Assembly: GCA_022571845.1 (NCBI GenBank)
Contig: JACZXB010000002.1
Location: 169,979 to 233,978 of the forward strand
DNA from: Candidatus Zixiibacteriota bacterium
Lineage (GTDB): Bacteria > Zixibacteria > MSB-5A5 > GN15 > FEB-12
Direction of reading: 5' to 3'
Length of the DNA stretch: 64,000 nt
Part shown: in pieces, positions 1-64,000 of the stretch
Position numbering within the stretch: the first letter of the stretch is position 1
How the letters are laid out: the number at the start of each line of letters is the position of its first letter
Program-made: the position numbers and the translations under genes
Notes under the pieces: model-generated
The model's input: only the letters and a program-made list of their open reading frames with translations
What the model was told of the DNA's origin: nothing
Databases searched by the model: none

Positions 1-1
1 T

Positions 2-205
2 GTCGGTGACTACGTGCTGTTCGGGACAATGTCGGGAATTTTATACAGCCTGAGAGCCGAAGATGGCTTGATTGCCGCACGTCGCGAGCTGGCCGGGTCA
101 ATTTTATTTTCTCCTGTTTCCGATGGCCGGCATATCTTTGTGGCCACCGACAAAGGGGAGCTGCTTTGCTTGGGCTCAGCCCCTGAAACTGCCTCTATTA
201 AATAA
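2..205 (+). CDS. C-terminal fragment of a PQQ-like beta-propeller repeat protein (5' truncated by window edge)
   Basis: Open frame from window start; 'LFGTMSGILYSLRAEDGLIAARRELAGSILFSPVSDGRHIFVATDKGELLCL' resembles PQQ/WD-like propeller blades. Confidence 0.6.
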   Translation, partial: VGDYVLFGTMSGILYSLRAEDGLIAARRELAGSILFSPVSDGRHIFVATDKGELLCLGSAPETASIK

Positions 206-385
206 TAAAACATCAAGAATTTTTGCCTTTAGCAGCTAAAGCCACCTGCCATTTTGGCCGATAGACCGCCATATGTGTATTTCATGTATGACATAAACGC
301 AGGTCAGTCTGCCATATTGTCTGTATATTTTGGCGTAAAATATAAGAAAATATTCAAGTTATTGTAATATAATGACTTAGCAACT

Positions 386-401
386 TGGCACGAAATTTGT
401 T
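386..401 (+). promoter_or_regulatory. Near-consensus sigma54 -24/-12 element (TGGCACG-AAAT-TTGTT) upstream of hsp20
   Basis: TGGCACG matches the -24 consensus exactly; the -12 is TTGTT rather than TTGCT. Confidence 0.45.
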
Positions 402-464
402 TATAAGTTTGATAGAAATGGAAACTAACAAACAACATAATAGTCCAACATGGAGGATTAAAAG

Positions 465-923
465 ATGAGAAGTTTAATGATTTCACCAAGCCGCAATGTT
501 TTCCCGTTTGAAAAGATTTTCGATAATTTCTTTTCAAATTCACCGTTTCTAGAAGATGCCGGCAATATCTGCAATGTCGCGAATGCCGAAAGCAGTTTTT
601 CACCACGGGTGAATATCACCGAAACCGATGACCAGCTTAAGCTGAACTTTGAGATGCCCGGAATCGACAAGTCCAAAATCAAAGTTACCGTAAAAAACGG
701 CCTGCTTACTGTCAGCGGTGAGCGCAGTGTCGAGCAAAAGACAGAGACCGAAGATTTTGTGAGAAGCGAAATTTTCACCGGACAGTTCTCGCGTTCGTTT
801 ACGCTGCCCAAGAATGTCCGGACGGACAAAATCAAAGCCGACTACAAAAACGGTATGCTGCTTATATCTCTGCCTAAGACCGAAGAGTCCAAGCCCAAAG
901 AAATCGATATCAGCATCAACTAA
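465..923 (+). CDS. Hsp20/alpha-crystallin family small heat shock protein
   Basis: 'FEMPGIDKSKIKVTVKNGLLTVSGER...FSRSFTLPKNV...ADYKNGMLLISLPK' is typical alpha-crystallin domain; GGAGG RBS upstream. Confidence 0.95.
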   Translation: MRSLMISPSRNVFPFEKIFDNFFSNSPFLEDAGNICNVANAESSFSPRVNITETDDQLKLNFEMPGIDKSKIKVTVKNGLLTVSGERSVEQKTETEDFVRSEIFTGQFSRSFTLPKNVRTDKIKADYKNGMLLISLPKTEESKPKEIDISIN

Positions 924-972
924 GCTGTTTCTAATTTGATTCACTTACAGTAGTTGCAGTTAATGAGAGCAA

Positions 973-1009
973 GGCCGGTTGTATTAAATGACAACCGGTC
1001 TTTTTTTTG
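973..1009 (+). terminator. Rho-independent terminator after hsp20
   Basis: CCGGTTGT...ACAACCGG stem followed by TC and a T8 run. Confidence 0.85.
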
Positions 1010-1070
1010 CCCGGGGTTTATGAGACGAAAAAATATTGAAGAGGCATATTAGAATTGAGCAGGGTTTATT

Positions 1071-1166
1071 CTGTCATTGTGAGCCCTGATGAAATCGGGG
1101 TGTGGCAATCACAATCGACAAAAGACGAGATTGCTTCGTTGCTTCGCTCCTCGCAATGACTGTAAT
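1071..1166. repeat. Dispersed palindromic repeat (TCATTGYGAG...CTCGCAATGAC family)
   Basis: Shares 'gagattgcttcgt(t/c)(g/a)cttcgctcctcgcaatgac' with the element at 16119-16237. Confidence 0.75.
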
Positions 1167-1218
1167 GACTGTATTGTGCTTACAGCTCTGATTAGTCCAT
1201 CCACGCCTATGCATTCTT

Positions 1219-1243
1219 CACCCTGAGCTTGTCGAAGGGTGAC
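1219..1243. repeat. REP-like hairpin CACCCTgagcttgtcgaAGGGTG
   Basis: Perfect 6-bp inverted repeat with spacer; common type of dispersed intergenic palindrome. Confidence 0.6.
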
Positions 1244-1353
1244 ATATCAAGGGGCAGCTGAGGACACGCCATAGGCGGCCGCCCACGTGATTTTCTTTTG
1301 GTCGCCCACTGCTTGCAGTGGGATCCTCTAATCCAGCAGAAATCTCCAGGCAC

Positions 1354-1430
1354 GTAGGGCAAAACCCTTTAGCGGTTTTGCCTAATAGTAAAAGAAAGAT
1401 TTGGCAGAACCACTTCGGGTTCTGCCCTAC
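1354..1430. repeat. Compound palindromic repeat GTAGGGC...GCCCTAC with two internal hairpins
   Basis: Outer GTAGGGC/GCCCTAC; inner AAAACC..GGTTTT and GGCAGAACC..GGGTTCTGCC inverted repeats. Confidence 0.65.
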
Positions 1431-1490
1431 GAGAACTAAGAAAGTGATTGTATTATAGACCACCGCGACCTTATAATTACAGCATAAATT

Positions 1491-1775
1491 ATGACAGACC
1501 AAAATTTCCAGCGCCAGGGCAACGACATTTACACTTCGGTAACGATTCCGTTCACCGAGGCGATTCTCGGTACTAAAGTGAATATCAAAACACTCAGCAA
1601 GACCGTCTCGCTCTCTGTGCCTGCCGGCACCCAGCCGGGGACGATACTTCGCCTAAACGGCCAGGGCCTGGCAGTCACCGGAACATCGGGCGATCTCTTT
1701 GTCGAAATAAACGTATCCCTGCCCAAAACGCTGACAGACGAGGAGAGGAAGATTATAGAGGAGTGGGAGGAGTAA
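1491..1775 (+). CDS. DnaJ/CbpA C-terminal substrate-binding domain fragment without J domain (possible remnant)
   Basis: 'DIYTSVTIPFTEAILGTKVNIKTL...VSLSVPAGTQPGTILRLNGQGL...GDLFVEINVSLPKTLTDEERKIIEE' is the DnaJ CTD-II signature; no HPD-containing J domain upstream. Confidence 0.8.
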   Translation: MTDQNFQRQGNDIYTSVTIPFTEAILGTKVNIKTLSKTVSLSVPAGTQPGTILRLNGQGLAVTGTSGDLFVEINVSLPKTLTDEERKIIEEWEE

Positions 1776-1776
1776 A

Positions 1777-2337
1777 TTGTTTGATTGGATATGGGACAAT
1801 AAACTTTGGGTGGCTTCGAGCATCGTTTTTCCTATTGCAATTTGGCTGGTCAATAAGTGGTCTAGACCACGTCTGCGACTGAAGCTGTCAGATGGGAAAT
1901 ACACAACTATAAAGAACCCTCATACAGGGTTCAAATTTCAATGGGCACGAGCTGATGTCAATACAAGGTCGAGACGAATGATTAAGAACTGCCGTACATA
2001 CATTACTAGAATTCGATTCCAAGAACTTGGTTCAGATTCACCAGCCGTTGAAGTGATAGATTCAAGGATACCGATCGCGTGGGCCAATTCAAATTTGCAA
2101 TTAAGTTGCGATATAACAGGCCAGCCTGTTAAAGCACTTGTATATCGCTTTTCCGGCGATGGTCTAGATGTTTTAAGAGACGAAAATCTAAAAACTACTA
2201 AAGAGCTTTGTGAAAAGGGAACATATTGGTTTCATCTGCAAAGTGAAGCGGAAAACGCAAAAGCGGGAACAGCAGTTTTCAAAGTTTTTTTTGAAAAACA
2301 AGGCAAGATACCAGAAATCGAACAAGAAAGGAGTTGA
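1777..2337 (+). CDS. Hypothetical membrane-anchored protein
   Basis: N-terminal hydrophobic segment 'LWVASSIVFPIAIWLV' and uncharacterised C-terminal region. Confidence 0.5.
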   Translation: MFDWIWDNKLWVASSIVFPIAIWLVNKWSRPRLRLKLSDGKYTTIKNPHTGFKFQWARADVNTRSRRMIKNCRTYITRIRFQELGSDSPAVEVIDSRIPIAWANSNLQLSCDITGQPVKALVYRFSGDGLDVLRDENLKTTKELCEKGTYWFHLQSEAENAKAGTAVFKVFFEKQGKIPEIEQERS

Positions 2338-2383
2338 AACAATTGAACCTAAATAAATGCACAGAACGCCCAATTCTCAATGG

Positions 2384-2995
2384 CTATTCTTCTTTCTTCT
2401 TCTCCCGCAGGCGTTTGTTGCGTTCGGTGATATCGCCTCTGATTAGAGTGCGAAACTTGCCCAGGCATTCGGTAAACTTTTGCTCGGCCACAAATTTTGG
2501 CTGAAGCCTTTTAATTGTCAGTTCGAAAATCAGCACTTCGTGGGCGCCGTCGAAATACGACATCATCACCGTCGGAATAAAGCGGGTGCTGTCATTAAAA
2601 TAAAAAGTCGGCAGCAGCTTGCCGTCTTTGTTAAAGACCGAATCCACCGGCCTGATCAGCAGAGTTTTGCCGTAATGTTTTCGTATCTGCAAGGTGTCAT
2701 CTTTGATAAGTTCGCTGAAAAAATCGACTTTGCTTTTTTTCTTCATGAAGCGGAAAATGTTGATATCAATCGTAATATCAGCCGAGTCATAAAGCTGCCC
2801 ATTCGGCACAAAGGCCAGCGAATAGCCGGCGCTTTTGACTTCGTCGGTAATAAGCTGAAAACCGTCGGGGGGATAGATAATATAGTTATATTTTTCGCCC
2901 TCAAAAAAGGCGGTGTTGCTATCGAGCGCGACCTCGTCCGCATGCGCACTTGAGGCCATAAGCAGGGCTGCAAATAGGATTATTCTGTTCAACAT
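2384..2995 (-). CDS. Hypothetical secreted/periplasmic protein
   Basis: Likely start at internal Met (MLNRIILFAALLMASSAHA signal peptide); the ORF-track extension to 3124 reads through a repeat. Confidence 0.65.
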   Translation of the reverse strand: MLNRIILFAALLMASSAHADEVALDSNTAFFEGEKYNYIIYPPDGFQLITDEVKSAGYSLAFVPNGQLYDSADITIDINIFRFMKKKSKVDFFSELIKDDTLQIRKHYGKTLLIRPVDSVFNKDGKLLPTFYFNDSTRFIPTVMMSYFDGAHEVLIFELTIKRLQPKFVAEQKFTECLGKFRTLIRGDITERNKRLREKKKEE

Positions 2996-3068
2996 TCGCA
3001 CAGTCTGATTATCGGCAGATGCTGCAATGTTTACAGCATAAAATTTGTCTGCACTTGTCATTCGCGCG

Positions 3069-3160
3069 TATAAACCTGAGCGAAGTCGAGGGGCAGGCTG
3101 GAATCCATTTTTTGTATTTGTCATACTTCGACTCCCACGGGACTTTGTCCGCTCAGTATG
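3069..3160. repeat. Dispersed repeat element (GCAGGCTGGAATCCATTTTT / GACTCCCACGGGACTTTGTCCGCTC modules)
   Basis: Modules recur at about 18068-18110 (caggctggaatccatc) and about 20652-20676 (gactcctacgggacttcgtacgct). Confidence 0.6.
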
Positions 3161-3165
3161 ACTTC

Positions 3166-4401
3166 TTACCAGCCGCAGGTAGGTTTGAGTCCACCGCGGA
3201 AAATGAAGTCGACCAGATTCGTCAGGTCAATAATATTAGATAAACCGCCACTGCCATCAAGATCGGCTGCATCTAAATGTGTCGGAGGTGGTCCGCCTCG
3301 AAAAATGAAATCGACTAAATATGTCAGGTCGAGAATATTGGAACCGACTAAATCAAAGTTTATATCTCCGCAGGGATAGTAGCTTAATACCGGTCTGCTG
3401 CTTAACTGAACCAACTCCCCGCCAGATTCTACGAAGACTGTTAAAGTATCAGTTTGCGCGATTGTATCCGAGATAATCGTAGCGGAAAAAGTTTTGTCAC
3501 CGTTATTAACCACCGCAGACAAAGTTCCGCCGCCGCTGTTAATAATCACTACGCTGTCAGTATAACGTACCGTGTCACCGTCCAGATTAAAGGGAACGAC
3601 GGTAATGCTAATCGTAGCGGCGCCGTCTGCTCTAACAGCGTCGGGTACGTTTAAAACAATCGAACTATCCGCGTCTGCTTTTTGGCGGAGCTTCCAGTTG
3701 TCAAATTTAACCCGCAGCAGATCTATGGGGTCGGTTGAATCGATAGTAATGCCGACTATTTCAGATAAGTATGGAATTCCGTCGTCACCTATACGGGCCA
3801 CTTTGATATAGGCCGAAATGGATGATTTGCCGTCAGTGGTGCAGCGTGTATCCGCGCCGATAACTTTGGCAGCTTCAAGCGCGGCCATCAAACGATCTGC
3901 GAGCGGCCCGGATGTATTGAGAAAAACGAATTCCATAGAGTCGATTATCTGAGGTCCCAATAGAATATTCCCCTGTATGGAATAACCTGGTCCGGTGTGG
4001 TGGCCTTTCCACTCGATGCAGAGTTCACCGGTAAAGGCGGCCGAGGCTCCTTGTCCGGCCAGAGTAACGGCGCCGTATTGTCTTCGAGTCGGGTCATTTT
4101 GAACGTCGTTGGCTTCAAGCCAACTCATAATTGAATCGGGCGTAATGCCGGCAATTAGCAGAGCATGAGCATTGGCTTGATTGCCCGGGAGATAAAAGGA
4201 TTGGGTATTTATCGCCCCGATGCCCTCGACAACATCTTCAATTATATTTGACCCGGCAATACACGAGGCTCCGGCGCTGCCGACCTCGCCGGTAATCGTG
4301 TCAACGGCCACAATTGAAAAAGTAGCTTCTGCTTGCGGAGAAAGAAGAAAGCAAACAGAAGCGGCAATCAGAAAGATTTGATAACATTTAGAAATTTTCA
4401 T
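3166..4401 (-). CDS. Secreted DUF1028-type Ntn-hydrolase-like protein with C-terminal dockerin-like repeat pair
   Basis: 'ATFSIVAVDTITGEVGSAGASCIAGSNIIEDVVEGIGAINTQSFYLPGNQANA' (DUF1028); C-term 'GDINFDLVGSNILDLTYLVDFIFRGGPPPTHLDAADLDGSGGLSNIIDLTNLVDFIFRGG'. Confidence 0.85.
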   Translation of the reverse strand: MKISKCYQIFLIAASVCFLLSPQAEATFSIVAVDTITGEVGSAGASCIAGSNIIEDVVEGIGAINTQSFYLPGNQANAHALLIAGITPDSIMSWLEANDVQNDPTRRQYGAVTLAGQGASAAFTGELCIEWKGHHTGPGYSIQGNILLGPQIIDSMEFVFLNTSGPLADRLMAALEAAKVIGADTRCTTDGKSSISAYIKVARIGDDGIPYLSEIVGITIDSTDPIDLLRVKFDNWKLRQKADADSSIVLNVPDAVRADGAATISITVVPFNLDGDTVRYTDSVVIINSGGGTLSAVVNNGDKTFSATIISDTIAQTDTLTVFVESGGELVQLSSRPVLSYYPCGDINFDLVGSNILDLTYLVDFIFRGGPPPTHLDAADLDGSGGLSNIIDLTNLVDFIFRGGLKPTCGW

Positions 4402-4592
4402 AGCAACACCTGTGGTATTTTCGGCCTCTTAAGAAAAACTTAGTACCACCCCGTTTGAGAGGCCGGCTTAGTTTATAGAATCAAATATAGGTTATTTTGA
4501 CATTTTTGCAATGCTTTACAAGCGTCCTAACCGGACATATATTCTTGTTCACTAATTGTTAACAGACAAGAGCTTACGGAATAATTTGAGAT

Positions 4593-6392
4593 TTGAATAA
4601 GAAAATCAGAATAGGCAATGCCGGGGGTTACTGGGGAGATGACCTCTCGGCATTGAAGCGGCAGCTTTCGGGCGGCCCGCTGGATTATATCACTATGGAC
4701 TTTCTGGCCGAAATCACGATGTCCATTCTACAGCGTCAGAAACAGAAAAATCCGGAACTCGGCTATGCCGGTGATTTTCTGGATCAGATTAGAGAATGTC
4801 TCTCGCTAATTGTTAAGAAAAAAGTCACAGTAATTTCAAGTGCCGGAGGGATAAATCCGGTTGGTCTGGGACAGAAGATTATTGAGATTGCCAAAGAGCA
4901 GGGGATAAAAATCAAAGTCGGGGTGGTCCACGGCGACGACATCATGGACGATATCGACAGTCTGATGGCCAAAGGTGAAAAGTTCACCAATATGGATAAT
5001 GGTGATAAATTTCCCAAAGTTCGCGACAAAGTAACCTCGGCCAATGTTTATCTTGGCGCCGAGCCGGTGGTCAAAGCTCTGCAAGAAGGCTGCCAGATAA
5101 TCGTCACCGGACGTGTTACAGATACCGGTATAACTCTGGCGCCGATGATTTATGAGTTTGGCTGGCAGGCTGACGACTGGAATAAGATTGCAGCGGGGAT
5201 TGTTGCCGGGCATATCATAGAATGCGGCACGCAGTCGAGCGGCGGCAATATCAGTGACTGGACCGATGTCAAAACTTATGACAATATCGGCTACCCTATT
5301 ATTGAAATGGAAAGCAGCGGTAAGTTTATTGTCACCAAGCACAAAAACACAGGCGGTCTGGTATCTGAAAAGACTGTCAAAGAACAGCTTGTTTACGAAA
5401 TGGGCGACCCCTCTAATTATATCACACCCGACGGCATTGCCCGCTTTGATTCGATTGAGCTAAAAGATGAAGGCCAGAACCGGGTGCTTATCTCCGGTAT
5501 CAAAGGGGGGCCGCTGACTGATTTGTTTAAGATATCAATGTCATACAACGATGGCTGGAAAGCCAGCGGCGGAATTTTGATTTCAGGACCCGACACTTAC
5601 AAAAAAGCCAAAGTCGCGGCAGCTGTATTCTGGAAAAGACTTGGTCTAAAATATGAGCAAACTCGCACCGATATGATAGGCTCAGGCTCAATCTGGCCGA
5701 AATCTCTGGAGTCACCCGAAACAAATGAAATCATTTTACAATTTGGAGTGCGCGACCAAAATCGAAATAAAATCACTGAGTTCGGAAAATTATTATCATC
5801 GTTGATTCTTTCGGGACCTTCAGGAATGGCGGTAATAAGCGGACGTCCCCGGCCGTCGCAGGTAGTAGCCTACTGGCCGGCGCTGATGAAACGAGAAAAC
5901 GCCAGTTGCGAAATTTTGACATTGGATACCGAAGATAATCAAAATTCATTCGGCATCTCATTTAGTTCAGAAAAACAACAGTCCAAACCGCCTGCACCCC
6001 TGATTAAAAAAGCCAAAGTAAAAAAAGCAGCGGGAAAGCTCAAAGCAGGAAAACTGCAAGACCTTTGCTACGCCCGTTCCGGAGATAAAGGCGACACCTG
6101 TAATATCGGAGTGCTGGCGCGTTCACCCCAAATTTATAATTGGATAGTCGGATTTTTGACTGCTGCCAAAGTTAAAGCCTTTTTCAAGGGAATTACACTG
6201 GGTAAGGTCGTCAGATTTGAACTTGATAATCTGGAAGGCTTGAATTTTCTTTTAGAAGAATCTCTGGGAGGCGGCGGCACGCGCTCGCTGATGGTCGACC
6301 CGCAAGGGAAAACATTGGCGCAAGCGTTGTTGCAGATGCCAATAAAGGCGCCGTCATCGCTGTGGAGTAAGACTAAGAAAGCCAAACGATAA
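4593..6392 (+). CDS. AtuA-family acyclic terpene utilization-like protein (DUF1446) fused to AtuA C-terminal ferredoxin-fold-like domain
   Basis: '[42 protein letters not shown]' and '[25 protein letters not shown]' family motifs; clustered with an acyl-CoA carboxylase. Confidence 0.88.
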
Positions 6393-6393
6393 T

Positions 6394-8001
6394 ATGTTTA
6401 GAATAGAATCAAAAATAGACACTAAGTCGGCAGATTTCAAAGAAAACGCGAAAAGTAACAAGTCGGCGCATGCTACTTTCAAAGAACGTCTGGAGCAGGT
6501 TAAGCTTGGCGGACCGGAAAAATCGCGTCAACGTCATTTAGACCGCGGTAAACTGCTGACCCGTGAGCGAGTCAAAAAACTGCTCGACAAGAATACACCA
6601 TTTTTGGAATTAAGCTCACTTGCAGCCTGGGATATGTATGACAACAATGCTCCCTCGGCCGGAATCATAACCGGGGTCGTAGTAGTGCACGGCCGAGAAG
6701 TTATGGTCATCGCCAATGACGCCACAGTCAAAGGCGGTACCTACTACCCGATGACAATTCTAAAACATGCCCGGGCGCAGGAGGTAGCCGAGACCAATCA
6801 CTTGCCCTGTGTTTATCTGGTAGATTCAGGCGGCATTTATCTGCCGCTGCAGTCGGGCACGTTTCCGGACAAGGACCACTTCGGCCGAATTTTCTATAAC
6901 GAAGCCCGCATGTCGGCCAAAGGAATTGCCCAAATTTCTGTGGTGATGGGCAGCTGTACAGCCGGCGGAGCCTATCTACCGGCCATGTCCGATGAATCTA
7001 TCATTGTCAAAAATCAGGGAACTATCTTTATCGGTGGACCACCTCTGGTAAAAGCTGCTACCGGTGAAGAAGTAACAGCCGAAGAACTTGGCGGAGCCGA
7101 AGTTCACTGCCGGACTTCGGGTGTGACCGACCACTATGCCCAGAATGATGAACATGCTTTACAGATTTGCCGCAACGTCATTGAAAACTTAAATCGCAAG
7201 AGACCAACTTCATTGAATTGTTCTGCGTCCGAAGATCCCTACTATGATCCCGAAGAATTATACGGGGTGGTCAATTTTGATCTCCGTAAGCCGTACGACA
7301 TTCGCGAAGTGATAGCGCGCATAGTCGATGGCTCCTATTTTCACGAATTTAAGCAGCTCTATGGAGCTACTCTGGTAACTGGATTTGCCAATATCATGGG
7401 CTACCCGGTTGGTATAATCGGCAACAACGGAATTCTGTTTTCGGAGTCATCGCTTAAGGGCGCTCATTTTATAGAACTCTGCTGTGAAAGAAAAATTCCG
7501 TTAATCTTTTTGCAGAATATATCCGGCTTTATTGTCGGGCGTCAATATGAAGCAGGCGGCATAGCCCGCGATGGCGCCAAGCTTGTTCACGCCGTAGCCA
7601 ATGCTAACGTCCCCAAATTCACACTGGTAGTAGGTGGCTCCTATGGCGCCGGCAACTACGCCATGTGCGGCCGCGGATATTTCCCGCGACTGATGTGGAT
7701 GTGGCCAAACTCCCGTATTTGTGTTATGGGGGGAGAACAGGCGGCCGATGTTCTAGCTTCAGTTAAAATTAAGCAGTCTGAATCAAAGGGGCAGAAGCTC
7801 TCGCAAAAAGATATTGATGAAATCAGAAAGCCTATCATAGAAAAATACGATGAGGAATCAACACCGTACTTTTCGGGAGCGCGTCTCTGGGATGACGGCA
7901 TTATCGGTATGACCGACACCCGGCAGGCGCTGGCGCTGGGAATTTCTATGTCATTAAATGCCCCGATAGCCGATGCCAAGTTTGGCATTTTCAGAATGTA
8001 A
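6394..8001 (+). CDS. Acyl-CoA carboxylase carboxyltransferase subunit (methylcrotonoyl-CoA carboxylase beta-like)
   Basis: '[29 protein letters not shown]', '[42 protein letters not shown]' typical of MCCB/AtuC. Confidence 0.92.
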
Positions 8002-8007
8002 AACAAT

Positions 8008-8790
8008 ATGAGTTACACTACATTAATATATGAAAAGAGGGGACAGGTTGCCAATATCACTTTCAATCGTCCGGAAATTCACAATGCCTTTAACTCAACT
8101 GTCATTCGTGAAATGGCGGCAGTCTTAACAGAGATAGATAAAGATAATGAACTTCGGGTGGTGGTTCTGACCGGTAAAGGCAAGTCGTTTTGTGCCGGCG
8201 CTGATGTGAACTGGATGAAAGATGTCGTCGAGCAGCCTTATGAAAAAAATCTGTCCGAGTCCAACGAACTCTCCGATTTGTTTGACCAGATATATTCTTT
8301 CAGGCTGCCGGTAATCGGCAGAATTAACGGCGCCGCCATAGGCGGCGGTACCGGTTTTGTGGCGGTCTGTGATATCGCTATTGCGGCGCGCTCTGCCATA
8401 TTTTCATTTTCGGAAGTTAAAATCGGTCTGGTGCCCGCTTGTATCGGTCCCTATGTCATCAAGAAAATGGGGGAAGGCAAAGCCCGTGAGCTGTTTATTA
8501 CAGGTGAAAGAATGCCGGCAGCAAGAGCCTGCGAAGTAGGCTTGATAAATAAAGTCGTAGATGACGATCAGCTTGATAAGGCAGTAGATGAACTTGTCGA
8601 ATCTTTACTATCATCCGGACCAAAGGCCGTATCAAACGCCAAGAAACTTATCAGCGCCCTGCCGCTGATGTCCAAAGAAGAATATAAACCGTACACCGCC
8701 AGGCTGATTGCGGAACTTCGAAAATCAGACGAAGGTCAGGAAGGCATGAATGCCTTCCTGGACAAGCGCAAACCGAAATGGTCTCCGTAA
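8008..8790 (+). CDS. Enoyl-CoA hydratase/isomerase (methylglutaconyl-CoA hydratase-like by context)
   Basis: 'GKGKSFCAGADVNWMKD...INGAAIGGGTGFVAVCDIAIAARSAIFSFSEVKIGLVPACIGPYV' crotonase signature. Confidence 0.9.
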   Translation: MSYTTLIYEKRGQVANITFNRPEIHNAFNSTVIREMAAVLTEIDKDNELRVVVLTGKGKSFCAGADVNWMKDVVEQPYEKNLSESNELSDLFDQIYSFRLPVIGRINGAAIGGGTGFVAVCDIAIAARSAIFSFSEVKIGLVPACIGPYVIKKMGEGKARELFITGERMPAARACEVGLINKVVDDDQLDKAVDELVESLLSSGPKAVSNAKKLISALPLMSKEEYKPYTARLIAELRKSDEGQEGMNAFLDKRKPKWSP

Positions 8791-8821
8791 GTGACGCTGT
8801 CACCCTGTTTCTGAGGGTCGC

Positions 8822-10342
8822 ATGAGCCAGTTCCCCCAAAAAATACTTATTGCGAATCGCTCAGAAATTGCTGTGCGAATTATTAATGGCTGCCAAGCGC
8901 TCGGTATTGCGACTGTTGCAGTCTATTCAGATGCAGATAAAAACAGCAAACATAAGCTCTTAGCTGATGAGTCGGTACATCTGGGCAACTCGCCGCCGCT
9001 TGAATCATATCTTAATTTTGATAAAATAATCAAAGCTGCCCAAGCTACCGGCGCCGATGCTATTCATCCGGGCTACGGCTTTCTATCAGAGAACGCTTTA
9101 TTTGCTGAGCGCTGCCAAAAAGAAAATATCAAATTCATAGGTCCCTCGCCTGAGGCCATACGCCTGATGGGTGATAAAATCGAATCCAGAAAAGTTGCAG
9201 CCAAAGCCGGAGTGCCGGTCACGCCCGGCATGGCAGGCTGTGCTGCGGATATAGACTCGTTTCGGACAGAAGCTGCCAGAGTCGGTTATCCGGTGCTGAT
9301 AAAAGCCTCGGCCGGCGGAGGCGGTAAAGGTATGCGGGCAGTCGAAAACGAAAGCGAACTTGCAGCGGCTATCGAAGCCGCCCAAAGGGAAGCACAAAAC
9401 GCCTTTGGTGATGATCGCGTTTATCTTGAAAAAATGATTGTCAATCCGCGTCATATAGAATTTCAGATTTTAGCTGACGAACATGGCAACTGCCTGCACC
9501 TCTTTGAAAGGGAATGCTCTATCCAGAGACGGCACCAAAAAATAATCGAAGAGACACCCTCGGTTGCACTTAATGAAAACTTGCGCCAGAAAATGGGAGC
9601 AGACGCTGTCAAAGTCGCTAAAGCGGCTAACTACTCAAACGCCGGTACAGTAGAGTTTCTATTAGACGAAAATGGCAGTTACTATTTTTTAGAAATGAAC
9701 ACGCGCCTGCAAGTTGAGCATCCTATTACAGAGATGGTAACCGGAATTGATCTGGTGGCTGAGCAGATTAAAATAGCAGCAGGCGAAAAGCTGGGCAAGC
9801 ATCTCAATAATATTTCACAAAATGGCCACGCCATAGAATGCCGTATCTATGCCGAAGATGCTGACAACAATTTTATGCCGTCAATCGGCAAGCTGCTACT
9901 TTATCGGGAGCCAGTCGGCGACGGTGTCCGGGTAGATTCTGGTGTTGCCGTCGGGAGTGAAGTAACGATCGACTACGACCCCATAATGTCAAAACTGATT
10001 GTCCATGCCCCCGACCGCCAGACAGCCATCACTAACTTGATAGAAGCCTTAAAGCGTTATAAAATATTAGGCGTGAAGACATGCCGTTATTTTCTCACAG
10101 AAGTTTTGCAGCATAAAAACTTTGCCAATGGCCGGACATTCACCAATTTCATTGAAACTAACATGACAAACATGCCGAACTCTTCAAACGGTATGGAATC
10201 TTACAACGAACTGGCCGCAGCAGCAGCCGCCATGCTATCGTCTAAAAGTTCGAGCTTACTGTACTCGGATATTGACGACCTGCCCCCCTCCCCCTGGCAA
10301 CTGCTGGGAGACTGGTCGATTGGGAGTTCCATTAGTGGCTGA
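8822..10342 (+). CDS. Biotin carboxylase subunit of acyl-CoA carboxylase (MCC-alpha-like N-terminal part)
   Basis: 'KILIANRSEIAVRI', 'HPGYGFLSENALFAE', 'ASAGGGGKGMR', 'FLEMNTRLQVEHPITEMVTGIDLV' biotin carboxylase motifs. Confidence 0.93.
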   Translation: MSQFPQKILIANRSEIAVRIINGCQALGIATVAVYSDADKNSKHKLLADESVHLGNSPPLESYLNFDKIIKAAQATGADAIHPGYGFLSENALFAERCQKENIKFIGPSPEAIRLMGDKIESRKVAAKAGVPVTPGMAGCAADIDSFRTEAARVGYPVLIKASAGGGGKGMRAVENESELAAAIEAAQREAQNAFGDDRVYLEKMIVNPRHIEFQILADEHGNCLHLFERECSIQRRHQKIIEETPSVALNENLRQKMGADAVKVAKAANYSNAGTVEFLLDENGSYYFLEMNTRLQVEHPITEMVTGIDLVAEQIKIAAGEKLGKHLNNISQNGHAIECRIYAEDADNNFMPSIGKLLLYREPVGDGVRVDSGVAVGSEVTIDYDPIMSKLIVHAPDRQTAITNLIEALKRYKILGVKTCRYFLTEVLQHKNFANGRTFTNFIETNMTNMPNSSNGMESYNELAAAAAAMLSSKSSSLLYSDIDDLPPSPWQLLGDWSIGSSISG

Positions 10343-10832
10343 ATTTGAATTCATCATCGGTGACAGAACCTATCTTGCTGTGCTAAAACAGGCAGCTGAA
10401 ACTACAGTTATAAAAGTCGGCGATTCTGAATTTTCTTTTAAAGAGTTATCTTCGGGACATTATGAAGCAACCAATAACGGCAAACAATTCAGCATAGCAG
10501 CTGTCAAGCATAGAGGCAAATTTCTGATTGATATCGATGCCAGGCTGTTTGAGGTTTCGGAATCCGGCCAGGAAGAATTTGGTGCCGTCTCTTCTTCTCA
10601 TGCCGCTGAGAAAGACAAGGTTTATGCTCCGATGCCCGGCAAAATCGTAAAGCTCTTAGTTAAAGTTGGTGACAGTGTATCGGAGAAGCAGCCGCTGATG
10701 ATAGTCGAAGCTATGAAAATGGAAAATCAGGTTAACAGTCCTGCTGCGGGTATTGTAAAAGCGGTCAATGCTTCTGTCGGTGAACAGGTTGACACCGTAT
10801 CGGCTGTCATTGAACTGGACTTAGAGAATTAG
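10335..10832 (+). CDS. Biotin carboxyl carrier (BT-BCCP-like) subunit
   Basis: C-terminal 'APMPGKIVKLLVKVGDSVSEKQPLMIVEAMKMENQV' biotinylation motif; likely GTG start at 10335, overlapping the upstream stop. Confidence 0.88.
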   Translation: MAEFEFIIGDRTYLAVLKQAAETTVIKVGDSEFSFKELSSGHYEATNNGKQFSIAAVKHRGKFLIDIDARLFEVSESGQEEFGAVSSSHAAEKDKVYAPMPGKIVKLLVKVGDSVSEKQPLMIVEAMKMENQVNSPAAGIVKAVNASVGEQVDTVSAVIELDLEN

Positions 10833-10840
10833 CAGCCACT

Positions 10841-10877
10841 AAAAAAACCGGCTCTGCAAAAAACAGAGCCGGTCTTA
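10841..10877. terminator. Bidirectional-type terminator hairpin
   Basis: ACCGGCTCTG-caaaaaa-CAGAGCCGGT between convergent genes, A-run 5' and TCTTAT 3'. Confidence 0.8.
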
Positions 10878-10905
10878 TAAAGATCATTATTCTCTTGATA
10901 ATATC

Positions 10906-11499
10906 TTAGAACAGTTTCAGACCTACAGAAATAGGCAGGAATGAAGTGGAACCGTCGTCCCCAGAAATACTGGCATAACGAGCTTGCACAAACAAGCTGG
11001 CATTCGGCGCAATTGAAAACTGAAGTCCGCCACCAATGCTGTAATAGAAGTTAGTGGACGATGCACCGCTGTTGGCAGTGTTCAAAGCAGCTACCAACGG
11101 GTCGGTTCCGGTAAAATCATCGAACGTCACGCTGGCCATTCCGATTCCGGCTGACACAAACGGTTGAATCGGGACCATCGGAGCGCCAAGAGAAAGATGG
11201 GCTTCGGGACCAAACATCCAGACTTTGTAGTTGCCGCCATTAATGTCGGCAAGACCAAAATCTGAACCAAAATTGTGACGCTCGATTTTCGCCACAACCT
11301 TTACTTTCGGTGCTACGTCAAAGCCGACTCCAACAAATCCATGATAACCGGTCTTCCAGCTATCTGAAAAAGATGAAGGTGAGCTGGGCACTGATAAGGC
11401 GCCGCCACCATAAAAGCTTACCGGCGGGGTAGGAGCCTGCGCCATAGCTAGTGAACTAAAGACAAACAAAGCTGCAAATGTCAAAAGTGATTTCTTCAT
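10906..11499 (-). CDS. Outer-membrane beta-barrel family protein
   Basis: Signal peptide 'MKKSLLTFAALFVFSSLAMAQ', alternating beta-strand C-terminus ending 'LPISVGLKLF'. Confidence 0.75.
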   Translation of the reverse strand: MKKSLLTFAALFVFSSLAMAQAPTPPVSFYGGGALSVPSSPSSFSDSWKTGYHGFVGVGFDVAPKVKVVAKIERHNFGSDFGLADINGGNYKVWMFGPEAHLSLGAPMVPIQPFVSAGIGMASVTFDDFTGTDPLVAALNTANSGASSTNFYYSIGGGLQFSIAPNASLFVQARYASISGDDGSTSFLPISVGLKLF

Positions 11500-11642
11500 T
11501 TCGTTCTCCTTTTTTAGGTTTGTTTTCAACAGTTCAGGTTTATATTCGGCTTTATTCCCAATCACTTAACCATTTCTGTTCAATCTCTTAACAGTATCCT
11601 GGCTGTCAGAAAAGTCCATTCAAATGTCATTAGTATGCCATT

Positions 11643-11656
11643 GTGAATTGATTCAC
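11643..11656. promoter_or_regulatory. Operator-like palindrome GTGAAT-TG-ATTCAC
   Basis: Perfect 6-bp arms immediately 5' of the predicted -35 box of the thiolase operon. Confidence 0.4.
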
Positions 11657-11685
11657 TTGATATTGGCCGGATTATTTGATATATA
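11657..11685 (+). promoter_or_regulatory. Sigma70-like promoter TTGATA-N17-TATATA
   Basis: Near-consensus boxes at 17-bp spacing upstream of 11724. Confidence 0.55.
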
Positions 11686-11723
11686 TTTGTCTGATTAAAT
11701 AAAATTCGTTTAAGGAGTCTTAA

Positions 11724-12911
11724 ATGCCTGATAATAAAGCATATATACTATCTGCCTGCCGAACGGCAATCGGGGTTCTTCATGGCGGATTAGGCAGTAA
11801 AACAGCTCCGGAACTGGGAGCGCTGGCTATCAAAGAGGCGGTTTCTCGCTCAGGAATAAAAGCAGAAGATGTAAACGAGGTAATAATGGGGCATGTTCTT
11901 CAGGGAGGCTGCGGTCAGGCTCCGGCCAGACAGGCTGCCATTCATGCCGGTCTGTCGTACGAAATACCCGCTCTGACCATAAACAAAGTCTGCGGCTCAG
12001 GATTAAAAGCAGTCATGCTGGCGGCTCAGTCTATTAAGGCCGGTGACAACGAGGTTGTTGTAGCCGGTGGGATGGAGTCGATGTCCAATGCGCCTATGAT
12101 TCTGCATGGCGCCAAGACCGGCTTAAAATTTGGTCACAAGAAAATTCTCGATCTTATGATTACCGACGGTCTCTGGGACAGTTTTAATAATTTCCATATG
12201 GGCCTCGCTGCCGAACAGACTGCCAGCAAAGCCGGTGTTAGCAGAGAAGAGCAGGATCAATTTGCGTATGATTCACAGCAGAAAGCTGCCAAGGCTCAAT
12301 CTGAGGGAAAGTTTGACGAAGAAATATTTCATGTAGAGATTCCTCAGCGCAAAGCTGACCCGATTATTTTTAACAAAGATGAAAACGTACGCGGCCAGGT
12401 TACTGTTGAAAAACTTGCTAAACTTCGACCAGTATTCGACAAAGAAGGAACAGTTACTGCCGGTAATGCTTCGAGTCTCAACGACGGCGCCTCGTGCACA
12501 GTTGTAGTATCAGAAAAATATCTTAAAGATAACAATCTGACGCCAATGGCACGTATAGTCGACTATGCCGTATCGGGCACAAAACCGGAAGATCTTTTTT
12601 TCGCCCCGATTTTTGCCGTGCAAAAACTAATGGCTAAGATGAACGTCGAAATAAATCATTGGGACCTGTTCGAAGCCAATGAAGCATTTGCTTCACAGAT
12701 GTTAGCTGACTCTAAAGAGCTAAAATGGGATAGCGCTAAAGTAAACGTCAACGGCGGCGCCATAGCGCTGGGTCATCCTATCGGAGCATCAGGCGCACGG
12801 GTATTGACAACTTTGATATATGCCCTTAAAGATCGCAAATTGAAAAGAGGCTTAGCCACACTTTGTCTTGGTGGCGGTAACGCAGTAGCGATGGCAATAG
12901 AAAGAGAATAG
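11724..12911 (+). CDS. Acetyl-CoA C-acetyltransferase (thiolase)
   Basis: 'INKVCGSGLKAVMLAAQSI', 'NVNGGAIALGHPIGASGARVLTTL', 'LATLCLGGGNAVAMAIE' thiolase signatures. Confidence 0.95.
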   Translation: MPDNKAYILSACRTAIGVLHGGLGSKTAPELGALAIKEAVSRSGIKAEDVNEVIMGHVLQGGCGQAPARQAAIHAGLSYEIPALTINKVCGSGLKAVMLAAQSIKAGDNEVVVAGGMESMSNAPMILHGAKTGLKFGHKKILDLMITDGLWDSFNNFHMGLAAEQTASKAGVSREEQDQFAYDSQQKAAKAQSEGKFDEEIFHVEIPQRKADPIIFNKDENVRGQVTVEKLAKLRPVFDKEGTVTAGNASSLNDGASCTVVVSEKYLKDNNLTPMARIVDYAVSGTKPEDLFFAPIFAVQKLMAKMNVEINHWDLFEANEAFASQMLADSKELKWDSAKVNVNGGAIALGHPIGASGARVLTTLIYALKDRKLKRGLATLCLGGGNAVAMAIERE

Positions 12912-12917
12912 TCTATT

Positions 12918-13781
<864 letters not shown>

Positions 13782-13793
13782 CATATAAAATTT

Positions 13794-14933
13794 ATGAATT
13801 TTCATCTGAGCGAAGACGAACTCGAACTTAAGCAGATGGCTCGGGATTTTGCCGAGAAACGTCTCTATCCAAATGCTGAAAAGTTCGATGAGCAGGAAAA
13901 ACTGCCCGATGATCTGATAAAAGAGGCAGCCGGGGTGGGCTATTTCGGCTTATCTGTACCTGAAAAGTTTGACGGACTTGGCGCCAGTTGCTCGGCCTGT
14001 ATGGGAGCCATAGAAGAGTTAAGCGGAGGCTCGGCGGCTTTTGGTTTAATGCTATCAGCTCATTTGTCGCTTTGCTGTGAAGCCATCGCAAGATTTGGCA
14101 GCGGTTCTCTCAAAGAAAAGTATCTGCCGCAGCTGGCAGCCGGTGAAAGAATAGGCGCCTGTTCTATAACAGAGCCGAACGCAGGAACAGACATTTCTGC
14201 AATTGAAACTACGGCTCTGCTGAAAAATGATAATTATATTGTCAACGGGACCAAAGCCTATGTAACCAACGGCAGCATCGCTGATGTCATAGTTGTCCTG
14301 GCCAAAACAGGGCAGCAGCTTAGTTGTTTTGTGATCGATAAAACAGCCGAAGGCATAACAGCCGGCGAATCAGAAATTAAGTGTGGTGTCAAAGCGGCCG
14401 ATATCTGCAGCCTCACTTTCAAAGATGTCAAAGTTCCCCGAGAGAATTTGCTTGGACAAGAAAATCATGGCGAAAAAATTACAGCGGCGCTGCTGGATTC
14501 AGGCCGTATAGCGGTTGCCTTTCAGGCGATTGGCATCGCTCAGGCGGCGTTTGTCGACGCTACAAAATATTCTAAAGTGCGCGTACAGTTTAACCAGCCG
14601 ATTGCGAATTTTCAGGCGATTCAGTTTAAGCTCTCAGAAATGTCTACCCGTATAGACGCCGGCAGGCTGCTGGCCTATCGAGCTGCGCAAATGATAGACG
14701 AAAACAAATCATGCGCGAGCGAAATATCAATGGCAAAACTGTTCTGCTCAGAAACTGCCAACTATGTCTGTGACCAGGCAGTTCAAATCCATGGCGGTTA
14801 CGGTTACATAAAAGACTACGCGGTAGAACGATATTTCCGGGACGCTCGCGCCACCGAAGTAAACAGCGGCACCTCGGAAGCCCAGAGAATGCAAATTGCC
14901 TCTGATATTTTAAAGGATGACAAAAGTGCTTGA
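13794..14933 (+). CDS. Acyl-CoA dehydrogenase
   Basis: 'GACSITEPNAGTDISAIETTA', 'QIHGGYGYIKDYAVERYFRDARATEVNSGTSEAQRM'. Confidence 0.94.
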   Translation: MNFHLSEDELELKQMARDFAEKRLYPNAEKFDEQEKLPDDLIKEAAGVGYFGLSVPEKFDGLGASCSACMGAIEELSGGSAAFGLMLSAHLSLCCEAIARFGSGSLKEKYLPQLAAGERIGACSITEPNAGTDISAIETTALLKNDNYIVNGTKAYVTNGSIADVIVVLAKTGQQLSCFVIDKTAEGITAGESEIKCGVKAADICSLTFKDVKVPRENLLGQENHGEKITAALLDSGRIAVAFQAIGIAQAAFVDATKYSKVRVQFNQPIANFQAIQFKLSEMSTRIDAGRLLAYRAAQMIDENKSCASEISMAKLFCSETANYVCDQAVQIHGGYGYIKDYAVERYFRDARATEVNSGTSEAQRMQIASDILKDDKSA

Positions 14934-16071
14934 GAAAAAGCATCTGGAATTCCGGGACAAAGCTCGCTCGTTTGCGTTAGAGCAGATTGAACCAAAGGCA
15001 GCAGAGCTGGACCTGGCTCAAAGATTCCCGGACGAACACCTGCAGCCGCTAACCCGCATGGGCTATCTGGGCATGCTCATTCCTGAAAAATACGGCGGCA
15101 GTAAAGTTGACACGCTCTGCTATAGCATTGCAGTCGAAGAATTGTCGCGTGTCTGTGGCTCAACGGGAATAATAGTAGCGGCTCATAATTCGCTGGGCGT
15201 AGGACCAATCTTAAATTTCGGCACTGAAGAGCAAAAAGAAAAATTTCTGCCACGTGCAGCCAAAGGGGAACTGGTCGCTTTCGGTCTTAGTGAACCGGAT
15301 GCCGGCTCCGACGCCGGCGGCACCCGCACTATCGCTATCAAAAAAGATGACCACTGGCTGGTCAATGGCAGTAAATGCTGGATTACCTCGGCGCCGCAGG
15401 CGTTCGCTTCAATAGCTACCGCCAAAACTTCAGATGACATGAGTGACAGACGGATAACGACCTTTGTGTTTGAGCGTGATTGTGAGGGTTACTCTGTCGG
15501 CAAAAAAGAAAACAAACTGGGACTGCGCGGCTCCGACACCTCCTTTTTGCATTTTGATGATATGAAAGTGCCGCTGGAAAACCAGCTGGGTGAAATCGGG
15601 GATGGCTTCAAACAGATGCTGATCACACTCAATGGCGGGCGCATTTCTATTGCCGCCATGGCGCTCGGGATGGGGCAGGGTGCCTTAGATGTTGCACTCA
15701 GATATTCGGCCGACCGCAAGCAATTCGGTAAGCCAATCTCGAGCAATCAAGCCATTCAGCACAAACTTGCCAACATGGCCACCGAACTTCAGGCGGCTCG
15801 TTTGATGATATACGAAGCGTCGCTGATGAAAGATGCCGGCGTGGATTTCGTCGAACAGTCGGCTATGTGCAAACTGTTCGCTTCCGAGATTGCCACCCGT
15901 GCCGCCACCACCGCCATGTCAATCCTTGGCGCGGTTGGCTACATGACGAGGCCATATCCGGTGGAACGCATCTGGCGCGACGTTAAACTTTGCGAAATAG
16001 GTGAGGGAACTTCGGAAATACAGCGTCTGGTTATAGCCCGCAGCCTCTTAAAAAAACTTGAAGACGTTTAA
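14917..16071 (+). CDS. Acyl-CoA dehydrogenase (butyryl/short-chain type)
   Basis: 'AFGLSEPDAGSDAGGTRTIA', 'DRKQFGKPISSNQAIQHKLANMA', 'VERIWRDVKLCEIGEGTSEIQRLVIAR'. Confidence 0.94.
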   Translation: MTKVLEKKHLEFRDKARSFALEQIEPKAAELDLAQRFPDEHLQPLTRMGYLGMLIPEKYGGSKVDTLCYSIAVEELSRVCGSTGIIVAAHNSLGVGPILNFGTEEQKEKFLPRAAKGELVAFGLSEPDAGSDAGGTRTIAIKKDDHWLVNGSKCWITSAPQAFASIATAKTSDDMSDRRITTFVFERDCEGYSVGKKENKLGLRGSDTSFLHFDDMKVPLENQLGEIGDGFKQMLITLNGGRISIAAMALGMGQGALDVALRYSADRKQFGKPISSNQAIQHKLANMATELQAARLMIYEASLMKDAGVDFVEQSAMCKLFASEIATRAATTAMSILGAVGYMTRPYPVERIWRDVKLCEIGEGTSEIQRLVIARSLLKKLEDV

Positions 16072-16118
16072 ATTTTATCGTAACATTAGTAAATGTTCAA
16101 AATCTTTAAATTAGGGAT

Positions 16119-16237
16119 TGTTGAAAAAGGTCCATATCAGTCATTGCGAGCGCAGCGCGGCAATCTTAGCCGTTGAGGCACAAGGAGATTGCTTCGTCAC
16201 TTCGCTCCTCGCAATGACGTAACGAGGTTTTTCAACA
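16119..16237. repeat. MITE-like nested inverted repeat element
   Basis: Outer TGTTGAAAAA/TTTTTCAACA (10 bp) and inner GTCATTGCGAG/CTCGCAATGAC (11 bp) inverted repeats; related to 1071-1166. Confidence 0.8.
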
Positions 16238-16271
16238 GGCGCATTAGCATTGGAAAGACAGGATAGCTCGC

Positions 16272-16859
16272 ATGATAGAAAGTAAAATGACAGGAAATAA
16301 CAGTTCGACCGCCTACGCACTTATCAAACCGGACAGCATTTTCAGAGAAGCGCCGCTTTTGATCGGTTTCAATCTGATTTTGGTACTTTGCTCATACATT
16401 TCAATCAACCTGCCATTTTCGCCGGTTCCGATAACAGGGCAGACCTTTGGTGTTCTGATTATCGCCATGGTACTTGGTAAAACCCGTTCGGTGGCAGTTG
16501 TCACAGCTTATCTTCTGGAAGGTCTGGCGGGCTTGCCGGTATTTGCCGGGGGCACGGCCGGATTCGGCGTTTTGATGGGACCAACCGGCGGCTATCTGCT
16601 CGGATTTTTGGCTGCGGCCTATTTTGTCGGAACGCTGGCCGATAAAGGCTGGGACAAGAACTATCTAAAAAGCATCATCGCTATGACGATCGGCACCGCG
16701 ATTATTTTCATATTCGGCCTGTCCTGGCTGATCAGATTCGTTCCTTTGGAAACAGTTTCCACTATCGGTTTTTACCCCTTTATTCCGGGCGCAATTCTAA
16801 AACTCGCCGTTGCCGGGCTGATTCTGCCGTCACTTTGGAGTTTCTTAGACAGGAAGTAA
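16272..16859 (+). CDS. bioY: BioY-family biotin transporter substrate-binding subunit
   Basis: 'LPFSPVPITGQTFGVLIIAMVLGKTRSVAVVTAYLLEGLAGLPVFAGGTAGFGVLMGPTGGYLLGFLAAAYFVG' BioY signature. Confidence 0.95.
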   Translation: MIESKMTGNNSSTAYALIKPDSIFREAPLLIGFNLILVLCSYISINLPFSPVPITGQTFGVLIIAMVLGKTRSVAVVTAYLLEGLAGLPVFAGGTAGFGVLMGPTGGYLLGFLAAAYFVGTLADKGWDKNYLKSIIAMTIGTAIIFIFGLSWLIRFVPLETVSTIGFYPFIPGAILKLAVAGLILPSLWSFLDRK

Positions 16860-16975
16860 AGTATCAACGCTTTGGCAGTAATTATTTGTTTGTCAAACGC
16901 TTAAGGCGCACAGTTAAACTATTGAGTTATAAAAAAACACTGTTGGCTATGCCCTAAGGGGCGATTTTATTTTGA

Positions 16976-17004
16976 TTGAAATAAGTTCTGCTTTTTTGTA
17001 TAAT
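16976..17004 (+). promoter_or_regulatory. Sigma70-like promoter TTGAAA-N17-TATAAT
   Basis: Consensus -10 and 5/6 -35 at 17-bp spacing upstream of ilvE. Confidence 0.65.
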
Positions 17005-17046
17005 AGAGCACTAATAGTTAACTAATTCTTTAATTTGGGGTAATAC

Positions 17047-17991
17047 ATGTCACTTCCAAAGTCAGATTACATATGGATGAACGGCCAGCTGGTCAAATGG
17101 GATGATGCCAAGATCCACGTACTGTCGCATGTTATCCACTACGGTTCTGCGGTATTTGAGGGAATGCGCGTTTACAAATCGAACGACGGTCCTAAATGCT
17201 TCCGCCTGCGTGAACATACCGAGCGCCTGTTCAACTCCGCCAAAATCTACCAGATGGAAATTCCCTTTACGATTGATGAAATTGATGACGCTATCTTAAA
17301 TCTTGTCAGCACCAACAATCTGGAAGAGTGCTATGTTCGGCCGATCGTTTATCGCGGCTATGGAACGTTGGGCGTTGACCCGACCGGCATACCGATTGAT
17401 GTCGCTATCGGCGTCTGGCCCTGGGGCAAATATCTGGGCGAGGGCGCCCTGGAAAAAGGAGTCGATGTGGGCGTTTCTTCATGGAACAGAATTGCCCCCA
17501 ACACTATGCCCGCTATGGCCAAATGCGCTGCCAACTATATGAACAGCCAGTTGATTAAACTTGAAGCCCTCAGACACGGCTACGCCGAGGGAATCGCGCT
17601 CGATGTTGCCGGTCATGTTTCCGAAGGCTCCGGCGAAAATATATTTATGGTCCGCCGCGGTGCGCTGGTTACGCCAACATTCACAGCTTCTATCTTACCT
17701 GGAATCACCCGCCGCACAGTTATCCAGCTTGCCACTGATATGGGACTGAAAGTGATCGAGCAGAATATTCCGCGAGAGGCGCTCTATCTGGCAGACGAGG
17801 TTTTCTTCACCGGCTCGGCGGCAGAGATTACTCCGATATCAAGTATCGACGGTATCAAAGTCGGCAGCGGCCGCTGCGGTGAAATCACCAAGAGAATTCA
17901 GGATGCTTTCTTTGACGTTATACGCGGCAAAGTCGAAGACCGTTACGGCTGGATGACGCCGATACCAAAAAAATCACAAGTAACGGTTTAG
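17047..17991 (+). CDS. ilvE: Branched-chain amino acid aminotransferase
   Basis: 'YIWMNGQLVKWDDAKIHVLSHVIHYGSAVFEGMRVY', 'EGSGENIFMVRRGALVTP' class IV aminotransferase. Confidence 0.95.
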   Translation: MSLPKSDYIWMNGQLVKWDDAKIHVLSHVIHYGSAVFEGMRVYKSNDGPKCFRLREHTERLFNSAKIYQMEIPFTIDEIDDAILNLVSTNNLEECYVRPIVYRGYGTLGVDPTGIPIDVAIGVWPWGKYLGEGALEKGVDVGVSSWNRIAPNTMPAMAKCAANYMNSQLIKLEALRHGYAEGIALDVAGHVSEGSGENIFMVRRGALVTPTFTASILPGITRRTVIQLATDMGLKVIEQNIPREALYLADEVFFTGSAAEITPISSIDGIKVGSGRCGEITKRIQDAFFDVIRGKVEDRYGWMTPIPKKSQVTV

Positions 17992-18123
17992 TAATATGAA
18001 AAATGCGTTAACGTTGAAAATTGCAAAAGCGGCCGACAACCTAATTCTGTCTTTCCAGTTCGTAATCCCGAGCGTAGCCTCGGGGCGCAGGCTGGAATCC
18101 ATCTTTCTTTTAGGAACTACCAA

Positions 18124-18564
18124 ATGAAAATCGCTATCGCCGCCGACCACGCCGGTTTTGAATTCAAAGAAAAAATCAAACAAATCCTGATTAAACTCGG
18201 GCACGAGTACATAGACCTGGGTACCGACTCCAAGGAATCAGTCGACTATCCGGATTTCGGCTTAGCGGCCGCCCGCAAGGTTGCCGGCGGTGAGGCAGAC
18301 TACGGCATTACTGTCTGCTGGACCGGCAACGGTATGAATATGGTGGCTAATAAAGTTAATGGTATTCGCGCGGGGACGGCGATTAACGTTGAGATGGCAA
18401 AACTGACCAGACAACACAACGACGCCAACATGCTGACACTATCGCAGAAATTTACACCTGAGGACGACCTCAAAAAGATTGTCAAAGCGTTCCTTGAGAC
18501 CGATTTCGAGGGCGGCCGCCACGTCAAACGGATCAAAAAAATCCACGCTGCCGAAAAGGCGTAG
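18124..18564 (+). CDS. rpiB: Ribose 5-phosphate isomerase B
   Basis: 'KIAIAADHAGFEFKEKIKQIL..LGHEYIDLGTDSKESVDYPDFG', 'CWTGNGMNMVANKVNGIRAG' RpiB/LacA. Confidence 0.95.
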   Translation: MKIAIAADHAGFEFKEKIKQILIKLGHEYIDLGTDSKESVDYPDFGLAAARKVAGGEADYGITVCWTGNGMNMVANKVNGIRAGTAINVEMAKLTRQHNDANMLTLSQKFTPEDDLKKIVKAFLETDFEGGRHVKRIKKIHAAEKA

Positions 18565-18688
18565 GGGGAAAGCTAATTAAATAATGAAGGCAGGCGGGGA
18601 AATTTGCCGTCTCCGAAATGATTGTATTATTGAAATAGTAGTAGTGATTAAGTGGTTTTAGGATTCAAATTTTAACAAAGGGGGAATA

Positions 18689-18991
18689 ATGGCTCGTAAC
18701 CCTAACACAGATAGCGGCGGTGGGCATTTTGATGCCTTTACCATAGAAGCTGTGTGGAAAAAAGGAAAACCTGAAGAAAAGTATGTTGGGTTCAGAAAGG
18801 ATGTATGTGGCGCAAGTATGAAGAGGGTACTTTATGGTAAGACAGAGAAGTGGGGCTGGGAGATTGATCATATCAAGCCTGTTTCTGCTGGTGGATCAGA
18901 TGATTTGAATAATCTGCAACCTTTACAGTGGGAGAATAATCGTCATAAAGGGGACGATTATGCAGACTGGTCATGCAAAGTCAAACAGTGA
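18689..18991 (+). CDS. HNH endonuclease-domain small protein
   Basis: 'WGWEIDHIKPVSAGGSDDLNNLQPLQWENNRHKGD' HNH core. Confidence 0.8.
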   Translation: MARNPNTDSGGGHFDAFTIEAVWKKGKPEEKYVGFRKDVCGASMKRVLYGKTEKWGWEIDHIKPVSAGGSDDLNNLQPLQWENNRHKGDDYADWSCKVKQ

Positions 18992-19078
18992 ATAGTACTG
19001 CTAATCAGACTCGTTGGCGGAAGGTGTCCAAGTCTGACCAGTGTTCGAGTTATTTGTTATTGTAAGGTAATATAGATT

Positions 19079-19438
19079 ATGGAAGAGCTATTGAGGGAAG
19101 TCATAATTGAGCCACTCAATTCGCCAACTATACTTTGGCTAACTATTGCATACTTGATTTGCGAGTCCATTACAACATACAGCACAAGGCTGATACAATT
19201 TCATACCAGGGATTTTCACAGTGGGGTGGCTTTGGATGCGCAGGGGCGCATGCTTCCGGACTGGGTAGGCTTTTTTGTATTTTTGGGTTGGGGGTTGCTT
19301 ATTTCAATTGTTGTGCTGAATTGGAAGTATGCTATTGCACTATTTGTAATCAAGTTTATTCTAAAAGTAATACCTGTGTTAGAGAATATTGGTGCCGCAA
19401 TTATGAGCCCTTTCCTTAAGGATGAACCTAGATACTGA
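19079..19438 (+). CDS. Hypothetical small membrane protein
   Basis: Multiple hydrophobic segments; no family recognised. Confidence 0.5.
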   Translation: MEELLREVIIEPLNSPTILWLTIAYLICESITTYSTRLIQFHTRDFHSGVALDAQGRMLPDWVGFFVFLGWGLLISIVVLNWKYAIALFVIKFILKVIPVLENIGAAIMSPFLKDEPRY

Positions 19439-19480
19439 AATCAGTTATGAACTGATTCTATCTCTTATAACGGGCATTCA

Positions 19481-20278
19481 ATGTTCAGAGAGAACAAATT
19501 ATATATTTACTGTGATGGTTCCTGCTTATCTAGTCCGCGACGAGGTGGCGTTGGAGTTAGATACATACAAGTTGATAGAGAAGGGATAGAACATAGATAT
19601 GACCACCAAGACTTTGGCTACAAAGGGTGCACAAATCAGGAAATGGAGCTACATGCCTGCATAGAAGGACTACGGCATTCTCAAAAGTACAAATTCGATG
19701 TAGAATACGATTCAATTGAAATAAGAACTGACTCAAGATATGTCGTTGAGTTCAAGAACCATGCCATATTTAAATGGCCCAAACAAGGCTGGTTGAATAA
19801 GGATCGCAGGCCGATTGAAAACGTTCAACAATGGAAAGATCTTGTGAGGTGGATCAAGAAAATTAAACTCAAAGTAGATATTGAGTGGGTACAAGGACAT
19901 TCTACAGATATGGATAATAGGGCGGTCGATAGAATGGCAAAAGAAGCAGCTCAGTATGCTTTCAATCCTCCGTTAAAAATTTCGACTCCCAGAAGAAAGC
20001 TGACTAATGAATCAGTCCAGATTGGATCAATAAAAAATGTTGGACAAAGGATATCAATCAAAATCATTACGAGTTATCCACTCAATGAGCAGAAGTTGGC
20101 GAAATACAGATGCGAGGTAATATCTAAGAGAAGTAAATATTATGGCAATGTAGATTTTATTTATGCAGATGAAACAATAGATATAAGAGCATATCATTCC
20201 TACGTTGTTACGTTGAACAAAGAAGTTGGCAATCCAAGGATCGTCAGGGTGATAAAAGAGATTGAGAAAAATAAATAA
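19481..20278 (+). CDS. RNase HI-domain protein with uncharacterised C-terminal domain
   Basis: RNase H residues in 'IYCDGSC', 'NQEMELHACIEGL', 'RTDSRYVVE', 'DNRAVDRMAKEAA'; additional approx. 100-aa C-terminus. Confidence 0.8.
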   Translation: MFRENKLYIYCDGSCLSSPRRGGVGVRYIQVDREGIEHRYDHQDFGYKGCTNQEMELHACIEGLRHSQKYKFDVEYDSIEIRTDSRYVVEFKNHAIFKWPKQGWLNKDRRPIENVQQWKDLVRWIKKIKLKVDIEWVQGHSTDMDNRAVDRMAKEAAQYAFNPPLKISTPRRKLTNESVQIGSIKNVGQRISIKIITSYPLNEQKLAKYRCEVISKRSKYYGNVDFIYADETIDIRAYHSYVVTLNKEVGNPRIVRVIKEIEKNK

Positions 20279-20325
20279 GCAACAGATGTGCATAACCGTA
20301 GACGGCGAAGAAGTATGAGGCTGCT

Positions 20326-20616
20326 ATGATCCTACGTATAATGATAGCGCTTGCAATGACAGCATTTTGTGCGTGGCAAGGACTAGAAGTTTCTTCAGTG
20401 CCAACTGAGGCAGGTAGAAACTACTTTCCATTCATATATTTCACAGTACCATTTCTTCTTTGGGGTGGCCTGAACCCGATGGGTATGATAACTTGGCCAC
20501 TTGCCACAATTTTGCTGCTTGTTCAAGGGCATTGGATAGTAGGATGGATACCTGTTGCGCTGGTACTATTCAACGTTGTTATGAATGAACAATTGAAAAA
20601 ACGAGTGACAGATTAG
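20326..20616 (+). CDS. Hypothetical small membrane protein
   Basis: Several hydrophobic segments; no recognised family. Confidence 0.4.
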   Translation: MILRIMIALAMTAFCAWQGLEVSSVPTEAGRNYFPFIYFTVPFLLWGGLNPMGMITWPLATILLLVQGHWIVGWIPVALVLFNVVMNEQLKKRVTD

Positions 20617-20619
20617 CCC

Positions 20620-20735
20620 GGGGCCGGGGTGGCCCACCCTTCGGCTCTCGAGACTCCTACGGGACTTCGTACGCTTCGGGACTTTGTGCGCTCGGGACTA
20701 TGCCATGAATGGCGGCCTACCCGGCCACACCGAAA
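20620..20735. repeat. Dispersed repeat region with direct microrepeats (CGGGACTTYGTRCGCT)
   Basis: 'cgggacttcgtacgcttcgggactttgtgcgctcgggact'; module shared with about 3130-3154. Confidence 0.55.
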
Positions 20736-20797
20736 ATAACTATCACCCAAACTGAACCTAAATTCGGGGGCAGGTCAGTTCAATAAACAGGATTGTT

Positions 20798-21460
20798 CTA
20801 TTTTAGAAGTAGCATCCTTTTTGACTCAACAAAATCCCCAGCCTGTAAGCGGTAGAAATAGACACCGGATGATACGACCTTGCCTGCTTTGTCGGCGCCG
20901 TCCCAGTAGACGGTATGGCTGCCGGCACTTTTGGATCCTTCAACGATGGTATTGACCTTTTGACCCATGACGTTGTAGATGGAAATTGTTACTTGTGACC
21001 TGGCTGGGAGGGTATATCTAATGGTGGTCGATAAATTGAACGGATTGGGATAGTTCTGACTTATAGAATAACTATCTGGTAACTCTTGCGGGAGGTCATC
21101 ATTGATATCTGTTGCAACCGTCATGAAGATGGTATCAACCATATCGAGAGGATGTACCAGGCAGCTATATGGAAACGGTCCGGCACCATCTGCAGAAGTA
21201 AACTGGAGTACAAATTCGAATCCAGTTGAGCTCGAGGTTCCAGAATTCCATTGTTTGGGCGACGATGGGTCGGCAGCAATAGTATGAGGGACTCCACCTA
21301 ATTCCCATGTCCAGCGGACAGAATCCCCCGCCATGACGGTTGTACCGAGTGGCGACAAAGAATTGTTTAAGACTGAGATATCGTGAATGGTGGCGTGGGC
21401 GGGGACGCTACATATAAAAAGCAGGCCTACCCATAACTGAAACTTTAACTGTTTACTCAT
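20798..21460 (-). CDS. Secreted plastocyanin/cupredoxin-like protein with T9SS type A C-terminal sorting-like domain
   Basis: 'GDSVRWTWELGGVPHTIAADP...FPYSCLVHP' cupredoxin features; 'YPNPFNLSTTIRYTLPARSQVTISIYNVMGQKV...SSGVYFYRLQAGDFVESKRMLLLK'. Confidence 0.88.
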   Translation of the reverse strand: MSKQLKFQLWVGLLFICSVPAHATIHDISVLNNSLSPLGTTVMAGDSVRWTWELGGVPHTIAADPSSPKQWNSGTSSSTGFEFVLQFTSADGAGPFPYSCLVHPLDMVDTIFMTVATDINDDLPQELPDSYSISQNYPNPFNLSTTIRYTLPARSQVTISIYNVMGQKVNTIVEGSKSAGSHTVYWDGADKAGKVVSSGVYFYRLQAGDFVESKRMLLLK

Positions 21461-21902
21461 AGGATTTTACTCCCTTCCTAAAAATTACTACATTTTATTA
21501 TTCAAATCCGTTTAGGACACTTACAGCAGATGTTTATAGCTATGATGATTGCAGAGAAAATTAGGTGTTGGCATCTTTACAGCTCCGAATTATTTACAGA
21601 CGAAAAAAGGTCTACGCTAGCCACAAACATCTATTAAAAATAAATTATAATAGTAGTCATTGACTGTCAATTAAAATTTTTGATAGGTCAATAGTTACTT
21701 GAAGTTAAAGTGAGTAAGTTCAAGTTAAATGAATTTCGATGTTAGAACTTTTTTAGAAGAGCGACCGTCAAGTAACTGATAGAAATACACTTAAGGTTCA
21801 CTTTATTAAAGTGTTTTTAAACGGCTATTACTACCGCCGGGGTGGCGGCTTCCTAGAATTCCTCTCCTTGACCGCGCACAGCCTAACCGGTAATTTGCCA
21901 CA

Positions 21903-22379
21903 ATGCTGCTACTTTTTCTGACTCTGCTGCTAATAGGACCTTATCTGATTTTGACAGTTGTTCAAAAGATTAATCCGAATATTCAAATCTCTGACGCCAC
22001 GAAATTCAGAATAGGGGTTTCGCTTTTATTTTTTGTTGGAGCGATGGGACATTTTACCAAGACCGCCGAAATGGCGCGGATAATTCCGCCGATATTTCCG
22101 AACCCGGAGCAAATGGTTATTCTCACTGCCTTTCCGGAATTGTTCGGTGTCATAGGATTATGGATTCCAAAACTCCGAAAATTGACGGGTGTATTGCTAA
22201 TAGCATGGCTCATAGGAATATTACCTTTCAACATATATGCAGCAATTGAGCGCATCGATGTCGGCGGGCATGGAGCCGGTCCGGTCTATTTGCTAATCAG
22301 AGTGCCGCTTCAGTTTCTGGCAATGTGGTGTACTTATGTGGCGGCGGAGTTAAATTGGTTTAAGCCTCAACCTAAATAG
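21903..22379 (+). CDS. DoxX-like membrane protein
   Basis: 'LLFFVGAMGHFTKTAEMARIIPPIFPNPEQMVILTAFPELFGVIGLWIPKLRKLTGVLLIAWLIGILPFNIYAA' DoxX-like. Confidence 0.75.
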   Translation: MLLLFLTLLLIGPYLILTVVQKINPNIQISDATKFRIGVSLLFFVGAMGHFTKTAEMARIIPPIFPNPEQMVILTAFPELFGVIGLWIPKLRKLTGVLLIAWLIGILPFNIYAAIERIDVGGHGAGPVYLLIRVPLQFLAMWCTYVAAELNWFKPQPK

Positions 22380-22396
22380 CTCCCAAATCCCTTTTG

Positions 22397-22425
22397 TTGA
22401 CCCTGCCTTTTGTTTTCTGTATAAT
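22397..22425 (+). promoter_or_regulatory. Sigma70-like promoter TTGACC-N17-TATAAT
   Basis: 5/6 -35, 6/6 -10 and 17-bp spacing upstream of glyA. Confidence 0.7.
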
Positions 22426-22442
22426 TCTTATATGGGGCAGAC

Positions 22443-22508
22443 GTGGACTCGCCGGGGCAGACTGTCCACGATAATTGTCAGGACTACGCCAAGGAGGCGA
22501 GTCCTGAC
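22443..22508. repeat. Two adjacent stem-loops in the glyA leader
   Basis: GTGGAC..GTCCAC (22443-22469) and GTCAGGACT-a-CGCC-aagga-GGCG-AGTCCTGAC (22477-22508). Confidence 0.7.
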
Positions 22509-22526
22509 CTACAAGAGAAGAAAGCT

Positions 22527-23783
22527 ATGTCATACTTAAAAGAATCAGACCCCGAAATATATCAGGCCATATTAGATGAAACCGGGCGGCAGGCTAACCA
22601 GCTGGAACTGATAGCCTCGGAGAATTTCGTTTCCGAAGCGGTCATGGAAGCAGTCGGTTCTGTCATGACCAACAAATACGCCGAGGGTTACCCGGGCAGG
22701 CGCTACTACGGCGGCTGTGAGTTTGTTGACAATGCCGAAAACCTGGCGCGTGACCGTTTAAAGGAATTGTTTGGCTGTGAGCATGCTAATGTACAGCCGC
22801 ATTCCGGCTCGCAGGCCAATATGGCGGTTTATTTTGCAGCGCTAAAACCGGGCGACAAAGTGATGGGGCTCGACCTCTCCCACGGCGGGCATCTGACCCA
22901 CGGCCATCCCATAAATTTTTCGGGCTTTCTATACGACTTTACCGCCTATCAGGTTGAAATGGTTTCTGAAGTAATCGACTACGACAAACTGATAGAAACC
23001 GCCAAGAAAGAAAAACCAAAAATGATAATGGTCGGCGCTTCGGCCTATCCGCGCATTTTAGATTTCGCCAAATTCCGTGAAGCCTGCGACGCCTGCGGCG
23101 CCTTGATGGTGGTTGATATCGCCCACATAGCGGGACTGGTCGCGGCCGGGATTCATCCCTCGCCGGTACCCTACGCCGATTTTGTAACTTCGACAACGCA
23201 TAAGACTTTGCGCGGCCCTCGCGGCGGAATAATAATGTGCAAAGAAAAATATGCCGCCGATCTCGATAGAATGGTCATGCCGGGCATACAGGGCGGACCG
23301 CTGATGCATGTCATAGCAGGCAAGGCGGTAGCATTCCGCGAAGCATTATCCGAAGAGTTCAAAAGTTATCAAAGAAAGATAGTCGACAACGCCCGCCGTT
23401 TGGCGCAAGCTCTCAAAGACCGCACTTACAAAATAGTGTCCGGCGGCACCGACACCCATCTGTTGTTAGTTTCGTTTTTGCTTGTCGACAAGCTGACCGG
23501 GAAAATAGCGGAGAAGGCTCTGGACAAAGCCGGTCTGACGGTGAACAAAAACACGGTGCCATTTGATACCGAAAAGCCGTTTGTAACTTCGGGCATCAGA
23601 ATCGGCACTCCGGCGGTCACCACCCGGGGGATGGGCAGCGACGAGATGATTAAGATAGCGGGTTTTATCGACCGGGCTGTCAAAAACCGCAAAAATGACG
23701 AAGTACTGGCAGAGATAAAAGCCGAGGTGGCCGAATTATGTCGGAAATTCCCGCTTTATCAAAAAAGATTACAGGAAGCATAA
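22527..23783 (+). CDS. glyA: Serine hydroxymethyltransferase
   Basis: '[42 protein letters not shown]', '[14 protein letters not shown]'; start at [10 protein letters not shown] preferred over the ORF-track start at 22443. Confidence 0.97.
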
Positions 23784-23786
23784 ATC

Positions 23787-24095
23787 ATGATATTTCAACT
23801 GACTATATTCCCGACAGATAAGGGCAAATCCGGCGTTTCAGCCGATATTGCCCGGGTTATTGATATTATCGACCGCTCAGGGCTGCCCTACAAAATCAAC
23901 GCTATGTCCACTATTATTGAGGGGGACTGGGGCGAGGTTATGGCGGTTATTAATAAAGCCAGGCTTAAACTAAAAGAGACCTGCAGCCGACTATATATAG
24001 TAATCTCGGTTGATGATAGAGAGGGCGCCGGAAACAGACTCGAGGGCAAGGTTGGGTCACTTGAAACTGAATTAGGCAGAAAGGTCAAGAAATAA
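23787..24095 (+). CDS. MTH1187/YqgV family (thiamine-binding-like) protein
   Basis: 'QLTIFPTDKGKSGVSADIARVIDIIDRSGLPYKINAMSTIIEGDWGEVMAVINKA'. Confidence 0.9.
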   Translation: MIFQLTIFPTDKGKSGVSADIARVIDIIDRSGLPYKINAMSTIIEGDWGEVMAVINKARLKLKETCSRLYIVISVDDREGAGNRLEGKVGSLETELGRKVKK

Positions 24096-24427
24096 TGGAA
24101 AATATGAGAGTAGTATTCGTGACTGTCCCCATGGACATAGCCGATAAAATGGCCAAAGCGATTGTCGAAAAACGCCTGGCTGCCTGCACCTCTGTTATCT
24201 CTACTGTAAAATCATATTATTACTGGGAAGGTCAGCTAAAAGACGACCATGAAAGCCTATTGATACTAAAGACCACTATGTCAAAAATAGACGATCTGAT
24301 TACTTTTATCAAATCTGAACACCCTTACGATGTCCCTGAAATCATTGCTGTGCCTGTTGCTGAGGGGTTGCCGGATTATGTCAACTGGGTCATTGAAGAA
24401 ACGGGCAAAACTGCCGAGACCGCCTAA
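24095..24427 (+). CDS. cutA: CutA1 divalent ion tolerance protein
   Basis: 'VVFVTVPMDIADKMAKAIVEKRLAACTSVISTVKSYYYWEGQLKDDHESLLILKT'. Confidence 0.95.
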   Translation: MENMRVVFVTVPMDIADKMAKAIVEKRLAACTSVISTVKSYYYWEGQLKDDHESLLILKTTMSKIDDLITFIKSEHPYDVPEIIAVPVAEGLPDYVNWVIEETGKTAETA

Positions 24428-24484
24428 TCAGCGGTTGATTTTCCAGCTATAGTCCGATATTTTCTGCAAGTGCTCCGGTAGCGC

Positions 24485-25222
24485 TTGACTATGACTGACA
24501 CCAAAAAAAATAACTATTCAGTGCCTTTCCTGGATCATCTGGAAGATCTCAGGTGGCGTTTACTTAAAGCTGTTATTTCTCTAATAGTTGCTGCCGGCGG
24601 TTGCTTTTATTTCGCTGATTATATCGTAGCTTTTATTATCAAACCATTGGGGGATACCAAGCTTTACGTGACCGAGGTTACCGGCTCTTTTTATGCCTAT
24701 CTGAAAATTTCTCTTATTGCCGGCGTGATGGCCGCCTTGCCGGTTATTTTTTATCAGCTTTGGTCGTTTGTTTCACCGGGACTATACCGGAGCGAGAAGA
24801 TTCTGGTGCTGCCGCTGGTGGCAGTTTCAACTCTGCTTTTTTTAAGCGGGGCAGCTTTTTGCTATTATTTGGTGCTGCCTATTGCCTTGAGTTTCTTGAT
24901 AGGGTTTTCAGGAGATTTGCTCAGCCCGATTATTACTGTTGGCAGCTATATTTCATTTATCGGAATGCTTCTGTTGGCTTTTGGCTTTGGTTTCGAAATT
25001 CCGGTCGTTGCTTACTTTTTGGGGAAAATCGGCATAATCTCTACTAAGACACTCAAAAAAGGCCGTCGCTACGCCATTGTATTAATTCTGGTATTTGCTG
25101 CTTTTTTGACGCCAACCCCCGATGTTGCCACTCAGCTGATGCTGGCTGTGCCGCTTTATATTCTTTATGAAATTTCAATTGTAATAGTTCACTTTACTGG
25201 CTATAAGCCTCAAAAAGAATGA
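24485..25222 (+). CDS. tatC: Sec-independent protein translocase TatC
   Basis: 'FLDHLEDLRWRLLKAVISLIV', 'FYQLWSFVSPGLYRSEK', 'FLTPTPDVATQLMLAVPLYILYEISI'. Confidence 0.95.
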   Translation: MTMTDTKKNNYSVPFLDHLEDLRWRLLKAVISLIVAAGGCFYFADYIVAFIIKPLGDTKLYVTEVTGSFYAYLKISLIAGVMAALPVIFYQLWSFVSPGLYRSEKILVLPLVAVSTLLFLSGAAFCYYLVLPIALSFLIGFSGDLLSPIITVGSYISFIGMLLLAFGFGFEIPVVAYFLGKIGIISTKTLKKGRRYAIVLILVFAAFLTPTPDVATQLMLAVPLYILYEISIVIVHFTGYKPQKE

Positions 25223-25235
25223 TTAATTCTTAGCC

Positions 25236-25263
25236 TTGACAAAGATGAGTTAAGGGATAAATT
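25236..25263 (+). promoter_or_regulatory. Predicted promoter of tRNA-Gly (TTGACA-N16-TAAATT)
   Basis: Consensus -35, weak -10; shares CTTAGCCTTGACA with the tRNA-Val upstream region. Confidence 0.45.
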
Positions 25264-25286
25264 AGACCTGTTTGGTACCAAGGCCG

Positions 25287-25358
25287 GCGGGTGTAATTCA
25301 GCGGTAGAATGCAAGCTTCCCAAGCTTGACGTCGTGGGTTCGACTCCCATCACCCGCT
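25287..25358 (+). tRNA. tRNA-Gly (anticodon CCC)
   Basis: Acceptor GCGGGTG/CACCCGC, anticodon stem CAAGC/GCTTG with loop TTCCCAA, T-arm GTGGGTTCGACTCCCAT. Confidence 0.95.
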
Positions 25359-25380
25359 ATTAGATTATGAAAGAGAGAAG

Positions 25381-26664
25381 ATGCAGATAGCAAATGTAGA
25401 CCCGGATTCACCGCTGTTTGGATATGTCCGTCCCGGTTATAAGGTCGTATCTATAAACGGGGAAGCGGTTTTAGACGAAATAGATTTCCGGTACAAGACT
25501 ACCGATGAGCAAATAGACATTCTGTTTGCGGATAAAGACGGGAAAGAGCTAAGCTTTCAGTTCGAGGAATACCTGCCGGGTGATCTGGGGCTGACATTTG
25601 TAAGCGACAAAATCCGCACCTGTAAAAACGACTGCATTTTCTGCTTCATCGTCCAGCAGCCGCAGGGGATGAGGCGCTCTCTATATGTCAAAGACGAGGA
25701 TTATCGTCTTTCTTTTACTCACGGCAATTTCATAACTCTGTCAAATACTAACGATGAAGATATCGACCGGATAATTGAACAGCGACTGTCGCCGCTGTAT
25801 GTCTCGGTGCACGCCACCGATGACAAACTTCGGCGCTGTATGCTAAAGAATGAAAAACTGGCGCCGATTGTGCCCTCGCTGAAAAAACTGGGTGATAACG
25901 GCATTATCGTGCATACTCAAGTAGTTCTCTGTCCGGGTATCAACGACGGTGACCAGTTAGACAGAACTATCAACGAATTAGTGGAGCTGTATCCGAGCGT
26001 GGAGACATTAGCGGTGGTACCGGTAGGCTTGACAAAATACCGCGACAACTTGCCCAACTTGCGCACCTATAATAAAGATGAAGCGCGCCAGATTATTAAG
26101 CTGGTTGAACAAATGCAGAAGAAACTCTTAAAAAAGATTGGCACCAGGTTTGTCTGGCCGGCCGATGAGTTTTTCGTTGTCGCCGAAAAGAAATTCCCTG
26201 CTTTATCTTACTACGAAGAAATGAATCAGTTTGAAAACGGTATTGGCATGGTTCGTGAATTTATGACGATGTTTAACCGCCGCCGTTCTCGCTTAAAAAA
26301 GATAAAATCCGGAAAGCGGGCTTTGTTTCTGACAGGAGCCTCGGCCTTTCCGTTTTTCAATAAAGAGATTCTGCCGTATATAACCGGTGAACTTGGGCTA
26401 AGAGTTGAAATAGATCTGGTCAAAAACCGTTTCTGGGGGGAGGGTGTTACAATCTCCGGCCTTTTGACCGGTCAGGATTTGCTCCGTCACGCCAGAAAAA
26501 ATATCGAACGCTTTGACTGTCTGGTACTGCCGCCCAATTGTCTCAATATGGACAATCTCTTCCTGGACAATCTTTCGTTAGAACAATTTCAATCGGTTCT
26601 GCAACAACCAGTTTATATTGGTCAGTATGATCTGGCCGCCACCTTAAAAGATTTATATCAATGA
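25381..26664 (+). CDS. DUF512 family radical-SAM/PDZ protein
   Basis: 'PGYKVVSINGEAVLDEIDFRYKT', 'CKNDCIFCFIVQQPQGMRRSLYVKDEDYRLSFTHGNFITLSN'. Confidence 0.92.
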   Translation: MQIANVDPDSPLFGYVRPGYKVVSINGEAVLDEIDFRYKTTDEQIDILFADKDGKELSFQFEEYLPGDLGLTFVSDKIRTCKNDCIFCFIVQQPQGMRRSLYVKDEDYRLSFTHGNFITLSNTNDEDIDRIIEQRLSPLYVSVHATDDKLRRCMLKNEKLAPIVPSLKKLGDNGIIVHTQVVLCPGINDGDQLDRTINELVELYPSVETLAVVPVGLTKYRDNLPNLRTYNKDEARQIIKLVEQMQKKLLKKIGTRFVWPADEFFVVAEKKFPALSYYEEMNQFENGIGMVREFMTMFNRRRSRLKKIKSGKRALFLTGASAFPFFNKEILPYITGELGLRVEIDLVKNRFWGEGVTISGLLTGQDLLRHARKNIERFDCLVLPPNCLNMDNLFLDNLSLEQFQSVLQQPVYIGQYDLAATLKDLYQ

Positions 26665-27974
26665 GTCTGCCGATAGTTGCGATTATTGGGCGACCCAATG
26701 TCGGCAAGTCATCTCTTTTTAATCGGTTCCTTAAAAGAAAAATAGCGGTGGTTGATAAAACTCCCGGTGTTACCAGAGACAGAAACTATGCGGTTTGCGA
26801 CTGGTCAGGAATTCATTTCAGGCTGGTTGATACGGGAGGGCTTGATCTTGGCGAGACTGACGAATTCAAAAAACATATACACGACCAGGCCACATTTGCT
26901 ATAAACGAAGCCGATCTGATATTGTTTTTGGTAGACGCCCGCACCGGTCCGACTGATCTTGATGTCACCATCGCCAAAAGTCTGAAAAAAACTATATCAA
27001 AAACGATTCTGGTAGCCAACAAGTGTGACGATGAAAAGCTGACAGAAGAACTTTACGAATTTATGGGTTTGGGCATCGGCGAACCTCAGCCGGTCTCGGC
27101 GACTCTGGGTCTTTATGTGGGGGACCTGCTGGACAAGCTGGTCGATAAGCTTCCAAAAGAGAAAATCGAAAAAGATGATAATGAGGATGTAACCAGAATT
27201 GCTATAGTCGGACGCCCCAATGTTGGCAAGTCATCATTTATAAACAAGCTTATAGGCGAGGAAAGGCTGATTGTTACGCCCATAGCGGGTACGACCAGAG
27301 ATGCGGTTGATACTCCCTTTGAATTTGAAGGTAAGAGCTATGTTCTGGTTGATACTGCTGGTCTGCGCCGACAATATAAAGTTCACGATGACATCGAATT
27401 CTACACCAGTATCAGAACCACCCGGGCAATTGAAAACTGCCACGTGGCTATTGTGCTAATTGATGCTGTAGAAGGCGTGACAACTCAGGATTTGAGAATT
27501 CTCGACCAGGTCCTCACTAACCGGCGCTCGGTTGTTATTGCCGTCAATAAGTGGGATTTGATAGAAAAAGATTCCAAAACTGCTGATGAATTTACGGTAA
27601 AAATTAAAGACGTTCTGGCTAATCATGCCTATGCTCCTTTAATTTATATTTCAGCTTTGACAGGACAGAGGCTGGAAAAAGTAATTAAGATCGCAACCGA
27701 AGTATACCGGAACTCATGCCAGAGAGTGGCGACTTCACAACTAAACGAATTCTTAGAAGATGTAGTCAGGCGAAAACATCCGCCTGCCAGACACGGCAAG
27801 TACATAAAGCTCCTTTACGCTACCCAGACCGAATCTCAGCCGCCAACTTTTGTCTTTTTCTCAAATCTGCCAAAGTTGATAGACAAATCTTACATCAGCT
27901 ATATTTCTAATCAGCTGCGCCAGAAATTCAGTTTTGAAGGTGTACCCATACGCCTCAAGTTTAGAAAAAAATAA
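26661..27974 (+). CDS. der: Ribosome biogenesis GTPase Der
   Basis: Two GTPase domains, each with 'IVGRPNVGKSS' type P-loop; KH-like C-terminus. Confidence 0.97.
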   Translation: MSLPIVAIIGRPNVGKSSLFNRFLKRKIAVVDKTPGVTRDRNYAVCDWSGIHFRLVDTGGLDLGETDEFKKHIHDQATFAINEADLILFLVDARTGPTDLDVTIAKSLKKTISKTILVANKCDDEKLTEELYEFMGLGIGEPQPVSATLGLYVGDLLDKLVDKLPKEKIEKDDNEDVTRIAIVGRPNVGKSSFINKLIGEERLIVTPIAGTTRDAVDTPFEFEGKSYVLVDTAGLRRQYKVHDDIEFYTSIRTTRAIENCHVAIVLIDAVEGVTTQDLRILDQVLTNRRSVVIAVNKWDLIEKDSKTADEFTVKIKDVLANHAYAPLIYISALTGQRLEKVIKIATEVYRNSCQRVATSQLNEFLEDVVRRKHPPARHGKYIKLLYATQTESQPPTFVFFSNLPKLIDKSYISYISNQLRQKFSFEGVPIRLKFRKK

Positions 27975-28039
27975 CCGTTCCTTTCTCAAAGAGCCAATTA
28001 CTAACAATTCCCAGTATCAAACCGATAATCAGGACAGTT

Positions 28040-29332
28040 ATGCCTGTAACAGTTACAAGTCTCAGTCAGATAGAAAGTCTCGAAAAAAAGCTGGAATCCC
28101 AAAAAGCCGAACTTCGTGACCTGGCCACCATGGGCACAGTTATCACTTCGATTCATGACATCGATGCAATCCTGTCAGTTGTAATGGATATGGCTGTTGG
28201 GCTGGTCAGCGGCGAAGTCGGAATGATTATGCTGGAGGAAAACTCCGAGCTGGTTGCCCGCATTTCATGGGGAATAGACGAAAAATTTGTGAGAGCGCTG
28301 GTTTATAAGGACGACGTTGATCTGGCCACTTACTGTTTCAAGAACCAAAAAACAGCCATCTTAAATGAGCTCTGTTTGATAAGCGACCGCCGACTGCGGG
28401 TTGAATCGGTCATTTGCGTGCCCATCAAAACCTCATCGAAATGTTACGGGGTTAATGTCATCATTAACAAACAGGAAGGCGGTAGTTTTGAGCAGGAAGA
28501 TATCGAAATTCTGCAAATGCTTATGAATTTTGTGGCCGTGTCTATTGACAATTCTACCTTGCTGCAAGAGAAGCTTGAAAAGCAAAAGATGGAGCAGGAG
28601 ATTGCCATTGCTCGCCAGGTACAAAAAACTATTTTGCCGGAAAACATTGATGACATAAAGGGAGTAGAAATAGGAGCCGAATATATACCGGCCAAAGATG
28701 TCGGCGGTGATTTCTATGATGTCATCAGGGCGAATAATGACAAGTTTGTAGTTGTTCTGGGAGATGTATCGAACAAGGGCATACCGGCAGCTTTAGTTAT
28801 GTCCGCGGCCAGCGGCATAATTAAATCTGTTTTGGAATTTGAGCCAGATGTTGAACTGTCTTTGTTGGCTGAAAAGGTGAATAAGATCTTGTCCAAGGGA
28901 ATTATTAAAGACCGGGAGACTTTTGTGACCCTGTTTTTTGCCAGATTTGACTTAAAGGCAAAAGAGCTCAGCTATTGTAATGCCGGTCATTTGCCCGGGC
29001 TGTTTGCAACTTCTGCCGGCAAAGAAATCATAAAGCTGTCAATAGGCGGAACTCTCATCGGTCAATTTCCAGAGACGAAATACACTATCGGTAAAGTGCC
29101 GCTGGCAGCCGGCAGCAGACTTTTCCTTTTCACAGATGGCCTGACCGAGTCAGTCGATGCAAATATGAATCTGTTCGGAATAGACAGAACTGAAAAATTA
29201 TTCAAGAAGGAATTAAAATTAAAGCCACAGCAATTCTGCCGGAAAGTCAAAAAGACAATAGATGAGTATTCTATTGGCTCAAAGATAGAGAGTACGGATG
29301 ATTTTACAGTGCTTCAAATAAAGGTAAACTAA
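28040..29332 (+). CDS. GAF-domain PP2C/SpoIIE-type serine phosphatase (RsbU-like)
   Basis: 'QKTILPENIDDIKGVEIGAEYIPAKDVGGDFYDVI...VVLGDVSNKGIPAALVMSAASGII', GAF-like N-terminus. Confidence 0.93.
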   Translation: MPVTVTSLSQIESLEKKLESQKAELRDLATMGTVITSIHDIDAILSVVMDMAVGLVSGEVGMIMLEENSELVARISWGIDEKFVRALVYKDDVDLATYCFKNQKTAILNELCLISDRRLRVESVICVPIKTSSKCYGVNVIINKQEGGSFEQEDIEILQMLMNFVAVSIDNSTLLQEKLEKQKMEQEIAIARQVQKTILPENIDDIKGVEIGAEYIPAKDVGGDFYDVIRANNDKFVVVLGDVSNKGIPAALVMSAASGIIKSVLEFEPDVELSLLAEKVNKILSKGIIKDRETFVTLFFARFDLKAKELSYCNAGHLPGLFATSAGKEIIKLSIGGTLIGQFPETKYTIGKVPLAAGSRLFLFTDGLTESVDANMNLFGIDRTEKLFKKELKLKPQQFCRKVKKTIDEYSIGSKIESTDDFTVLQIKVN

Positions 29333-29754
29333 TGTCTTTTAACAGGACTTTCAAATATCTCTCAAATCCAGAGTCAGGCGAGCAGATGCTTGATGACTTA
29401 AACGACCTCTTAGATATCAGGGAGATTTCTCCTCAGCAGAAATACTCGTTTCTGTTGGCCATCTCAGAGGCATTTACTAACGCCATAATACACGGGAACC
29501 AGTGTAATCCGGAAAAAACAGTAAAATTAACGGTTATAGTAAATGAAAATGAGTTGTCTGCCGATATTGAAGACGAAGGTCAAGGTGGTCTGAAAAACAT
29601 AGATAATAGGCAGCCATCGCAGCCGTTTGATGAAGGCGGCCGGGGCATCGACCTGATTGAGCATTATGCTACAGCAGTGTGTTACTCAGAATCGCCGGCA
29701 GGAGGCTTGAAAGTAAGCATAAAGATACTTCGCCAAAAAGGAGTGCTAAAATAA
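29332..29754 (+). CDS. Anti-sigma factor-type ATP-binding kinase (RsbW-like HATPase)
   Basis: 'FLLAISEAFTNAIIHGNQCNPEKTVKLTV...IEDEGQGG...GGRGIDLIEHYA'. Confidence 0.9.
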   Translation: MSFNRTFKYLSNPESGEQMLDDLNDLLDIREISPQQKYSFLLAISEAFTNAIIHGNQCNPEKTVKLTVIVNENELSADIEDEGQGGLKNIDNRQPSQPFDEGGRGIDLIEHYATAVCYSESPAGGLKVSIKILRQKGVLK

Positions 29755-29775
29755 GAACCGGGGCCGGAGGGAAAT

Positions 29776-30132
29776 ATGAATCTAAAGGTGAGAGAAGAAA
29801 GCGGTGCCAGAATAATTGCTCTGAACGGACGACTTGAGTTGACAACCGGAAAAGAACTCAAGGAAAAAATAAAAGTGTTTTGCGATTCGGGAACAACCAG
29901 AATCCATCTCAATATGGAACAGGTAGAATTCATAAACAGCTCCGGGCTGGGAGCCTTAATCTCTGCCATGAAAGAAGTACGTCTTGTAAAGGGGAGGCTG
30001 ACTTTGTCTAACCTGGCACCGTATGTCAGGGAGATTTTTGACATTACTCAATTAGCACACATTTTTGAAATTCATGAAACAGAACAAGCCGCATTTGCCT
30101 CTTCGGAGTCTGTAACGGTCAGCCAAAGATAG
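29776..30132 (+). CDS. STAS-domain anti-sigma factor antagonist
   Basis: 'IIALNGRLELTTGKELKEKI...IHLNMEQVEFINSSGLGALISAMKEVRL'. Confidence 0.92.
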   Translation: MNLKVREESGARIIALNGRLELTTGKELKEKIKVFCDSGTTRIHLNMEQVEFINSSGLGALISAMKEVRLVKGRLTLSNLAPYVREIFDITQLAHIFEIHETEQAAFASSESVTVSQR

Positions 30133-30141
30133 CCAGCAGCT

Positions 30142-30546
30142 GTGACAATAAATCAAACGGAGCAGCCATCAATCCTTGTAGTAGATGACGAATTATTGAT
30201 TCGTGACCTGTTGTATGATTTTTTTAAGCAGCAGGGATGGACTATAGCCGTTGCGGAAAACGGTGAAAAAGCTCTCGAGATATTGAGAGCAAGAAAAATT
30301 GACCTGGTCTTGACTGACATAAAAATGCCCCAGATAGATGGTCTTACTTTGACCTCGCAGGTCCGGGCCAAGTATCCAGATATGCCGGTTGTTCTTATGA
30401 CCGGTTATCCATCGGTTGAGACCGCCGTTGAAGGGATCAGGGCCAAAGTTTCTGATTACATAATCAAGCCATTCAATATCAACAAGCTGTTTAAAACGTT
30501 AAAATCGCAGCTTGACGACAGCAATCCTTCATCAGACGAAGTATAA
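30142..30546 (+). CDS. Single-domain response regulator
   Basis: 'SILVVDDELLIRDLLYDFF', 'DLVLTDIKMPQIDGLTL', 'VVLMTGYPSVETAVEGIRAKVSDYIIKPF'. Confidence 0.93.
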   Translation: MTINQTEQPSILVVDDELLIRDLLYDFFKQQGWTIAVAENGEKALEILRARKIDLVLTDIKMPQIDGLTLTSQVRAKYPDMPVVLMTGYPSVETAVEGIRAKVSDYIIKPFNINKLFKTLKSQLDDSNPSSDEV

Positions 30547-30639
30547 AGCCAGTCTAAAGCAGTTAGTATCTCCAAAAAAAGTTTTAGTTGAAAAGCTTTG
30601 CCTGCCGGTCTACAATCAGCAGACTGGTAGCAAAGTTAT

Positions 30640-31995
30640 ATGGAAGAGAGGACAACCACAGCAATCAAGAAGATGACCGGGCAAACTGGTTCAACAGATG
30701 TCTCGAAATTTGCAGAATCCTATGCCTCTTTTAACCGCATAGTAAATAGCCTTCAGCGCCAGTATATCGAACTTAAAGAAGAATTTACTGCTCAGAATTT
30801 AGAAGTGGCCAGAACCAACCTTAAGTTAGTCAGACTTACCAAGAGCAATTTGGCAGCCACAGAATTTTTGAATGGAGTGCTGAACTCTATCCCTATAGGA
30901 GTTATAACTGTAAACCAAAATTCTATGATCACACACTGTAATCCGACTGCTATGGCGATTTTTGGCATAGCAGAGAAAAGCGTAATCGGCCGAAAATATT
31001 CAGAAGTAATTAAAACCGGGCACGGCCAATCAGCCGTTTCAGCGGTCAAGACATTTACGACAGGAGAAGAGTTTTCGGCTACTGAGCAAAAAATAACGTT
31101 GGCTGATAACAGAGAGCTGAATTTGTCAATCTCTACGGCAAAACTTGAAGATGAAAGCGGCAAATTTGTAGGCGCCGTAGAGGTAATTCAGGATATGACA
31201 AAGGTGCGGCGGTTAGAGCAGGAAATAGCCAGACTGAACACTCTGGCAGCGCTGGGGGAGATGGCAGCGGTCATTGCTCATGAAGTTCGCAATCCTTTGT
31301 CGGGCATAAGCGGTTTTGCATCGCTATTGGAAAGAGACTTAGAAGATGACGACCCCAAAATGAAGCTGGTTCTTAAAATCAAGCGCGGAGCAGAAATTCT
31401 TAACGAGACAGTTACCAAGCTTCTAAACTATACTCGATTCAGCGAATTAAACAGAACAGACAGTTCTTATCTGAAATATCTTGAATCAATCATCGAGGAT
31501 TTCAACACACAATTAGCGGAAGCAGGCAAGCAGACCAAAGTTGATTTCAACTTTCCTGAATATCTGGCCAGAAGAAACGTAATTATTTCGCTGGACCAAA
31601 TACTGTTTCGTCAGGCGCTCTACAATATTTTGACAAACGCGGTGGAAGCAATGGACGATAGCGGCAAATTAACAGTTGAAATAATGACTTATGAAGCAAA
31701 CGACACTCCGGAGTTATTTAAAAACAAGCTGCCGCTGGAATTTGGAGAGCAGCTTTCGGTAACAACGATTAGTGACAACGGACCCGGAATAGAAGCTGAG
31801 CCTCGTGAAAAGATATTTGCGCCCTTTTTTACAACAAAAAAAGACGGTAGCGGCCTGGGCTTGGCTGTCGCCTGGAAATTGGTAAAGGCACATGGAGGAG
31901 AAATTCTTCTTGCAGAAAAGCAGCAGGAAGGAACAACTTTCCACATTTTACTGCCGGCTAAAATTGACGCCGCACAATCGGAGAATCAACAATGA
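30640..31995 (+). CDS. PAS-domain sensor histidine kinase (NtrB/FlrB-like)
   Basis: 'ALGEMAAVIAHEVRNPLSGISGFASLLERDL', 'FAPFFTTKKDGSGLGLAVAWKLVKAHGGEI'. Confidence 0.94.
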   Translation: MEERTTTAIKKMTGQTGSTDVSKFAESYASFNRIVNSLQRQYIELKEEFTAQNLEVARTNLKLVRLTKSNLAATEFLNGVLNSIPIGVITVNQNSMITHCNPTAMAIFGIAEKSVIGRKYSEVIKTGHGQSAVSAVKTFTTGEEFSATEQKITLADNRELNLSISTAKLEDESGKFVGAVEVIQDMTKVRRLEQEIARLNTLAALGEMAAVIAHEVRNPLSGISGFASLLERDLEDDDPKMKLVLKIKRGAEILNETVTKLLNYTRFSELNRTDSSYLKYLESIIEDFNTQLAEAGKQTKVDFNFPEYLARRNVIISLDQILFRQALYNILTNAVEAMDDSGKLTVEIMTYEANDTPELFKNKLPLEFGEQLSVTTISDNGPGIEAEPREKIFAPFFTTKKDGSGLGLAVAWKLVKAHGGEILLAEKQQEGTTFHILLPAKIDAAQSENQQ

Positions 31996-33347
31996 AGTTT
32001 ATTGTTTTAGTGGTCGACGATGACAAACTTGTCAATGATTTTGTAGTAGAGTCATTGAACAGGGCAGGATATAGCTGTCAGACTGTAATGTCGGGGGAAG
32101 AGGCTATAATCGAAATAGAAGAGGCGCCGTTTGATGTCGTCCTGCTTGATTTGAAAATGAAAGGCATGGACGGCATTGAGACGTTAAAGCAGATAAAAAA
32201 ACTCAGACCAGACACACATGTGGTAATGATGACGGCCTTCGGAACTGTGGAAACGGCAGTCAGGGCAATGAAATTTGGCGCCGCAGATTTTCTGCTCAAG
32301 CCGGTTTCACCAGAAACTCTGGAATTCAAATTGTCTCAACTCACCGAACTGATACAGTTAAAAGCAGACAACGAACAGATGCGGCTGGAACTTTTCAGCA
32401 AATTCCATAACATGATTGGCAAATCAAAAGTAATGCAGAATGTATTTGATCTGATTAATTCAATAGCCAACGCCCGCTCGACTGTGATGATAACAGGACC
32501 ATCGGGAACCGGTAAGGAACTGGTTGCGCGCTCAATCCACTTACTTTCACAGAGAAGAAATAAGCCGTTTATTAAGCTAAACTGTGCTGCCCTACCTGAG
32601 AATCTGGTTGAAGCAGAGCTCTTTGGCTATGAAAAAGGCGCCTTTACAGATGCCAAGAAAACTTCACGCGGCAGATTTGAACTGGCCGATGGAGGCAGCC
32701 TGCTGCTTGATGAAATCTCTGAAATGCCTTTGAATCTGCAGTCCAAGCTTTTGAGAGTAATTCAGGAAAGAGAATTTGAACGGGTCGGTTCAAGCGAGAC
32801 AATATCAGTTGATGTCCGCCTGATTGCGACTTCCAATAGAAACTTAAAAGAATGCATCGCTCAGGGCATATTCCGGGAGGATCTCTATTTTCGCCTGAAC
32901 GTCATTCCTGTAGTTTTACCTCCGCTTAGTGATCGGCTTGAAGATATTCCACTTTTGGTTAAACATTTTTTTGAAAAATACAATGCAGAAAACAACAAGA
33001 CTGTCAAATCAATAGATCAAGACGCTATGAGACTCCTGGTAAACTATCACTGGCCTGGAAATATCCGGGAACTTGAAAATCTGATAGAAAGAGCGATCGT
33101 CACCTCTACCCGGGAAAATCTGACAGAGGATGATTTCCCTTCGGAACTCTCTTTAGGTGTTCTTGCAGATGAAATGCCCAGTATTAAAATTCCTATGACT
33201 CTGGAAGAAGGCAACAAATTTTTGATTTTAAGAACTCTGGAAAAATTTGGTGGTAATAAGACCAAAGCTGCTGAGGCTTTGGGCTGTACCGCCAGAACTA
33301 TCAGGAATAAGCTGGCCGAATACCGGGTAGGCCAGAATATCAATTAG
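31992..33347 (+). CDS. Sigma54-dependent response regulator (NtrC/FlrC-like)
   Basis: Receiver + 'GPSGTGKELVARSIHLLSQR', 'AELFGYEKGAFTDAKKTSRGRFELADGG' + Fis-type HTH 'NKTKAAEALGCTARTIRNKL'. Confidence 0.95.
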   Translation: MKFIVLVVDDDKLVNDFVVESLNRAGYSCQTVMSGEEAIIEIEEAPFDVVLLDLKMKGMDGIETLKQIKKLRPDTHVVMMTAFGTVETAVRAMKFGAADFLLKPVSPETLEFKLSQLTELIQLKADNEQMRLELFSKFHNMIGKSKVMQNVFDLINSIANARSTVMITGPSGTGKELVARSIHLLSQRRNKPFIKLNCAALPENLVEAELFGYEKGAFTDAKKTSRGRFELADGGSLLLDEISEMPLNLQSKLLRVIQEREFERVGSSETISVDVRLIATSNRNLKECIAQGIFREDLYFRLNVIPVVLPPLSDRLEDIPLLVKHFFEKYNAENNKTVKSIDQDAMRLLVNYHWPGNIRELENLIERAIVTSTRENLTEDDFPSELSLGVLADEMPSIKIPMTLEEGNKFLILRTLEKFGGNKTKAAEALGCTARTIRNKLAEYRVGQNIN

Positions 33348-33474
33348 CCTCTTTATCCCGGCGTTAAAATCCACTCTTGCGGGCTTGAAAGAGCCGGCTT
33401 TCTGCCGATATACAAGCAGACGGAAATTGTCGGCATTTTGATCAATTAAACCACAGCTTTGGAACGACAAACAG

Positions 33475-34233
33475 ATGGATTTTGCAACAATTCTGGGCCT
33501 TATTATAGCCGTGGGGGCAATCCTGGGGGCGTTTACGCTTGAAGGTGGAAATATAAATGCCATTTTCATGGCTGGCCCGATTCTGATTGTCGTAGGCGGG
33601 ACATTCGGCGCTACCATGATTACTACTTCCATGAAAACAGTTTTCAGTCTGCCCGCGTATCTGCGACTTGCCTTCACATCAATGTCACTGTCTACGCATT
33701 TAACCATTGAGCTAATTGTAAAGCTGGCTGAAAAGGCCAGACGCGAGGGTATTTTGGGCCTTGAATCGGACATGATGAAAGTAAAAGATAGATTCTTGAA
33801 AAAAGCAATGCAGTTGGTTATTGACGGCACCGAAGTATCCACTCTTAAAGAAATTCTCGACAGTGAAATGACATATCTTGAAGAGCGTCACAAAAAGGGG
33901 ATAGACTTTTTCCAGAAAGCCGGCGGTTTCGCACCGACTATGGGGATTTTGGGCACTGTTTTAGGTCTGGTGCATACTCTTGGTAACACAGATGATGCCG
34001 GCAAGATGGCGGCCGCAATTGCGGCAGCTTTCATTGCAACTCTCTGGGGTGTCGCACTGGCAAATGTCTTTTTGCTGCCAATCGCTGATAAATTGAGATT
34101 AAGGCATGAAGAAGAAATGTCACACTGGGAGCTTATCGCCGAAGGGGTTGTGGCTATTCAATCAGGAGATAACCCGCGTAATATTAAAACAAGACTGCAC
34201 TGTTTTATTCCTCCTCACACCCGCGATGAATAG
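33475..34233 (+). CDS. motA: Flagellar motor stator protein MotA
   Basis: 'FATILGLIIAVGAILGAFTLEGG', 'GGFAPTMGILGTVLGLVHTLGN' MotA/PomA family. Confidence 0.95.
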   Translation: MDFATILGLIIAVGAILGAFTLEGGNINAIFMAGPILIVVGGTFGATMITTSMKTVFSLPAYLRLAFTSMSLSTHLTIELIVKLAEKARREGILGLESDMMKVKDRFLKKAMQLVIDGTEVSTLKEILDSEMTYLEERHKKGIDFFQKAGGFAPTMGILGTVLGLVHTLGNTDDAGKMAAAIAAAFIATLWGVALANVFLLPIADKLRLRHEEEMSHWELIAEGVVAIQSGDNPRNIKTRLHCFIPPHTRDE

Positions 34234-34238
34234 ATAAA

Positions 34239-34979
34239 ATGCCGCGTAAGAAAAGAAAAACATTTCATCACGATAACACCGATCGATGGCTGCTGACCTA
34301 CGCTGATCTGATAACACTGCTGCTGGCGTTTTTTATCGTGATGTATTCTATGTCGCGCCTTGATGCCAAAAAGTTTGGCGAAGTCACACAAGAGCTGCAG
34401 GCTGTACTAAAAGGCGGCAACAACGCTATCCTGAGATTTAAGGACAAACAATCATCAAAAGGGCAGGGGGTTCTCAAGCTGGGAAAATTAAAAATGCTGC
34501 AGCAGCTGATCGATAAAAAGTTTGAACAAATTGATAAACAGAAAAAAATTAAAACTGAAATAACCGAGCGAGGTCTGGTTGTTCATATTATGGAGACTGC
34601 TTTATTTAATGAAGGCTCGGAAAGGCTGCGCAATGCCGCTCTGGATGTTCTTGATCTGATATATGAAGAGATAAAAAATACTAAAAATCATATCCGTATT
34701 GAAGGGCATACCGATGACCGGCCAATTAAGAATATTAACTTTACTTCAAACTGGGAGCTTTCGGTAGCCAGGGCTACTTCGGTTGTACAATACTTTGTCG
34801 AAAGTCACAACTTTCCTGCCGAGAGGATATCTGCTCTCGGTTACGGCGAATTTCGACCAATGGTGCCGAATACATCAATAGAAAATCGCGCCCAGAACCG
34901 CCGGGTAGATGTTGTCATTCTTACAGATCAACTTTCTATAAAAGAGCCTTCATCGTCACTTTATGATTTTAATGGCTAG
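34239..34979 (+). CDS. motB: Flagellar motor protein MotB (OmpA-like)
   Basis: 'WLLTYADLITLLLAFFIVMYSMS', 'IRIEGHTDDRPI...NWELSVARATSVVQYF'. Confidence 0.96.
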   Translation: MPRKKRKTFHHDNTDRWLLTYADLITLLLAFFIVMYSMSRLDAKKFGEVTQELQAVLKGGNNAILRFKDKQSSKGQGVLKLGKLKMLQQLIDKKFEQIDKQKKIKTEITERGLVVHIMETALFNEGSERLRNAALDVLDLIYEEIKNTKNHIRIEGHTDDRPIKNINFTSNWELSVARATSVVQYFVESHNFPAERISALGYGEFRPMVPNTSIENRAQNRRVDVVILTDQLSIKEPSSSLYDFNG

Positions 34980-35065
34980 GTAAGATTTTACCCCCTGCTC
35001 AGAAATTATTTCCATTACAGTCTCAAAATTCTATTCAATCACGCCTGGCCCTTTAGCGTAATTCC

Positions 35066-35210
35066 ATGGATGACAACACGTTAATGCGGCAACTCTGTTT
35101 TGGCACAATCGTTGCAATACTTCGAACTGAGAAACGATGGAGGACAACACGCTAATGCAACTACTCTGTATTGCACAATCGTCGCAATACATCGAACTGA
35201 TAAACTTTGG
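35066..35210. repeat. Imperfect tandem duplication, about 71-bp unit, upstream of flgB
   Basis: atgga[t/g]gacaacacg[t/c]taatgc...ctctgt[t/a]tt(g)gcacaatcg[t/c][t/c]gcaatac[t/a]tcgaactga[g/t]aaac twice. Confidence 0.9.
35101..35116 (+). promoter_or_regulatory. Sigma54 promoter TGGCAC-N5-TTGCA upstream of flgB
   Basis: Strong match to the -24/-12 consensus with GG-N10-GC spacing. Confidence 0.8.
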
Positions 35211-35222
35211 ATTCTATAAATT

Positions 35223-35636
35223 ATGATTAATAAGTTACAAAATTTTCTGTTTATAAAGAGCGGTGTTCCCAGGCTGGAGAACTATCTGAATCTGACCGCA
35301 CTGCGCCATAAGCTAAAAGCAGGCAATGTGGCCAATGTCGCCACTCCGGGTTACAAGAGCCGCGATATTAGTTTCGAAGAAGAATTCAAAAAGCTAAACG
35401 GTTCAACTCAAGGACTCAAAGGAGAGTTGACCAACCCGGCTCATATAGCATTGGGGCAGCACAAAAGCCGTCCTCCCAAAGTAGAAGAGACAGAGGTCGT
35501 CAAGGATGAGTTTAATTCGGTAGATATTGATATAGAGATTTCAGAAATGGCCCAAAACGAACTTCTCTTTACGATTGGAGCCAGGCTCCTGCAAAGTAAA
35601 TTTGATGGCATCAGAAAGGCTATAACCAGCAGGTAG
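35223..35636 (+). CDS. flgB: Flagellar basal-body rod protein FlgB
   Basis: 'NYLNLTALRHKLKAGNVANVATPGYKSRDISFEEEFK'; C-term 'NELLFTIGARLLQSKFDGIRKAI'. Confidence 0.95.
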   Translation: MINKLQNFLFIKSGVPRLENYLNLTALRHKLKAGNVANVATPGYKSRDISFEEEFKKLNGSTQGLKGELTNPAHIALGQHKSRPPKVEETEVVKDEFNSVDIDIEISEMAQNELLFTIGARLLQSKFDGIRKAITSR

Positions 35637-35644
35637 GATTAGAT

Positions 35645-36139
35645 ATGGCAGGAATTCTTAATGCAATAAAGGTTTCAGCGGCCGGGTTATCGGTACAACG
35701 TGCAAAAATGAATGCTGTTGCAGAAAACATCGCCAATGCTGAAACAACCAAGACCAAAGCAGGCGGTCCGTACCGCCGTCAGTCTGTAGTTGTCAGTGAG
35801 AACCGCGAAAAACTAAGATTCAGTACGTTGATGCAAAAAGCAGGCAGCAAACTTCATCGCACAAATTCAAAGCATATGACAGGTGTCGGCCAAACAGCCA
35901 GCGGATCAATGGAAATCTCGAAGGCTCAATGGAAAACAGAACGAGCTGGCAATGATGCTTTTAAATTGATTTATGAGCCCAATCATCCGCACGCCGATGA
36001 AGACGGGTATGTCAAAATGCCTGATGTAGAAATTATTACTGAAATGGTAGATATGATGGCTGCTTCCAGAGCATACGAAGCAAACACAGTAGCTATCTCA
36101 GCTGCTAAGAATATGGCCAGCGAGGCGCTGGACATATAA
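35645..36139 (+). CDS. flgC: Flagellar basal-body rod protein FlgC
   Basis: 'ILNAIKVSAAGLSVQRAKMNAVAENIANAETT', 'EPNHPHADEDGYVKMPDVEIITEMVDMMAASRAYEANT'. Confidence 0.96.
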   Translation: MAGILNAIKVSAAGLSVQRAKMNAVAENIANAETTKTKAGGPYRRQSVVVSENREKLRFSTLMQKAGSKLHRTNSKHMTGVGQTASGSMEISKAQWKTERAGNDAFKLIYEPNHPHADEDGYVKMPDVEIITEMVDMMAASRAYEANTVAISAAKNMASEALDI

Positions 36140-36156
36140 ACTTTTAGAGGACAAAG

Positions 36157-36486
36157 ATGAAGATTAGCCCAATAGGAATTAGCGCTTATCAACACGTTCA
36201 AAACATAAATAACTTAGATGGCGCCAACAAGCAGCAGGAGGTGACGGATAAGGTCAGTTCAAAACTGACAATCAGCCCTCAGCAGGAGAACGCAATTTCT
36301 GCAGTATCAATCAAGCCGTCTACGGTTATTGCCGAAAACGTCCTGAACGGTTCTGAAAAGGCAGCCCTGGACCAGCTGATAAAAGTCATAAGTGAAAACA
36401 GCGTCTCGAAACTCGGCTATTCCAGAAATGATAGAAATATAGAATCGCCCGAAGCAGTCGGGAAGATTATTGACGTTAAGGTATAA
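36157..36486 (+). CDS. Uncharacterised small protein in the flgC-fliE interval
   Basis: Complete ORF with tight spacing; C-term 'LNGSEKAALDQLIKVI...GYSRNDRNIESPEAVGKIIDVKV'; no recognised family. Confidence 0.7.
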   Translation: MKISPIGISAYQHVQNINNLDGANKQQEVTDKVSSKLTISPQQENAISAVSIKPSTVIAENVLNGSEKAALDQLIKVISENSVSKLGYSRNDRNIESPEAVGKIIDVKV

Positions 36487-36489
36487 AAA

Positions 36490-36810
36490 ATGTCTGAAGG
36501 TTCAATAAATAGCATAAAATTGATTCCCGGTTTAGCTGACCAGATAATGGTTGTAAAGCCCGGCATTGAAGCCGTCAGCCCGGAGTCAAAAGCAGAGTTT
36601 GGAGAACTCTTAACAGATTTGATAAATTCGGTCAACCAGTTGCATACTGAATCCGGCCAGGCGCAGGAGGCGCTGATGAATGGTGACCCGGTGGAACTCC
36701 ATCAGGTCATGATAAAGGCCGAAGAGGCCGGACTGGCCACCGATTTGTTACTGGAAATCAGAAACAGACTGATTAGTGCCTATAATGAACTGATTAGAAT
36801 GCCAATCTAA
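36490..36810 (+). CDS. fliE: Flagellar hook-basal body complex protein FliE
   Basis: 'FGELLTDLINSVNQLHTESGQAQEALMNGDPVELHQVMIKAEEAGLATDLLLEIRNRLISAYNELIRMPI'. Confidence 0.95.
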   Translation: MSEGSINSIKLIPGLADQIMVVKPGIEAVSPESKAEFGELLTDLINSVNQLHTESGQAQEALMNGDPVELHQVMIKAEEAGLATDLLLEIRNRLISAYNELIRMPI

Positions 36811-36877
36811 ATAGGATTTTTGGATAGGCTGATGTGACAATAGGATGTCGCATCAATACATATAGATAGGAACTTAA

Positions 36878-38437
36878 ATGGAACAGCTTAAGGCGTTCTG
36901 GGAAAATTTGATGGCCTACGTTGGCCAGATGACTGCCAGCCAGGTGATGCTGCTGTTTGGTATTACAGCAGGATCTATCGTTGGTATAGTCTTTATGGTC
37001 GGCTGGCTCAGCAGTGTTACATACTCACGTCTATATTCTAATCTCAGCGAAGAAGCATCGGGCGAGATAATTACTTATCTTAACGATAACAAAATTCCTT
37101 TCACAATCTCTCAAAGAGGCCGCGCTATAGATGTGCCTTCTGATAAAGTCTACCAGACCAGAATAAGTCTGGCCTCAGAAGGACTGCCCAACGCAGGGTA
37201 TTTGGGGTATTCTATCTTTGACCAGAATCAACTTGGTATGACGGATTTTCTACAAAATCTGAATTTCCGCCGCGCCCTTGAGGGAGAGCTGACTCGTACC
37301 ATCATTCAGTTGGAAGAAGTCTCTGCTGCCAGAGTTCACCTGGTTATGCCCAAAGATAGACTGTTTAAGAAAGACCAAAACCAAACCACAGCTTCGGTTG
37401 TTCTCAAACTAAAAGGACAGAGCGGCCTGTCGGGTATGCAGATTAACGGTATAACTCATCTGGTTGCTTCGTCTGTTGAAGGCTTAACTCCTGATAAGAT
37501 TACAATCGTTGACTACAATGGCAATCTGTTATCATCCGGACAGCAACATGACCCTCTGGCGGGATTGTCGTCATCACAGCTTCAGGTTCGTAAGAATGTA
37601 GAACAATACCTTGAAGAGAAGGCAGAATCTATGCTGGCCACCGTGCTGGGTGTCGGCAAAGCGGTTGTTCGTATAACTGTTGACCTTAATTTTCAGCAGG
37701 TTGAACGGACCGCGGAGACATATGATCCCAATACGCCTTCTATACGAAGCGAAGAAAAAACACGCGCCACAAATAGTTCAATAGATAAACAGGAAGAATC
37801 TGCTGAAAACGAGGAAGAGTCGTCAACAGAAACGACCATTACAAACTATGAACTTAACAAAACCGTTGAGCACATCGTCAACGCGGTTGGTACAGTTGAC
37901 CGGCTATCTATCGCAGTAATGATTGATGGCATTTACGTTCCAGCTGACGAAGAGGGCGGCGAACCCGTATATCAGCCTCGTAGTCAGGAAGAACTCGATA
38001 GACTTTCTTCGATAGTCAGAAATGCAGTAGGCTTTGACCAGCAGAGAAGCGACCAGATAGAAATGTTTAACATTTCCTTTGACCGCCAATCGTTAGAAGT
38101 CGACCAGACAGCTCTGGACTCAATGTACATGAGAGAATTCATCCTGGAGATCGCTCAAAAGGTTGGAACTGTGCTCTTGTTCGTATTCTTGTTCTTCTTT
38201 GTAAAGAAACGAGTTAAAAAGTTCTTTGAAGTGTTGGGCAAATTTACAATTCCTTCTCAACCGGTAAGAGTTGCCAGCACTGGAGCGACACAAGTTGCGC
38301 CTATAAAGCAAGCGCCGGAGGTTCAGCCGATTGTAGCAGAAAAGCGCGAACCAACTCTGATTGACCAAATGCAGGAAACCGCCAAAGGTGAACCGGAAGA
38401 AATAGCAAAAGTAATTAAAACAATAATGGTTGACTAA
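36878..38437 (+). CDS. fliF: Flagellar MS-ring protein FliF
   Basis: 'YSRLYSNLSEEASGEIITYLNDNKIPFTI', 'LEGELTRTIIQLEEVSAARVHLVMPKDRLF'. Confidence 0.97.
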   Translation: MEQLKAFWENLMAYVGQMTASQVMLLFGITAGSIVGIVFMVGWLSSVTYSRLYSNLSEEASGEIITYLNDNKIPFTISQRGRAIDVPSDKVYQTRISLASEGLPNAGYLGYSIFDQNQLGMTDFLQNLNFRRALEGELTRTIIQLEEVSAARVHLVMPKDRLFKKDQNQTTASVVLKLKGQSGLSGMQINGITHLVASSVEGLTPDKITIVDYNGNLLSSGQQHDPLAGLSSSQLQVRKNVEQYLEEKAESMLATVLGVGKAVVRITVDLNFQQVERTAETYDPNTPSIRSEEKTRATNSSIDKQEESAENEEESSTETTITNYELNKTVEHIVNAVGTVDRLSIAVMIDGIYVPADEEGGEPVYQPRSQEELDRLSSIVRNAVGFDQQRSDQIEMFNISFDRQSLEVDQTALDSMYMREFILEIAQKVGTVLLFVFLFFFVKKRVKKFFEVLGKFTIPSQPVRVASTGATQVAPIKQAPEVQPIVAEKREPTLIDQMQETAKGEPEEIAKVIKTIMVD

Positions 38438-38439
38438 TT

Positions 38440-39459
38440 ATGCCCGAAATGGAATATGAAAAATTAAGTTCGATGCAGAAAGCGGCAGTGGCTCTAATCG
38501 CATTTGGGGCAGAAGTCTCAGCCTTGGTTCTCAAGGGAATGAATGAAAAGGACCTTGAACGTATTACGATAGAAATTGCGAACATGCGTGACGTGCCGGC
38601 TGATATAGAAAAAAGGGTCATTGAAGATTGCCACGATATCTTTATAGCCAGGCAATACATTTCTCAGGGAGGTGTGGATTTCGCCAAAACTATTTTGGAA
38701 AAGGCAGTAGGTCCAACCAGGGCCAAAGAAATACTTAGCAGACTGGAATCATCGCTTTATTCAAAAGGCTTTTCGTTGCTGAAAGATATTGACCCCAAGC
38801 AACTTTCCCAATTCCTGCAAAGTGAACATCCGCAGACAATCTCATTGATTCTAACTCAGCTGGCGCCGGCACATTCTGCTTCCGTACTGAGTGAATTTGC
38901 CGGAGAGCTTCAGGCCGAAGTTGCTTTGCGAATTGCGACAATGGAAAAAATTGCGCCGGAAATTCTCGGTGAGATTGAGCAAACACTTGAAGGTCACTTC
39001 GAAAAGGGAGGTTCATCCAGCATGTCAGCGACTGGCGGAGCCAAAGCTATGGCAGAACTGTTGAATCTGATGGATACAACTGCGGAAAAAAATATCATGC
39101 TCTCGCTGGAGGCTGATGATGCCGATTTGGCTGCGGAAATCAAGAATATGATGTTTGTCTTTGATGATATCGTACTGCTTGATGACCGTTCCGTTCAGAA
39201 AGTTCTCAAAGAAGTTGAAACAAAAGACCTTTCGATTGCTCTTAAAGCCACCAGTGATGAAGTTAAAAATAAAATCTTTAGCAATGTTTCAGAGCGCGTA
39301 TCTAAGATGGTCGCAGAAGAGATGGAATACATGGGGCCTACCAGACTCAGCGATGTGGAAACAGCACAATCCCGCATTGTGGAAGTTATCAGAAGACTCG
39401 AAGATGAAGGTCAGATATTTATTTCCGGCCGCGGTGGCAAAGAGGATATCATTGTCTAA
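38440..39459 (+). CDS. fliG: Flagellar motor switch protein FliG
   Basis: 'LSSMQKAAVALIAFGAEVSALVLKGMNEKDLERITIEIA', 'EHPQTISLILTQLAP', 'MMFVFDDIVLLDDRSVQKVL'. Confidence 0.97.
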   Translation: MPEMEYEKLSSMQKAAVALIAFGAEVSALVLKGMNEKDLERITIEIANMRDVPADIEKRVIEDCHDIFIARQYISQGGVDFAKTILEKAVGPTRAKEILSRLESSLYSKGFSLLKDIDPKQLSQFLQSEHPQTISLILTQLAPAHSASVLSEFAGELQAEVALRIATMEKIAPEILGEIEQTLEGHFEKGGSSSMSATGGAKAMAELLNLMDTTAEKNIMLSLEADDADLAAEIKNMMFVFDDIVLLDDRSVQKVLKEVETKDLSIALKATSDEVKNKIFSNVSERVSKMVAEEMEYMGPTRLSDVETAQSRIVEVIRRLEDEGQIFISGRGGKEDIIV

Positions 39460-40144
39460 AGTTGTCAGGATCACACAAGAAGCTCCTGTGGTTTACATCG
39501 GTGACAAGAGACTTGACATTGAAAAAGATGCCGAATCTGTGTCGATTCTCAGGCACGTTTTTCCTGAGGTTCGTGTTGAAACTGCTGCCGACGGTATCAA
39601 ATTGATACCTGCCCGCGAAATACTCAAAATAAACCAGGTACTGACGCATGAAAAAGAGCTTTCTGAAAAATCAGGCCGAGAGCAAGGTTACCAACAAGGG
39701 CTAAAAGAAGGACTTGCAGAGGCAGAAAGAGTGCTGCATGATTTTGAAAGTGCGATTTCTACTGCCATAAACGAAAGACAGCGGCTTTTCGAAGATGCCA
39801 AATCTAACATTCTCTCACTGGTGATGCAAATCAGCCGCAAAGTTACCTTTGACGCTATCTCGGTTGACCCGGAAGCGACTCTACACATTATTAGCAAAGT
39901 AGTTGATAGTCTGGTAGACAAAAGTTTTATTAAAATTAAAGTCAATCCGAACCATCTACCCATTGTCGAGCAAAACATTGACAAATTTTTAAAGAATAAT
40001 TCTACAATTAAAGAAATCAAAATAGAACCTGACAGCAGAGTAGATTTCGGGGGCTGTCTGATAGAAACGCCTACCGGAGATATCGACGCCAGGATTGATT
40101 CTCAGCTTAATTCAATTGAACAGACACTAATTTCAGAGGAATAA
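39452..40144 (+). CDS. fliH: Flagellar assembly protein FliH (export ATPase regulator)
   Basis: Likely TTG start overlapping the fliG stop; 'GREQGYQQGLKEGLAEAERVL' and FliH/HrpE C-terminus; the ORF-track start at 39155 is inside fliG. Confidence 0.88.
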   Translation: MSKVVRITQEAPVVYIGDKRLDIEKDAESVSILRHVFPEVRVETAADGIKLIPAREILKINQVLTHEKELSEKSGREQGYQQGLKEGLAEAERVLHDFESAISTAINERQRLFEDAKSNILSLVMQISRKVTFDAISVDPEATLHIISKVVDSLVDKSFIKIKVNPNHLPIVEQNIDKFLKNNSTIKEIKIEPDSRVDFGGCLIETPTGDIDARIDSQLNSIEQTLISEE

Positions 40145-40149
40145 AACTC

Positions 40150-41493
40150 TTGGCGCAAATTGCCTATCAGATGTATGCCGAAAGAATTGACCAGCTTAAT
40201 CCTATAAAGCATTACGGCAAAGTTACCAAAGTGATCGGACTGGTCGTAGAATCAGCAGGGCCGGCGGTATCGATCGGCAGACTCTGTACAATAGAGAGCA
40301 AAGAGAACGGCACCAGAATAAAAGCCGAAGTAGTAGGATTCAGAGACGACCGCATCGTACTCATGCCGCTCGGACCTATTACCGGAATAACTCCCGGTTC
40401 TATTGTGACTTCAAATTATGAGGAGCTCAGGGTTCCTGTCGGTAAAGAATTGATCGGTCGTGTACTGGGAGGACTGGGACAGCCTATAGACGACCTCGGC
40501 CCGATTGAAAGTTCAACGACGGTAGCTGTCAACAATAAGCCGATTCCTGCACTAAGACGGCGCAAAATCACCAATAGACTACTAACCGGAATTAAATCAA
40601 TTGATTTAACTATGAGCGTAGCTCAGGGTCAGCGCTTAGGAATTTTTGCAGGCTCCGGCATTGGAAAATCGATAATGCTGGGCATGATGGCCAGAGGAAC
40701 ATCGGCAGACATTAATGTAATTGCTTTAATAGGGGAACGTGGTCGAGAAGTGCGAGAGTTTATCGAAAATGACCTGGGTCCGGAGGGAATGAAAAACTCT
40801 ATAGTAGTGGCGGTTACCTCAGATGAACCGCCTCTGATTAGAATCAAGGGTGCCATGGTGGCGACAGCCATAGCAGAATATTTCAGAGACCAGGGCAAAA
40901 ATGTTTTACTGTTGTTTGATTCCTTGACCAGAGTTTCAATGGCGCAGCGAGAAATAGGCATAGCAGCAGGTGAGCCGCCGACAACAAAAGGATACACGCC
41001 TTCGGTCTTTGCCATGCTTCCGGCTTTGCTTGAGCGGGCCGGGCTATCGCAAAAAGGCTCAATAACAGGATTTTATGCGGTCCTGGTCGAAGGTGATGAC
41101 TTCAATGAACCAATCGCAGACGCAGTGCGCTCTATTTTGGATGGCCACGTAACACTCTCGCGTAAAATGGCCTCACTCAATCAATATCCGGCTATTGATA
41201 TTCTGGATTCAGTCAGTCGCTTGATGAAAAATGTTTCAACAGATGAAGAGATGGAAATTGCAGCTCAGACCAGAAAGGTCATAGCCATCTATCGTGAAGC
41301 AGAAGACCTGATAAATATAGGAGCTTATGTTAAGGGTTCGAATCCTGAAATTGATGATGCCATCATAAAGAACAGAAAGCTTCTGGATTTTTTCCGCCAG
41401 GGAATCAACGAAATAGATGACTACGAAACGTCATATCAATACCTCAAAGAAATATTTAAACCTGCAGAAACAGGGACCAATGAAAAAGTTTAA
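40150..41493 (+). CDS. fliI: Flagellum-specific ATP synthase FliI
   Basis: 'GQRLGIFAGSGIGKSIMLGMMARGTSADINVIALIGERGREVREFIENDLG', 'LLLFDSLTRVSMAQREIG'. Confidence 0.97.
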   Translation: MAQIAYQMYAERIDQLNPIKHYGKVTKVIGLVVESAGPAVSIGRLCTIESKENGTRIKAEVVGFRDDRIVLMPLGPITGITPGSIVTSNYEELRVPVGKELIGRVLGGLGQPIDDLGPIESSTTVAVNNKPIPALRRRKITNRLLTGIKSIDLTMSVAQGQRLGIFAGSGIGKSIMLGMMARGTSADINVIALIGERGREVREFIENDLGPEGMKNSIVVAVTSDEPPLIRIKGAMVATAIAEYFRDQGKNVLLLFDSLTRVSMAQREIGIAAGEPPTTKGYTPSVFAMLPALLERAGLSQKGSITGFYAVLVEGDDFNEPIADAVRSILDGHVTLSRKMASLNQYPAIDILDSVSRLMKNVSTDEEMEIAAQTRKVIAIYREAEDLINIGAYVKGSNPEIDDAIIKNRKLLDFFRQGINEIDDYETSYQYLKEIFKPAETGTNEKV

Positions 41494-41935
41494 GTATCGT
41501 TTTGAGCCTCTTCTGAAAGTCAAATCTGAAAGAGAAAAGCAAAAACAAAAAGAATTTGCCCTGATGAAACAAAAAGTAAATTGTCAAACTCAGAAAATTC
41601 AGCAGGTAGACAAAGATTTTAATATTTCTCTAAACAAACAAAGGCAAGAGCAGGTAAATAAAATATCCGTTGCAGAAATGCTTGTTTACGGACGCTATTA
41701 TGTTAAGCTGAAAAAAGAGAACATAACTAACATCGAAATGTTAAGAGCTCTCAAAGTAGGGCTTGAAAAAAAGCGTAAATCTCTGGTTGAGTCTACAACA
41801 GAAAAGAAAAAATATGAAAAGCTTAAAGAAAATTTATTAATCAGATATAAAAGTGACTCTGCCAAAGCAGAAACGAAAGATAACGACGAGATAGCTTCTA
41901 ATAATTATAGCTTCAAAAACAGCAGCCTAAAATAA
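41480..41935 (+). CDS. fliJ: Flagellar export protein FliJ
   Basis: 'KKFKYRFEPLLKVKSEREKQKQKEFALMKQKV' coiled coil after fliI; ATG at 41480 preferred over 41417. Confidence 0.85.
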   Translation: MKKFKYRFEPLLKVKSEREKQKQKEFALMKQKVNCQTQKIQQVDKDFNISLNKQRQEQVNKISVAEMLVYGRYYVKLKKENITNIEMLRALKVGLEKKRKSLVESTTEKKKYEKLKENLLIRYKSDSAKAETKDNDEIASNNYSFKNSSLK

Positions 41936-41943
41936 GCAGACCT

Positions 41944-42741
41944 CTAATACGGGCAATCCGGCGGCGGCTGACCCCCGCGGAAAATGAAATCAACCAGATA
42001 AACAAGATCGACGACATTGACATTGCCGTCCGGGTCCTGATCGAAATCGCCCTCTTCGGGACAAAACAATTCCGGTCCGCCGCGAAAGATTCTGTCAACC
42101 AAATAGGTTAAGTCAAGAATATTGGCGTCAACTCCATCATAGTTGACGTCGCCTACCTGGTCAATACAGCAAAGTTCCCTGTTAATATACAGGTAACCAA
42201 ATTCAAATTGGGGTGCAAACTGGTTTGCCAAAGAATCTGAAAAAGAAGTACTCCAATGTATCAGTAGATTCTGAACGTTTACAGAATCAATTTTTACCAG
42301 GATCGAATCCAGGGAGTCGGGATAGGAGAAGTGTAAATGTCCCAATAGTCCGCTTCCTGAAGGTATCAAGGGTTCACTCAGAGGAAAACCCCATATAGAT
42401 ATGGCAGAGTCCAAATAGTGTCGGGTCATACCTTTGGTAGGAATATAGTCAACCCGGCTTCCGACGAACGAAAAAGAATCCAGAAATATCAAGGCGGGGT
42501 CATAGTCATATTTTAAGGTGATCTCGAAACCTGCCAGAGGTTGATCATTTACAAAGCTGATAGCAACTGCCCACTCCGACAGGGGAGACTGAGTAGAATC
42601 AATATAGACAGTATCAGGTAAATTGGGGTCCTGGGCAAAGGCAGAGCTTTTTGCCGAAAATGCCGCCAAAAGCAGCAATGCAATTATAATCGACAGTATT
42701 TTTATTCTAAAACGCATAGATAGACATTGCCTTTCATTCAA
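41944..42741 (-). CDS. Secreted cohesin-like protein with C-terminal dockerin-like repeats
   Basis: Signal peptide; 'LAGFEITLKYDYDPALIFLDSFSFVGSRV' cohesin-like; 'GDVNYDGVDANILDLTYLVDRIFRGGPE...DGNVNVVDLVYLVDFIFRGGQPP'. Confidence 0.82.
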   Translation of the reverse strand: MNERQCLSMRFRIKILSIIIALLLLAAFSAKSSAFAQDPNLPDTVYIDSTQSPLSEWAVAISFVNDQPLAGFEITLKYDYDPALIFLDSFSFVGSRVDYIPTKGMTRHYLDSAISIWGFPLSEPLIPSGSGLLGHLHFSYPDSLDSILVKIDSVNVQNLLIHWSTSFSDSLANQFAPQFEFGYLYINRELCCIDQVGDVNYDGVDANILDLTYLVDRIFRGGPELFCPEEGDFDQDPDGNVNVVDLVYLVDFIFRGGQPPPDCPY

Positions 42742-43125
42742 GATTTCAGCAAAACTTGTGCTCGTTACAATCTCAAAATTAACAAGTCTGGGTCGAAATT
42801 TAATTGCCTTTCAAAACGGTGTAAGTAGTTGTAATCACGGCAGATTGCTTTCCGCTGAAAATATAATAGTTATCCACAAAAACCGCAATAGAAATCTGCA
42901 GATTCCTGGGTATGCAACCGTTTGAACATTATAGGGAAGAGCTGGCAATATTGACCAAAAATTGAGGATTTCCAGCAGCTTTTTAGAGAATTTTGGAAAC
43001 CCGAAAATTATTCCTGCCGGCTCAAGAAAATTATTCCAAAAGCTCCATCAAAAATCAACAACCCGGCCCCTTTCAAGTCGTGCAATCCCGTGAAAGACAG
43101 TCACTTGATACCTCTGCTATAGATT

Positions 43126-43141
43126 TGGCACAGCTGCTGCT
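43126..43141 (+). promoter_or_regulatory. Sigma54 promoter TGGCAC-N5-CTGCT upstream of flgF
   Basis: GG-N10-GC spacing, exact -24 hexamer, CTGCT at -12. Confidence 0.7.
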
Positions 43142-43162
43142 TAACAGTTGGCGGAGGAGAAT

Positions 43163-43891
43163 GTGATTAAAGGAATTTATATATCAGCCTCGGGAATGCT
43201 CCCGCAGGTCAAAAAGCAGGAAATAACCGCCAATAACGTGGCTAACGCAGCAACTACCGGTTTTAAGAAAGATCGCCTCTTCACCAAAGAGCTTACTGAA
43301 GCTGAGAAGAAAGGCTTTAAGACTAATGCTGACTGGATCAATCCAATGGTTTCAAAAGTCTTTGTAGACCATTCACCGGGTATTTTTGAAAGAACCGGTA
43401 ATCCTCTCAATCTGGCTATCAACGGTGACGGTTTTTTTACTATTCAGCTTTCTGGCGAGCAAACTGCCTTGACCAGGGCTGGTGCCTTTGAAGTTAATGC
43501 CGACGGTGTAATTGGCTTTCCCGGAGGAGCGGTCTTGCTGGGAGACGGCGGACCAATTCAAGTAGGCATAGGCAAAGTTACCATAACGGCCACCGGCGAA
43601 GTTTCAGTCAATGACTTTCCGGTAGCTAAAATTACCCCGGTAACAGTAGATGACTTAATCCAGCTTAAGAAACTTGGTAATTCTTTATTTTTGTTATCCG
43701 AAAACACGCAAGTAAAACCCGTAAGAACTTCAACGATAATGCAGGGCTATCTGGAAGCCTCGAATGTTGATGTCGTCCATGAAATGGTAGAGATGATAAT
43801 TTCATATAGAAATTACGAGGCCAATGCCAATTCACTCCGCAGCCAGGACGAAACTCTCGATAAGCTATTTAGTCGAGTTGGTTCGCGGTAA
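43163..43891 (+). CDS. flgF: Flagellar basal-body rod protein FlgF
   Basis: 'IKGIYISASGMLPQVKKQEITANNVANAATTGFKKD', C-term 'QGYLEASNVDVVHEMVEMIISYRNYEANANSLRSQDETL'; GTG start with GGAGGAG RBS. Confidence 0.92.
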   Translation: MIKGIYISASGMLPQVKKQEITANNVANAATTGFKKDRLFTKELTEAEKKGFKTNADWINPMVSKVFVDHSPGIFERTGNPLNLAINGDGFFTIQLSGEQTALTRAGAFEVNADGVIGFPGGAVLLGDGGPIQVGIGKVTITATGEVSVNDFPVAKITPVTVDDLIQLKKLGNSLFLLSENTQVKPVRTSTIMQGYLEASNVDVVHEMVEMIISYRNYEANANSLRSQDETLDKLFSRVGSR

Positions 43892-43915
43892 TAATTGGAT
43901 TTTTAGGAGGAACTG

Positions 43916-44704
43916 ATGATTAAAGCAATGAGAACAGCGGCATCTGGAATGTCAGCACAGCAGATGAACGTAGATACTATTGCTAATAACTTAGCAAACG
44001 TAAACACAACCGGCTTTAAGCGTACAAAAGTGGAATTTCAGGATGTGCTTTATCAAAATATCAAGACTGCCGGTTCGGCTACGGCCGTAGGAACAGAGCG
44101 CCCGGTTGGTCTTTCAGTCGGTTACGGTACCAGAGCCTCGGCCACACACCGGCATTTTACAAACGGTGACCTGACACTTACCAATAACCCGCTTGATATG
44201 GCCATATCCGGTGACGGTTTTTTTCAAATTCAGTATCCCGATGGAACTACCGTTTATACACGTGATGGCGCTTTCAAAATTTCAGGCGAGGGACGCCTGG
44301 TAAACTCCGACGGCTTTTTCTTACTGCCGGAAATTACTATCCCCACTGACGCCATGTCTATTTCCGTAGGCTCAGACGGAATTATCGAAATAGCACAGTT
44401 TGGTCAGGACGAACCTGTTCAGATTGGACAGCTGGAATTGGCGCGATTCGTAAACCCTTCCGGTTTGAATGCTCTGGGAAGTAATTTATATCAGAGGACC
44501 ACTGCCTCAGGTGATGCGCTGATTGACGTTCCCACCCAGGGTGGGCTGGGGCAGATAGACCAGGGTTATCTGGAGGGCTCCAATGTCAAAGTCGTTGATG
44601 AAATGGTCAATATGATAATCGCCCAGCGTGCTTATGAAATGAATGCCAAAGCTATCCAGACAGCAGATGATATGTATTCAATCGCTAACAGCCTCAAGAG
44701 ATAA
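43916..44704 (+). CDS. flgG: Flagellar basal-body rod protein FlgG
   Basis: 'IKAMRTAASGMSAQQMNVDTIANNLANVNTTGFKRTKVEFQDVLYQ', 'QGYLEGSNVKVVDEMVNMIIAQRAYEMNAKAIQTADDM'. Confidence 0.97.
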   Translation: MIKAMRTAASGMSAQQMNVDTIANNLANVNTTGFKRTKVEFQDVLYQNIKTAGSATAVGTERPVGLSVGYGTRASATHRHFTNGDLTLTNNPLDMAISGDGFFQIQYPDGTTVYTRDGAFKISGEGRLVNSDGFFLLPEITIPTDAMSISVGSDGIIEIAQFGQDEPVQIGQLELARFVNPSGLNALGSNLYQRTTASGDALIDVPTQGGLGQIDQGYLEGSNVKVVDEMVNMIIAQRAYEMNAKAIQTADDMYSIANSLKR

Positions 44705-44706
44705 AT

Positions 44707-45399
44707 ATGAAACAGTTTTTTAAAATGCTTCTGCTCATTGGTCTGTTATTGCTTTCGTTTGGGTCGGCAGTACTTGCTGAATCAACTCGTGATATTATTG
44801 TCAATAAGGTTTATGAATCTTTCAAGCTCGACAAAAGCACGTATACAATCGAAATTTTAACAGACGAAATCAAATCAAAGAATATTTCTTACTCACAAAT
44901 TTCAATCAAACCTCTCTACCAGACCACACCGATCGGACGATTTGCAATAATACTGAAAGTAATTCGACCTGAGGCTAAAGTTGAAAAAGAAACGATCAGG
45001 CTATATATCCGTAAATTCGCAGATGTGGTGGTAGTGGGAGAGAGAATCAAGAGATTTGATAACCTCAGTCTGGCTTTAGTCTCAATTGAACGCAAAGATA
45101 TCACAACCCTTCGCCAGGACCCGCTGGTCTCGCTTAAATCAGTTACGAATATGCGCGCCCGTCGCAATATCGCCAAAAATCAGATACTGACAAAAGCTGA
45201 TATAGAACCTAAGCCGGTGGTAAAATCATATAGCGATGTCCACATCATATATGTCAGCGGTCTCTGCCGGATAACCGCCGAAGGTAAAGCTCTTCAGGAT
45301 GGACAAACGGGAGATTTAATCAGAGTAAAAAATAAATCTTCTGGCAAGATTGTATTTGCCAGAGTAGTTGACAAAAATTTGGTACAAGTTGACCCGTAA
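44707..45399 (+). CDS. flgA: Flagellar P-ring assembly chaperone FlgA
   Basis: Position between flgG and flgH; SAF-like C-term 'ARRNIAKNQILTKADIEPKPVV...GDLIRVKNKSSGKIVFARVVDKNLVQV'. Confidence 0.9.
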   Translation: MKQFFKMLLLIGLLLLSFGSAVLAESTRDIIVNKVYESFKLDKSTYTIEILTDEIKSKNISYSQISIKPLYQTTPIGRFAIILKVIRPEAKVEKETIRLYIRKFADVVVVGERIKRFDNLSLALVSIERKDITTLRQDPLVSLKSVTNMRARRNIAKNQILTKADIEPKPVVKSYSDVHIIYVSGLCRITAEGKALQDGQTGDLIRVKNKSSGKIVFARVVDKNLVQVDP

Positions 45400-45420
45400 A
45401 AATAGGACACAGGTGTCAAA

Positions 45421-46008
45421 ATGAAAATGAGAAGAATTTTAATCTATCTGGGTTTGATGTTGCTTTTGCCTTTTGCTCTCAAAGTAAAAGGAGGCGATTT
45501 TGGCCAGAGTCAGTCGTTGTTTACCGACATCAAAGCCAACCGGGTTGGTGATATTCTTACGGTTATAATAAGCGAGCAGAGCCGGGGCAGTAACCAGATT
45601 CAAACGAAGACAACCAAGAGTTCAAAGCAAGATGTTCGAGGTGGTCCGGGATTGGGAACGTTGAATTTTCTGCCGCTTTTTGGCGTCGAGGGCGAATCAA
45701 AGAGTACCCATGACGGCAAAGGACAAAATATTCGCAACAGAAGTCTTAGTGCGAAAATGTCTGTGACGGTAGTTGCCATAAGAGATAACGGCGACCTGGT
45801 AATAGAAGGGACCCGTATTGTTGTCATTTCGGGCGACAAGGAAACGTTAAGTTTATCCGGAGTAGTGCGTCAGCGCGATGTCTCGCCCGGCAACACTATT
45901 GATTCGTATCTGATAGCAGATGCGGAAATAAGTTACACCGGCAAGGGAGCAGCCAGCGCAGGCGCCAGACCCGGGTTTATTACAAGATTTTTCAACTGGC
46001 TTTTTTAG
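45421..46008 (+). CDS. flgH: Flagellar L-ring protein FlgH
   Basis: 'SLFTDIKANRVGDILTVIISEQSRGSNQ', 'DNGDLVIEGTRIVVISGDKETLSLSGVVRQRDV'. Confidence 0.95.
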   Translation: MKMRRILIYLGLMLLLPFALKVKGGDFGQSQSLFTDIKANRVGDILTVIISEQSRGSNQIQTKTTKSSKQDVRGGPGLGTLNFLPLFGVEGESKSTHDGKGQNIRNRSLSAKMSVTVVAIRDNGDLVIEGTRIVVISGDKETLSLSGVVRQRDVSPGNTIDSYLIADAEISYTGKGAASAGARPGFITRFFNWLF

Positions 46009-46017
46009 GAGGAAGTA

Positions 46018-47154
46018 ATGCTGAATTTAAGTTATAGCAATTTCCTGATACCGATTGGTATGTCGTTCATAATTTCACTTATGAGCGCTTTATATAGTCC
46101 AGCCGAAGCAGTCTCAGTCAGAGTCAAAGACATCTGTACTTTTCAGAACGAACAGGAAGAAGACCTGATAGGCTATGGTCTGGTAATAGGACTTGATGGT
46201 AGCGGCGATGGCAACAATACCCGTTTCACCGTACAGTCACTGGCAAATATGATGGAGAGGCTCGGTATAACTATTGATCCGAAACGTGTCAAAGTTAAAA
46301 ATGTTGCTGCTGTCATGGTAACTGCCAAACTAAGCAGCAATCAGCCGGAAGGTTCTCATATAGACGTAACAGTTTCATCGCTGGGCGATGCCTCCTCCCT
46401 TCAGGGAGGTACTCTTCTGCTTACTCCACTGGCAAATTTTAAAGGTACAGTCAGAGCTACTGCTCAGGGGCCGGTTTCAATCGGCGGTTTTAACGTACAG
46501 GTCGATGAGGGAAACAGGATTTTTAACAACTATACGCTGGTGGGAAGAATTCCCAACGGGGCAAGAATTACCAGAGCCGTAGAAAAGGGGCGCAGCGCAA
46601 ACAAAGAAATAATTTTGTCGCTTCATAACCCGGACAACACCACCGCTCACCGCATTGCTCAAAAGATTAATATTAAATACGGTCTGACAGCAGTCGCTAC
46701 CGACGGCGGAACTGTCAAAGTTTATGTGCCGGATTCTCTGGCGTATCAGCAGACCAGAATGAAATTCATTTCTGACATCGGTCAACTGAGAATTGTTCCT
46801 GACCATGTAGCCAGGGTTGTCATAAATGAAAAAACCGGTACTATCGTGGCCGGACAGCACGTTACTATCGAACCTGTTATAATCGCCCATGGTACTATAA
46901 CAGTTGATATTCAGTCAACGCCAATTATCTCACAGCCGGCGCCGTATAGTCTGGGACAGACGGTACAAACCAGTGAGTCAAATATCTCTATTCAGGACGA
47001 ACCGATTCGGGTAGTACATCTTGAGCGATCGGTGAGCCTGGCTGATATAGCCAAAGCCTTAAACAGAATCGGCGCCACACCGCGCGATGTCATAGCGATT
47101 TTCCAGGCGCTCAAGCAAGCCGGTGCACTCAGAGCGGAACTGGTTATTCTCTAA
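46018..47154 (+). CDS. flgI: Flagellar P-ring protein FlgI
   Basis: 'VRVKDICTFQNEQEEDLIGYGLVIGLDGSGDGNNTRFTVQSLANMMERLGI'. Confidence 0.97.
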   Translation: MLNLSYSNFLIPIGMSFIISLMSALYSPAEAVSVRVKDICTFQNEQEEDLIGYGLVIGLDGSGDGNNTRFTVQSLANMMERLGITIDPKRVKVKNVAAVMVTAKLSSNQPEGSHIDVTVSSLGDASSLQGGTLLLTPLANFKGTVRATAQGPVSIGGFNVQVDEGNRIFNNYTLVGRIPNGARITRAVEKGRSANKEIILSLHNPDNTTAHRIAQKINIKYGLTAVATDGGTVKVYVPDSLAYQQTRMKFISDIGQLRIVPDHVARVVINEKTGTIVAGQHVTIEPVIIAHGTITVDIQSTPIISQPAPYSLGQTVQTSESNISIQDEPIRVVHLERSVSLADIAKALNRIGATPRDVIAIFQALKQAGALRAELVIL

Positions 47155-47708
47155 TGAATGAAATGGCCATAAATAGTCTCACTGCAAATATTCAAGCCAA
47201 AACTATAGGCGGTAATGAAGGCAGTAAACCGGCGACTGTCGAGGGAGAAAAAACGCGACTAAGAAAAGCTGCCAAAGATTTTGAAGCATTCTTTATGTAT
47301 CAGATGCTTAAGACCATGAGAGAAACTGTTCCGGAAAACCCGCTGGTCAAAGATTCGCCGTTTTCGAATGGTCATGGCAAAGATATCTTTACACAGATTT
47401 TTGATATGGAAATCTCAAAAAAGATGGTTGGCAACGGTAAAGAGTCGATATCAGAAGTTCTTTACAGGTCCCTCGAAAAAGTTATAGAAGCCCAATTCAA
47501 AGGCAATAATAGAGAAGAACAGATTGAACTCAAACCGCTGAAGACTGAAGATACCAGTTTTAAACCGCTCTTACAGGAAAAACTGGAGTTAAAAGAGAAC
47601 CAGCTGTTTCAGATTAAGAGAAAAGATGCCGGAAATTTGTTCCCTGTGGTGAGCAAATTTCAGACAGAGAATGCTCAAAATTTGAGCAAAAACCCTAAGG
47701 CACGGTAA
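47154..47708 (+). CDS. flgJ: Rod-binding protein (FlgJ N-terminal domain type, no muramidase domain)
   Basis: 'LRKAAKDFEAFFMYQMLKTMRETVPENPL...GKDIFTQIFDMEISKKMV'. Confidence 0.88.
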   Translation: MNEMAINSLTANIQAKTIGGNEGSKPATVEGEKTRLRKAAKDFEAFFMYQMLKTMRETVPENPLVKDSPFSNGHGKDIFTQIFDMEISKKMVGNGKESISEVLYRSLEKVIEAQFKGNNREEQIELKPLKTEDTSFKPLLQEKLELKENQLFQIKRKDAGNLFPVVSKFQTENAQNLSKNPKAR

Positions 47709-47731
47709 GTTAGTACCGATAAGGAAAACAC

Positions 47732-48241
47732 GTGACAACCATGAGTTTGTCAGAGATGGTCGAAAAGCTAATCGAAACGCTTAGTTCTGAGGCTGTCGTA
47801 TTTGAAGAATTTCTAAAACTGCTTTCACAGCAACAGGAGATGCTGGTGAATAATGACATTGACGGTCTTAATAGAGTAACCGGGCTTCAGCGCGAGAAAG
47901 TTGCACAGAGTCAGCTTCTAAATCAGCGCCGGGATAAACTGGTTGCTGAGATTAAATCTGCTAATACAATCGAAGGTGACTTAAATGTCTCAATGCTGCT
48001 TGAGCATGTCGACGAGCATCAGGGTGGACGTCTTATTCAGTTGAGAGAAGTCATCCAGAGCTTTACTCAAAAGATTGGCGAAGTTCGAAATCAAAACGCT
48101 ATGCTTTTGAACAGGTCGAAAGAATACATTTTGCGGACAATGGAACTGCTTTCTAAAATTAACAATCCGGATTCAGGATATGCTGCCAACGGAGAGACTG
48201 TAGAAAACAGCTCCTTTGTGGCAGTTAACAGGAGAGCTTAG
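47732..48241 (+). CDS. flgN: FlgN-family chaperone
   Basis: FlgN-like helical protein directly upstream of flgK. Confidence 0.8.
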   Translation: MTTMSLSEMVEKLIETLSSEAVVFEEFLKLLSQQQEMLVNNDIDGLNRVTGLQREKVAQSQLLNQRRDKLVAEIKSANTIEGDLNVSMLLEHVDEHQGGRLIQLREVIQSFTQKIGEVRNQNAMLLNRSKEYILRTMELLSKINNPDSGYAANGETVENSSFVAVNRRA

Positions 48242-49635
48242 TGGCCGGCTTAATGCAATCTATAGAAATCGGGCGCCGTGCTCTTTTGACTCATCAGGCA
48301 GCTCTGCAGACAATTGGCCATAATATCGCCAATGTCAATACTCCCGGCTATACCCGCCAGAGAGTCAACATCACCTCAACTTTCCCGGAAGACAGCCGCT
48401 TTGGGAGAATAGGTTCCGGCGTAACGGTTGCTGATATTCGCCATATCAGAGATCTGTTTTTGGGTGAGCAATATCGTCAGGAAAGCAAAAATCTCGGACA
48501 ATGGACATACAAAGAAAAAATCATGATTCAGATTGAATCAGTATTTTCTGAACCGGGCGAAAACGGCCTGTCAGATTTACTTAACCGTTTTTGGGACGCC
48601 TGGGGCGAACTGTCAACCAATCCTAATTCTGTCAGTAATCGCGTAGCCATCTTAGAAGAAGCCAAGCTTATGACCAACGCTTTTCAGCAGCTGGCCAACC
48701 AGTTGAACGAACTGAGTGAGTCTATCGACAAAGAGATTGTGAACACAACCGATGAAATAAACACTCTGACTTTTTCTATTGCCCGCTTAAACGATAAAAT
48801 AAAAGTCCAGGAAGCCGGCGGAGACAATGCCAATGATTTGCGCGACCGCAGAGACCTGCTGATAGACAGACTGGCTACAATCATTGATGTCAACACCATC
48901 GCCAGAGAAGATGGTACTACCACAGTTTATATAGGCGCTATGACGATTGTTGACGGTGCCGACAGCCTGAAAATCCAATCCAAACAGCTCAACGTAGATG
49001 GTACGTTAAAGCACGAACTTTTTTGGGAAAATACCAGCCTTCAGGTAAAAAATCTAAATGGTCGGCTTGCTTCTATGTACGAAACTCGTGATAGAATCAT
49101 CCCCAAGTACAGGCAACGGCTCGACCAACTTGCCGGCTCGATGATAGATCAGGTCAACCAACTTCATTCAGCAGCATACGGCCTGAATGGCTCTACCGGG
49201 TTCAACTTTTTCAATTCTGTTTTTACAGATGCCGCAAATATTTCAGTAAACAACGAATTGATTATTGACCCCACCAAAGTAGCGGCTTCAGCTTCCGGCG
49301 AGCAGGGGGACAATGTAGTTGCCCTGGATATTCAGGATCTAAGAAATGTTAAGGTTCTTGACAATAATACCAGATCATTAAACGATTTCTATAATGGCAT
49401 AGTAGGTGAATTGGGTATCGAAACGAATACAGCTATTTCATTTACCAATAATTTTGAACTTCTGGTTCATCAGATAGAAAATGCCAAAGAATCTGTGCAG
49501 GGTGTGTCTCTGGATGAGGAGATGATAAATTTGATCAGGTATCAGCATGCCTACGATGCCGCCGCCAGGGTGATAACAGCCATGGACCAGGCTCTGGATA
49601 CGGTTATTAACAAGATGGGCATGGTTGGCAGATAA
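48241..49635 (+). CDS. flgK: Flagellar hook-associated protein 1 FlgK
   Basis: 'IEIGRRALLTHQAALQTIGHNIANVNTPGYTRQRV', 'EEMINLIRYQHAYDAAARVITAMDQALDTVINKMG'. Confidence 0.96.
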   Translation: MAGLMQSIEIGRRALLTHQAALQTIGHNIANVNTPGYTRQRVNITSTFPEDSRFGRIGSGVTVADIRHIRDLFLGEQYRQESKNLGQWTYKEKIMIQIESVFSEPGENGLSDLLNRFWDAWGELSTNPNSVSNRVAILEEAKLMTNAFQQLANQLNELSESIDKEIVNTTDEINTLTFSIARLNDKIKVQEAGGDNANDLRDRRDLLIDRLATIIDVNTIAREDGTTTVYIGAMTIVDGADSLKIQSKQLNVDGTLKHELFWENTSLQVKNLNGRLASMYETRDRIIPKYRQRLDQLAGSMIDQVNQLHSAAYGLNGSTGFNFFNSVFTDAANISVNNELIIDPTKVAASASGEQGDNVVALDIQDLRNVKVLDNNTRSLNDFYNGIVGELGIETNTAISFTNNFELLVHQIENAKESVQGVSLDEEMINLIRYQHAYDAAARVITAMDQALDTVINKMGMVGR

Positions 49636-49679
49636 GAAAATTATGATGTTACAGGGAACGTAAGTTTTAGGGGAACAAT

Positions 49680-50015
49680 TTGCTGATACTAACAAGGAAG
49701 TTAGGCGAGTCGATAGCGATCGGCGACAACATAAAAATATGCGTACTTGGAATCCACGGACGACAGGTACGTATCGGCATAGATGCTCCGCCGGATGTTA
49801 TAGTACATCGCGAAGAGATTTACCTGAAAGTTCAGGAAGAGAATCGTAAGGCATCGAAGTCGATAAAGGATGATTTGATGAGTGTAGTCAAGTTGTTGAA
49901 AGGGAAATTTAAGGGAAAAGCATCTTTAGATAAAAAACCGTTTATTAGTTACAAAGAGAACAGGCCCAAAAAGAAACGAAACAATTTTAATCCTAAACCG
50001 AGAAATAACAGGTAG
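49680..50015 (+). CDS. csrA: CsrA carbon storage/flagellin regulator with long basic C-terminal extension
   Basis: '[54 protein letters not shown]' then about 55-aa K/R/N-rich tail. Confidence 0.95.
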
Positions 50016-50033
50016 CCCGAAGACAAATCAAAA

Positions 50034-51953
50034 ATGCGAGTAACTAACAGTGTCATAGCCGCAAATGTTTCTTTTAATACCCAGAGGGCGATTGCCAGAT
50101 TTTTGGAGTTACAGCAACAGATGTCATCCGGCCGCAGGATCAACAAACCGTCCGATGACCCAATAGGTACTATCCGGGATCTGGACTACCGCAAAGAACT
50201 CTCAAAAATTCAGCAATATCGCGGCGCCATAGCACAGGCGCAAAACTGGATGGGCATTTATGATAACGACCTGGCCGACGTCAACACAATGTTGTCATCC
50301 GCCCGCGAATTGGCTGTGGCCATGGCAAATGAAACTTTTGATGAAGATGCCAGACTGGCTTCGGCTAATGAAGTCAGCTCTATGCTCGACAGAATAATTC
50401 AGATTGCTAATGATGAGCTTGAAGGCAAGTCAATCTTTGCCGGATTCAGGACAAATATCAAACCGATAATAATGTCTGCAACTGGCGCCCGCTACGTTGG
50501 CGATACGGGGAACATTCAATTTCAGATTGATTCTTCTTCGAGACTTGACGTAAACTTAATTGGCAGCAACGTGTTCTTAAAGCAGGTCACCATACTGGGA
50601 CAGACATCAGATTACAATACCTCCGTTACCGCCACAACGTTGCTGGCAGACTTAAAAGGCGGCACAGGCATAACCATGCCGCCGGGCACCATTACAATCT
50701 CAGATTATAATCTGGGTATTAATTCGATCATTAACCTTGGAGCCGCGATTGATATTAATGACGTGATTAATGTCATAAATACCAGCCTGACAGCTGACGG
50801 AATAACTAACCTGACTGCTGAACTCGGTGATGAAGGCAATAATATCAAATTTGTAACAACCCAGAACGGATTAATTTCAAACCAGACTTCACTTAGTGTC
50901 TTAAATAACGGTACCGGCGTAAGTATGATTCCCGGCAGGTTTAGAGTGACAGATGGCGGCGCGATTGATTTTGAAGTAGATATATCAGGAGATTCAACGA
51001 TTGCCGATGTAATCAACAGCTTTAACAGCCAGGTCGCGGCAGCAGGTATAATTAATGTTACAATGCAAGTAAACGCTGCCGGCACAGGACTCGAAATAAA
51101 TGATACAAATGGTGTGCCGCTGGGGCTTATTATTGGCGAAATTGGCACAGAATCAACAACGGCGGCTAATCTTGGCATCGTCGGTTCAGTAGGTGCGCAG
51201 CTTATAGGACAGGATCTGAATCCATCTGTAAATTTTGAAATCTTCGATACCGTCGGAACTACTGCTGAGGAAATGGGAATTCTTAGAAAATTTACCAGTG
51301 ACCTGATTGGTGACGATTTAAATCCGATACTATTGGCCACTGCCAGCGTAACCGAATTCAATAACGGTTTTGGCTTCTCTCTCGGTGAAATAATAATAAA
51401 ACAAGGTGAAATGAGCCGGGTCATTGATTTAGGTGATTCCTTAATCGTAACTGTTCAAGACATGCTTGACGCTATAAATAATTCGGGTCTAAATGTCACC
51501 GCTGCAATCAATGCGGCAGGATCAGGGATAGAGATAATCAATAATGACCCGACCCGCTCATTGGCTATAGAAGAAGTATCAGGTGGCAGAACCGCAAAAA
51601 AACTGGGGCTGTTTGGTGCCAGCGACCTGATAGGTACTATGATGGTACTCCAAAACGCCCTGGAAAATAATGACCAGGAAGGCACCGGGATGCTTCTGGA
51701 ACACATAGACAATGCCTTGCAGCACTTGCTGAATCAAAGAGCTACAGTCGGAGCCAGAGGCGTGCGGCTGGAATCTACTGACATGCGCTTGATCAGCAGA
51801 GATTTGGGCTTTATAAAACTGTTATCTGACGTAGAAGACGCCGATCTGGCAAAACTGGTAACACAACTGGCAACTTTTGAAAATAATTATCAGGCTGCAC
51901 TGATGGCTTCGGCAAGAATTATTCAACCTACATTGCTGCAATTTTTGAGATAG
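50034..51953 (+). CDS. flgL: Flagellar hook-associated protein FlgL (enlarged, 639 aa)
   Basis: N-term 'RVTNSVIAANVSFNTQRAIARFLELQQQMSSGRRINKPSDDPIGTIRDLDYR'; C-term flagellin-like; internal flagellin_IN-like repeats. Confidence 0.92.
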   Translation: MRVTNSVIAANVSFNTQRAIARFLELQQQMSSGRRINKPSDDPIGTIRDLDYRKELSKIQQYRGAIAQAQNWMGIYDNDLADVNTMLSSARELAVAMANETFDEDARLASANEVSSMLDRIIQIANDELEGKSIFAGFRTNIKPIIMSATGARYVGDTGNIQFQIDSSSRLDVNLIGSNVFLKQVTILGQTSDYNTSVTATTLLADLKGGTGITMPPGTITISDYNLGINSIINLGAAIDINDVINVINTSLTADGITNLTAELGDEGNNIKFVTTQNGLISNQTSLSVLNNGTGVSMIPGRFRVTDGGAIDFEVDISGDSTIADVINSFNSQVAAAGIINVTMQVNAAGTGLEINDTNGVPLGLIIGEIGTESTTAANLGIVGSVGAQLIGQDLNPSVNFEIFDTVGTTAEEMGILRKFTSDLIGDDLNPILLATASVTEFNNGFGFSLGEIIIKQGEMSRVIDLGDSLIVTVQDMLDAINNSGLNVTAAINAAGSGIEIINNDPTRSLAIEEVSGGRTAKKLGLFGASDLIGTMMVLQNALENNDQEGTGMLLEHIDNALQHLLNQRATVGARGVRLESTDMRLISRDLGFIKLLSDVEDADLAKLVTQLATFENNYQAALMASARIIQPTLLQFLR

Positions 51954-51975
51954 ATATTAGAAGAAAGCATAAAGA

Positions 51976-52467
51976 ATGTTAATAAACACGTTGAAATTCG
52001 GACCGCTTGAGATTCCGGAAAACAAAATTATTACCATGGCCAAGCCGGTACTTGGATTCGAAGAGTTGACCAAATACTGCTTGGTTGAACTTGAAGAATT
52101 TAAGCCGTTCATGTGGCTGCAATCGGTCAATGACCCGGCAGTGGCTTTTATTGTAGTTAACCCGGCAATCTTTTACAACGGCTATAGAATTGATATCAAT
52201 CCAAATGAAATCGCTGAAATAGAGGCCAAAGATCCAGCCCATATTGAAACCTACGTTATAGCCTCTGTCCCCAACGAGTGGGCCGATATGACAATCAACT
52301 TGCAGGGACCAATCCTGATTAATACAGAAAACAACAAGGCTAAACAGCTGGTGCTGGTCAATTCAGGCTACCGGATTAAACATCGGGTATTTGATGAAGA
52401 AGAAAAAGCTGCCATGACTACCGAAGAACGGTTAGAAGAAGTTCTGGAAGAACCGGTAGGAGTTTAG
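51976..52467 (+). CDS. fliW: Flagellar assembly factor FliW
   Basis: 'FGPLEIPENKIITMAKPVLGFEELTKYCLVELEEFKPFMWLQSVNDPAVAFIVVNP'. Confidence 0.96.
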   Translation: MLINTLKFGPLEIPENKIITMAKPVLGFEELTKYCLVELEEFKPFMWLQSVNDPAVAFIVVNPAIFYNGYRIDINPNEIAEIEAKDPAHIETYVIASVPNEWADMTINLQGPILINTENNKAKQLVLVNSGYRIKHRVFDEEEKAAMTTEERLEEVLEEPVGV

Positions 52468-52539
52468 ACTGCTGGCAGCAGCAAGGATCGTTCGGCAGAT
52501 GAAGACATTCGAATAATAGAAGAGCCCGGAGCAACGACA

Positions 52540-54171
52540 TTGGAAAAGCATGAAAAAGCGCCAGGAAGGCAGCTTGAGACAGACAACAAGTCCCACGAGA
52601 AATTCATAAAAAACCTCAATAATTTACTTGAGAATAATCAACTGGCTGAAGCCTTACCGATTTTACATACCCTGGCCGATCAAAGCCCCGATGATCCTCA
52701 GCTTCGGGTAACTGCCGGATTGGTTGCCTTGAGTCTGGACAAACAGGATGAGGCCCGCCGCTCGTTTGAACTGGCGCTAAAAGCAGACCCTAAGAATATA
52801 GACGCTCTCTATAATAGTGCACTTCTGGCGATGTCCCGCGGAATGACGGACAGGGCAATTGAACTTTTTGAAAAGATTGCCTCTGTCAATCCGGAAGACG
52901 CCGATGTTTACAACGACCTGGCCGTAATCTGGATAAACAAAAGCAACATAGACAAAGTAAAAGAATGTTTCTCCAGGGCGATCGAGCTTAATCCAAATTA
53001 CACTCAGGCTAGAAAAAATGCAATGGAGTTCGCTACTGAGCATAAGCAGCAAGAATGGGGCAGGAAATTGCTTGATCAAAATAGAGCCTTACCCGGACTT
53101 TCAGAAGAAACTGTAATGGATATAGAATCATGGGAAAACAAAATCACTCCTGAATATTCTGACAATCCCACCGTAACAATTAGATCTGGCAAAGCGGTTT
53201 TAAGCGACCGCATTACCGCTAAGAAAATTGCAATATTTGCTAATCACAAAGCGTTTGTAATAGATATCATCAAACGCCTTGAAGATGACCATAACCAGAT
53301 TACGGAGTACTCGGCAGACTCCGGACAGAGCATGAGCGAACTGCTTAGCTCTGTAGACTTAGCCTGGTTTGAATGGTGCGATAATCTTGTTATAGAAGCT
53401 TCCAGACTTTCCAAAACCTGTCCGATAATCTGCCGCTTGCACAGCTATGAAGCTTTCACGGAGTTGCCGTCGCAGGTTAACTGGAAAAATGTCGACCATT
53501 TAATATTTGTAAATAAATCGGTCATGGAACTGGTTGGCGAAACTATTGCCGGCATAGTACCCAAGACCGTAATACACAATGGAGTGGACCTTGACCGCTT
53601 TACGATTCCGGAGAACAAGACCTATGGCAAAAAAATAGCCTCGGTAGGTTACATCAATTACAAGAAGAACCCAGCTCTGCTTCTTTATTGTTTCAAGAAG
53701 ATTTATGAATACGACCCGGAATTTACATTTCATATTGCAGGTCTGCATCAGGACCCGCGCATAAAGTTATACTTTGATAATTTTCTGGAAGAAAGTCCCC
53801 TGCCTATAGAATTCTGTGGCTGGGTAAAAGATATGCCGGAATGGTACAAAGATAAGGATTATGTAATCTCTACTTCTCTGTTTGAATCGTTTCATTATTC
53901 TATCGCCGAAGGCATGGCCAGCGGCCTCATGCCGCTTATTCATAACTGGTATGGCGCCAAACATTTATACCCCGAAGAGCACTTGTTTACCGACCCGGAC
54001 GCCTGCCTTGAACTCGTCAAGGAGTTCGAAATAAACGATAGCTCTAAACAGGCTCAGATAAATCGTAAGTTCATAAGTAACAGATACAATCTTGATGACA
54101 AGTTCAGCCAGATATCTCGCTTAATGAACAAAGTCGTCTGTGCAGACAGCAGAAAAATTGTCAGTGTTTAG
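52540..54171 (+). CDS. TPR-domain protein fused to GT4-like glycosyltransferase
   Basis: TPR 'AGLVALSLDKQDEARRSFELALKADPKNIDALYNSALLAMSRG'; GT 'VIHNGVDLDRF...ASVGYINYKKNPALLLYCFKKI...CGWVKDMPEWYKDKDYVISTSLFESFHYSIAEGMASGLMPL'. Confidence 0.88.
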   Translation: MEKHEKAPGRQLETDNKSHEKFIKNLNNLLENNQLAEALPILHTLADQSPDDPQLRVTAGLVALSLDKQDEARRSFELALKADPKNIDALYNSALLAMSRGMTDRAIELFEKIASVNPEDADVYNDLAVIWINKSNIDKVKECFSRAIELNPNYTQARKNAMEFATEHKQQEWGRKLLDQNRALPGLSEETVMDIESWENKITPEYSDNPTVTIRSGKAVLSDRITAKKIAIFANHKAFVIDIIKRLEDDHNQITEYSADSGQSMSELLSSVDLAWFEWCDNLVIEASRLSKTCPIICRLHSYEAFTELPSQVNWKNVDHLIFVNKSVMELVGETIAGIVPKTVIHNGVDLDRFTIPENKTYGKKIASVGYINYKKNPALLLYCFKKIYEYDPEFTFHIAGLHQDPRIKLYFDNFLEESPLPIEFCGWVKDMPEWYKDKDYVISTSLFESFHYSIAEGMASGLMPLIHNWYGAKHLYPEEHLFTDPDACLELVKEFEINDSSKQAQINRKFISNRYNLDDKFSQISRLMNKVVCADSRKIVSV

Positions 54172-54179
54172 GATGAGCA

Positions 54180-56732
54180 ATGTCTAAGAAGAAATCAGAA
54201 AAAAAGAAAAAGAGTCCAAAAAAAGGCAACTATCCCTCTCAGCACTTTGCCCAAAAAGCAGCTGTTTCAATTAATCCAAAAAAGCTCGAAAATGCGCTGC
54301 TCGACAATCCCAATGACTTGATTGCCGCTCTTTCACTTGCGGAGCACTATTATAATGTGAATCAAGAAACACGCATTCCGGCCGTTCTGAAGTCTATCGC
54401 AGTCAAGGATATAAAACCTCAAACAAACGAAAGGCTTAATTACTTCGTCTTATTGTCAATCGGCTATTCAAATAGCGGAGAGTTGCTGGAAGCTGAAAGA
54501 ATAATAGAAAGGGGATTGGAAGAATTCCCGGATTCAATTGATTTCCACTATATGCTTAGTTTTGTCAAGTTGTCATTGAGGGAATATGACAAGTCAATCG
54601 AAGCCGGCCACAGATTTCTATCTCTTTTATCAACGCAGCCAAAGTATCCGCCTTATTGCGGTATGACATCGCATCTGTCTCAATTGCACAATATAATGGG
54701 CAGCGCCTTTTTTGAGAAAAAAGAATTTGATAATGCCATAGAACAGTTTAAAAAAGCAATCAAGGTAGATCATGGCAACCATCTGCCATATCTGAATCTG
54801 GCTAAGCTGCATTATCACAGGAAAGAAAACGAAGCGGCAATCGCAGCAATTAAAGAAGGTCTCACCTTCTGCCGCCAGATAGATGAACTCAAAATGCTAA
54901 AGCAAACGGTCGAAAATTACCGCACTGTCTCTGCCTGCATGATTGTCAAGAACGAGGAAGAACTGCTGGAGGATTGCCTTAAATCTATCCGCAGCTGGGT
55001 TGATGAAATTATCATAGTAGATACCGGTTCCACCGATAAGACAATTGAAATTGCCGAATCATACGGAGCAAAAATCTTTCATCAGGAATGGGAAGGAAAC
55101 TTCTCTAAGCATAGAAACTATTCCATGGAACAGGCCACATCGGACTGGATTTTTGTCATTGATGCCGATGAACGCCTGTGCGAAGAAGACATACCCAAAC
55201 TTCAAGCGTTGATAAACTCAGACAATCATTCGATTGTTTCAATCAATGTTTACTCTGTCTACGGTGACAATCAGGAAATGACAACATTTTTGCCGTCGAT
55301 CAGGTTGTTCAAAAGAGATATGGAACTTCGCTACCAGGGCATCGTGCACAATCGTTTAGAATTTTCAGAGGACGCCTCAATCGTGCGCGCCGACGTTAAG
55401 CTTAATCATCTCGGCTATGATTTGAGCCCAAAGCGGATGAAAGCCAAATTTGAAAGATCCAAGACGCTGCTTGAAAAACAGCTCGAAGAAGACCCTGGCA
55501 ATGCCTTTGCCTTATATAATCTGGCTCAGCTTTATCGCGGGCGCTCTAAAGACGATCCAGCCAAATTTAGCGATGAGATTATAGAATTCGCCCAGAGAGC
55601 AATAGAAATTATCGATCCTGATGACTTACACACCCGAAATCTTCACCTGATGAGTCTGGACCAATTAGCCTGGGCATATTTTTATAAGAAAGATTACAAA
55701 GCAGCGCTGAAATTTGCCGAGAAAGCGCTGAGCCATAAGAAAGACTACCTGGACCCGTTGTTATTGCTCGGCCATATATACACTCATACTCAGGAAATTG
55801 ATAAAGCTATAGATTCATATAAAACATATCTGGACAGACAGGCCAAATACATCCCGACTTCAGAAACTGACAATATCATTCTTATCAACCCGGACAGCCG
55901 GGCAGCGGCATTCTACGGACTGGCGCTGATTTATGAATTAACTGATAATTTTAGCACTGCTCTGGAGTATTATCGTAAAACCGCAGACGTCAACAGCAGC
56001 CATCTTGATGTTCAAACTAGAATCGAAACGATGAAAGAGTCGCTAAGTGCAGAGCCGTCTGAGAGTCAAAAAGAGATTCTTGACGAACTATCTGAACTCA
56101 TAAACGGCAATCAAATCGAAAGCGCTGTTAAGCTGGTGGAGGATGCTGCCGGTCGCTCAGACTCACCAAAAGAGATTCTTGCATCAGCGGCACAGCTCTT
56201 TATGACAGCTAATAAGCAAACGCAGGCGATTGACTGCTACAAAAGAGCAATAGAAATAGATAATAGTGACCCCGCCATCTTAAATGACCTGGCCAACTGC
56301 TATTTCAAAATGAAACAGTATGAAGAAGCCAAAGGATATTATCTCCAAGCAGCAAATCTTAAGAACACCCCGGATATCGTATACAGAAATCTTGGACTAA
56401 CTCTCATCGGAACCGGGGAGCGCTCAGATTCATTAAAATATTTCGATAAGTATCTCGAGACAAACCGACAGGACCAGCAGATTGCTCGCATGGCAGCAAA
56501 TCTTCACGCCAACGATGGTCAATATTCCTCGGCAGTGTCTCATTATGAAACAGTTCTCGCATCAGACCCCTCAGATCATGAATCACTTTACAATTTGTCC
56601 GAATGCTACCTGCAAATGGGGCATATAGACTCGGCCAGGCTTGGTTTTGAACGCGTTCTGAGACTTGCTCCAGACTTCGCACAGGCCCAAAAACGGCTGT
56701 TTGAAATCACTGAAGTTGTGACTGAGGTTTAG
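54180..56732 (+). CDS. TPR-GT2-TPR glycosyltransferase
   Basis: GT2 'VSACMIVKNEEELLEDCLKSIRSWVDEIIIVDTGSTDKTIEIAESYGAKIFHQEWEGNFSKHRNYSMEQATSDWIFVIDADE' flanked by many TPRs. Confidence 0.9.
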   Translation: MSKKKSEKKKKSPKKGNYPSQHFAQKAAVSINPKKLENALLDNPNDLIAALSLAEHYYNVNQETRIPAVLKSIAVKDIKPQTNERLNYFVLLSIGYSNSGELLEAERIIERGLEEFPDSIDFHYMLSFVKLSLREYDKSIEAGHRFLSLLSTQPKYPPYCGMTSHLSQLHNIMGSAFFEKKEFDNAIEQFKKAIKVDHGNHLPYLNLAKLHYHRKENEAAIAAIKEGLTFCRQIDELKMLKQTVENYRTVSACMIVKNEEELLEDCLKSIRSWVDEIIIVDTGSTDKTIEIAESYGAKIFHQEWEGNFSKHRNYSMEQATSDWIFVIDADERLCEEDIPKLQALINSDNHSIVSINVYSVYGDNQEMTTFLPSIRLFKRDMELRYQGIVHNRLEFSEDASIVRADVKLNHLGYDLSPKRMKAKFERSKTLLEKQLEEDPGNAFALYNLAQLYRGRSKDDPAKFSDEIIEFAQRAIEIIDPDDLHTRNLHLMSLDQLAWAYFYKKDYKAALKFAEKALSHKKDYLDPLLLLGHIYTHTQEIDKAIDSYKTYLDRQAKYIPTSETDNIILINPDSRAAAFYGLALIYELTDNFSTALEYYRKTADVNSSHLDVQTRIETMKESLSAEPSESQKEILDELSELINGNQIESAVKLVEDAAGRSDSPKEILASAAQLFMTANKQTQAIDCYKRAIEIDNSDPAILNDLANCYFKMKQYEEAKGYYLQAANLKNTPDIVYRNLGLTLIGTGERSDSLKYFDKYLETNRQDQQIARMAANLHANDGQYSSAVSHYETVLASDPSDHESLYNLSECYLQMGHIDSARLGFERVLRLAPDFAQAQKRLFEITEVVTEV

Positions 56733-56774
56733 CAAGTTTTCTACAAATTATTCTCAGTTTTTTAGCTAAATTTA

Positions 56775-56801
56775 TTAAGATACTGGCGCTTTTGCCGATT
56801 A
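56775..56801 (+). promoter_or_regulatory. Sigma28-type flagellin promoter (TTAAGATA-N11-GCCGATTA)
   Basis: -10 matches GCCGATAA 7/8; N11 spacing to TTAAGATA; upstream of flagellin. Confidence 0.65.
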
Positions 56802-56998
56802 AATTCTTTGTAAAAGCAAAAAGTCTCTCAAGTTAGACTTCACACAATAGGAGGGGCAAACAGCTCACAGGGGTTTAAAGGAGTTTTAACTCTGACAGGA
56901 TAGTCATCAACATTGGAAGTGACATATACTAGCAAGCAACTAAACAACATTGAACGGACGGGATAAGGTAATCCCGCAAATCTCCAAGGAGGAGAAGA

Positions 56999-59164
56999 AT
57001 GTCACTAGCAATTAACCACAACATTGCGGCTCTGAATGCGCATCGAAATTTGTTGAACACAACAAATTCGCTGCAGCAGTCTATGCAAAGACTGTCGTCC
57101 GGTTTTCGGATCAACAAGGCATCCGATGATCCTGCCGGTTTGGTGATTTCAGAACAGTTCCGTGCTCAGATTGCCGGTCTTAACCGTGCCATCCAGAACT
57201 CGGAGGGTTCTATCAGCATGATCCAGACCGCTGAAGGCGCCCTGACCGAAATCAGCAGTCTGTTGATTTCGATGAGAGAACTGGCCATTCACGCGGCCAA
57301 CGAAGGTTTCAACTCAGCCGACCAGCTTGCTGCTGACCAGGCGGAAATTGACAATGCTGTCAAGACAATCGATCGTATCGCTGCCAATACGCAGTTCGGT
57401 TCGAAGAAATTGATTGATGGTTCAAATGCCAATACCGCTACTATCACCAGCTCAAACAGCTCCGGCATCACCATCAAAGAATCTTTCCTGAGTGACGGTC
57501 AGCATTCCATCACCGCCACCAAGACAGCAAGCTCAACCGCTTCGCTGAACACTACCTCACTCGGACTCAGCCTGCTCAATACGACAGGTGATCCGGTCAA
57601 CCTGACTGAAGAAATCCACAACGTTGACGTTGTGCAGGCTTCAGACGTAGCCAGCAAGCGTTCGGGAACCGTTACTCTGGCCGACGCCTTCGGCAACAAC
57701 CTGACACTCGCCGCCGCCGCTACCGTAGGCATGATTTCTTCAGGTGCAGTCGCCACAGCTACTGCCTCTCATGCCGGTAATTACACAATCACCATTAATT
57801 ATCAGGAAAATGGTGAATCACCAAGCGGTAACCAGACCTTTATAGTCGCGGTTGTCTCAGGTGATACGACTTCTACAATTGCAGCTAAACTCCAGACAGA
57901 AATCAACCTCAACACTGCCTTAGCAGGTAAAGTTGTGGTAACCGGTACTACTGCCGGCGCTTTGAGAATCAAATCTGCCAGCCTTGGCGCCCAGTTCTCT
58001 GTTCAGACACAGGCTTCAAGCACTACCGCTTCAGTGAGCCTGTTCTCGTTTAGCGCTCAATCATCCCGTGGTTCTTCAGCTAACGTATTGAACTATACCG
58101 TAACATCAGCTACACAGTCCAATACTACCGCTGACATTATAGTTGCTGCAGCTACATATACCTCAATGACATCTCTGGCCACAGCGATTGATACCGCAAT
58201 GGACACGGCTTTTGGTAAAGTTGCCGGTGATGCTGCAGTATCTGACTTTGATGTTGTTGTATACAATAACAATCAGCTGGAATTCCGTTCAAACGACGAA
58301 GGTTCAGCATACTCAATCAAGCTGAACGCTGGTCTTGCAGGATCAGGTAACTTACGTAATGCTCTAAATATGACCGAAGATCCGATTGCCAGTACTGGTC
58401 TTGATGCTTTGGTTTCATTCGATAACTTTACCAATACCATTACCAAAGTTAACTATGGCACAACCGGTATCGTTACTTTGAAGAATAAAGCAGACGGTGA
58501 TGTCGGACAGGGTACTGTTGACATGATTGTCAGCACCGCTCTTAATGGTATCAACTTAGGTAACTTGCTGCTTGATGTTAAAGCTGCCAAGTTTGACGTT
58601 CGTCTAAACGGTGGTCCGGCTACTTCTGTAACTGCCGGTAAAGAATTCACAATCTTTAACGCCGACCGCTCTGAGTCGCTGAAGGTTGTCTATTCTCTTA
58701 CTTCACAGGGTGGAACAGAGACAATCAACAATTTCGATCGTTCGCTGGTCTTCCAGATCGGCGCCAACGTTGGCCAGACAGCCAGCATTGGTATGAGAAA
58801 TATGTCTGCTTCCACACTCGGTACAGGTCTGCAGGGTAATTCATTCTCGTCTCTGTCATCGATTGATGTGACCACAGCAGATGGCGCTCAGGACTCCCAG
58901 TCTGTTATCGATGCAGCCATTAACGAAGTATCTACTGCACGTGGTACTCTGGGTAGTTTCCAGAAGAATACTCTGGAATCCAACTTGAGAAACCTGAGAG
59001 TTGCGGCTCAGAACCTGACTGCCGCCGAGTCTCAGATTCGTGATACTGATATGGCTAAAGAAATGTCAGAATTCACCAAGCACCAGATTCTGCTTCAGGC
59101 CGGCGTTGCTATGCTGGCTCAGGCTAATCAGGTGCCGCAGGTTATTCTGTCGCTCTTTGGTTAA
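56999..59164 (+). CDS. fliC: Flagellin (721 aa, enlarged central region)
   Basis: N-term 'LAINHNIAALNAHRNLLNTTNSLQQSMQRLSSGFRINKASDDPAGLVISEQ'; C-term 'LRNLRVAAQNLTAAESQIRDTDMAKEMSEFTKHQILLQAGVAMLAQANQVPQVILSLFG'. Confidence 0.97.
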   Translation: MSLAINHNIAALNAHRNLLNTTNSLQQSMQRLSSGFRINKASDDPAGLVISEQFRAQIAGLNRAIQNSEGSISMIQTAEGALTEISSLLISMRELAIHAANEGFNSADQLAADQAEIDNAVKTIDRIAANTQFGSKKLIDGSNANTATITSSNSSGITIKESFLSDGQHSITATKTASSTASLNTTSLGLSLLNTTGDPVNLTEEIHNVDVVQASDVASKRSGTVTLADAFGNNLTLAAAATVGMISSGAVATATASHAGNYTITINYQENGESPSGNQTFIVAVVSGDTTSTIAAKLQTEINLNTALAGKVVVTGTTAGALRIKSASLGAQFSVQTQASSTTASVSLFSFSAQSSRGSSANVLNYTVTSATQSNTTADIIVAAATYTSMTSLATAIDTAMDTAFGKVAGDAAVSDFDVVVYNNNQLEFRSNDEGSAYSIKLNAGLAGSGNLRNALNMTEDPIASTGLDALVSFDNFTNTITKVNYGTTGIVTLKNKADGDVGQGTVDMIVSTALNGINLGNLLLDVKAAKFDVRLNGGPATSVTAGKEFTIFNADRSESLKVVYSLTSQGGTETINNFDRSLVFQIGANVGQTASIGMRNMSASTLGTGLQGNSFSSLSSIDVTTADGAQDSQSVIDAAINEVSTARGTLGSFQKNTLESNLRNLRVAAQNLTAAESQIRDTDMAKEMSEFTKHQILLQAGVAMLAQANQVPQVILSLFG

Positions 59165-59181
59165 TAGATATAATGAGAAAT

Positions 59182-59207
59182 CCGGAGGAGGAGCAATCCT
59201 CCTCCGG
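59182..59207. terminator. 11-bp perfect hairpin between flagellin and fliD (possible terminator)
   Basis: CCGGAGGAGGA-gcaa-TCCTCCTCCGG; no clear T-run follows. Confidence 0.6.
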
Positions 59208-59261
59208 TATTCTATCAACAACGATGACAGACATTGAAGTCATAGGATTACAGGAGTTAAA

Positions 59262-61607
59262 ATGAGTCACGTCGTAGGTTCCATAGACGGTATAGTTTCA
59301 GGCCTCAACACCACCGAACTTATCGATTCAATTATCCAGTCCCAGCGTAGTAACGCTTTTCTGCTGGAATTTCAAGTTGAAAATAAAACTAACGAAGTTT
59401 CTACACTCAAAGCGCTGCAGGCAAAATTCTTAGCCTTAAGCACTCAAATAGCGAATCTAAAGAGAGTCAGCACGTTTGAAGCTTCATCGGTAAAAGTATC
59501 CGATGACACTATATTATCGGCGACGTCTACCGGAAGACTTGGCAGCGGCTCTTACAGCCTTCAGGTCTTGGAACTGGCCCGTAATCATCAGCTGGCCAGC
59601 CAGGGAATTTCCGATGATTCGGTGGCCTCGCTTGGAACCGGCACAATTTCAATACAGGTCGGCGACGGTACTTCTGCAACAGTAACAATCGATTCTACCA
59701 ACAACTCTTTAACAGGAATAAAAAGTGCCATTAACGACGCCGGACTCGGAGTTACTGCCTCTATTATAAACGACGGTTCATCTGAAAATCCGTACAGATT
59801 GTTGCTCACCTCTAACAAAACCGGCCTTCAAAGCAAAGTCACTATTTCGTCAACATTAACAGGCGGCACTAACCTGGACTTTGCAAATTCCTCGTTTGAC
59901 GTACCGGAAACCATTTCATTTGCCAGTGGCTCTGATTCAATCGTAACTCTGGGAGCTACCGCTTCATATTCCGGAAGCGAAAATAAAATTTATACTTTTA
60001 CAGTTCAGGGCACAGGCGAGCAGACAGTCGGTACGGATACGATTAATATTGACTGGAGCGATGGTACAAATTCCGGAACTATCACAGTCTCTACTGCTGC
60101 TACTGAAATTACTCTTACAGGAACCGGCTCAGACGGGCTGAAACTAAGTTTTTCCGCCGGAAAACTCAATGCCGGTGATACTTTTCAGGTACAAACGTTT
60201 GCACCGCTTCTGCAGGAAGGTTCTGATGCAAAAATCGCCTTAGGTTCTACAGGAGGCAGCGGTTCTGCCATAACTGTTACCTCAAGTAACAATACTTTTA
60301 AAGATGTTTTAGCCGGACTGGAGTTTACTGTTTTAGAAAAGACAGATCCCGGAAAGAGCGTTACCATAACTACATCCATCAACACCTCGGCGATTCGCAA
60401 TAGCATTAATGAATTCATAAGAACATATAATGATATTAACGAGTTTATCGATGACCAGAATAGTTTCAACCAGGATACCGGCGTATCCGGAACACTCTTT
60501 GGTGATTTGACTGTCCAGACAGTTCAAAACACACTCAGGCGGACTCTCGGAGCCAGAATCAAAGGCATTGATACTAATTTCAATCAACTGTTTTCTATAG
60601 GAATTCGTACTCTGGGCGCGGGAGTTTTAGCAATTGCAGATTCCAGCAGACTTAATGATGCCCTCGAAAATAATCTTGATGATGTCATTACTCTCTTTAC
60701 AGATGGCGCTTCGTCGAGTTCCTCATTTGTGACATTCTTTTCGGCTCAGCCTGAAACTGTTACAAGTGAATCATTTGAAGTGGATATAACCCAGGCTGCC
60801 ACCCACGGCCGCTTTCAGGGAGCAGTCATTACCGACCCGGCCTCTACTCCGATTGTCATCGACAGCAGCAATAGCCGCCTTAAAATCAAAGTTAATAAAC
60901 TTGAATCAAATGAGATTATCCTGACCCAAGCCACCTATGATACCACTGCGGAATTGATTAATGAAATCAATGAAAAGATACAGGCCGACGCGAAAATCGG
61001 GAAGCAAGGCATTGAAGTTGAATGGGTCTCTACTGGTGGCAGTACCGGTTATGTCCAATTCACAAGCAGCACCTATGGAACGAATTCCAAAATTGAAATC
61101 GTAGCTTCGCAGTCTAACTCAGCCCACGCTATATTGGGTCTGACCGGCGGTACTGCCTATGCCGGAGTTGATGTCGAGGGGACTATCAATGGTGAAAAGG
61201 CCGAAGGTTCGGGGCAGTTTCTTACCGGCCAAGAAGGCAATCTCAAGACAGACGGGCTGAAGCTCTTAATTGACCTGGACTCTACGCAGCTAATAGCCGG
61301 TGCCGAAGCAACTGTTACAGTTACCCGCGGCATCGCTTCACAGCTTGATGAATTCGTCGATTCAGTTATCGCGGTTGGCGAAGGTACCTTTGACCGCAGA
61401 ATCAAGGCAACGGAAAACCAGATTTTAGATCTTAACAAAAGAATTGGTGAGATAGACGAAAGACTGGAGCTCAGGAGGCATTCCTTGATAGAGCAATTCA
61501 TTGAACTGGAAACTTCACTGGGACGTCTCCAGGGCATTGGCCAATTTCTTACTACCCAACTTGCTTCACTGAACACAAACTGGGTTCTTGGCAGAAACAG
61601 AAATTAG
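59262..61607 (+). CDS. fliD: Flagellar filament capping protein FliD
   Basis: 'SIDGIVSGLNTTELIDSIIQSQRSNAFLLEFQVENKTNEVSTLKALQAKFLAL' and FliD C-terminal domain. Confidence 0.95.
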   Translation: MSHVVGSIDGIVSGLNTTELIDSIIQSQRSNAFLLEFQVENKTNEVSTLKALQAKFLALSTQIANLKRVSTFEASSVKVSDDTILSATSTGRLGSGSYSLQVLELARNHQLASQGISDDSVASLGTGTISIQVGDGTSATVTIDSTNNSLTGIKSAINDAGLGVTASIINDGSSENPYRLLLTSNKTGLQSKVTISSTLTGGTNLDFANSSFDVPETISFASGSDSIVTLGATASYSGSENKIYTFTVQGTGEQTVGTDTINIDWSDGTNSGTITVSTAATEITLTGTGSDGLKLSFSAGKLNAGDTFQVQTFAPLLQEGSDAKIALGSTGGSGSAITVTSSNNTFKDVLAGLEFTVLEKTDPGKSVTITTSINTSAIRNSINEFIRTYNDINEFIDDQNSFNQDTGVSGTLFGDLTVQTVQNTLRRTLGARIKGIDTNFNQLFSIGIRTLGAGVLAIADSSRLNDALENNLDDVITLFTDGASSSSSFVTFFSAQPETVTSESFEVDITQAATHGRFQGAVITDPASTPIVIDSSNSRLKIKVNKLESNEIILTQATYDTTAELINEINEKIQADAKIGKQGIEVEWVSTGGSTGYVQFTSSTYGTNSKIEIVASQSNSAHAILGLTGGTAYAGVDVEGTINGEKAEGSGQFLTGQEGNLKTDGLKLLIDLDSTQLIAGAEATVTVTRGIASQLDEFVDSVIAVGEGTFDRRIKATENQILDLNKRIGEIDERLELRRHSLIEQFIELETSLGRLQGIGQFLTTQLASLNTNWVLGRNRN

Positions 61608-61619
61608 AATCTTCAGCCT

Positions 61620-62057
61620 ATGAATAATAACTTAAAAGCCTATGAGTCTACCAGCACCCTGGGATTATCACAGGTAGATTTAATATTAAAAGTATATGAT
61701 GGAGCAATCGGAGCTTTCACAGAGGCCGCCGAATTTTACAGCAATAACGACTTAAACGCCGGCTACGAAAAGATGGAAAGAGCTAAGAAATTTGTGACCC
61801 ATCTTTATACCACTTTGGACCCCGATAATGGCGGCGAAATTGCCGAGAGATTAGGCAAGATTTATGCATTCATGCTGAATCAGACTGATATTGCTCAAGC
61901 TACAAAAGATTTGAAAATTATTGACGATAATATAAGTGTGCTGAAGAATGTCAGGGAGGGCTGGCAGGGGCTGAAAGATCAGCAAAATAACGGCGCCGGA
62001 AGCAAGGCAGAAACAGGCAATAACGGTGCAAAACCAAAATTCGTAACGTCGGCTTGA
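61620..62057 (+). CDS. fliS: Flagellar chaperone FliS
   Basis: 'AYESTSTLGLSQVDLILKVYDGAIGAFTEAAEFYSNNDLNAGYEKMERAKKFVTHLYTTLDPDNGGEIAERLGKIYAFM'. Confidence 0.93.
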   Translation: MNNNLKAYESTSTLGLSQVDLILKVYDGAIGAFTEAAEFYSNNDLNAGYEKMERAKKFVTHLYTTLDPDNGGEIAERLGKIYAFMLNQTDIAQATKDLKIIDDNISVLKNVREGWQGLKDQQNNGAGSKAETGNNGAKPKFVTSA

Positions 62058-62524
62058 ATTTTATGGGATCAATGGACTACAAGGTGCTCAATCAATTAGA
62101 ACAGGAACTTTTGACCGTTTTAAAGAAAGAATATACGTTTTATCAGTCGCTCTACATTATGCTCGATAAACAAAGAGATCAGATAAAATTTAACAAAGAT
62201 GACCGCTTACTTGACCTGTTTGCTGAGATTCAAAGGTTTCACGCCCGAATCAAGCAATCAGATGAAAAGGTAGCGCTCCTAAAAGCCCGCAACCAGGAAA
62301 TCTTTGAGATGGCCTCAACTTTGCCGGAAGTAAAAAAGCTGAGCAATAGTATTGCCACTCTGATTAAAAGGAGCATCGGTATTGTCAGCGACTGTGAAGA
62401 ATATCTGCAGGGACGATACGACAGAATCAGGGAGGAGCTAAACAAGCTCAAAAATAGCCATAAAATCATAAACTATATGGGTGAGCCAGACAGCTCTCCA
62501 TATTTTGTGGATGGAAATAATTGA
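62054..62524 (+). CDS. FlgN/FliT-like helical flagellar chaperone
   Basis: All-helical protein overlapping fliS by 4 nt; 'ELLTVLKKEYTFYQSLYIMLDKQRDQI' resembles FlgN N-terminus. Confidence 0.6.
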   Translation: MNFMGSMDYKVLNQLEQELLTVLKKEYTFYQSLYIMLDKQRDQIKFNKDDRLLDLFAEIQRFHARIKQSDEKVALLKARNQEIFEMASTLPEVKKLSNSIATLIKRSIGIVSDCEEYLQGRYDRIREELNKLKNSHKIINYMGEPDSSPYFVDGNN

Positions 62525-62589
62525 CCGGGTAAAAGGTAAGACGAATAAAAGCGGGAAGCACTGCCGCATGGGAAGAAGGAGGTGCAGAT

Positions 62590-62778
62590 ATGCTTATGGG
62601 AAGCCAACAGCAGCATGAAAATCCGAAGAAAACGAGTAGAAGGAATAAGTTAACTCAAAGCAAAGGTTCGGATAGAAGTGAAAAGATTGAGATGCTCAAA
62701 AGGCGGGTTCAGTCAGGCTTTTACAAAAGTGATGATGTCATTGAGAAAGTTGTCAAGAGGCTGACCGGGGAGATATAG
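62590..62778 (+). CDS. FlgM-like anti-sigma28 factor (divergent)
   Basis: C-term 'SEKIEMLKRRVQSGFYKSDDVIEKVVKRL' matches the FlgM 'KI..LK..I..G.Y..D...IA..L' pattern. Confidence 0.65.
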   Translation: MLMGSQQQHENPKKTSRRNKLTQSKGSDRSEKIEMLKRRVQSGFYKSDDVIEKVVKRLTGEI

Positions 62779-62808
62779 ACTCTCTTCGCATAAACAGATG
62801 GTAAATAT

Positions 62809-63690
62809 ATGGAAGCAGTAGCTATAGACAACAAAGTCAAACAAGTTATTTCAAATATTAATAACCTGCCGACTCCTCCGATCGTTTTTCAACAGATTCA
62901 AAAAGCTTTAAGCGAAGATGATGCCAGCGCGGCACAGGTAGCGGCAATTCTTCAGGAAGACCCGGCCATCTCGGCCAAAGTGCTCAGACTTACCAACTCT
63001 GCTTTCTACGGTTTACCTCGTGAAATTGAGACTGTTAAACAAGCCGTAGTGATTATTGGTATGGAAGCGGTGCGTAATCTTGTTTTGTCTGCTTCGGTCC
63101 TCGACATGTTCCATGGTGATTCGCTCGACCGCCAGTACCAGGACCTTTTTTGGCGGCACTCGCTGGCTGTGGCTTCTGCCAGCCGACTGGTTGCCGCTAA
63201 GTCCAATACAAATGAACCGATTGATATTGACTCTTCATTCTCAGCAGGTCTTCTTCACGACATAGGTAAAATTGTAATTGCCTGTTATCTGCCTGACGAA
63301 TTTAGTCAATTGGTTGAACGCCGACAAACCGATACCACAACTTCGGATTACGATCTCGAAGAAATGGTGTTCGGTTATAATCATGCCCAGATTGGCGGGT
63401 TTTTGGGCAGTCAATGGAAACTGCCCACAAAACTTCAGCATGCCATTGTCTTTCACCACGAACCCAGCAAATGCCCGGTTGAACTGCTGTCCCCATACGT
63501 AGTTCACGTCGGAAACTTCATCGCCAAGAAGTCTTTCTTTGACGATGCTGAAGAACTGTTTAACGATAAGCTTGAAGACGGAGCTTTGGAAAGGCTCGGA
63601 ATCTCCGAAGATATGATACCGGACCTGTGTGAAAGGCTCAAGGAAGAGTACCTGAAAGCTGAAACATTTGTTCAGATAGCCGGTGTCTAA
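62809..63690 (+). CDS. HDOD-domain protein
   Basis: 'LPTPPIVFQQIQKALSEDDASAAQVAAILQEDPAISAKVLRLTNSAFYGLPREIETVKQAVVIIGMEAVRNLVLSASVLDMF', 'GLLHDIGKIVI'. Confidence 0.93.
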   Translation: MEAVAIDNKVKQVISNINNLPTPPIVFQQIQKALSEDDASAAQVAAILQEDPAISAKVLRLTNSAFYGLPREIETVKQAVVIIGMEAVRNLVLSASVLDMFHGDSLDRQYQDLFWRHSLAVASASRLVAAKSNTNEPIDIDSSFSAGLLHDIGKIVIACYLPDEFSQLVERRQTDTTTSDYDLEEMVFGYNHAQIGGFLGSQWKLPTKLQHAIVFHHEPSKCPVELLSPYVVHVGNFIAKKSFFDDAEELFNDKLEDGALERLGISEDMIPDLCERLKEEYLKAETFVQIAGV

Positions 63691-63824
63691 AGCTCTCGGC
63701 CCATATGTCCACGGAGCATGCCTTATCCGATGAGCCGCAGGTCATGAATCCTATTGAGAACCATCCAGGAATCAGAAAATCTCCCTAACTTTGGTCATAT
63801 CTTTATCTTAGGCTAAACTTAGCC

Positions 63825-63853
63825 TTGACATTATCGATATAAGCTTATATGAA
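63825..63853 (+). promoter_or_regulatory. Predicted promoter of tRNA-Val (TTGACA with AT-rich -10)
   Basis: Perfect -35 with TATATG/TATGAA at about 15-17 bp; shares CTTAGCCTTGACA with the tRNA-Gly upstream region. Confidence 0.45.
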
Positions 63854-63905
63854 TTAGCCTTAGCGGCCATAGGCCGTTTGTTAGTTTCGATTATAAACAG
63901 CATAT

Positions 63906-63982
63906 GGGCGATTAGCTCAGTTGGTTAGAGTACTTGCTTGACATGCAAGGGGTCAGTGGTTCAAATCCACTATCGCCCACCA
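63906..63982 (+). tRNA. tRNA-Val (anticodon GAC), CCA encoded
   Basis: Acceptor GGGCGAT/ATCGCCC, anticodon arm CTTGC-TTGACAT-GCAAG, T-arm GTGGTTCAAATCCAC, 3' ACCA. Confidence 0.95.
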
Positions 63983-64000
63983 TTATGTTGGTATGTTGTT

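Follow-up and report, generated by a model that had tools for sequence, protein, structure and literature searches.

GmaR of Listeria monocytogenes has an N-terminal GT2 (glycosyltransferase family 2) domain followed by a TPR domain, a linker and an antirepressor; it transfers N-acetylglucosamine to flagellin, flagellin recognition has been proposed for its TPR domain, and its C-terminal part, the MogR antirepressor, is independent of the glycosyltransferase (GT) (PMC9638930). FlmG of Caulobacter crescentus combines TPR with a GT-B domain, and binds flagellin through the TPR arm (PMC7591256). A 2026 survey predicted that, in Clostridium, GT2+TPR proteins encoded in flagellar islands are flagellin transferases (PMC13317340).

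Here we describe a flagellar locus from the phylum Candidatus Zixiibacteriota, lying in a window (the whole stretch of DNA that was analysed) of 64,000 nt. As the initial annotation had it, a 543-aa TPR-GT4 and an 850-aa TPR-GT2-TPR protein are encoded head-to-tail between fliW and flagellin; open reading frames and Pfam matches bear this out, with all four genes on the + strand in the order fliW - TPR-GT4 - TPR-GT2-TPR - flagellin. A gap of 8 nt separates the two GT genes, and the GT2 stop codon lies 266 nt from the flagellin ATG (about 270 nt had been claimed). The features are as follows:

51976..52467, + strand: fliW (PF02623, E 1e-36), the upstream edge of the proposed glycosylation slot
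52540..54171, + strand: TPR-GT4 fusion, 543 aa (TPR about 28-163, GT-B/GT4 about 225-533, EX7E motif E449-E457)
54180..56732, + strand: TPR-GT2-TPR protein, 850 aa (N-terminal TPR about 33-245, GT2 about 250-460 with D328-A-D330, TPR about 464-848)
56774..56802, + strand: candidate sigma28 (FliA)-like promoter of the flagellin gene (TTAAG, spacer, GCCGATTA), between the GT genes and flagellin
56806..56998, + strand: flagellin leader, with 8 GGA motifs (candidate CsrA sites) and the Shine-Dalgarno sequence AAGGAGGAG at its end
56999..59164, + strand: flagellin, 721 aa, the proposed acceptor (PF00669, E 1.7e-35; PF00700, E 7.9e-24)

The wider gene order is flgG-flgA-flgH-flgI-flgJ-flgN-flgK-csrA-flgL-fliW-GT4-GT2-flagellin-fliD-fliS-fliT/flgN-like; Pfam was run on FliW, both GTs, flagellin, FliS and the FlgN-like protein, and the remaining gene names were assigned from translations.

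By Pfam, the 850-aa protein consists of TPR, a Glycos_transf_2 domain at residues 251-383 and further TPR, and its AlphaFold model (mean pLDDT 83) has helical repeats flanking a mixed alpha/beta domain at about 250-410. The GT2 domain is its best conserved portion in an alignment of 64 homologues: D328-A329-D330-E331 is invariant in all 64 aligned GT-bearing proteins, an F-S-x-x-R-N region is kept throughout (the serine in 95%, the other positions invariant), and a V-H-N motif and H-x-G-Y are also conserved. Most of the conserved motif positions are readable in the alignments with GmaR and SunS. A sequence search of the PDB with the catalytic domain returned GmaR (22ao) as the best match (E 5e-36), followed by SunS (E 4e-20) and ThuS (E 2e-18), and Foldseek with the AlphaFold model placed ThuS, SunS and the TPR domain of OGT high, together with many TPR scaffold proteins. 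SunS and ThuS are glycocin S-glycosyltransferases, which act on small bacteriocin peptides at cysteine; they are protein-directed transferases with a related GT2 catalytic domain and a C-terminal helical region, but are without flagellar context, and the 850-aa protein scores 90 bits against the SunS-type model NCBIfam TIGR04195, well below its cut-off of 350.

The GT2 domain also aligns (E 9e-39, 38% identity over 203 aa) with a 637-aa Listeria GT2+TPR protein encoded one gene from flagellin in a motility locus; from its length, domains and position we infer that this ‘glycosyltransferase family 2 protein’ is GmaR. The Zixibacteria protein resembles GmaR as a soluble GT2 fused to TPR, with a homologous GT2 domain, encoded in a motility locus upstream of flagellin. 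It differs in having TPR on both sides of GT2, where GmaR has the order GT2-TPR-linker-antirepressor, in that significant alignment is confined to the GT2 part, and in having a GT4 partner. FlmG, which the initial annotation gave as the precedent, does share with the TPR-GT4 protein an N-terminal TPR and a C-terminal GT-B domain (the two being compared by layout only), but it uses pseudaminic acid and its layout is unlike that of the core GT2 protein, to which GmaR is closer. Since a GT2+TPR protein adjoining flagellin is GmaR's design, FlmG is not the closest precedent. Of a pseudaminic acid donor pathway, the genome showed only weak, partial matches to the NeuB model (E 8e-11), which may represent a related synthase.

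The Clostridium islands, compared by description (PMC13317340), likewise hold GT2 with TPR, flagellin and sugar-nucleotide genes within a flagellar locus, although those predictions concern Firmicutes. Maf proteins, too, modify flagellin in the cytoplasm before export; the Maf domain (PF01973/PF20157) was absent from the window proteins examined and from all 133 genomes of the phylum that we surveyed, a result which is no more than suggestive, because PF20157 (the N-domain) matched in no control genome either. Outside the phylum, plasmid searches brought up mainly GT2 proteins of enterococci, other Bacilli, and GmaR of Listeria. In Bacilli, GT2+TPR proteins that score about as well are also found away from flagellar loci (as on a Pontibacillus plasmid), and the acceptor is therefore not proved by similarity of domains alone.

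Among the 133 Candidatus Zixiibacteriota genomes, the GT2 protein was present in 98, a flagellin-domain match in 110 and both in 97 (Fisher p 4e-15). The single genome with GT2 and no flagellin match is a MAG that is 74% complete, and several of the 13 with a flagellin match and no GT2 are incomplete or have FlgL only. Where GT2 and flagellin share a contig (79 genomes), GT2 is co-oriented and upstream in 78, and lies within 1.5 kb of the end of the match in 73; in 54 of the 65 loci read, flagellin begins 183-335 nt after the GT2 stop codon. The order that recurs in relatives is flgK-csrA-flgL-fliW-(GT4)-GT2-flagellin-fliD-fliS, with GT4 optional. Two loci were uninformative about an upstream GT: the G042 contig ends just past flagellin, and the G098 flagellin is on a short contig without any other recognised flagellar gene. 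Of the 13 family labels, 12 (two of which are single sequences) are each monophyletic in the GT2 tree, and pairwise distances over the catalytic region of GT2 correlate with the corresponding distances for flagellin, FliD and FlgL (r 0.82-0.84, where permutations gave at most 0.20). This synteny, co-occurrence, family monophyly and distance correlation together indicate that the GT2 gene is old and vertically inherited in the flagellar locus of the phylum. The arrangement is also not a matter of chance, as it recurs across the survey.

The partner protein is more variable. Pfam finds TPR at about 28-163 of the 543-aa protein and Glyco_trans_1_4 and Glycos_transf_1 at 362-497; the EX7E glutamates E449 and E457 are invariant in GT4 homologues, and FESFHxS(I/V)AE is found in 24 of 27 of them. 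Its start codon is TTG and close relatives begin further upstream, so the exact N-terminus is uncertain. The AlphaFold model (mean pLDDT 55, with five sequences) predicts the catalytic half poorly, and a sequence search with the GT4 domain alone gave no significant PDB match. The TPR-GT4 gene was present in 24 of 59 readable loci, with GT2 and no GT4 in the other 35, and of the 39 genomes in which GT4 matched strongly, 38 have GT2 as well; GT4 is accessory and nested within GT2-bearing genomes. The GT4 plus GT2 pair, which the initial annotation set apart from FlmG as a different architecture, is present here, but is not the conserved unit, because GT2 is the core and GT4 is optional.

Synteny, the near-absence of GT2 without flagellin, co-inheritance, intact motifs, GmaR homology and the sugar-nucleotide genes of relatives (described below) all argue for the role in flagellin glycosylation that the initial annotation put forward. 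On this comparative evidence the 850-aa protein is strongly supported as the putative core flagellin glycosyltransferase, with a GmaR/SunS-like catalytic domain, and we give a probability of roughly 0.83 to the locus being a cytoplasmic flagellin O-glycosylation module, in which the GT2 protein, docking through TPR, would transfer a sugar and TPR-GT4 would extend it or modify further sites. We propose that the 850-aa protein binds flagellin with its TPR arms ahead of export, and that the central GT2 domain takes a sugar from a nucleotide donor (UDP-GlcNAc or another UDP-hexose being most likely) and places it directly on side-chain hydroxyls in flagellin's exposed centre. The 543-aa protein might also dock on flagellin via its TPR; GT4 probably adds a second sugar to that placed by GT2, or it could modify further sites.

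The position of the promoter-like site may bear on the timing of this process. The window's sigma28-like sequence (at about 56774-56802) resembles a motif upstream of relatives' flagellins, TAA(A/G)-N13-17-GCCGA, which precedes flagellin in 45 of 69 loci but GT2 in 2 of 71. Because this sigma28-like promoter precedes flagellin and only rarely GT2, the GT enzymes appear to be part of the earlier flgK-flgL-fliW unit, presumably as an operon. Both enzymes would therefore be made before their substrate, and the capacity for glycosylation would precede flagellin, which would be expressed from its own late promoter.

The composition of flagellin, which had been advanced as an argument because of its very Ser/Thr-rich centre, does not help: residues 161-640 are 25% Ser+Thr, but the FliD encoded in this locus reaches 25% in its middle part as well, so the richness is no evidence for glycosylation. 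The flagellin of a genome whose slot protein has lost the GT2 domain (G060) has 23% Ser+Thr and is as rich as its sister flagellins.

Both GT2 and GT4 are large general families, and stand-alone relatives of the GT4 domain are found in polysaccharide-type loci, beside nucleotide-sugar dehydrogenases; the two enzymes might thus be generic polysaccharide or LPS glycosyltransferases that sit in a flagellar locus by chance. We consider this most improbable, as their position beside flagellin is nearly invariant across the phylum's families, GT2 is nearly absent where flagellin is absent and is co-inherited with it, and TPR is fused in both genes. Inside the phylum, homologues were not consistently found in non-flagellar polysaccharide loci, the pattern that the initial annotation had named as contrary to its proposal. 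If the locus is a flagellin glycosylation module, the two transferases could also act in another order, with GT4 initiating and GT2 extending, or each could independently modify different sites. TPR arms on both proteins, and the initiation on flagellin by FlmG (GT-B+TPR), make this a possibility, albeit a doubtful one: GT4 is nested within GT2-bearing genomes and GT2 often occurs alone, which fits GT2 as the initiating enzyme, and it is the GT2 and not the GT4 domain that is related to protein glycosyltransferases.

A different question is whether the TPR arms act on flagellin themselves, as a chaperone, adaptor or regulator (compare the second, antirepressor function of GmaR, which does not depend on its GT), with glycosylation secondary or dispensable. 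The GT2 slot of G060 encodes a 320-aa TPR-only protein, in which the N-terminal TPR arm is joined to the last TPR block and the GT2 domain is cleanly gone, while congeners retain it; at a threshold of E 1e-20, that genome also gave no match to GT4. TPR-only proteins occupy the GT4 slot in three other genomes (G014, G038 and G094). These proteins imply that, on several occasions, catalytic domains were lost (or had yet to be gained) with TPR kept in place, and suggest that the TPR arms alone may have a function. However, G060 is a single MAG, and its remnant, compared with a sister species of the same genus, is 45% identical in the N arm and 55% in the last TPR block, versus 67% between GT-bearing sisters; the flanking genes fliW and csrA do not diverge faster. 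This faster divergence means that the gene may be decaying, and weakens the case for full constraint on it. The DAD motif is, moreover, invariant in every one of the aligned GT-bearing homologues, and we regard a role of the TPR arms of their own, with glycosylation secondary or dispensable, as unlikely. A wider proposal is that the TPR arms form a flagellin-handling module, serving as an export chaperone, as a timing device or as an adaptor that takes exchangeable glycosyltransferases, and that GT2, GT4 and further catalytic domains were inserted into this module and lost from it several times. It draws on TPR-only proteins in at least four genomes; it is tentative, and we think it rather unlikely.

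We return to the reading that the locus is a flagellin glycosylation module. A literature search on Zixibacteria and flagella found no paper with flagellar glycosylation in this group in its title or abstract. The GmaR-like combination of GT2 and TPR is known; what is new is that TPR flanks GT2 on both sides, that some members of the phylum have a TPR-GT4 partner, and that the system is conserved phylum-wide. This indicates that cytoplasmic flagellin glycosylation by GT2+TPR proteins, known from Listeria, would belong ancestrally to the flagellum throughout an uncultured phylum, and not be a scattered accessory. The loci also provide a natural series of variants (GT2 only, GT2 with GT4, fusions, full sugar islands and TPR-only) for studying flagellin selection by TPR arms and the build-up of glycans.

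Families that are more distantly related have a larger slot between fliW and flagellin, with TPR-GT4-GT2 fusions of 808-1243 aa. Its genes there encode NAD-dependent epimerase/dehydratases (4,6-dehydratase), a PseB-like UDP-GlcNAc 4,6-dehydratase, DegT aminotransferases (nearest model PseC), a formyltransferase-like protein, a hexapeptide-repeat (acyl)transferase and methyltransferases. Genes of these kinds make and decorate nucleotide sugars. The source organism of the window has the minimal version of the slot, and its donor sugar must come from elsewhere in the genome. A point against the module reading is that this genome also encodes a standalone GT2 protein, which is 45% identical over 112 aa to the GT2 of the locus.

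The flagellin leader (window positions 56806-56998) contains eight GGA motifs and, across 70 loci, the mean GGA count in this leader is 7.5 against an expected 4.2, an enrichment not shared with the leaders of fliD, the GT2 gene or fliW. This richness in GGA, together with the presence of both csrA and fliW in the flagellar locus that holds flagellin, suggests that flagellin translation is under CsrA-FliW control.

The contents of the GT4 and GT2 slots, and the surroundings of flagellin, vary among genomes of the phylum (coordinates are within each locus):

L076:1886-2620 (G014), TPR-only protein in the GT4 slot, directly 5′ of the GT2 gene
L091:4322-5020 (G038), the same
L109:5971-6597 (G094), the same
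L066:6912-7874 (G060), GT2 slot occupied by a TPR-only protein
L056:6804-11807 (G124), strand opposite to flagellin, ORF of 1667 aa that matches GT2 weakly
L104:11231-12586 (G120), B12-binding radical SAM protein

The G060 protein cleanly lacks the catalytic domain, which is present in its congeners. The G124 ORF lies between flagellin and the GT2 gene, in a slot grown to ~13 kb. Proteins of ~1465 aa occupy the GT2 slot in G053 (L086) and G054 (L114); the GT2 protein matches each of them twice in succession, probably reflecting an internal duplication.

In the single-contig genome G115 (L108, L107), the GT2 gene lies ~1.36 Mb from flagellin, on the opposite strand; its ORF is short (658 aa), and flagellin is adjoined by a TPR fragment resembling the C-terminus of that ORF. 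Together these features suggest either that an inversion broke within the GT2 gene or that the genome is misassembled.

The G120 radical SAM protein, upstream of flagellin, adjoins a PseB-like dehydratase and a TPR-GT protein, a setting that may point to an unusual sugar or flagellin modification.
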